Shown here piece by piece: positions 1-32,143 of a stretch of 32,143 nt of DNA. Source of the DNA: Actinomycetota bacterium. Lineage in GTDB: Bacteria > Actinomycetota > CADDZG01 > WHSQ01. The position numbers and the translations under genes were made by a program. The stretch lies in contig JACDAL010000026.1 in the NCBI GenBank assembly GCA_013695465.1, positions 1 to 32,143 on the forward strand, given 5' to 3'. How positions within the stretch are numbered: the stretch's first letter is position 1; each line of letters starts with the position of its first letter. The notes under the pieces were generated by a model. It saw only the letters and a list, made by a program, of their open reading frames with translations, was not told where the DNA came from and searched no databases.

Positions 1-675
1 GCCGCTCACGCGGCCCCCATCCTGCGCCGGGCCGCGGCCGCCCTCTCCGGTGTCGTCGCGGTCATGGCGCGCCTGCGTGGTGAGGACGGCTGTCCCTGGG
101 ACCAGGAGCAGACTCACGAGTCGCTCAAGATCCATCTGCTGGAGGAGGCACACGAGGTCATCGAGGCGATCGACTCGCCCGAGTCCGAGGATCTGGCAGA
201 GGAGCTCGGCGACCTGCTGCTGCAGGTCGTTTTCCACTCTCGCTTGGCCGAGCAGGAGGGGCGCTTCGACGTTGCGAGCGTTGCTTCGGCCCTCGAGGCC
301 AAGCTCGTGCTGCGCCATCCCCATGTGTTCTCGGACGTTGGCGTGAGCGGGGCGGCCGAGGTTCTGGCCAACTGGGAGACGATCAAGAACATCGAGAAAG
401 GGAGGTCGCACCCATTCGATGGCATCCCTCGCACCCTGCCGGCTTTGCTCAAGGCGGCCAAGATGCAGAAGCGCGCGGCCGCCCTTGGCTTCGGCGCAAG
501 CGAGCAGGAAGCGCGCAGCCGCCTTGTCGCCGCGCTCGCGCCGGAAGCCAGCAGGGAGTCCCTCGGGGAGGCCCTGTTCTGGTTGGTCGCGTTGGCGCGG
601 GCCCTCAGAGTGGACCCCGAAGGGGCGCTCGCAAGCCACCTGGACGAGTTCCGCGCCTCCCTTCCGGCCCCCTGA
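1..675 (+). CDS. mazG: MazG nucleoside triphosphate pyrophosphohydrolase (5' end cut by window edge)
   Basis: The reading frame is open to the first base of the window, so the start lies outside it; the first internal ATG is at 64. MazG hydrolyses (d)NTPs to the monophosphate and pyrophosphate in the cytoplasm and removes aberrant nucleotides. Visible family features are the GCPWDQEQTHESL block just after that ATG, followed by the metal-binding EEAHEVIEAI helix and the EELGDLLLQVVFHSRLAEQ helix (ExxE and ExxD acidic pairs). A second, more diverged helical half follows (RTLPALLKAAKMQKRAAALGF). The stop is 29 bases before the enolase start, so the two genes are probably cotranscribed. The neighbourhood mazG-eno-ftsB-like-DUF501-ppx is the known actinobacterial order. 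The family call is secure; the N-terminal extent cannot be seen. Confidence 0.93.
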   Translation, partial: AAHAAPILRRAAAALSGVVAVMARLRGEDGCPWDQEQTHESLKIHLLEEAHEVIEAIDSPESEDLAEELGDLLLQVVFHSRLAEQEGRFDVASVASALEAKLVLRHPHVFSDVGVSGAAEVLANWETIKNIEKGRSHPFDGIPRTLPALLKAAKMQKRAAALGFGASEQEARSRLVAALAPEASRESLGEALFWLVALARALRVDPEGALASHLDEFRASLPAP

Positions 676-701
676 TACTGTTACTCAAGTTAAAGGAGTG
701 A

Positions 702-2386
<1,685 letters not shown>

Positions 2387-2415
2387 ACACTGCTGGAAAA
2401 TTAGGAGTGTCACGC

Positions 2416-2901
2416 TTGCTCGACCACTCCGATGAGGACGCGACGCTGGTCCGCTCCCAGCTCGGCCGGCCCCCCAGAGGGCGCTGGGCGGTCGCTCGCC
2501 GCTGCCATCTGGGGATTGCGATGGTCATCGAGAGCCACCCGCGCCTTGACGACGGCTCACCGTTCCCTACTCTGTTCTGGCTGACCTGCCCGCTGCTGGT
2601 GAAGCGCGCAAGCAAACTCGAGGCGGCAGGCTTCATGAGAGAGCTCACTGCCCGGTTGGCTGCCGATTTCAGTCTGCACGAGCGGGTGGGGGCAGGGGTG
2701 GCCCGCTACACGGCCCGCCGCGATGCTCTCGAAGCGATCGCGCCGAGCACACCCGCGGGCGGGGGGCCGGACAGGATCAAGTGCCTGCACGCCCATCTTG
2801 CACACGAGCTCGCCGACCCTCCCAACGCGGTGGGAGGGATCACGCTGGCGGCCACGGGGTGGCCGGATTGCGTGGCGCCGTGTGTAGCATCCCCCGAATG
2901 A
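2416..2901 (+). CDS. DUF501 domain-containing protein
   Basis: A 161-residue protein of a family of unknown function found almost only in Actinomycetota. Visible family blocks are the QLGRPPRGRWAVARRC start, the FPTLFWLTCPLLVKRASKLE block with a conserved Cys, FMRELTARLAADF, and a C-terminal KCLHAHLAHELA segment with Cys and paired His that may bind metal. I chose the TTG at 2416 because AGGAG (2403-2407) lies 8 bases upstream; the GTG at 2407 overlaps that motif. The frame stays open well upstream, but that part overlaps enolase and FtsB and is a shadow. The gene sits between the FtsB-like gene and ppx, as in Mycobacterium (Rv1025). Function unknown. Confidence 0.85.
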   Translation: MLDHSDEDATLVRSQLGRPPRGRWAVARRCHLGIAMVIESHPRLDDGSPFPTLFWLTCPLLVKRASKLEAAGFMRELTARLAADFSLHERVGAGVARYTARRDALEAIAPSTPAGGGPDRIKCLHAHLAHELADPPNAVGGITLAATGWPDCVAPCVASPE

Positions 2902-2931
2902 GCGACTGGGGAATTCGGCGCTGAGGAGCGG

Positions 2932-3855
2932 ATGATGAGAGTGGCGGCTATCGACGCGGGGACCAACTCCGTGCGTCTGCTGGTTGCCGAGGAGCACGCG
3001 GGAGGGATGCGAACTCTCGACCGCCGCTTGGTGATCACGCGCCTCGGGCAAGGCGTCGATCGAAGTCGTCTGCTGGCTCCGGACGCCATAACGAGGACGT
3101 TGGAGACGATCGCCGACTATGCCGCCACCTGTGGCGAGTACGACGTACGCCGTCTCAGGGTCACCGGTACCTCGGCAGTCAGAGATGCGGGAAATCGGGA
3201 CGACTTCTTGGGGGCCGTGAGGGAGCTGACGGGCCAATTGCCCGAGCTGCTCACCGGCGAACAGGAAGCGCGGATAACCTTCGCCGGAGTGCTCTCGGAT
3301 CTGGACCAGAGCGGGCCGATGATGGTAGTCGACATCGGCGGAGGATCGACCGAGCTTGTCTACGGACAAGGGTTTCCAGAAAAGCTCACGTCGCTCGATG
3401 TGGGTTGCGTGCGAATGTTCGAAAAGCATTTGCATTCCGATCCTCCGGCAGAGTCCGAGCTTCAGGCGCTACGCGCCGAGGTCTCGTACGCGCTGCGGAG
3501 CTTCAAGGCGACGTGTCTGGTGCCCGCCGGAACGCGATTCGTGGGGGTGGCGGGGACCCTCGCTCAGCTCGCGACGCTCAAGAGTGGCCTTCCCCTCTAC
3601 GATCCCGATGTCTCGCACCAGATGGTCCTGTCTCACGGCGATGTGCGCTTGCTGGCCAAGAGGCTCGAAAGGCTGCCGCTGGCTCAGCGCCGGCGAATCA
3701 CGGCACTCGAGCCGGGACGCGCCGATGTGATCATTGCCGGCGTAGAGATACTTCTTTGCGTCATGGAAGCCTTCGATGTTGCGGAAATCATGTTTTCAGA
3801 GAAGGACATTCTCGACGGACTCGTGATCGAGTTGCTGGAGCGCAGCGAGTCGTGA
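2932..3855 (+). CDS. ppx: Ppx/GppA family exopolyphosphatase / guanosine pentaphosphate phosphatase
   Basis: A 307-residue actin-like ATPase-fold phosphatase. Family members degrade inorganic polyphosphate and/or pppGpp. It has the phosphate-1 loop AIDAGTNSVRLLVAE at the N-terminus, VTGTSAVRDAGNRDDF, the catalytic glutamate in LLTGEQEARITF, and phosphate-2 MVVDIGGGSTELVYG. It is the short, two-domain actinobacterial type, lacking the C-terminal HD-like domain of E. coli Ppx. GAGGAG at 2923-2928 serves either the ATG at 2932 or the one at 2935; the latter has better spacing. Its TGA overlaps the GTG of the next gene. Polyphosphate versus pppGpp preference cannot be read from the sequence. Confidence 0.93.
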   Translation: MMRVAAIDAGTNSVRLLVAEEHAGGMRTLDRRLVITRLGQGVDRSRLLAPDAITRTLETIADYAATCGEYDVRRLRVTGTSAVRDAGNRDDFLGAVRELTGQLPELLTGEQEARITFAGVLSDLDQSGPMMVVDIGGGSTELVYGQGFPEKLTSLDVGCVRMFEKHLHSDPPAESELQALRAEVSYALRSFKATCLVPAGTRFVGVAGTLAQLATLKSGLPLYDPDVSHQMVLSHGDVRLLAKRLERLPLAQRRRITALEPGRADVIIAGVEILLCVMEAFDVAEIMFSEKDILDGLVIELLERSES

Positions 3856-4466
3856 CCGTTTTCTATTTCGTACGTCACGGCGTCACCTCACATACGGGCC
3901 ACCGGCTATCGGGATGGATGCCGGGCATCCACTTGACAGATGAAGGGCGCGACCAAGCAGAGGCAACGGCCGAGATGCTCACGGCAGTGCCGTTCAAGGC
4001 CATCTACTCGAGTCCCATTGATCGCACGATGGAAACCGCTGCACCGATCGCTCGAATACACGGACTCGAGATCGTGCAAGCACCGAACCTGGGCGAGGTT
4101 GAATACGGCAAGTGGTCCAACCGAACGTTCAAGACATTGGGTAAGACCAAACTGTGGGAGAAGGTGCAACGCTATCCATCGGGTGTTCGGTTTCCCGAGG
4201 GTGAGACATTGCGAGAGGTGCAGACGCGAGCGGTCGAGGAAGTGGAGGAAATCGCGGAGCGGCATCGAAGGCAGATCGTGTGCTGTGTGTCTCACGCGGA
4301 TGTGATTCGGCTACTGGCGGCTCACTACCTGGGCGTTCACATCGATTTATTTCAGAGGCTAACGGTGGCGCCCGCATCGGTTAGCGTCATCGCGCTGAAC
4401 GACGGGAGGCCCTTGGTCGTCAACCTCAACACATCCCCCCCGAACCCAGCGAAGGACAGATCATAG
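3852..4466 (+). CDS. Histidine phosphatase family protein (MSMEG_4193 type)
   Basis: A 204-residue phosphoglycerate-mutase-like protein. The catalytic FVRHG motif is at the N-terminus; SSPIDRTMETA, the acid/base region GEVEYGKW and the second catalytic His in VSHADVIR follow in the expected order. The GTG at 3852 overlaps the ppx stop; the longer open frame upstream lies over ppx and is a shadow. This subfamily (named after MSMEG_4193) is typically next to DUF3090 and SCO1664-family genes in Actinomycetota, as here. The substrate is unknown; the context with two uncharacterised proteins does not resolve it. Confidence 0.9.
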   Translation: MTVFYFVRHGVTSHTGHRLSGWMPGIHLTDEGRDQAEATAEMLTAVPFKAIYSSPIDRTMETAAPIARIHGLEIVQAPNLGEVEYGKWSNRTFKTLGKTKLWEKVQRYPSGVRFPEGETLREVQTRAVEEVEEIAERHRRQIVCCVSHADVIRLLAAHYLGVHIDLFQRLTVAPASVSVIALNDGRPLVVNLNTSPPNPAKDRS

Positions 4467-4981
4467 TGAACCCAGATATCTTTACGGCCGACTACGTCGG
4501 CGAACCGGGAAAGCGGTCGTTTTATCTGCAGGCTCGAGGTGAAGAAGGCTTGCTGAGCTTTCCGATCGAGAAGCAGCAGGTCGTCGTCCTGGCCGAGAAG
4601 CTGCGCGAGCTTCTGTTGCTGGTCGATGGTGACGACACCGTGACCTCTGCCTCGGCTGGGCGCGATCCTGCGCTTGCGTTCACAGAACCGGTTTCTGATG
4701 AGACTCAAGTCGGCACAATCGGGCTGGCCTACGAAGAGGACGCCGATCTCGTCGTCGTCCTGCTCCAGCCCTTGCCGGAAGAGAGCGACGAAGATGAGGT
4801 AGAGCTCGACGAGGCATCCGGGGTCCATCTGGAGCTGAGACGCGACCAGGTGAGGGCTTTTGTGCTGCACGCCATCGCGGTCGTCAACGAGGGCCGGGCG
4901 ATATGCCAGCTCTGCGGGCTCCCCATGGATCCCGCGGGCCACAAATGCCCGGCCTCGAACGGACACCGGCTCAGCGATTAG
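4466..4981 (+). CDS. DUF3090 family protein
   Basis: A 171-residue actinobacterial protein of unknown function. It begins with the family start IFTADYVGEPGKRSFYLQ, continues with SFPIEKQQVVVLAEKL, and ends with a small metal-binding type module: CQLCGLPMDPAGHKCP, followed by ASNGHR, a CxxC...C/H pattern that looks like a zinc knuckle. The middle contains a strongly acidic stretch (EESDEDEVELDEASG). The GTG start overlaps the TAG of the preceding phosphatase (TAGTG). The conserved trio phosphatase-DUF3090-SCO1664 implies a shared role, not established. Confidence 0.9.
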   Translation: MNPDIFTADYVGEPGKRSFYLQARGEEGLLSFPIEKQQVVVLAEKLRELLLLVDGDDTVTSASAGRDPALAFTEPVSDETQVGTIGLAYEEDADLVVVLLQPLPEESDEDEVELDEASGVHLELRRDQVRAFVLHAIAVVNEGRAICQLCGLPMDPAGHKCPASNGHRLSD

Positions 4982-4990
4982 TACGGACAC

Positions 4991-5713
4991 ATGTCCGGTC
5001 TGGGCGACATCGTCGAACTGCTCAATACGGGAGAGGTCGAAGTTTTGGGCCTGCTTCCATACTCGTCGAACTATGTCTTTCTCACCCGGATCAGGGGCGG
5101 AGGCAGAGAGGCGCTTGCGGTCTACAAGCCCACGCGCGGCGAGCGGCCGCTGTGGGACTTTCCCACCGGCACCTTGGCCGCGCGCGAGGTCGCCGCGTTC
5201 ATGTTGAGCGAAGCCGCGAGCTGGGATCTCGTACCGCCTACGGTGTTGCGCTCGGACGCACCTTTGGGGGCCGGCTCGCTGCAACTCTTTATCGAGCACG
5301 ATCCGGAACGACACTGCTTCGTGCTCGCCGAAGAGCGCCTCGACGACCTTCGCCCCTTTGCTGCGTTCGATGCCGTGATCAATAATGCGGACCGCAAAGG
5401 CGGGCATGTCGTCGAAGACTCCGACGGCAGGCTGTGGGGAGTCGACCACGGACTTGCTTTCAACGTCGAGCCCAAGCTGCGCACTGTGCTGTGGGCGTTC
5501 GCAGGCGAACGCCTCGACGTCTCGCTGAAAGCGCGTCTTCAATGCCTGCGCGATCGCATGCAGCAGCCCGGCGGGGTGGGCCCACAACTCGCGCGACTGT
5601 TGAGCCGGGCCGAGACGGCGGCGGCCCTGAAACGCTTGGAGACATTACTTCGCAGCGGGCGCTTTCCCGAGCCGGATCCGACCCAGCATCACCTCCCCTG
5701 GCCCTTGCTCTGA
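4991..5713 (+). CDS. SCO1664 family protein (PI3/4-kinase-like fold)
   Basis: A 240-residue protein of the actinobacterial SCO1664 family. It resembles small PI3/4-kinase-like proteins: a lysine in LAVYKPTRGERPLWDFPTG, where such proteins bind ATP, then a catalytic-loop-like FDAVINNADRKGGHV, and a DHGLAFN segment in the position of the metal-binding DFG-like motif. The kinase-like reading is inference from these motifs. The ATG at 4991 follows the DUF3090 stop by 9 bases; no good ribosome-binding site is visible. It is the last gene of the (+) run that begins with mazG and ends 13 bases before the tRNA. Confidence 0.87.
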   Translation: MSGLGDIVELLNTGEVEVLGLLPYSSNYVFLTRIRGGGREALAVYKPTRGERPLWDFPTGTLAAREVAAFMLSEAASWDLVPPTVLRSDAPLGAGSLQLFIEHDPERHCFVLAEERLDDLRPFAAFDAVINNADRKGGHVVEDSDGRLWGVDHGLAFNVEPKLRTVLWAFAGERLDVSLKARLQCLRDRMQQPGGVGPQLARLLSRAETAAALKRLETLLRSGRFPEPDPTQHHLPWPLL

Positions 5714-5726
5714 GAACATCGACGTG

Positions 5727-5800
5727 GCCCCCGTATCCCAACCGGTAGAGGAAGGGCACTTAAAATGCTCACAGTGTGGGTTCGACTCCCACCGGGGGCA
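5727..5800 (+). tRNA. tRNA with anticodon UAA and a class I (short variable loop) fold
   Basis: A full cloverleaf can be drawn by hand. Acceptor GCCCCCG (5727-5733) pairs with CGGGGGC (5793-5799), discriminator A5800, CCA not encoded. The D stem is UCC (5736-5738) with GGA (5750-5752) and GG in the loop. The anticodon stem GGGCA (5754-5758) pairs with UGCUC (5766-5770, one G-U), loop CUUAAAA, anticodon UAA (5761-5763). The variable region is only 5 bases (5771-5775). T arm GUGGG / UUCGACU / CCCAC (5776-5792). UAA reads the Leu codon UUA, but bacterial tRNA-Leu normally has a long variable arm, which is absent here. The cloverleaf is secure; amino-acid identity is not. Confidence 0.85.
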
Positions 5801-6035
5801 CTCGGCTTGGGATCGGCTTGATCTTGTCGCCGCCACCGTGAGGTGTCGGGGCCGTCTGTCAAGCCGCTCATGGTAGGCATCCACGCTGCTCGCCGGTGGT
5901 GAAAGCGAACCGTGGACACGTGCACACCGAAAACTGTGGGTAAACGCGGACCGTGGACTTTTCCCCCCGCCAGCCGCCCCCCTTCAAGCGGCCCGCCTCT
6001 CCCGCCGGGGTTCCCTGGTACGCCCGCCGAAACCC
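5801..6035. other. Intergenic region between tRNA and ParA-like gene
   Basis: About 235 bases without a convincing gene. It contains two copies of a CCGTGGAC element about 45 bases apart (near 5910 and 5949) and a short TCGGCTTG duplication just after the tRNA. No integrase or clear attachment-site repeat of the tRNA 3' end was found. Confidence 0.4.
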
Positions 6036-7400
6036 CTACAGCGTCAGCCCCAGTCGCCGCCAGTCCGAGATCAGGGCCACCGCCAGCTCGCGGCACGCCC
6101 TCTGCAACGACTCCGGCGCGTCCCGCCACGAGAACTCGGCGGTGGCGAGCCTGGCCGCGGCCTCCGGCTCGCTCGGGAGCACGCACATGCCGTGCGCATG
6201 GGGGACGAAGCGGCAGAAGCGCTCGAGGTCGAGGCTCGAGCCCGAGTGCGGCATCTTGTTCACCACCAGCGTGATCGGCTTGCGGGCCTTGCCCAGCAGG
6301 ACTGCCGCTTCGGCGACCAGGCTGGCCGCCGCGGGCTCGGAGTCGGTGACGAGCACCAACTGATCGCAGGTCGCCATGGCGGCGCGGGCGGCCGCGTCCT
6401 GCAGCCCTGTTCCGCAGTCGAGCACCACGATGCCGACGAAATCCTTGAGCCGTTCGATGACCTCCACATAGGAGGGATAGTCGAGCTTCTGCATACGCGA
6501 GGGGTCGGTCGGCGCGGGCAGCACCATCAGGCCGTGAGGGGCGCGTCCGAGCTGCGCATCGAGAGCGGTGAGCGAAAGTTGAGAATCGCCCAGCCGCTCG
6601 AGCACGTCGTCGACGCAGATCGTTTGCCCGGGGGCGAGCACCCTGCCAAGTGAGCCGTAGTCGGGGTTCGTGTCGATGGCCACGACCCGATCCCTCCGCA
6701 ACAGAGCCAGGAGAGTGCCCAGCAGAGCCGTGGTCGTCGTTTTCCCCACGCCTCCCTTCGGAGAGACGACCGCAATTGTTGCGCACCGCCTGAGCCTCGG
6801 CGACGCGATCGACGCTTCGAGCTGCTCCAGGTAGTTCGTCGATCGCCACTTGTGCCGGGCCCGCTGTGATGGGGGCGGCGTGCGGAGCTTGGTGAGTGCG
6901 GCGGGCGTAGGGCCTGCAACCGGCAGCGACAGCTCCTTCGCCTCGGCCCCCTCCGGCTCCGGCTGGTTCCGAAAGTCGTAGGCGGGCGAGAGCTGGTCAT
7001 CTATGGAGGGTGACTCGACCAGGGCTTTCACGGTGGCCGTGAGCCTTCGGGAGAGACTCATCCTCTGCGGCAGCGCCGCCCGAGTTCGTTGCGGCGGGCT
7101 CAGTTTGTCGCCGTTGGATGCCGGCGAGGGCTTCGGGTCCTTTTCCCGCCACGGCGACAGATAGAGAGTGGCGCCCTCCAGGATCCCGCTCGAGCGGAGC
7201 GAGGAGGCAGGGGGCAGAGGCCTTCCGGAGGCCGGAGCCAGCGACCACATCGTCGCCTCGCTCTCTTTGTCCTGGGCGACTTCTTCCGCCCCCACGAGCT
7301 CGACTAGATCTGGGAGGAGCTGGTTGAGGGGTGCATCGGAAGGCAGGTCGACCGACCTCGAATCCTCCGGTCCCACCACGGTGATGGATATCGTGCTCAC
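6036..7400 (-). CDS. MinD/ParA-like ATPase with N-terminal ubiquitin-like (EsaB/YukD-type) domain
   Basis: A 454-residue protein. Residues about 1-85 look like the ubiquitin-like YukD/EsaB domain that also forms the N-terminus of EccD (TISITVVGPEDSRSVDLP, then GILEGATLYLSP). Residues about 86-190 are a Pro/Ser-rich, charged linker. From about 198 comes a ParA/MinD ATPase: deviant Walker A SPKGGVGKTTTTALLG, the AIDTNPDYGSLG loop, and Walker B IVVLDCGTG. This architecture recalls EspI-like ATPases near ESX/type VII secretion loci, but no ESX gene is in the window. The GTG at 7400 is chosen because the preceding bases carry a GGCGGA-like ribosome site and the domain begins there; an in-frame ATG at 7448 is an alternative. 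Partners and cargo unknown. Confidence 0.85.
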   Translation of the reverse strand: MSTISITVVGPEDSRSVDLPSDAPLNQLLPDLVELVGAEEVAQDKESEATMWSLAPASGRPLPPASSLRSSGILEGATLYLSPWREKDPKPSPASNGDKLSPPQRTRAALPQRMSLSRRLTATVKALVESPSIDDQLSPAYDFRNQPEPEGAEAKELSLPVAGPTPAALTKLRTPPPSQRARHKWRSTNYLEQLEASIASPRLRRCATIAVVSPKGGVGKTTTTALLGTLLALLRRDRVVAIDTNPDYGSLGRVLAPGQTICVDDVLERLGDSQLSLTALDAQLGRAPHGLMVLPAPTDPSRMQKLDYPSYVEVIERLKDFVGIVVLDCGTGLQDAAARAAMATCDQLVLVTDSEPAAASLVAEAAVLLGKARKPITLVVNKMPHSGSSLDLERFCRFVPHAHGMCVLPSEPEAAARLATAEFSWRDAPESLQRACRELAVALISDWRRLGLTL

Positions 7401-7701
7401 GTCGATCCGCCCCCGCCTGATGAACTGGCCCCGCTTACTAAAACCCAATCAATAGTGAGTACCGATTGCAGGTTTATGGATATTGAACATAGCGACTTCA
7501 AATTGGATCTTGCCGGCGCTAGAGTTCCCTTCAACGTTGCCTCCCACCAGGTCCGCTGGCTCCGCAGTGTATCAGCGGGTAGTCGCCAAGTCACCCAGTT
7601 TCAACCAATCATTCAGGAACCGTGTTGTTTTAGCAGCTAATTGTCAAAGAGTGTTCAGTATCGAGGTGCCGGGTGTTACGGCAATTGCGAAGCCCAAGGG
7701 C
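7401..7701. other. Gene-free stretch between fabI and the ParA-like gene
   Basis: About 300 bases, less GC-rich than the flanks. Both flanking genes are on the minus strand, so this must hold the promoter of the ParA-like gene and the end of the fabI transcript. Short open frames on the plus strand here have no recognisable motifs. No strong hairpin was seen. Confidence 0.4.
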
Positions 7702-8481
7702 TCAACTGTGAAGATTGGCTCCCATGGCGTGGTAGCCGCCGTCGACGTGCAGGATCTCCCCCGTCACCCCGCGCGACCAGTCGGATAACAAATAGCAGGC
7801 GGCGCGCCCCACGGGTTCGGCGTTGCCCGTGTCCCACCCCAGTGGTGCCCGCTTCGACCACGATTGCGCCAGCTCGTTGAAGCCGGGGATGCTCTTGCCG
7901 GCCATCGTGCGGATGGGCCCAGCCGCCACACAGTTGACGCGAATGGCGTGCTCTCCGAGATAGCGAGCCAGGTACCGGCTCACGGCCTCGAGCCCCGCCT
8001 TGCTGACGCCCATCCAATCGTAGATGGGCCACGCGACAGAGGCGTCGAAGTCGAGGCTCACGATCGAACCTCCGGCCTCCTTCATGAGTGGCAGCATGCC
8101 CTCGGCCAGGCCCTTGAGCGAGTAGGCGCTGGTCTGAATGGCAACCGCCACACTGTCCCAGGGGGTTTCCATGAATGCTCCGCCCAAGGAATCCGGGGGT
8201 GCGTAGGCGATGGCGTGAAGGAAGCCGTCCAGGTGCCCCCAACGGTTTTGGAGCTCGTGGGCCACAGCTTTGATCTGCGACGGGTCATTGGCATTCATCT
8301 CCAGGACGTCCACCGGCTGGGGGAGTCGGCGGGCCGTCCGCTGGGCCAGGGCTCGAGCCTTGCCGAAGTTCGTCAGCGCGATCTCGGCCCCCTCCTCCTG
8401 CGCGATGCGAGCGACCTCGAAGGCGATGCTTTGAGGCGTCAGGACGCCGGTAATCAGGAGTCTCTTCCCATCAAGGAGCAT
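7702..8481 (-). CDS. fabI: Enoyl-[acyl-carrier-protein] reductase (NADH), FabI/InhA type
   Basis: A 259-residue short-chain-dehydrogenase-fold enzyme that performs the last reduction of the type II fatty-acid elongation cycle. It begins MLLDGKRLLITGVLTPQSIAF, the FabI/InhA variant of the nucleotide-binding glycine loop. The catalytic Tyr154 and Lys161 are in YDWMGVSK, the FabI YxxxxxxK spacing (Tyr158 and Lys165 in InhA), and the C-terminal EILHVDGGYHAMG is typical. The ATG is at 8481-8479. It is a single gene here, not beside fabG, and diverges from the ABC exporter operon. Confidence 0.95.
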   Translation of the reverse strand: MLLDGKRLLITGVLTPQSIAFEVARIAQEEGAEIALTNFGKARALAQRTARRLPQPVDVLEMNANDPSQIKAVAHELQNRWGHLDGFLHAIAYAPPDSLGGAFMETPWDSVAVAIQTSAYSLKGLAEGMLPLMKEAGGSIVSLDFDASVAWPIYDWMGVSKAGLEAVSRYLARYLGEHAIRVNCVAAGPIRTMAGKSIPGFNELAQSWSKRAPLGWDTGNAEPVGRAACYLLSDWSRGVTGEILHVDGGYHAMGANLHS

Positions 8482-8579
8482 GCGCCGGAGTCTATGCCTT
8501 CCGTCCCGGCGTCGCCCGCCCGGTCGCAGATACCCCCCGGCGGAGAAGGGTGTGGTCCGTCGAAGACCCCAAGGCGAGA

Positions 8580-8599
8580 AAACCTCAGAACCGAGGTTT
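8580..8599. promoter_or_regulatory. Inverted repeat in the fabI / ABC exporter divergent region
   Basis: AAACCTC (8580-8586), 6-base spacer, GAGGTTT (8593-8599): a perfect 7-base inverted repeat between the divergent starts of fabI and the ABC operon. It could be a regulator-binding site for either gene; no regulator gene is adjacent. Confidence 0.35.
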
Positions 8600-8632
8600 G
8601 TCGGGGAACGGCAACGATCTAGTAGCCATCAG

Positions 8633-8661
8633 TTGACAGATGTCCGCGGACGGGCTTAGAG
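8633..8661 (+). promoter_or_regulatory. Possible sigma-70 type promoter of the ABC exporter operon
   Basis: A perfect -35 hexamer TTGACA (8633-8638) is followed after 17 bases by TTAGAG (8656-8661), a weak -10. It lies about 58 bases before the ATG of the ATPase gene. Only the -35 is a strong match. Confidence 0.35.
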
Positions 8662-8718
8662 GCCGGCCCCCTTCTTGTGCAGCGGAATAGGTGCTCCCGA
8701 CCAGAGGTTGGAGCTTGA

Positions 8719-9705
8719 ATGAGCTCTCCTCTCGCCCAGCACGTCGTCGCCGAAGGCCTCGTGCGTCGTTTCGGCTCGATCGTTGCCGTCGCCGGCGTTG
8801 ATCTGAGCGTCGACACGGGAGAGGTGTTCGGCTTTCTCGGACCAAACGGAGCCGGCAAATCGACCATGGTCAGGATGCTCACGACGCTCCTCAAGCCGAG
8901 CGAGGGCCGGGCTTTCGTGGCGGGCCACGATGTCGTTGCGGAAGCGGACGCCGTGCGCCGGTCCATTGGTGTCGCTCTGCAGGACGCCGCCATCGACCCC
9001 CTGATGACCGGTCGTGAGTTGCTCAAGCTTCAGGCCGTGCTGCATGGGCTCGACAAGGCAGAGGCCGCTCGGCGTCGCGAAGAGCTGTTGTCGACCGTCG
9101 GCCTGGTGGGAGCGGCCGACCGGCGCGTGGGGACCTACTCCGGCGGAATGAAGCGCCGCCTCGATCTTGCCCTGGCCCTCGTCCACAAGCCTCAGGTTCT
9201 TTTCCTAGACGAGCCGACCACCGGCCTCGACCCCAACTCTCGAGTTGCCCTGTGGGAGGAGGTGCGCGATCTCAACCGGCGCTCCGGGACAACCGTGTTC
9301 CTCACCACCCAGTACATGGAGGAGGCGGACCAGTTGGCCGGCCGGGTGGCGATCATCGATGGGGGCCGGATAGTGGCCGAGGGCACGCCGACTCAGCTCA
9401 AGAGCGAGGTGGGGGATCCCACGCTCAGGGTGGGCCTCGCTCCGGGGCAGGACCCGGTCTCGGCCGAGGCTGCGCTCCTCGAGTTCGGCAAGCCGATCCC
9501 GGATGCCCCCGACTACGTCAGCATCCGCCTGATCGGCGGCGCGCGGAGGGTGGGAGCGGTGGCGCGGGGTTTGGATGACGCCGAGATCGAGATCGAAGGG
9601 CTCGAGCTCCGTTCGCCCACGCTCGACGACGTCTTCCAGAAGGCCACGGGCCGCCATCTCGAAGGCTCCCAGGATGCACCCGAGCAACAGGAAGCAACGC
9701 GTTGA
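8719..9705 (+). CDS. ABC transporter ATP-binding protein, DrrA/daunorubicin-resistance type
   Basis: A 328-residue cytoplasmic ATPase powering an ABC-2 type exporter. Motifs in order: Walker A GPNGAGKST (about residues 41-49), Q-loop in GVALQDAAID, signature YSGGMKRRLDLALAL, Walker B VLFLDEPTTGLDP, and a switch region in which TTQYMEEADQL carries Gln where many ABC proteins have His (common in DrrA-like proteins). The C-terminal extension ends with SPTLDDVFQKATGRHLEG, the DrrA-family tail. GGAG lies about 8 bases before the ATG. The stop overlaps the TTG start of the permease. Substrate unknown; the family exports drugs, lipids or antibiotics. Confidence 0.93.
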   Translation: MSSPLAQHVVAEGLVRRFGSIVAVAGVDLSVDTGEVFGFLGPNGAGKSTMVRMLTTLLKPSEGRAFVAGHDVVAEADAVRRSIGVALQDAAIDPLMTGRELLKLQAVLHGLDKAEAARRREELLSTVGLVGAADRRVGTYSGGMKRRLDLALALVHKPQVLFLDEPTTGLDPNSRVALWEEVRDLNRRSGTTVFLTTQYMEEADQLAGRVAIIDGGRIVAEGTPTQLKSEVGDPTLRVGLAPGQDPVSAEAALLEFGKPIPDAPDYVSIRLIGGARRVGAVARGLDDAEIEIEGLELRSPTLDDVFQKATGRHLEGSQDAPEQQEATR

Positions 9706-10481
9706 AGGCTCTCGCTCAGTACCTTGCGCTCAGCCGCCGAGCCGTGCTCAATACCCTGCGCCAGCCGACCTCGGTTATCCCCTCGCTCGCCTTTCCCCTC
9801 TTGTTTCTGGCGTTGACCTCGGCCGCCTTCGATCGCTCGACCGCGCTGCCGGGCTTTCCCCCGGTCGACTCGTTTCTCCAGTTCGTAATCTCGACGACCA
9901 TCGTGCAGGGAGCGCTGTTCGGCTCAATCGCCGCCGGCTCCGACATGGCGACGGATATCGAGGGGGGCTTCTTCGACCGCCTCGTGGCGTCGCCGGTGGC
10001 TCGCACCTCGATCCTGGTCGGTCGCCTCATGGGATCCGTTGCCTTCGGCTTCACCCAAGCGTGGGTTTTCTTCGTGATCGCCAGCATCTTCGGCCTCGAG
10101 GTCGAGGGAGGTTTTGTTGCCATGGTTCTGATCACGTTTGTCGCCGGAGTCCTCGCCGGAGGCATCGGCTCGATCTCGGTCGCCTTTGCCCTGCGTACCG
10201 GCTCATCCGAGGCGGTGCGAGGAAGCTTTCCCTTGTTGTTCTCCCTGCTGTTCTTGTCGAGTGCGTTCTTCCCTCGCAATCTAATGAACGGCTGGTTTCA
10301 GACCGCGGCCGATCTCAACCCCCTTTCCCACATGATCGAAGGGCTCAGGACGCAGGTCATCGACGGCCTGGACCTGGCCGCTTTTGGGGTGGCGCTGGCG
10401 ATTGCCGCAGGCATCCTCGTTGTGGGAACATCCTTCGCCGGGCTCGCTCTAAGGGGCCGACTGGCGGCCCACCACTTGTGA
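9702..10481 (+). CDS. ABC-2 type transporter permease (DrrB-like), first of two
   Basis: A 259-residue integral membrane protein with about six hydrophobic segments. The N-terminal cytoplasmic stretch ALSRRAVLNTLRQPTSVIPS precedes the first segment. The middle has GGFFDRLVASPVARTSILVGR, the conserved ABC-2 permease loop, and the C-terminal part has LNPLSHMIEGLR. The TTG at 9702 overlaps the TGA of the ATPase gene by 4 bases and the stop overlaps the next permease in the same way, so the three are one translationally coupled operon. Confidence 0.9.
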   Translation: MKALAQYLALSRRAVLNTLRQPTSVIPSLAFPLLFLALTSAAFDRSTALPGFPPVDSFLQFVISTTIVQGALFGSIAAGSDMATDIEGGFFDRLVASPVARTSILVGRLMGSVAFGFTQAWVFFVIASIFGLEVEGGFVAMVLITFVAGVLAGGIGSISVAFALRTGSSEAVRGSFPLLFSLLFLSSAFFPRNLMNGWFQTAADLNPLSHMIEGLRTQVIDGLDLAAFGVALAIAAGILVVGTSFAGLALRGRLAAHHL

Positions 10482-11239
10482 ACTTTGACATTGCCTGGGG
10501 CATTGCTCGGCGCAGCTTGATGCTCATTCCGCGCCAGCCCTCGACCTTCTTCCCGTCGTTGATGATGCCGGTGTTCCTGACGATCTCCTTCGCCGGCGCC
10601 TTTTCCGGGATAGTTTTGCTCACGGGCTTTCCCGCAGAAAAAGCCATCGATTGGTTCGTGCCGATGACCGCTCTTCAGGGCGCCGCCTTCGCCGGGATTA
10701 CCACAGGAATGGGGACCGCCCGAGACATGGAGAACGGTTTCTACGACCGCTTCCTGTTGAGCCCCGCTCCACGCATGGCGCTCCTGCTCGGCCCCCTCAT
10801 CGCCTCCGTGCTGCGAGCTTTCATTCCGCTGGCCATCCTGCTGTTGCTTGCCCTGGTGGGAGGGGCCAATTTCCGCGACGGGCTACTGGGAGTCGCAACG
10901 CTGGTGATCGCCGGGCTCGGCTTCGCGCTCGCTGCCGGGGCGTGGGCAGTGGGCCTGGCGCTGCGCTTTCGGACGCAGCAGATCGTCCCTCTCATGCAGA
11001 GCGGCACCTTCCTGCTCGTGTTTCTCTCGACGGCGCAGATGCCCCTCGAGCTGTTGGGGGGGTGGCTTCACGCCGTCGCCCGCGTGAACCCCATGACCTA
11101 CATCCTCGAGCTCGCCCGGCAGGGCTTTCTCGGAGAGGTTGCCTGGTCGACGACCTGGCCCGGCCTGATCGCACTGGCGGGGCTGATAGGGGTCTTGGGC
11201 GTTTTCGCAGCCAGGGGGATGCAGAAGGTCACACCCTGA
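10478..11239 (+). CDS. ABC-2 type transporter permease, second of two
   Basis: A 253-residue paralogue of the preceding permease with the same layout: a cytoplasmic start (ARRSLMLIPRQPSTFFPSLM), about six membrane segments, the loop ENGFYDRFLLSPAPRMALLLG, and VNPMTYILELARQGFLGE near the end. The GTG at 10478 overlaps the preceding TGA. With the ATPase and the first permease it should form an exporter with a heterodimeric membrane part, as in DrrABC-like systems. The open frame continues far upstream but only as a shadow of the earlier genes. Confidence 0.9.
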   Translation: MNFDIAWGIARRSLMLIPRQPSTFFPSLMMPVFLTISFAGAFSGIVLLTGFPAEKAIDWFVPMTALQGAAFAGITTGMGTARDMENGFYDRFLLSPAPRMALLLGPLIASVLRAFIPLAILLLLALVGGANFRDGLLGVATLVIAGLGFALAAGAWAVGLALRFRTQQIVPLMQSGTFLLVFLSTAQMPLELLGGWLHAVARVNPMTYILELARQGFLGEVAWSTTWPGLIALAGLIGVLGVFAARGMQKVTP

Positions 11240-11446
11240 GGGCCGCGGGCCACCCCTCGCCCCCCGGCTCCATAGCCCGGTCCCCGACGGCCCGGCCCGC
11301 TCCCCTGCGCGGCCCGAATCGAGCCCAGTTCGATCCAAGGGGGTAGCCAGCCGGGCGGCGGAGTGCTACCCTTCGTCCGGTTAGGTGACCGGGGAAACGT
11401 TGGCGGAAAAGACTGGCCTGCCCCCGTCGGAAAGGAAGTTGGTGTA

Positions 11447-11647
11447 GTGGCTCAAGGTACGGTGAAGTGGTTCAACAACGACAAGGGCTATGGGTTTATC
11501 TCTCAGCCTGATGGCGAGGATGTGTTCGTTCACTTCTCGGCCATTCAAACCGATGGCTACAAGTCGTTGGAGGAAGGCCAGTCGGTCGAGTTCGAGGTGA
11601 CTCAGGGCCCCAAGGGCAAGCAGGCGGCCAACGTTCGACCCGTCTAG
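11447..11647 (+). CDS. Cold-shock domain protein (CspA family)
   Basis: A 66-residue single cold-shock domain, an RNA/ssDNA chaperone. It starts [19 protein letters not shown], contains RNP1 (KGYGFIS) and RNP2 (VFVHFSAI), and ends [18 protein letters not shown]. The GTG at 11447 is chosen because it gives the standard family length and has AAAGGAAG about 9 bases upstream (11431-11438); an in-frame ATG at 11363 would add an atypical 28-residue leader. A -10-like TACCCT (11367-11372) would leave a leader of roughly 70 bases. A strong hairpin follows the gene. Confidence 0.95.
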
Positions 11648-11673
11648 ACCAGGAATCCAAGAACGCTGAGTAC

Positions 11674-11699
11674 GCGGCCCCCGGAACCCCGGGGGCCGC
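11674..11699 (+). terminator. Strong GC hairpin after the cold-shock gene
   Basis: A perfect 11-base stem GCGGCCCCCGG (11674-11684) and CCGGGGGCCGC (11689-11699) with an AACC loop, 26 bases after the csp stop. There is no T-run, which is usual for actinobacterial terminators. Confidence 0.75.
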
Positions 11700-11734
11700 A
11701 CTCGCGACCGACTCAGGCTGATCGGAAGGGAGGC

Positions 11735-12142
11735 ATGACGCACGAGAAGCGGGTGGCGATTCGCTGGCACGATGTCGACGCCTATCGCCACGTCAACAAC
11801 GCAGTCTTCCTCACCTACCTCGAGGAGGGCCGGGACGAATGGCTCGAACGCGTCCTGGGCCGCTCGGACGAGCTCTGGGACTTCGTGCTCGGCCGTGTCG
11901 AGATCGATTACCGCCAAGAGCTGACTCAGGGGGACGACGCGGTGATCGTTCGCTGCTCTCTGGCCTCGGTTGGGAACTCGAGCGTGAGGACCACAGAGGA
12001 GATCTTGAAGCTCGACGGCAGCGTCTCGGCCGAGGCAAGGGCCGTGCTGGTGGCGCTGGATCGGGTCGCCAATAAGCCCAGGCCTCTTACTGCAGAGGAA
12101 AGGGCCGCGCTTCAAACTGAGGGCGACGTCAGTCCCCGCTAG
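11735..12142 (+). CDS. Acyl-CoA thioesterase, 4-hydroxybenzoyl-CoA thioesterase-like (hotdog fold)
   Basis: A 135-residue hotdog-fold thioesterase of the YbgC/4HBT type. The hallmark AIRWHDVDAYRHVNNAVFL is at residues 8-26, with Asp15 in the position of the catalytic Asp and HVNN following. FVLGRVEIDYRQELTQGDD and the strand pattern after it are also typical. AAGGGAGG lies just before the ATG. Members hydrolyse small or medium acyl-CoAs; the substrate is not predictable. It stands alone between the csp terminator and a long gene-free stretch. Confidence 0.88.
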   Translation: MTHEKRVAIRWHDVDAYRHVNNAVFLTYLEEGRDEWLERVLGRSDELWDFVLGRVEIDYRQELTQGDDAVIVRCSLASVGNSSVRTTEEILKLDGSVSAEARAVLVALDRVANKPRPLTAEERAALQTEGDVSPR

Positions 12143-12172
12143 TTTGCCGAGTGCACCTCTAAATGCACCTCT

Positions 12173-12191
12173 ATGTACCTCCCAGGTACAT
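12173..12191. promoter_or_regulatory. Perfect inverted repeat, possible operator
   Basis: ATGTACCT (12173-12180), CCC, AGGTACAT (12184-12191), 30 bases after the thioesterase stop. Two copies of TGCACCTCTA precede it with a 12-base period. It resembles a dimeric regulator site more than a terminator because the stem is only 50% GC and no T-run follows. Confidence 0.4.
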
Positions 12192-12636
12192 GAGCATGCA
12201 ATCGATCAGAAGCGCAACCAATCGAACCCCGCCAACAGGACAGAGGTACCGCGGCGCCAGGACGGTGGAAAATGATTCTGTGTCGGCAGTATTCCGGTCT
12301 CCCCACGCAGGCAGGTCACGCCGCAATCTTGACGACCGCCGACTACGACATGCCCGTCACGTGGCTCCGCCACAGCGTCGGAGACCACCATTTCGGCCGC
12401 TTGTCTTTCAAGAGTCGTAGCCTTCGCGCATACGCCATGACGGTCTCCGCTTCGTCCCGCTCCGTCTAGGCGACCGGCACCTCGCCCATTGCGAATGCCT
12501 GGTGCACACGACTCCCTGGTGCCTACGTCGAACGCCACCGAAAAGTGTAGGTTCGAGTTGTTTCTACCGTGCTCCGCGTACCGGCTCTTGGAGGCTCGCC
12601 TCTCCCGGTAGGCCAGCCGATCGGCAAGGAGGGACC
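12192..12636. other. Gene-free stretch before the cupin gene
   Basis: About 445 bases in which I recognise no gene. Frames on both strands are open for up to about 160 codons, but the translations show no family motif and have compositions typical of shadow frames. A decayed gene is possible and cannot be shown by eye. The cupin promoter should lie at its right end. Confidence 0.4.
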
Positions 12637-13143
12637 ATGACCGAACAGACGGGAGCCAGCGCGGGTGCGCGGGTACTGACCGCACAGGACGGGTTAGTCG
12701 TTGGTGACCCCGCAGGGGTCCGCGACCGATTCATGATCGACGGTAAGGACGCAGGCAACCGGTTCGCACTCGTGCAGCACCTTTTCGCGCCCAAAGCACT
12801 GGCAGCACCCATGCACCGCCACCACAAGGAGGACGAGTACACGTATGTGCTGCGTGGACGTATCGGGGCGGTTCTGGGCGACGAGGAGGTCGTCGGTGAA
12901 CCCGGGGATCTGATCTTCAAACCCCGGAACCAATGGCACACGTTTTGGAACGCCGGGGACGAGCCTGCATCCGTGCTCGAAATCATTTCGCCCGCCGGTC
13001 TGGAGCAGTTCTTCCGTGCTCTGGGCACCATGACGGAGCCGCCGGACCCAGAGGCGCTCGCGGCACTGGCGGCCCCTTACGAATGTGACGCCGACCTCGA
13101 GGCCACCTCCAGAATTGTCGAGCGGCACGGGCTTGCGTTCTGA
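12637..13143 (+). CDS. Cupin domain-containing protein
   Basis: A 168-residue single-cupin protein. Cupin motif 1 is MHRHHKEDEYTYVLRGRIG, with His60, His62 and Glu67 in the HxHx4E metal-binding spacing. Motif 2 is PGDLIFKPRNQWHTFWNAG with the fourth ligand His. The ATG at 12637 is preceded by a near-perfect AAGGAGG (12626-12632); the open frame upstream to 12502 is not used. Cupins range from dioxygenases and isomerases to storage proteins; this one cannot be assigned a reaction. Confidence 0.88.
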   Translation: MTEQTGASAGARVLTAQDGLVVGDPAGVRDRFMIDGKDAGNRFALVQHLFAPKALAAPMHRHHKEDEYTYVLRGRIGAVLGDEEVVGEPGDLIFKPRNQWHTFWNAGDEPASVLEIISPAGLEQFFRALGTMTEPPDPEALAALAAPYECDADLEATSRIVERHGLAF

Positions 13144-13187
13144 ACATCCGTGAGCTCGGGATCTCCAAGAAAGCGCCGGGGGGCCCC

Positions 13188-14201
13188 CTAGGTCAAGGGG
13201 AACGGCGGCTGCAACCACCAGGGCCGTGCGCTGAGCTCGATCCGATCCACCCACTTCACCCACCAGAAGCCCCTCCGGTTTGGCGCAACGATACGGACGG
13301 GCCCGCCGTGGCCGGCGCTCAGCGGCAGCCCCTGCGCCCGCACGGCGAGTAGCAGCCTCGGCGCGTCCGAGAGCGGAAAGGCGCGCGAGTAACCGGTGGC
13401 AGACACCGCCCGGATGGAGCGGGCGCCGGGAGCATCTTGCAGCAAACGATCGAGCCACACACCACTCCAATCCTGCTCGGAAAACCAGCCTCCGGTGCAG
13501 TCGATAGTGGCCCGCACCTTGTCGTCATAGCTCGCCAGTAGTTCGTAGGGCAGCGAGCGGCCCCCAACTTCCAGCGCGAACCCGCCGGCCTGGATCAGGG
13601 GCACATCGTCGTCGAGCCACTGGGTCACGGGCATGACATCGATGTCGTGGGAGCCACTCTCGTAGGAGCCCGTGAAGCGGCGGGGGGCGCCGGGCGCTCC
13701 AAGCAGGCGAACGGTCCTCTCGAGCCCCAGGTAGCCGAGCGCACTTGCGCCCACGAGCGTCCCGGTTCGGAGCGCGTTGCGCCGCGACAGGTCGGTGCGA
13801 TGGGCGCGCCCCGGCCTCCTGCGGACATGCCACAGGGCAAAGGGAATCGCCAGCAGTGCGGCCCCCACATGCAGCTGCATCGCAGTGACGGCTTGCAGGC
13901 TAAGCAGGATGCCGGAGGAATGAAACAGTCCGGTAGCAAGAGCCGCCACGGTCAGCACGGTCAGGGCGATCGAGGCGCCCTTGCGGCGTGAGGCTCGAGT
14001 GAGGCCCCGCCGCACGATGATCGACTTCCACGGCGACAGCAGCAGGATCGCGAGGCCCGCGGCTCCGTGGATTTGCGCCGCCCACCCTCCCGACGGGTGT
14101 CCCACGGCGAAGGCGAGCGCTCCGGAGCCCAGGGCTACCGCCAGGGCGGCCAGCAAAGCGAGATTCGTCCGCCGCCCGGCGAGGCTCAGCGACCTCTTCA
14201 T
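13188..14201 (-). CDS. Membrane-anchored molybdopterin-dependent oxidoreductase (sulfite oxidase fold)
   Basis: A 337-residue protein. Residues 1-125 hold about four membrane segments with His45, His94, His111 and His125 near or in them, resembling a b-type cytochrome anchor. Residues about 175-330 are an oxidoreductase molybdopterin-binding domain of the sulfite-oxidase/MsrP type: Cys235 in RATIDCTGGWFSEQDWSGVWL is the expected molybdenum ligand, and HGGPVRIVAPNRRGFWWVKW is the family signature. There is no Tat signal; the anchor is N-terminal. The ATG overlaps the stop of the upstream membrane-protein gene (ATGA), so it is the last gene of the MoxR operon. The substrate is unknown; protein methionine sulfoxide or another small oxide are possibilities. 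Confidence 0.85.
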   Translation of the reverse strand: MKRSLSLAGRRTNLALLAALAVALGSGALAFAVGHPSGGWAAQIHGAAGLAILLLSPWKSIIVRRGLTRASRRKGASIALTVLTVAALATGLFHSSGILLSLQAVTAMQLHVGAALLAIPFALWHVRRRPGRAHRTDLSRRNALRTGTLVGASALGYLGLERTVRLLGAPGAPRRFTGSYESGSHDIDVMPVTQWLDDDVPLIQAGGFALEVGGRSLPYELLASYDDKVRATIDCTGGWFSEQDWSGVWLDRLLQDAPGARSIRAVSATGYSRAFPLSDAPRLLLAVRAQGLPLSAGHGGPVRIVAPNRRGFWWVKWVDRIELSARPWWLQPPFPLT

Positions 14202-14824
14202 TGCAACCTGCGCTCAGCGCGGGTTCTGGCGTAAAGATCGTCCTCCAGGGCCCGGCGGGCTAGCGCCACGGCGAGACCCAGGACCCCGATCCCGGCCCCC
14301 GCTCCCACCGCCACCAAGACCGGGACCGTGCCGGCCACCACCAGGCCGGCGCCGAGACAGGCGACCGCGGCAGCTCCGCCCACCCCTCCGGCGACGGCGG
14401 CATGCGTCGCCGAGTGGCGCACCTCGTGAGCGTCGAGGCGCCGCCAATCGACGAGCTCGAGAGCCAGCCAGCACACAACACCAAGCACCGGGGCGGCGAA
14501 GTCGGTGCGCCCGGACAAGGCCAGACCCGAGGCGTATTCCACGATCCACACAGAAGCCGCCGCAACCGCGAAGGGCCACCTGCCGGTAAAAAGCACGACC
14601 CCCATGCACAGCCCCGAGCCCACCGCCAACAGGATCAACGGCTCCCGCAGCTCGGTGAGCGAGAGGGGATAGAAAACCAGCGCCAACCACAGCAAACCGG
14701 CGAAGCCGGCGACGATCCATCCCCTCCCCCGGCCCCCATTTCGGTTTTGAGCGACTCTCGGCGCGGTTTTCCGCGCTCTGAGACGCTCAAAAACGTCGAC
14801 GAGGGGTAAGAGCCGCGCCTTCAT
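14198..14824 (-). CDS. Membrane protein of unknown function
   Basis: A 208-residue protein not recognised as a named family. After a basic N-terminus (about 35 residues) it has roughly five to six hydrophobic segments (WIVAGFAGLLWLALVFYPL; PLILLAVGSGLCMGVVLF; and three Ala/Gly/Val-rich ones) and a charged loop DWRRLDAHEVRHSATHAA. It ends in a basic tail ARTRAERRLQ. The ATG at 14824 overlaps the DUF58 gene stop, and its own stop overlaps the molybdoenzyme start. In other MoxR/DUF58 operons this position is often taken by a transglutaminase-like membrane protein, which is not present here. Confidence 0.75.
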   Translation of the reverse strand: MKARLLPLVDVFERLRARKTAPRVAQNRNGGRGRGWIVAGFAGLLWLALVFYPLSLTELREPLILLAVGSGLCMGVVLFTGRWPFAVAAASVWIVEYASGLALSGRTDFAAPVLGVVCWLALELVDWRRLDAHEVRHSATHAAVAGGVGGAAAVACLGAGLVVAGTVPVLVAVGAGAGIGVLGLAVALARRALEDDLYARTRAERRLQ

Positions 14825-16098
14825 CGGCTCCGCACCCCGCTGCGGCGCCGGGGCAGCGCCCGCAGAGTCGCGTCGAGCCCGGCCTCGCCCGTCCAGGTAA
14901 CGCTGGGGATGCCGGCGTCGCCGAGGAGAGCTCGCCGCGCGTCCCGCTCGAGCCTCCACACTCGGTGGGCGAGCCGTCCCTCGGCCGTGGGCAGTGGATC
15001 CACCTGCTCCTCGGCGAGGGTGTTGACGACCGCCACCTGAAAGCCGCGCCCGGCGAGATCGGTAAGCGCCCGGAGCGCCCGCTCATCGATCAGCGGCGAA
15101 AACGCGACGACGGAGGCGCCCGGCGGAAGCGTCCCCGCGGGGAGGCGATCGATGTCCTTCCAGGCGTAGGAGAACGTGGCATTGGTGCCGAGCAGGAAAT
15201 CGGCAATGCGATAGTTCTGCGTTCTTCCCATCGATGCGCTGAGCCAGCGCATGGTGCCGCCGAAGCTCACCAGACCCACTCGATCGTGGTGGCGGAGATG
15301 ATGCTGTGCCAAAGCCGCCGCCCCCCTGACGGTGAGGTCGAGCAGCCGGTGTGACCGAAGCTCGATATCGGCGAAGGTGTCCAGGAACAGCACGAGGTCG
15401 GTATCTCTTTCGGGGTGGCCGAGGTTAACGTGCAGATCTCCACGCCGCGAGGTCACTCGCCAGTTGATCCGCCGCACGCTGTCGCCCGGTCCGAAGGCGC
15501 GCACTCCGGCGAACTCGATACCCTCGCCTGAGGAGCGCGCGACGTAGTCGCCGCTGAAGATTTTGGCCTGCCCCGCCGCGACCCCCTTACGAATCCGCTC
15601 GGTCAGGGGCAGCACCCTGAAGACAGCGTGCTCGTCGTGAAGCTCCTCGAACGAGACGAGCCGCCCCGGCCCCCACGTTCTCACGGCTACAGGCCCTATC
15701 CGTTGAAGCCCCCAGCGCCGCGCCCGGAGAACGAACTCGGCCTCCGCAGTCGCCCCACCGGGGTCCGCACCGAGCTGAAGCGTTGCGCGTCCGCCGTCCG
15801 AGTGCTCCAGATCCACCGGCAGCCCTAGCGCAACGTCGGCCGTCCCGCAGCCCGCAGAGGACCCTTGCAACGAAACGCCAAGCCGCAGCTCGTCCCCCTC
15901 CACCAGGGAGTCCTCCGTCGGCAGCAGCCGGGCCTTGATGTGAGGGCGGCGAGTGGCCGCCAGCCCCCAAACGGTGGTGACGATCAACGGTGCGCTCACG
16001 GAGATGAGCTCGGGGCGGCCCAATACCACCCCGAGGCCCAGGGCCAGGGCAGAGATCACAACGTATGCACGCAGCTTTGCGGTAGCCCGTCCCCTCAC
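14821..16098 (-). CDS. DUF58 domain-containing protein
   Basis: A 425-residue protein with two N-terminal membrane segments (YVVISALALGLGVVLG and ISVSAPLIVTTVWGLAA), a beta-rich middle, and the DUF58 core FAGVRAFGPGDSVRRINWRVTSRRGDL at about residues 205-231. A von Willebrand A-like half follows (DTDLVLFLDTFADIE, with a partial MIDAS-like DTF). DUF58 proteins are regular partners of MoxR ATPases. The GTG at 16098 overlaps the moxR stop (GTGA); the frame is open further upstream only as a shadow of moxR. Its precise role is unknown; the MoxR-VWA pairing suggests chaperone-like assembly or metal insertion. Confidence 0.88.
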   Translation of the reverse strand: MRGRATAKLRAYVVISALALGLGVVLGRPELISVSAPLIVTTVWGLAATRRPHIKARLLPTEDSLVEGDELRLGVSLQGSSAGCGTADVALGLPVDLEHSDGGRATLQLGADPGGATAEAEFVLRARRWGLQRIGPVAVRTWGPGRLVSFEELHDEHAVFRVLPLTERIRKGVAAGQAKIFSGDYVARSSGEGIEFAGVRAFGPGDSVRRINWRVTSRRGDLHVNLGHPERDTDLVLFLDTFADIELRSHRLLDLTVRGAAALAQHHLRHHDRVGLVSFGGTMRWLSASMGRTQNYRIADFLLGTNATFSYAWKDIDRLPAGTLPPGASVVAFSPLIDERALRALTDLAGRGFQVAVVNTLAEEQVDPLPTAEGRLAHRVWRLERDARRALLGDAGIPSVTWTGEAGLDATLRALPRRRSGVRSR

Positions 16099-17051
16099 GA
16101 GGGAGCAGGCGCAGGAACCCGATCGAGCACGGATCGCACCACGTCGGAGCCGGACACCCGGCGCACCCACATCTCGGGCCGCAAAGTCAGGCGGTGGGCA
16201 AGCACAGGCTCGGCGATCGCCTTTATGTCCTCCGGCGTTATGAAGTCTCGATCCGACATCAGGGCATGGCCGCGCGAGGCCTTCAGAAGCGCCAGTGCGC
16301 CGCGCGGGCTGGCTCCGACCTCGACGTCGGGATGGGAGCGAGTCGCGGCCACGAGGTCCACGATGTAGAGGCCGATCGGCCGGCTCACGTGAACCAGCTC
16401 GAGCGAATCCTGCATCTCGATGAGCTCAGAAGCATCAACGACGACTTCGAGGAGGATCTCGTCGGTGCCGCGCTCGGCCCGCCTGCGAAGGATCTCCCAC
16501 TCCTCGTCCCTCTGCGGGTAGCCGACGCCGGCCCTCAGCATGAAGCGGTCGAGCTGCGCTTCAGGCAGCGGATACGTGCCCTCGTACTCGATGGGGTTCT
16601 CGGTTGCGATGACTACGAAGGGTTGTTCGAGCACGTAAGTCTGTTCGTCCACCGAGACCTGTCCCTCCTGCATTGCCTCCAGCAATGCGGCCTGAGTCTT
16701 GGGGGGCGCTCGGTTGATCTCGTCTCCGAGAAGAAGATTCGTGAATACCGGACCTTTGCGGAAGCGGAAGGCGGCCTCGCGCTGATCGTAAAGGGAAGAG
16801 CCGGTGATGTCGGCGGGCAGCAAGTCCGGCGTGAATTGGATGCGGTTGAAACTCATGCCCAGGACCTGCGCGAAGGAGCGGGCGATGAGCGTCTTGGCGA
16901 GGCCGGGGAAGTCCTCCAACAGGATGTGACCGCGCGAGAGCATCCCGATGAGGACGAGCTCGAGCACCCCCCTTTTGCCGACGACGACCCGCTCGAGCTC
17001 GTCGAGTATCGCCTTGCTGGACGACCGGGTCTGTTCCAAAGAGGCGCTCAC
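16095..17051 (-). CDS. MoxR family AAA+ ATPase
   Basis: A 318-residue AAA+ ATPase. It has VVGKRGVLELVLIGMLSRGH, a Walker A variant LLEDFPGLAKTLIARSFA, FNRIQFTPDLLPADITGS, Walker B LLLGDEINRAPPKTQAALLEAMQE, and sensor I VVIATENPIEYEGTYPLPEAQLDRF, with an Arg-containing C-terminal lid (SPRGALALLKASRGHAL). The GTG at 17051 overlaps the stop of the upstream small membrane protein gene. MoxR proteins act with VWA/DUF58 proteins on maturation of other proteins; here the molybdoenzyme at the end of the operon is an attractive client (inference). Confidence 0.95.
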   Translation of the reverse strand: MSASLEQTRSSSKAILDELERVVVGKRGVLELVLIGMLSRGHILLEDFPGLAKTLIARSFAQVLGMSFNRIQFTPDLLPADITGSSLYDQREAAFRFRKGPVFTNLLLGDEINRAPPKTQAALLEAMQEGQVSVDEQTYVLEQPFVVIATENPIEYEGTYPLPEAQLDRFMLRAGVGYPQRDEEWEILRRRAERGTDEILLEVVVDASELIEMQDSLELVHVSRPIGLYIVDLVAATRSHPDVEVGASPRGALALLKASRGHALMSDRDFITPEDIKAIAEPVLAHRLTLRPEMWVRRVSGSDVVRSVLDRVPAPAPS

Positions 17052-17512
17052 AGCGACTCGATCGCCAGCACGATGCGCTCGAGGTCACCGGTCGACACGC
17101 CTTTTCCGTATGTGTCCGTGGCGGGGGTTCCGTCGAGCAGAGCGGTGAGCTCTGGATCCAAGAGGTCAGCGGAGGTCTCGAGCCTGTGGCGCAAGAGTCC
17201 GAGAAGCAGAGGACGGATGTGATGGTCGAAATCGCGAGGTGAGTAGCGGCGCCACGACAGCAGACGCTCGCAGCGCTCGAGATCCGCGGGCCTTTGGGAG
17301 GTGCGGCGCGGTCGCTTCAGCAGAGACTCGAACAACGAGCTCGAGCCCGGCATCAGCTTTCCAATCGCCCCCGAGCATTCGATTGCCGCCCACACAAGCA
17401 CCGCCGAGGCCCATCCCACCGCCACCGTCTCCACGCGGGTGGGGAAGACAATCGCGGCCGCAACGGCGGCCGCGACGCTGAGCGCGGCCCCCACGATCAC
17501 ACGAACCTTCAC
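17048..17512 (-). CDS. Small membrane protein in the MoxR operon
   Basis: A 154-residue protein with two N-terminal hydrophobic segments (VIVGAALSVAAAVAAAIVFP and VAVGWASAVLVWAAIECSG) followed by a soluble helical C-terminal half containing LERCERLLSWRRYSPRDFDHHIRPLL. I do not recognise a named family, although proteins of this layout accompany MoxR/DUF58 genes in Actinomycetota. The GTG at 17512 overlaps the stop of the DUF4129 gene, and the stop overlaps the moxR start; the frame is open upstream only as shadow. Confidence 0.75.
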   Translation of the reverse strand: MKVRVIVGAALSVAAAVAAAIVFPTRVETVAVGWASAVLVWAAIECSGAIGKLMPGSSSLFESLLKRPRRTSQRPADLERCERLLSWRRYSPRDFDHHIRPLLLGLLRHRLETSADLLDPELTALLDGTPATDTYGKGVSTGDLERIVLAIESL

Positions 17513-18381
17513 GCTTTCGCCGCCAACGCCGCCCGCACCTCCGTCAGTGCCTGGAGCGCCTGCTTGCGCATCGCCTCGTCTATCTCGTGGTTGGAGAAAC
17601 GAGCCCTTTCGAACAGCTCGGTGAGCCTGCGAGCGGCCGTCCCTGAGGCGCCGAGCGAGTTGAGCATCCTCTCCAGCAGCTCGAAAGGAGCGTCCGAAGG
17701 CCGCCGGATCACTCCTGCCTCGTCTGCGGCCGACTGAAGGCGCCGATAGGAGGCGAGGACCGCGGCTCGAGGCTCGGCGATGTGCTCGAGATCTGCGATC
17801 GAAAGCTCGACGCCGGTAGCCAGCTCGGGGGGCGTCTGTGGCGCTTCGTCCTCGGCCTCCGGCTCCTCTCGCAGCACCCACACCACTCCGGCCGCCACTC
17901 CAACCATCGCGACTGCAAGCAACGCCGTGAGGGCGTAACCGAGCCTCTCCGAGGACTCCCGGCGGAGGCGATCGCCGGGGTTGGAGCCGGATCCGCTCCG
18001 TTGGTTAGGTGGATCCCGGCGAAGCGCTTCCAAGGTATCGCTGACCGCCTCTTGCACCGGGGGTAGCAATGCCCATGCCCCCAACAACAGGACCAGCAGC
18101 GCCAGGCGCGGCCCCATCGAAGCGATCGGCCGCACCGGGCGCTTGCGCGCGCTGGTCAAGAGCAGATAGCAGTAGAGGCCGGCGACCGACACCATGAAGA
18201 GAATGATCAAGTAGGCGAACGCGTCGGGGACATCAGGCACGACGATTACCGGCTCAGAGCCGGAGCCTCTGAGCCAGCCGAGCCCCTCGGGAGCCGCCGT
18301 GGAAGCGAGTACGAGCAGCCCGAAGGCAGCCGCCACCGCAGCGATCGGGGAGAATCTTGGCGATCTACGGGGTGACCCCAT
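17509..18381 (-). CDS. DUF4129 domain-containing membrane protein
   Basis: A 290-residue protein and first gene of the operon. It has an N-terminal signal-anchor-like segment ([17 protein letters not shown]), further segments at about 55-75 ([18 protein letters not shown]), 92-108 ([16 protein letters not shown]) and 150-172, and a C-terminal cytoplasmic DUF4129 domain ([20 protein letters not shown], then [17 protein letters not shown]). The open frame runs 195 codons further upstream, over the fpg gene and the intergenic region, but that part is a shadow. The ATG at 18381 has no ribosome-binding site; a TACTCT element sits 7 bases before it, so translation is probably leaderless. DUF4129 is often the C-terminal part of transglutaminase-like proteins in MoxR operons; here it is separate. 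Confidence 0.82.
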
Positions 18382-18397
18382 TACTACAAGAGTAGTA
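18382..18397 (-). promoter_or_regulatory. BlaI/MecI-like palindrome overlapping a leaderless promoter
   Basis: TACTACAAGAGTAGTA on the plus strand: perfect 6-base arms around AAGA, directly touching the ATG of the DUF4129 gene. On the minus strand it contains TACTCT, a TAnnnT -10 element, 7 bases before the ATG, as in leaderless actinobacterial transcripts. The known BlaI/MecI box is TACTACA-nn-TGTAGTA; this differs at one position. No BlaI-like gene is in the window. Confidence 0.55.
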
Positions 18398-18407
18398 CGT
18401 GCTCGGA

Positions 18408-18423
18408 AGCTCTGTTCAGAGCT
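18408..18423. promoter_or_regulatory. Second perfect palindrome in the fpg / MoxR-operon divergent region
   Basis: AGCTCTG (18408-18414), TT, CAGAGCT (18417-18423). Its centre is 26 bases from that of the BlaI-like palindrome, and it lies upstream of the -10 of the minus-strand promoter. It may be a second operator or a chance repeat. Confidence 0.35.
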
Positions 18424-18502
18424 AACACCGGCGAGTCTCTTTTCATTGGAACCCGCGCTCAGCGCAGGCTGTGGTGAAAAGTCGATTGTTAAGCTTGGAC
18501 CC

Positions 18503-19336
18503 ATGCCGGAAATGCCCGAGATGCAGGCGCTCGCCGAGCGGCTCGACGTGCTCGTCGGTGGCGCGACGCTCGAAGGCGCGACTGCGCTCGCGATCTCGGG
18601 ACTGAAGACCTTTACGCCGTCGCCGAGCGAGCTTTCCGGCAAGGTCGTGAGCGCAGTTACTCGCAGGGGCAAGTTCCTCGTCTTCGATCTCGGAGGTCTG
18701 CGCACGCTGGTGCACCTGTCCCAGGGGGGCCGGGTGGATGTCGAGAATCCTCCCAAGAGAACTCGGCCCAAGGGAGCGGTCGTGCGCTTCAACTTTTTGC
18801 AGCGACCCTCGGTCCTCATCAAGGAGTACGGGAGCCACCGCAAGGCGGGCTGGTGGATTCTCGCCGAGAACGACGACGGGCCACTGGCCAAGCTCGGCCC
18901 GGAGGCACTGTCCGAGGAATTCGCCGACTTCGTGACCACCGGCGCCGATCGCCGTCGCTTGAACACGCTGCTGAGGGACCAGAGAACCGTCGCCGGGATG
19001 GGGCGCGGCTACACCGACGAGATCCTTCACGCCGCGCGACTGTCCCCCTACACCACTCTCACCAAGCTCACGGCGGAGGAGCGCCGCTCATTGCAACAGG
19101 CGATCTCCGAGGTCCTGAGCCGGGGGATGGAGTCCGAGCGCAAGCGCACCGGCGGGCTCCCCACCAAGCTCCCAGGCCGTTTCGCGATCCACGGCCACGC
19201 CGGCGAAGCCTGCCCCCGCTGTGGCTCCTCGCTAGCTAGGGTCAGCTACGAGAGTTACGAAATGGTTTATTGCCCGCAGTGCCAAACAGGGGGCAGGGTC
19301 CTCGCCGATCGAGCCCAGTCCCAGTTCCTGCGCTGA
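18503..19336 (+). CDS. Fpg/Nei family DNA glycosylase
   Basis: A 277-residue bifunctional DNA glycosylase/AP lyase of the formamidopyrimidine-glycosylase/endonuclease VIII fold, repairing oxidised bases. After removal of Met the N-terminus is Pro-Glu ([14 protein letters not shown]), giving the catalytic proline. [10 protein letters not shown] provides the conserved Lys, [22 protein letters not shown] the helix-two-turn-helix, and CPRCGSSL with YCPQCQTGG a C4 zinc finger. Fpg versus Nei substrate range is not clear; the start (MPEMPE, not MPELPEVE) suggests a diverged actinobacterial subgroup. The ATG at 18503 is required by the Pro-2 mechanism. It diverges from the MoxR operon. Confidence 0.9.
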
Positions 19337-19449
19337 AGCGCGGAGGGAGCGTCCGAGCGCTAAGAAACTTTCGCCCTAGGTGAAAGAGCCTCTGCTACAG
19401 AGACATTCGGCGCGAGGCCCCCATTCGCTCGGGCACAATGGACGGCGCT

Positions 19450-19929
19450 ATGGCAAGCGTGTTCACTGAGCTGACAATCGACTGCGAGAACCCCGTGCGC
19501 CTGGCCCGCTTCTGGGCCGAGGTCCTCGGTTACTCCGTGGCAGAGGCTGAGACAGGCATGGTGGAGATCTCCGGTCCCAATAGACCGAGCTTGGTTTTTT
19601 TCGAAGTGCCCGAAAACAAGACGAAAAAAAACCGCCTGCACATCGATGTCAACCCCGTCGATCGAGACCGCGATGCAGAGGTGTCCAGACTCCTGTCCCT
19701 TGGAGCCACCCACACCGATGTCGGACAGAAGAAGGATGTGTCCTGGGTAGTGCTCGCAGACCCCGAGGGGAACGAGTTCTGTGTCCTGGGCTCACGCGTC
19801 GACATTGAGCACTGCCCTACCTGCGGGGCCGCGAGGCAGACCCGGGATGATGGGCCGTCGACACAGGACGAACTCGTCGACGAGGCCTCGACCGACTCTT
19901 TCCCCGCCAGCGATCCCCCGGCGTGGTAG
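19450..19929 (+). CDS. VOC (glyoxalase-like) family protein with an SFPASDPPAW tail
   Basis: A 159-residue protein. Residues 1-115 form a glyoxalase/bleomycin-resistance-type VOC domain: FTELTIDCENPVRLARFWAEVLGY, RLHIDVNPVDRDRDAEVSRL and VVLADPEGNEFCVLGS, the pattern of actinobacterial VOC proteins. A CPTCG dipeptide-pair motif follows, then a C-terminal peptide DEASTDSFPASDPPAW, a short motif found at the ends of many unrelated small proteins. The start is ATG 19450; an ATG at 19438 would add four residues. The stop lies 27 bases before the ATG of the MshC-like gene. Confidence 0.85.
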   Translation: MASVFTELTIDCENPVRLARFWAEVLGYSVAEAETGMVEISGPNRPSLVFFEVPENKTKKNRLHIDVNPVDRDRDAEVSRLLSLGATHTDVGQKKDVSWVVLADPEGNEFCVLGSRVDIEHCPTCGAARQTRDDGPSTQDELVDEASTDSFPASDPPAW

Positions 19930-19955
19930 GCGCGGGGGCCGCGCCCGTCCCCGCC

Positions 19956-21143
19956 ATGCGACTGTTCAACACTCTCGGGGCCGGACTCGAGGAGTTCACT
20001 TCCTCTAGTGAGGTCTCTCTCTACGTCTGTGGCGTCACTCCTTACGACACCACTCACGTAGGTCATGCTCGCACCTACCTCGTCTTCGACGTCTTGATCC
20101 GTCAACTCACGAACAAGGGTTTGAAGGTTCATTACGTTCAGAACATCACCGACGTCGATGACTCGATCGTGGCGCGTGCGGCGCAACTCAACGAACCATA
20201 CGACGAGCTGGGGGGCCGTTACACGGGCATCTACATGGAAGACGTGGCGGCGCTCGGGATGATCCCGGCGCGCGCATATCCACGGGCGTCGGAGGCGATC
20301 CCGGAGATGCAGGAGCTCATTCGTCGCCTGCTCGCAACAGGACGCGCTTACCGGATAGGCGGCGATGTGTTCATGAGCGTCGCCGACGTGTCCACGTATG
20401 GGGAGCTAAGTCGGCTCGATCGGGCACTGATGCTTGACATCGAGTCTCAACAGGACGGCAGCACCGTGGGGGACGAGAGGAAGAAAGATCCTCTGGATGT
20501 TCTGCTGTGGCGGCGCATCGACGACGCCGGCCCCCGGTGGGAGAGCCCATGGGGGCCGGGCCGTCCCGGCTGGCACGTCGAGTGTTCGACCCTTGCCATC
20601 AAACATTTGGGCCGGCAGATCGACATTCACGGAGGCGGCGGCGATCTGGTGTTCCCGCATCACGAAGCCGAGATCGCGCAGTCAGAGGCCGTGACGGGGC
20701 TGCGGCCGTTCGTCCGCTTCTGGGTTCACGTCGCGATGGTCCACCTCGGCGGCCAGAAGATGTCCAAATCAGACGGGCACATGGTCTTCGTGCGCGATCT
20801 GCTGAAGGGCTACCCGGCCGATGCTTTGCGCCTCTACCTCCTGTCTGTGCACTACCGCTCGGTCTTCGACTTCGACGAACAAGAGCTGAAGTCGTGGGCC
20901 GGGGTCGCCTCAAAGCTGTCCAAGGCAGCGCACTCGCAGGCCGATCGTGGGCGATCGGATGAGATGGATTCGGCTTCGTTGCAGACGCGATTCGACCATG
21001 CCCTGGACTCCGATCTCGACACGCCCTCGGCTATCGACGCTCTGAAAGAGCTCGCCGCCCATGTTGGTCACTCGAAGAGTCACCGCGCTCAGCGTCTCTT
21101 GCGAAGGCTGGCAGCCCGGCTCGGTCTCAGTCTCGAGGTTTGA
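19956..21143 (+). CDS. MshC-type cysteine ligase (cysteinyl-tRNA synthetase paralogue)
   Basis: A 395-residue class I synthetase. The HIGH region reads YVCGVTPYDTTHVGHARTYL; TPYD-TH is characteristic of MshC (cysteine:GlcN-Ins ligase of mycothiol synthesis), where CysRS has PTVYD. Zinc ligands are present (Cys in CGV, Cys in WHVECST, His in FPHHEAEIAQSEA), as is KMSKS. It is about 70-100 residues shorter than CysRS and lacks most of the anticodon-binding C-terminus. However, HARTYLVFDVL and SWAGVASKL are also CysRS-like, so a reduced CysRS cannot be excluded. An in-frame GTG at 19923 overlaps the VOC gene; the ATG at 19956 is chosen. Confidence 0.8.
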   Translation: MRLFNTLGAGLEEFTSSSEVSLYVCGVTPYDTTHVGHARTYLVFDVLIRQLTNKGLKVHYVQNITDVDDSIVARAAQLNEPYDELGGRYTGIYMEDVAALGMIPARAYPRASEAIPEMQELIRRLLATGRAYRIGGDVFMSVADVSTYGELSRLDRALMLDIESQQDGSTVGDERKKDPLDVLLWRRIDDAGPRWESPWGPGRPGWHVECSTLAIKHLGRQIDIHGGGGDLVFPHHEAEIAQSEAVTGLRPFVRFWVHVAMVHLGGQKMSKSDGHMVFVRDLLKGYPADALRLYLLSVHYRSVFDFDEQELKSWAGVASKLSKAAHSQADRGRSDEMDSASLQTRFDHALDSDLDTPSAIDALKELAAHVGHSKSHRAQRLLRRLAARLGLSLEV

Positions 21144-21155
21144 GGCTCGTAAGTC

Positions 21156-21536
21156 TCATTTCCACAGGTCGGTGCACTGACTCATGGACCGAAACTGATC
21201 TCCCGCGACCAGTACGTGATCCCAGACTGCGATGCCCCGCTTGCGGCCCGCCTCGATGACGCGACGGGTGAATTCGACGTCGCAGTCGTGGAGTTTCTTT
21301 ATCGGCCCGCTGGAAGTGGACGTGAGCATGACGGCGCTTGCTCCGATCTGCTCGGGAAGGTAGTAGAGCTGATCGATCGGTATAGCGTTCTTGGGTTGGG
21401 TGTTGGATGCGAAGCACTCGCTTTCGCCGACGTCGCCGTTCACGTCGATACATGTGACAAAGACGACCTCCGCGTCGACACCGCCGACGATCTTCACGAG
21501 GTCGGTGATTGCATCTTCGGGCTTGAGGCTGAGCAT
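21156..21536 (-). CDS. RadC-like JAB/MPN domain protein with lost JAMM histidines
   Basis: A 126-residue protein matching the RadC domain in outline: AEVVFVTCIDVNGDV, the helix ending IGASAVMLTSTSSG, then CDVEFTRRVIEAGRKRGIAVWDHVLVAGDQF, which corresponds to the RadC segment around LTRRLVEAG...LDHVIVG. In RadC the loop after the helix is HNHPSG; here it is TSTSSG (residues 72-77), so both zinc-binding histidines are absent, while an Asp (86) in about the right place remains. The ATG at 21536 gives a complete domain with AGAGGAG upstream; the alternative GTG at 21617 lies in a palindrome. Probably non-enzymatic. It ends 12 bases from the convergent MshC-like gene. Confidence 0.72.
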   Translation of the reverse strand: MLSLKPEDAITDLVKIVGGVDAEVVFVTCIDVNGDVGESECFASNTQPKNAIPIDQLYYLPEQIGASAVMLTSTSSGPIKKLHDCDVEFTRRVIEAGRKRGIAVWDHVLVAGDQFRSMSQCTDLWK

Positions 21537-21602
21537 TTCCAGATCGGCTCCTCTCAGGGGACGGCGGACTCCCACATCAGAGCGCAAGAAGGAGCCCAGA
21601 AC

Positions 21603-21618
21603 TGTGGCGCACGCCACA
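21603..21618. promoter_or_regulatory. CRP-like palindrome upstream of the RadC-like gene
   Basis: TGTGGCG (21603-21609), CA, CGCCACA (21612-21618): a perfect 7-base inverted repeat. As TGTGG-N6-CCACA it has the geometry of CRP/FNR-family sites (TGTGA-N6-TCACA) with one changed base per half. It is about 67 bases before the chosen start of the minus-strand gene. Confidence 0.4.
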
Positions 21619-21983
21619 CATCGATCATTTTTAGCAAGGTTTTCACGCGGTTGCCCTGAACTGCAAGGGCAGCAGGATCGGAGCCGAGGAGGCTCCCCCC
21701 CCCGCTGACACCGGAGCCACGCGTCTCACCACAAGGACCAGCGGTTTCAGAAGCCAGCCCCAATCGATCCTCTGTCCTTCAGCCTTGAACACGGTTATGG
21801 TAGGGAGCGGCTGGAGTCTCTGTGCTGCCACCAGCCGGGACCGGAGTCTGCGATCGCCTGTTTCGTCGGGGGTTCTCCGATCACGCAGGCTGGCTTGAAA
21901 GGTTGATCCAGTGGAGGTTACCGGCACAACGGCAAGACGACAACTGGTCGGATTAATTGAAGAGAGCTAGTTCGGAGGCGAGG
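21619..21983. other. Gene-free stretch between RadC-like gene and tag
   Basis: About 365 bases with short frames only and no family motif. It must hold the divergent promoters. GGAGG at 21974-21978 is the ribosome site of tag. I see no further structure that I can name. Confidence 0.4.
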
Positions 21984-22562
21984 TTGCGTTGCGAGTGGGC
22001 CCAGGACGGCGACCCTCTGTACCTCGCTTACCACGACGAGGAATGGGGCGTACCCTCACACGATGACAGGCACCTGTTCGAGATGTTGGTGCTGGAGGGG
22101 GCGCAGGCAGGTCTGTCGTGGGCGACAGTTCTTGCCAAGAGGGAGGGCTACAGGCGAGCCTTCTGTGGCTTCGATCCCGGCTCGGTGGCGTCGTTCGAGG
22201 ATGAGGACGTCCAGCGCTTGCTCGGCAATGCGAGCATCGTCCGAAATCGACGCAAGATCGAGTCCGCGCTTGACAACGCGCGCGCCACGATCGAGATCCA
22301 AGCGGAGTTTGGCTCGCTCGATCGTTATCTATGGGGCCTGCCGAGGCACTCCGTCGAGAGCGCTCCTCGATCGATTGACGATGTGCCATCCGAAACCGAA
22401 GCCTCGAGAGCGATGAGCCGGGAGCTCAAACGACGCGGCTTCCGCTTCGTGGGCCCGACGATCTGCTACGCCTTCATGCAGGCTGTGGGCATGGTCAACG
22501 ACCACACCGAGTCCTGTTTCCGCCGCCGCGAAATCAGCAATACCCGACCTTATCGACCGTAG
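21984..22562 (+). CDS. tag: DNA-3-methyladenine glycosylase I
   Basis: A 192-residue helix-hairpin-helix-like glycosylase that excises 3-methyladenine. The zinc site is complete: Cys near the N-terminus (RCEWAQ), His in YLAYHDEEWG, and His and Cys in MVNDHTESC. Also present are FEMLVLEGAQAGLSWATVLAKR, with the catalytic Glu, and GFRFVGPTICYAFMQAVGMVNDH. The TTG at 21984 is chosen because GGAGG lies 5 bases upstream and the protein then starts like E. coli Tag; a TTG at 21957 is an alternative. It stands alone on the plus strand. Confidence 0.93.
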   Translation: MRCEWAQDGDPLYLAYHDEEWGVPSHDDRHLFEMLVLEGAQAGLSWATVLAKREGYRRAFCGFDPGSVASFEDEDVQRLLGNASIVRNRRKIESALDNARATIEIQAEFGSLDRYLWGLPRHSVESAPRSIDDVPSETEASRAMSRELKRRGFRFVGPTICYAFMQAVGMVNDHTESCFRRREISNTRPYRP

Positions 22563-22599
22563 CCCCGCTCATGGAGGCTAGCGTCGAAGGATCACACCG

Positions 22600-22636
22600 G
22601 AGGCGGCCGCACCACCGCCTGTGCGCCGGCGGCCTC
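22600..22636. terminator. Imperfect GC hairpin between convergent genes
   Basis: GAGGC-G-GCCG (from 22600) can pair with CGGC-G-GCCTC (ending about 22636) with one G-G mismatch. Its place between the ends of tag (+) and the MetE-like gene (-) fits a bidirectional terminator. No T-run. Confidence 0.3.
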
Positions 22637-22776
22637 TGCGTGGCGCCGAGAGGAGTCCCGTCGTCATGTCTCAGACCCCGCTGTGGCGACGGGGCCTGAT
22701 CGACCGAAGGATAGGATGTGCGGGCGTCAGACCGATTTTAGCGACGGTAGCCCCACTGAGAGCTGCCCTTAGCAGA

Positions 22777-23919
22777 TCAAGCGCCGGAGCGCGTCCGCCT
22801 CAGCTCGTCCAGGCCGTGGGCATGAGCGCTCAGCACATCCGTGAGGTTTTCCGACGGGACGCGACCGTAGCCACAGGGGCCGGCGATACCGAAATCATCG
22901 AGATAGGAAGCGGCGAGGGCTAGCTGAGCCCGGAAGGCCGCAGGGTCATCGTCGTGATGGATCAGACCGAGAAACACTCTTGTGCCGCCAATGTCGAGGT
23001 CGCTCAGGGGCGCAAAGAACTCGGCCTTCGCCCTGCGGATCACCGGCATGTGCACGTAGTCGACGTGGCGCCCCGAGCGGGCGACGGCTTCATTGGAGAG
23101 CCGAACGCAAAGACCCAGATCCGGCATCACGATTCTGGGCCAGCCGCCCCATGTGCCGTAACACCAGTGATAACCCAGCACTGTGTCGTCGGGGATGCCG
23201 CGCCAGAGCCGCGCGAGGGATTCAGTGTGGCGAGCGAACTTCTCCTCCCAGCTCTGCCGAGGGAGCCAATACTTTGCCGGTCTATCGCCCATCGCCAGGT
23301 CGGCGACTTCGTTGGAGAAGTCGAACTGAATGGCGAGATCGTCCGCCGGAATCACCTCCAACAGGCGCTTGATTTCGCAGGCCACTGCCGATTCGTAGGC
23401 TTGTTTGACCGCTCCCCAGTCATCCGGCTCGGGGAAGTATTCCTCAATAGCGCTGCTGGAGGCGGGGAAACCGATCTGAAATCGGACGTGGCGGGGAATG
23501 ACTCCGCCGGCTCGGAGGCGCCGGAAGATGTCGTAGGACTCGATCGCCTCTGCGGCGTAGTGCAGGTCTTCGAAAGCGACCTTGCTGACCCCCGGCTTGA
23601 CGCGAAAGTGCCAGATCAGTCCTTCAAGTTCCAGCGCGTCGCCGGAAGCGATCGAGCGGTCGAGAAAAACTGGTATACGTCCACCCTTCGGCCTCTGAAC
23701 CTCCTCGAGGGCTTCATGGGATGCGAATGTGCGCAGGGCCAGGTACTCGGTCCAGTTCCTTCGGTCGCCGACCTCTCCGTCCGGGAGGGATGCCAGAGCA
23801 TTGCCCAGCGTGGAGCCGCACACGCGGAAGACATCCTCGACAGTATCGAAGGGCATGCTTCCAATAAGCAGCATCTCGCCCGCTGCCATGGGCGACTCAG
23901 AGCGCACTGTCTTCTTCAT
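22777..23919 (-). CDS. Single-domain MetE-like (UROD/MetE superfamily) protein
   Basis: A 380-residue protein resembling the catalytic barrel of cobalamin-independent methionine synthase without the N-terminal half of MetE. It starts with LLIGSMPFDTVEDVF and ASLPDGEVGDR, seen in MetE-like proteins of unknown role. Likely zinc ligands are His251 and Cys253 (GYHWCYGTWGGWP), Glu277 (RLSNEAV) and Cys349 (GIAGPCGYGRV), matching the HxC, Glu, Cys order of MetE (His641, Cys643, Glu665, Cys726 in E. coli). The methyl donor and acceptor are unknown. Starts at 23919, 23889 and 23874 are all possible; none has a good ribosome-binding site. Confidence 0.75.
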   Translation of the reverse strand: MKKTVRSESPMAAGEMLLIGSMPFDTVEDVFRVCGSTLGNALASLPDGEVGDRRNWTEYLALRTFASHEALEEVQRPKGGRIPVFLDRSIASGDALELEGLIWHFRVKPGVSKVAFEDLHYAAEAIESYDIFRRLRAGGVIPRHVRFQIGFPASSSAIEEYFPEPDDWGAVKQAYESAVACEIKRLLEVIPADDLAIQFDFSNEVADLAMGDRPAKYWLPRQSWEEKFARHTESLARLWRGIPDDTVLGYHWCYGTWGGWPRIVMPDLGLCVRLSNEAVARSGRHVDYVHMPVIRRAKAEFFAPLSDLDIGGTRVFLGLIHHDDDPAAFRAQLALAASYLDDFGIAGPCGYGRVPSENLTDVLSAHAHGLDELRRTRSGA

Positions 23920-24012
23920 GACTCAGGTGGCGTGTGCACGAGCAGCAAACTGTACCTGCAGTGGGGCGCAGAGAAGGGATTATTCCGGACCTGATGCTTG
24001 TAAAGTCTGCCG

Positions 24013-25131
24013 ATGAGTCTTGCTTGGGATCGGGTGAGAGCGTGGCGACTGTCGCGACAGCACCTTGATCAGAGGGTGGGCTCAGAGCGCCTCTTGGAAG
24101 TGGTTCGCGATGTGTGCGGTTTTCACGCACAAATGCAGTCGTCGACGGAGTTGCAGATGTGGGCGCGCGTCGACCGCGCCAACCGCGAGGACATCACGGA
24201 AGCTCTCTGGGAGAAACGAGAATTGGTCAGAACGTGGTGTATGCGAGGCACGTTGCATGTGCTCTCCGCCGGCGATCTCCCTCTGTACGTAGCGGCCTTG
24301 TCGCAGCACGACAGGTGGTGGAAGGGCGCGTGGCTGAGGATGATCGGAATGTCGGAGAAGGAGCTGAGGGCAACGCTCGAAGCCATCAGAGTTTCCTTGG
24401 GCGCCACTCCCATAACGCGTGAGAAGCTCGCGGAGAAGGTGGGCGAGAATTCCGGCGGCAAGGGCCGGGATGTGATGCTGTCGGGCTGGGGCGAGATGCT
24501 CAAGCCGGCGGCCTTTCACGGATATCTCTGCTCCGGGCCGCCGCGAGGTCAGAGCGTGACGTTCGTTCGGCCCGATCGATGGCTCGGCCGCTGGAGCGTG
24601 CCGAGTTCGGACAGGGCATGGAGAGAGATTGTTCGCCGCTACCTGCGAGTTTACGGACCCGCCGATCGTGAGGAGTTCGCACGCTGGTGGGGCATGCAGC
24701 CGGCTCCCGCGGGGCGGGTGCTGAAGGCATCTGAGGATGAATTGGCCGCGGTGGATATCGAGGGGCACGCGGCGTGGGCCCTGGCGGAGGACCTCCCGGC
24801 GCTGTCTAAAGATCGTCAGCATCCTCCGCCGCGCCTCCTTCCCGCTTTCGACGCCTACATTGCCGGGACACGCCCGCGTCAGTCCTTGGTGGATGCTCGC
24901 TTCCAGGACCTGGTTTTCCGCAAGGCAGGATGGATCTCTCCGGTGGTCTTGGTGGACGGGCTGGTCGCCGGCGTGTGGAAACACGAGCTGTCGGGCCGGC
25001 GTATCGAGGTCACCGTGAAGCCTTTCACCAAGCTGCGTGCCGGGGACCGCAAGGCCATCGCCGAGGAGGCGGAAGACCTCGGCCGTTTCCTCGACGCTCC
25101 AGTCTCGGTGTCGTTTCAGGCCCCGGTCTGA
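24013..25131 (+). CDS. AlkZ/YcaQ-like winged-helix DNA glycosylase (HTH_42 family)
   Basis: A 372-residue protein of the winged-helix DNA-binding family (HTH_42, formerly DUF1006) that includes AlkZ and YcaQ, glycosylases acting on bulky or crosslinking alkylated bases. Near the N-terminus FHAQMQSS (Gln40-Met41-Gln42) is the QxQ catalytic motif of AlkZ-type enzymes (Gln37 and Gln39 in AlkZ). LVRTWCMRGTLHVLSAGDL, YLRVYGPADREEFARWWGM and RLLPAFDAYIAGTRPRQSLVD are the conserved blocks. The ATG is at 24013 with no clear ribosome site. Many family members are unstudied, so activity is inferred. Confidence 0.85.
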   Translation: MSLAWDRVRAWRLSRQHLDQRVGSERLLEVVRDVCGFHAQMQSSTELQMWARVDRANREDITEALWEKRELVRTWCMRGTLHVLSAGDLPLYVAALSQHDRWWKGAWLRMIGMSEKELRATLEAIRVSLGATPITREKLAEKVGENSGGKGRDVMLSGWGEMLKPAAFHGYLCSGPPRGQSVTFVRPDRWLGRWSVPSSDRAWREIVRRYLRVYGPADREEFARWWGMQPAPAGRVLKASEDELAAVDIEGHAAWALAEDLPALSKDRQHPPPRLLPAFDAYIAGTRPRQSLVDARFQDLVFRKAGWISPVVLVDGLVAGVWKHELSGRRIEVTVKPFTKLRAGDRKAIAEEAEDLGRFLDAPVSVSFQAPV

Positions 25132-25174
25132 GGGGGCGTCTGCCTTGACCCACCTTTGGTACAGAAACGCCCCC
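25132..25174 (+). terminator. Stem with large loop after the AlkZ-like gene
   Basis: GGGGGCGT (25132-25139), directly after the stop codon, pairs perfectly with ACGCCCCC (25167-25174) across a 27-base loop. It may terminate the AlkZ-like transcript. A second small hairpin TCCCC-TGC-GGGGA follows at 25197-25209. The rest of the gap to 25396 should hold the promoter of the molybdoenzyme operon; I could not identify it. Confidence 0.4.
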
Positions 25175-25396
25175 TACGGACGTTTGTGAACCAAGGTCCC
25201 CTGCGGGGATTCCGGCCCCCGGCCCCGGCTGTGCCCGCCGATGAACCCCTACCTCACCCATCTTCGTCCCAAATCCGACCTATACGGTCGTTCTTGGGCC
25301 AAACCTCGCCTGAACATGGCTGCCTGTGACATTGTGTGGGCTAGCGTCCCCCGGCGAGCGAAGTCATGAGTCATCACAGCACCTTGGGGGGGCGGA

Positions 25397-26962
25397 GTGC
25401 AAGCCAACCGAAAGGGAGCACCCGACTCATTGGAGATAACCAGCGCGCCTAAGCAGACGGCCAAGTGGGGCAAGGTGCTCGACCAGACCCGCTGCATCGG
25501 GTGCCACGCGTGTACGACCGCGTGCAAGTCTGAGAACGAGGTGCCGCTGAGTGTGACGCGCACTTACGTGAAGTCGGTCGAGGTCGGCTACTTCCCCCAT
25601 ACTCGGCGCTCATTCCAGGTTACGCGCTGCAACATGTGCGAAAGCGCCCCGTGCGTGGCGGCCTGTCCGACCGGCGCCATGTATCAACGGGACGATGGAC
25701 TGGTCGATTTCGACAAGTCGATCTGTATCGGCTGCAAGGCTTGCATCGCCGCCTGTCCTTACGACGCTATCTTCATCAACCCCGAGGACCAGTCGGCCGA
25801 GAAGTGCAACTTCTGCTCCCACCGGCTCGACATCGGTCTCGAACCGGCGTGCGTGGTCGTGTGCCCGGTCGAGGCGATTTTCGTGGGGGATCTCAACGAT
25901 TCCGCCTCGAGGGTGGCCAAAGTCGTGAACCGTGAGCCGGTAACTGTCAGGCGTCCGGAGAAGGAGACGCGACCCAAAGTCTTTTACCACGGGGCTCATC
26001 AGGCGACCCTCGACCCCATCGCGGCGCGCCGCCCGGGCGGAGGCTCATTCATGTGGAGTGAGCAGACTGCCGGCGGGGATCACGTCGTTTCCGGTCATCC
26101 CGAATCATGGAACAACTCGAGCGCGGCAGCGCTGCTGTCCTATGATGTTCCCCACCGCGCACCGTGGGATTGGCGCGTAAGCCTCTACACGTGGACCAAG
26201 GCCATTGCCGCCGGAGCATATCTGGTGCCGTTGCTGCTCATCCTTGCCGGGTCGATCTCGTGGGACAGCGATATATTCACGCAGGCGGCCCCGATCACAG
26301 GCTTGCTTTTCCTGGCGATTACCGGAGTGCTTCTGATCGCCGATCTCAGTCACCCCGGACGCTTCTACATGATTTTCACGCGGCCACAGTGGAGCAGCTG
26401 GCTGGTAAAGGGTGGCTTTCTGATTGCCGCGTACGCGGGCGTGCTGACGCTGCATCTGCTCGCCACCGTCGTCGGATTAGGCATCGCTCACAAAATGCTT
26501 GCCGTACCGGGCGTTCCTCTCTCGATCATGGCTGCCGTTTACACTGCTTATCTGTTCGCACAATCCAAGGGCCGGGACATGTGGCAGAGCGCGCTATTGC
26601 CGCCCCACATGTTCGTGCAGATGACGCTCGCCGGATCTGCCGTGCTGCTATTGCTTGCCCCGGTTATCGAGGAAGCTGCTGTGACCCCACTCGCCCTCGT
26701 CCTCGCAGCCGGTGCTCTCGGCCACCTCCTGATGGTGTGGGGAGAGGCCACCCTGACCCACCCGACCGCTCATGCTCACCTCGCCGTGTGGGAGATGACG
26801 AGAGGCCGCTTCAGTAACTTTTTCTGGGTCGGAGTGGCACTGGTGACCGTGGGACTCACCGCACCTCTGATCGGGCCGCTGGCGGCCCCAGTGGCACTCG
26901 CCGGCCTCCTGGCTCACGAACACGCATATGTGCAGGCGGCCCAGGCGGTGCCCCTTGCGTAG
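25397..26962 (+). CDS. Fused four-[4Fe-4S] ferredoxin (DmsB/PsrB type) and NrfD/PsrC membrane subunit
   Basis: A 521-residue fusion. Residues about 25-195 form an electron-transfer subunit with sixteen Cys in four groups: 33/36/39/43, 78/81/86/90, 110/113/116/120 and 137/140/152/156, enough for four [4Fe-4S] clusters. After a linker, residues about 270-520 form an NrfD/PsrC-type quinone-reactive membrane domain with about eight segments (WTKAIAAGAYLVPLLLIL, LFLAITGVLLIADLSHPGRF). In most systems these are two genes. No Tat signal precedes the ferredoxin part, so it should face the cytoplasm. The GTG at 25397 follows a G-run; a TTG at 25430 after AAAGGGAG is an alternative. It shares an operon with the catalytic subunit 27 bases downstream. 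Confidence 0.9.
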   Translation: MQANRKGAPDSLEITSAPKQTAKWGKVLDQTRCIGCHACTTACKSENEVPLSVTRTYVKSVEVGYFPHTRRSFQVTRCNMCESAPCVAACPTGAMYQRDDGLVDFDKSICIGCKACIAACPYDAIFINPEDQSAEKCNFCSHRLDIGLEPACVVVCPVEAIFVGDLNDSASRVAKVVNREPVTVRRPEKETRPKVFYHGAHQATLDPIAARRPGGGSFMWSEQTAGGDHVVSGHPESWNNSSAAALLSYDVPHRAPWDWRVSLYTWTKAIAAGAYLVPLLLILAGSISWDSDIFTQAAPITGLLFLAITGVLLIADLSHPGRFYMIFTRPQWSSWLVKGGFLIAAYAGVLTLHLLATVVGLGIAHKMLAVPGVPLSIMAAVYTAYLFAQSKGRDMWQSALLPPHMFVQMTLAGSAVLLLLAPVIEEAAVTPLALVLAAGALGHLLMVWGEATLTHPTAHAHLAVWEMTRGRFSNFFWVGVALVTVGLTAPLIGPLAAPVALAGLLAHEHAYVQAAQAVPLA

Positions 26963-26989
26963 ACGGCAAAGCCTTAGGAAGGAGCCCGG

Positions 26990-29902
26990 ATGACGGAGAG
27001 GAGCCTCGACGACCTTGCACGTCGAGTGAGCGCGGCACGAGCAGAGGTCGAAGCCCGTGGCGAAACCTTCTATCCGGGCCCCAGTCGCATCAATCTCGCT
27101 GCTTTTCCTCCTAAGGAGCGCTGGGACAATTGGGTCGAACTGGATTCCCGCTCGTTTCCGAAGAGGATAGAGAAGCGCTACATGCTCGTCCCGACGACCT
27201 GCTTCAACTGCGAGTCGGCCTGCGGTCTCCTCGCTTACATCGACAAAGAAACGCTTCAAGTGCGCAAATTCGAGGGCAACCCGGAGCATCCGGGCTCCCG
27301 GGGGCGCAACTGCGCCAAAGGGCCCGCCACGCTGAACCAGGTCACCGACCCGGACCGGATCCTCTATCCGCTCAGGCGTACAGGAGCGCGTGGGGAGGGC
27401 AAGTGGGTCAAGGTGGATTGGGACGAGGCGCTCGACGAGCTCGCCGCACGAATCCGTAAGGCGATCACCGAGGATCGCCACAACGAGGTCATGTATCACG
27501 TCGGGCGCCCCGGCGAGGATGGCTTCACGGAGCGTGTGCTTGCCACGTGGGGAGTTGACGGACACAACTCGCATACGAATGTGTGCTCCTCTGGTGCGCG
27601 CGCCGGCTACCACTTCTGGACGGGGATCGACCGGCCGAGCCCCGACCACGCGAACGCCAAGGTGATCTATCTCATCAGCTCACATCTGGAGGCAGGCCAC
27701 TACTTCAACCCTCATGCCCAGCGTGTTATGGAGGCCAAGCAAGCCGGTGCCAAGCTGATCGTGCTCGATGTGCGTCTGTCCAACACCGCCACCCACGCCG
27801 ATCATTGGTTGTCGCCCTATCCGGGAAGCGAGGCCGCGATCAATTTGGCCATCGCCAACCACCTCATTCAGAATGACCTATACGACCGTGAGTTCGTCAG
27901 GCGGTGGTGGAACTGGAAGGAGTACCTGGCAAGCGAGCATCCGGAATTGGAGGAGCGCTTCGAAGTTTTCGAGCCCCTCCTCAAGGAGCTCTACAAGGAG
28001 TTCACCTTCGAGTTCGCCGCAGCGGAATCTGGCGTCGAGGTCGAAACCCTCGCCGACGTCGCAGCAATCGTTGCCACCGCAGGGACCCGTCTGTCGACAC
28101 ACAACTGGCGCTCGGCTGCGGCAGGAAACCTCGGCGGTTGGCAGGTCTCTCGCACATTGTTCTTGCTCAGCGCCTTGCTGGGCGCGATCGCTACGCCGGG
28201 CGGGACCTATCCGAACGCGTGGAACAAGTTCGTTCCCAAACCGATCTACTCCCCGCCACATCCCCTCACCTGGAACGAGCTCACATGGCCGCTTGAGTAT
28301 CCGTTGGCTCTGAACGAGCTGAGCTTTTTGTTGCCGCACTTCCTCAGAGAGGGGAGGGGGAAGCTCGACGTCTATTTCACCCGTGCCCACAATCCGGTGT
28401 GGACTAACCCTGATGGCTTTTCGTGGATAGAATCACTTACCGATCTAGACAAGGTGGGTTTGCATGTTGCACTGACGCCGACGTGGAACGAGACCGCCTA
28501 TTTCGCCGACTACATCCTGCCGATGGGGCACTCTTCCGAGCGTCACGATGTCCATTCCTACGAGCAGTACGACGGTCAGTGGATCGGATTCCGCCAGCCC
28601 GTGCTCAAGGTCGCACGAGAGCGGCTGGGTGAGAGCGTCGCCGATACGCGTGAGGTCAACCCCGGAGAGGTATGGGAGGAGAACCAGTTTTGGATCGAGC
28701 TGTCATGGCGCATCGACCCCGACGGGGTTCTGGGTATCCGCCGCTACTACGAGTCCGAGAAGAGTCCGGGCACCAAGCTGAGCGTGGACGAGTACTACGG
28801 GTGGATGTTTGAGAACTCGGTGCCCGGGCTGCCCGAGAAGGCCTCTGCCGAGGGACTCAGCCCGCTCGAGTACATGCGTCGCTACGGTGCTTTCGAGATC
28901 AGTAAGGGCGTGGGGCGGGTTCATGAGCAGCAGGTCTCGCCAGACGAACTCACCGGGACGGCCGAGAGTCGCTTTGGGCGTGTCTTCGCCACCTCCGTCA
29001 AGCCTCCGTCTTGCAACGTTGTCCCACAGGCGACCCCGGAGCCCGATCAATTCGGTCGCCGAGCCGTTGGCGTTCGTATCGACGGCGAGGTGCTGCGCGG
29101 CTTTCCCACTCCTTCGGGGAGGCTCGAGTTTTTCTCGACGACACTGGCGAGCTGGGGTTGGAGGGAGCACGCGCTCCCCGGATACATTCGAAGTCATATC
29201 CACCCCGCCGCTCTCTCCCCGCAGCAGATGCCGCTTATCTCGACCTTCCGATTACCGATCCAGATCCACACGCGTTCGGCCAACGCCAAGTGGCTCGACG
29301 AAATAGCTCACTCGAACCCGCTGTGGATGCATCCAGTGGATGCCGCCAGATTCGAAATCGGGTCTTCGGATCTCGTGCGAGTCAGCACGGAGATCGGACA
29401 TTTCGTGGTCAAGGTCTGGATCACCGAAGGCATCCGGCCCGGGGTAGTTGCCTGCAGCCACCACATGGGCCGGTGGAAGCTCACCGATCAGGGTCAGCGC
29501 CAGATGATGGCGACCGTCGATCTCGACAACACTGATGGTCGCTGGGGAATGAAGCGGCGCAGCGGGGTCGAGCCTTACGAGTCGGCTGATGCGGATACCA
29601 AGCGCATCTGGTGGACCGACGTGGGCGTGCACCAGAACCTCACGTTTCCCGTGCACCCAGACCCGATTTCTGGTCAGCATTGCTGGCACCAGGCCGTGAG
29701 TGTCTCGAAGGCTGAGCCCGGCGATTCGTATGGGGACATTTTTGTGGACACCACCAAGGCGCACCAGGTCTACCTGCGATGGATGGAATTGACTAGAAAC
29801 GCGCTTGCAGTTTCTCCGGATCAGACGCGCCGGCCGTACTGGCTGATGCGTCCGCTAAAACCCGCCATAGAGGCGTTCAGGCTCCCGAAGGTGCGGGCGT
29901 GA
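26990..29902 (+). CDS. Molybdopterin oxidoreductase catalytic subunit (DMSO reductase family)
   Basis: A 970-residue catalytic subunit. Near the N-terminus Cys71, Cys74, Cys78 and Cys108 (CFNCESACG, then GRNCAKGPA) bind one [4Fe-4S] cluster. Cys199 in HTNVCSSGARAG is the probable molybdenum or tungsten ligand. The pterin-binding and C-terminal MopB_CT-type domains follow (LPLISTFRLPIQIHTRSANA; SSDLVRVSTEIGHFVVKV). There is no twin-arginine signal, so the enzyme is predicted to be cytoplasmic. Together with the fused FeS/NrfD subunit this resembles SoeABC (sulfite) or PadBCD (phenylacetyl-CoA) architecture; polysulfide, thiosulfate or tetrathionate enzymes usually carry Tat signals. The substrate cannot be decided. 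AGGAAGGAG precedes the ATG. Confidence 0.92.
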   Translation: MTERSLDDLARRVSAARAEVEARGETFYPGPSRINLAAFPPKERWDNWVELDSRSFPKRIEKRYMLVPTTCFNCESACGLLAYIDKETLQVRKFEGNPEHPGSRGRNCAKGPATLNQVTDPDRILYPLRRTGARGEGKWVKVDWDEALDELAARIRKAITEDRHNEVMYHVGRPGEDGFTERVLATWGVDGHNSHTNVCSSGARAGYHFWTGIDRPSPDHANAKVIYLISSHLEAGHYFNPHAQRVMEAKQAGAKLIVLDVRLSNTATHADHWLSPYPGSEAAINLAIANHLIQNDLYDREFVRRWWNWKEYLASEHPELEERFEVFEPLLKELYKEFTFEFAAAESGVEVETLADVAAIVATAGTRLSTHNWRSAAAGNLGGWQVSRTLFLLSALLGAIATPGGTYPNAWNKFVPKPIYSPPHPLTWNELTWPLEYPLALNELSFLLPHFLREGRGKLDVYFTRAHNPVWTNPDGFSWIESLTDLDKVGLHVALTPTWNETAYFADYILPMGHSSERHDVHSYEQYDGQWIGFRQPVLKVARERLGESVADTREVNPGEVWEENQFWIELSWRIDPDGVLGIRRYYESEKSPGTKLSVDEYYGWMFENSVPGLPEKASAEGLSPLEYMRRYGAFEISKGVGRVHEQQVSPDELTGTAESRFGRVFATSVKPPSCNVVPQATPEPDQFGRRAVGVRIDGEVLRGFPTPSGRLEFFSTTLASWGWREHALPGYIRSHIHPAALSPQQMPLISTFRLPIQIHTRSANAKWLDEIAHSNPLWMHPVDAARFEIGSSDLVRVSTEIGHFVVKVWITEGIRPGVVACSHHMGRWKLTDQGQRQMMATVDLDNTDGRWGMKRRSGVEPYESADADTKRIWWTDVGVHQNLTFPVHPDPISGQHCWHQAVSVSKAEPGDSYGDIFVDTTKAHQVYLRWMELTRNALAVSPDQTRRPYWLMRPLKPAIEAFRLPKVRA

Positions 29903-30795
29903 CCTCACGCGCGGAGTTGTTTCGAGCGCTCGCCTTCTTGTGCGAGTCGCCAGGTTCGGCGTCTCTCGGCTTGGGAGCTACGCTGGGTCTGTCCGGCGAG
30001 CCAGAGGAGCACGAACACACGGAGGCCTTCCTCTTTCAGCTCTATCCCTATGCATCGGTTTATGTGGGGTCCGAAGGGATGTTGGGCGGCGAGGCGCGTG
30101 ATCGCGTGGCGGGGTTCTGGCGCGCGCTGGGACTTCGCCCGCCGGCTGAGCCCGATCATTTGGCGGCACTGTTGGCGTTGTACGCAGGACTTATCGATCG
30201 GGAGCTGGACGAGCCAGACGAAGCCAGGCGAGCACTCAGACGCCAATCCCGCAAAGCTCTATTGTGGGAGCACCTCCTGAGCTGGGTGCCTGTTTTTGCG
30301 GACAGGTTTCGCGTGGTGGCGACGCCCTTCTATGCAGGGTGGGCGGATCTTCTGCTCGACGCACTCATCGACGAAGCAAGAACCGTCGGCAGGCAAGAGA
30401 CGCTGCCCCTGCACCTCAGAACCGCGCCGGAGCTGTTGTCGCCTTCGGAAGCTCCACGCTCATTTCTTTCTGGACTGCTCGCGCCTGTGCGGAGTGGGAT
30501 GATTCTCACTCGCAGCGACCTGTCGCGCGCGGCTCGTGATCTCGATCTCGGGCTCCGAGTCGGCGAGCGCCGCTTTGTGCTGGAGAGCTTTCTTGCCCAG
30601 GACGCCGATAGCACATTGGCATGGCTCACACGAGAGGCGTGCCGCTCGGCGGAACGCCACGCGTCTTACGCGAGCGAGCTCGGAGGTATTTCGTTGTTCT
30701 GGAGGGAAAGAGCCGAAGCCGCCGCCGCTCTTTTGTCCGAAGGTCTTTCTACCGGCGGAGCGGAGGTCGTTGACGTTACAAGGCGAGCGGGATGA
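29899..30795 (+). CDS. TorD/DmsD-like molybdoenzyme chaperone
   Basis: A 298-residue helical protein of the TorD family, which folds and loads cofactor into molybdoenzymes. Visible signs are RAELFRALAFLCESPG at the N-terminus, the LYPYASVYVGSEGMLGG block and the LALYAGLIDRELDEPD helix. The C-terminal part includes APELLSPSEAPRSFLSGLLAPVRSGMILTRSDLSRAARDLDLG. The GTG overlaps the catalytic-subunit stop (GTGA), so the two are translationally coupled. The protein is longer than classical TorD (about 200 residues), in line with actinobacterial members. Since the partner has no Tat signal, it should act in maturation and not in export proofreading. Confidence 0.85.
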   Translation: MTSRAELFRALAFLCESPGSASLGLGATLGLSGEPEEHEHTEAFLFQLYPYASVYVGSEGMLGGEARDRVAGFWRALGLRPPAEPDHLAALLALYAGLIDRELDEPDEARRALRRQSRKALLWEHLLSWVPVFADRFRVVATPFYAGWADLLLDALIDEARTVGRQETLPLHLRTAPELLSPSEAPRSFLSGLLAPVRSGMILTRSDLSRAARDLDLGLRVGERRFVLESFLAQDADSTLAWLTREACRSAERHASYASELGGISLFWRERAEAAAALLSEGLSTGGAEVVDVTRRAG

Positions 30796-30901
30796 CGCCC
30801 TTGCAACCGAGATCAGGGGGGAAGAGGCGATTCGCAGGATAGTGCGAGAGGAGGTCGAGCGGGCCCTCCAGAGCGACCAGGGGCCGGACGTGACGCGCTA
30901 G
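30770..30901 (+). CDS. Possible 43-residue protein at the end of the molybdoenzyme operon
   Basis: A short frame overlapping the TorD-like gene by 26 bases. It starts with TTG 30770 (GGAGG only 3 bases upstream) and ends in TAG 30901. The protein is mostly one charged helix, EEAIRRIVREEVERALQS. The end of the frame lies beyond the TorD stop, where only this frame looks coding. Function unknown; it may not be a real gene. Confidence 0.4.
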   Translation: MTLQGERDDALATEIRGEEAIRRIVREEVERALQSDQGPDVTR

Positions 30902-31092
30902 TCGTGCGCGGGGGCGTGATCGACTGGCTGGAGAGGGATACCCTGTGAACAGGCGGGATGGCGATCTCCTTAGCACCTCGGCCCCCCCGGAGTCCTCAAG
31001 TCTGAGTGACCTGTTCCCGATGGAGGGGGGTGGTCGTCGACAACCCGGATCGGGGTGGTTTCGTCCACGCTCCGGGCGCGTGGACGTGCTGA
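30902..31092. other. Region before the HExxH protein gene
   Basis: A 190-base stretch with a TACCCT -10-like element at 30939-30944 and a GTG at 30945. The GTG opens a frame (VNRRDGDLLSTSAPP, later GRVDVLNVVVGFGSALY) that runs into the HExxH gene in a different frame. The two could be one protein interrupted by a frameshift near 31110. Confidence 0.35.
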
Positions 31093-31767
31093 ATGTTGTT
31101 GTGGGGTTCGGGAGCGCTCTTTATCGGCGCCGCGAGCCTAACGGCGCGTTGGTGGGGGAGCAGAGTCGATGCTCTGGGTCGAGCGAGCTCATTCCCGCTG
31201 TTCTCGGTCGTGGCTTTCGTGCTGCTCGGAGTCACGGCTTTATCTCCATGGTTCTTGAGAGCGCGACTGGAGCACAGACTCGCTGGTGCAGCCTCGACTG
31301 TCGTGGGGTCCTCAGTCAACGTGCATTGCCAGACCGCAGGCGAAACCTTCACCGATGCCGGAGCGGACCTCGGCTATGTGGCCTTTGGGTCAGACGGAGT
31401 GCCGGAAACCAAGACAACGATCAAATGGGAGCAATGCCGTGCACTGGCCTCCTTTACGAGATCGGGAGGGATACGGCCGAGTAGGGACGAGATGATCGCC
31501 GTCCACGTGCTGACTCACGAGTCGATGCACATTAGCGGGATTGGGAGCGAGGTGGCGAGCGAGTGCCGGGCGATGCAACGCGATGCCCGGATGGCCCGCC
31601 TGCTGGGCGCCGGCCGATCGGACGCACGCTACCTGGCTTCTTGGTACTGGCGCACGGTTTACCCGCATATGACCCCCGCGTACCGATCCGACGACTGCGG
31701 TCCCGGGCAAGCCCTCGACGAGGGGCTACCCGATCCGCCGTGGGAGTTTGCCGAGGAGCCCTCCTGA
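31093..31767 (+). CDS. Membrane-anchored HExxH (zincin-like) protein
   Basis: A 224-residue protein. Two hydrophobic stretches lie at the N-terminus (LLWGSGALFIGAASL; PLFSVVAFVLLGVTALSPWFL). The rest is predicted to be extracytoplasmic, with paired Cys (VHCQTAG, WEQCRAL, SECRAMQ, DDCGPG). VLTHESMHISGIGSEVASE contains His142-Glu143-x-x-His146, the zincin motif, and Glu153/Glu157 as possible third ligand. It is a metalloprotease-like protein often seen as hypothetical in actinobacteria. The ATG at 31093 is directly after an in-frame stop and has no ribosome site; the N-terminus may be incomplete. No substrate is suggested by the context. Confidence 0.7.
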   Translation: MLLWGSGALFIGAASLTARWWGSRVDALGRASSFPLFSVVAFVLLGVTALSPWFLRARLEHRLAGAASTVVGSSVNVHCQTAGETFTDAGADLGYVAFGSDGVPETKTTIKWEQCRALASFTRSGGIRPSRDEMIAVHVLTHESMHISGIGSEVASECRAMQRDARMARLLGAGRSDARYLASWYWRTVYPHMTPAYRSDDCGPGQALDEGLPDPPWEFAEEPS

Positions 31768-31843
31768 GCACTGGTTCCTGGGCCTTCGGACATTCACCAG
31801 GTCAGGCGAGAGCATACTCCTCGCTAGATTCCGCACCCTAGAG

Positions 31844-32143
31844 CTATTTCTCGACGGTGATGGTTCCGGTCATGCCGGTGCCGTCGGGAAGGCCGTGCAC
31901 TCTGCAGTAGTAGTCGTAGCTACCGGACTCTGTGAACTCGACGCGGAAGCCGTCTCCCTCCCCTAGACACTTGTCGGTCTTGATCGGGGAGCAATTGGGT
32001 GACGAATCGAACGTCTCGTCTGCGGCGGTCACGGAGTGAGGCTGTAAGCCGATCTGTTTCCACACAATCGTGGAGCCCACAGCCACGGTCATGCCTTCTG
32101 GCTCGAATGCCGTATCGACGATGCGTGCCCGCTCAGTCGAAGG
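31844..32143 (-). CDS. Plastocyanin-like blue copper protein (5' end cut by window edge)
   Basis: The frame is open to the window edge: upstream of the internal Met at 32092 the coding continues as ARIVDTAFEPEG, so the start, and any signal peptide, lie outside. The visible 99 residues form a cupredoxin domain with type I copper ligands His (LQPHSVTA), Cys and His (YDYYCRVHG) and Met (GTGMTGTITV), plus the strand MTVAVGSTIVWKQ. An extra CysPro region (SSPNCSPIKTDKCLGEGDG) carries two more Cys, probably a disulfide. Such proteins are electron carriers outside the membrane. Confidence 0.88.
   Translation of the reverse strand, partial: PSTERARIVDTAFEPEGMTVAVGSTIVWKQIGLQPHSVTAADETFDSSPNCSPIKTDKCLGEGDGFRVEFTESGSYDYYCRVHGLPDGTGMTGTITVEK

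Follow-up and report, generated by a model that had tools for sequence, protein, structure and literature searches.

Textbooks treat the long extra arm as universal in bacterial tRNA-Leu. The tRNA studied here resembles Streptomyces bldA in its UAA anticodon, its leucine-type D loop, the rarity of the codon it reads and its location downstream of eno and ppx (~7–9 kb off in Streptomyces). The two molecules differ in the variable region and in the core: bldA combines a long variable arm with a G12-C23/G13 core, whereas in our tRNA a 5-nt loop goes with a C12-G23/C13 core.

According to a 2023 review, the arm is absent in animal mitochondria only (PMC9976931). Animal mitochondrial tRNA-Leu(UUR) is also a class I molecule with a UAA anticodon, recognized mainly through A73 and A14 (PMC9976931), but it belongs to a mitochondrial genome, is served by a mitochondrial LeuRS and lost its arm in an unrelated event. 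Another short-armed tRNA-Leu, with a UAG anticodon, is known from a mycobacterial tRNA cluster (PMC6582537). Unlike the family described below, it is not a sole isoacceptor: it sits among 11–14 tRNA genes, and a normal long-armed UAG tRNA is found elsewhere in the genome. For M. tuberculosis, tRNA-Leu-2, 3 and 5 were named as long-variable-loop molecules (PMC11541572); short ones are not discussed there, and a count of three long-armed species fits two short ones. In the tRNAscan-SE 2.0 paper (PMC8450103), lack of the arm is cited as an indication of isotype conflict. Apart from remarks on single tRNAs, our literature search (most subscription journals and preprints lay outside it) found nothing on a bacterial class I tRNA-Leu family or on a class switch in place.

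The locus that we analysed is part of a 32,143-nt stretch of actinomycetotal DNA (the window). Its tRNA is, very probably, an ordinary tRNA-Leu(UAA) in class I form and likely the sole UUA reader of its genome, which arose from the class II orthologue of bldA by loss of the arm in place and is charged by LeuRS.

A class I tRNA-Leu(UAA) and its surroundings

The gene lies at 5727–5800 on the forward strand, with the anticodon at 5761–5763, the variable loop at 5771–5775 and the discriminator A at 5800; A73 is followed directly by CUC, so CCA is not encoded. Run on the window, ARAGORN called a tRNA-Leu(taa) at 5727–5801 (+), and the Rfam model RF00005 matched 5727–5800 from end to end (54.9 bits, E 2.2e-9), well past its gathering score of 29. 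Both programs agree on a single tRNA in the window, on the forward strand. Together with our reading of the sequence, they bear out the UAA anticodon, the five-base variable region, the discriminator A and the lack of an encoded CCA that a preliminary description of this DNA had listed. They also uphold its remark that the molecule contradicts the textbook rule of class II bacterial tRNA-Leu, as the variable loop (ACAGU) is 5 nt long and forms no long arm.

The same description held that all stems pair, with one G-U. This is true of the acceptor stem (7/7 paired), the T stem (5/5) and the anticodon stem (5 bp, including the G-U), which closes the loop CU-UAA-AA, but not of the D stem, where three pairs (10-25, 11-24 and 12-23) are followed by a C13-A22 mismatch. 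A mismatch at the same place, G13-A22, is found in tRNA-Leu, and a 3-bp D stem with a 13-22 mismatch is the geometry of tRNA-Leu, unlike that of most class I tRNAs. The leucine determinants of the E. coli type are complete (A73, A14, the A15-U48 Levitt pair, G18G19 and A20a), and UAA is one of the leucine anticodons (NAG or YAA). Taken alone, the window tRNA folds modestly better than its shuffled versions (z -1.88). A scan for sigma-70-like promoters and terminators beside the tRNA found none.

Thirteen nucleotides upstream of the tRNA ends a SCO1664-family gene (4991–5713, +), which serves as a marker of the shared locus. It is preceded on the same strand by a DUF3090 gene (4466–4981) and a histidine phosphatase gene (3852–4466, with one UUA codon), a conserved upstream neighbourhood in the window's family. 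Farther upstream, also on the forward strand, are the Ppx/GppA phosphatase gene ppx (2932–3855) and the enolase gene eno (705–1988), both phylum-wide markers upstream of tRNA-Leu(UAA). Directly downstream, on the opposite strand, an N-terminal YukD domain of type VII secretion is fused to a ParA-like ATPase (6036–7448).

UUA makes up 7 of the 1006 leucine codons in the window. The UUA codons noted earlier in the SCO1664, histidine phosphatase, NrfD and catalytic-subunit genes are present, and others are found in fabI and in the cupin and transglutaminase-like genes. At 25397–29902, a ferredoxin-NrfD-like fusion is followed by the catalytic subunit of a molybdenum oxidoreductase, which has only distant kin among the solved structures (ArrA, thiosulfate reductase and formate dehydrogenase); its alignment with PDB entries gave no useful coverage of its UUA codon.

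A conserved family in Actinomycetota and phages

Class I tRNA-Leu(YAA) was found in 44 of 139 Actinomycetota genomes. With the 74 bases of the window tRNA as a query, relatives with the anticodon UAA or CAA were recovered from 36 of 101 Actinomycetota genomes, and a pattern scan of public genomes yielded at least 119 matching stretches. Among the matches listed are Mycobacterium, Corynebacterium, Nocardia, Rhodococcus, Streptomyces, Bifidobacterium and Microbacterium; a few of those listed are labelled Rokubacteria, Acidobacteria, Deltaproteobacteria, Alphaproteobacteria, Chthonomonadales and Synechococcus. Phages also carry relatives (Pseudomonas phage ZC03, cyanophage P-RSM6 and Sinorhizobium phage Phosso), and their database records annotate these short-armed genes as tRNA-Leu. 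The Enterococcus phage vB_Edu_21C1 (locus L282) has a class I tRNA-Leu with a UAG anticodon at 1494–1569, adjoined by an annotated tmRNA; short-armed tRNA-Leu is therefore not limited to YAA anticodons. According to the preliminary description, its reading would fail if the homologues were an already described isoacceptor. The homologues are indeed conserved and annotated as tRNA-Leu, but the class switch is undescribed in the papers searched.

All 125 distinct family members have A73 and U48, and 124 of them have a 5-nt variable loop. Across 35 diverse members, 98.3% of the cells in the alignment pair and, for 16 of the 20 base pairs, both sides have changed, which beats every shuffle and slide control; the D-stem pairs 10-25 and 11-24 are among those that covary. 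It is this pairing and covariation of the family that excludes a chance fold. The earlier view that the molecule looks functional and decodes UUA is supported. Outside the variable loop, the family most resembles class II Leu(UAA) and Leu(CAA). A simple D-loop pattern failed to split Leu from Asn and Gly tRNAs, and we therefore used D-stem geometry, covariation and locus instead.

Genomic position and a proposed change of class

Where at least 5 kb of upstream sequence was available, eno and/or ppx were found upstream on the same strand in 22 of 31 class I UAA loci, against 0 of 28 class I CAA loci. Of the class II UAA loci, Streptomyces bldA included, 18 of 20 have one or both genes upstream on the same strand. 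Regardless of class, the UAA gene follows eno-ftsB-ppx, and the window tRNA occupies the position of bldA. Closer comparisons point the same way. A member of the window's family (G010) has a class II UAA tRNA ~19 nt after its SCO1664 homologue, where the window has the class I form after 13 nt, and in family f42 the same histidine phosphatase and DUF3090 genes are found ~6 kb from the UAA tRNA of either class.

The CAA locus, too, is common to both classes. Two Streptomyces-type genomes of one genus, G044 (class I) and G135 (class II), match there gene for gene, and the same holds for pairs from family f25 and from Mycobacterium/Nocardia. Both states of the UAA gene occur within four families, as do both states of the CAA gene. 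In several families a response-regulator gene adjoins tRNA-Leu(CAA) of either class (L093, L094, L097, L308 and L311; also L095, L098, L310 and L312); judging by eye from its sequence, we take it to be an ANTAR protein of the PdtaR type.

Judged by gene order, the window tRNA is the positional orthologue of bldA after what appears to be an in-place switch from the class II to the class I form. How the gene may have changed is best seen in family f13, where a class I (G061) and a class II (G084) gene, both with eno upstream, have identical acceptor stems and T arms. Differences are seen in the variable arm, at A9/G9, C12/G12, C13/G13 and G23/C23, at position 20 and over part of the anticodon stem. 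Hybrids of either kind (a class II core with a short loop or a class I core with a long arm) were not found in the 139 genomes, and it follows that arm and core change together. Three apparent hybrids with a class I core and a long arm were rejected: in two of them, both class I tRNAs, a second TTCGA happens to occur downstream, and the third is an unrelated match. The class I tRNA of G121, from family f42, retains G9; A9 is therefore usual rather than required.

We propose that the locus originally carried a class II tRNA-Leu(UAA), the orthologue of Streptomyces bldA. Its long variable arm would have been lost in place, and the D-arm core would have changed along with it (G12-C23 to C12-G23, G13 to C13 and, usually, G9 to A9), while the leucine determinants A73, A14, A15-U48, G18G19 and A20a would have been retained. 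Loss of the arm is the likelier direction, rather than gain, given that tRNA-Leu is generally class II.

The short form of the same molecule, with the same function, could instead have spread horizontally, for example through phages that carry class I tRNA-Leu, and replaced the class II form by recombination. We consider this unlikely, though it deserves some weight. The close relatives in phages ZC03, P-RSM6 and Phosso are in its favour, as are the recurrence of one core (C12, C13 and G23) in distant lineages and the absence of core/arm hybrids among the 139 genomes. It has to contend with the conserved locus and with the f13 pair, whose acceptor stem and T arm are identical across the classes, so the whole gene was not swapped; conversion of the central part is still compatible with that pair.

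Replacement of the class II tRNA and the meaning of UUA

Within the 139 Actinomycetota genomes, the UAA tRNA is class I in 33, class II in 63 and of both classes in none (Fisher p 3.7e-11), and the CAA tRNA is class I in 15, class II in 76 and of both classes in none (p 2.5e-6); the exact patterns behind these counts matched neither form in 43 genomes for UAA and in 48 for CAA. The separate class II tRNA-Leu(UAA) that the preliminary description had envisaged was thus not found by these patterns beside any class I UAA gene. Both isoacceptors are class I in four genomes; class I UAA is combined with class II CAA in 20, and the reverse is seen in five.

Complete genomes, for which we established the tRNA sets by covariance search and inspection of regions, agree with these counts. 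G061 and G081 have class II Leu tRNAs for CAG, GAG, UAG and CAA and UAA as class I only, and G058 has class II tRNAs for CAG, GAG and UAG with class I UAA and CAA; in all three, the class I tRNA is the sole UAA reader found. In Mycobacterium asiaticum and Corynebacterium pelargi, we found the two YAA isoacceptors in class I form only. The class I tRNA-Leu(UAA) and (CAA) of these two genera belong to the same family as the window tRNA and show no essential difference, except that the window genome has class I UAA only, its CAA tRNA being class II. Streptomyces sp. ms191 shows the opposite arrangement, with CAA as class I and UAA as class II (bldA). An exception comes from outside Actinomycetota: a Rokubacteria draft (G164, locus L124) is the only genome in which we saw class I and class II tRNA-Leu(UAA) together, which may reflect contamination or a real intermediate.

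UUA and UUG have kept their leucine meaning. In loci with a class I UAA tRNA, 123 UUA codons had homologous columns, in which leucine accounted for 51% and the next residue for 8%; UUG in the same loci gave 48% leucine and the control CUG 63%, all of these percentages being depressed by spurious frames, as the open reading frames were called mechanically. At the UUA codon of the window's fabI, the aligned residue of mycobacterial InhA is a leucine.

Every complete genome that we tested carries a single LeuRS. Leucine identity in E. coli rests on A73, A15-U48, G18G19 and A20a, and the long arm is dispensable (PMC9976931). Because the determinants are kept and the arm is not needed, the single bacterial LeuRS most likely still charges the short tRNA with leucine. 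The one-for-one replacement of class II, the leucine columns at UUA and the single LeuRS point to the same charging. The window tRNA would be expressed, leucylated by the ordinary LeuRS and most likely read UUA in the ordinary way. Two pieces of LeuRS, each cut by a contig end, are present in the window's genome (G000, contigs C1 and C94); they may stem from contamination, from a variant strain or from a second gene copy.

The preliminary description had raised the possibility of a non-canonical charging enzyme or of an amino acid other than leucine, and this is not supported. If a class I tRNA specific for some other amino acid had acquired a UAA anticodon by mutation, it would insert a different residue at UUA, and both the class I architecture and the nearest non-leucine tRNA of the window's own genome, an Arg(CCG) with the same acceptor stem, could be read in this way. 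We hold such recoding to be very improbable: the UUA and UUG columns are mostly leucine, a class II tRNA-Leu is replaced one for one at the bldA locus, class II Leu(YAA) tRNAs are the nearest in sequence once the variable loop is set aside, the complete genomes tested have one LeuRS each and the leucine determinants are intact. The suggestion of a degenerate or specialised copy, silent beside a normal class II UAA tRNA, fits the promoter and terminator scan and the draft state of the window genome (89.5%), where a second UAA tRNA is possible, but it merits almost no credence for a positional orthologue of the normal UAA isoacceptor that replaces class II one for one, is the sole UAA tRNA found in complete genomes, stays intact in more than 100 distinct sequences and shows compensatory changes throughout its family.

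An ordinary tRNA-Leu(UAA) in class I form has consequences for annotation, as tools that take a missing arm for a sign of a pseudogene or a wrong isotype may misjudge real tRNAs. It is also possible, as a tentative extension, that tRNA class is switchable, the UAA and CAA genes of Actinomycetota having undergone several in-place switches from the class II to the class I form, each with the same linked core change and under selection, for instance for escape from toxins or phage enzymes that grip the arm. The natural sister pairs, which share gene, locus and anticodon and differ in having the arm, offer a test of its role for LeuRS, for discrimination by SerRS, on the ribosome and for toxins that read the arm.

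The data contradict, for a large bacterial phylum that includes Mycobacterium, the view that the arm was lost in animal mitochondria only. On our reading, many actinobacteria, Mycobacterium among them, read UUA and/or UUG with a tRNA-Leu that lacks the long arm, and one and the same gene, at an unchanged chromosomal position, can be long-armed in one species and short-armed in a close relative.
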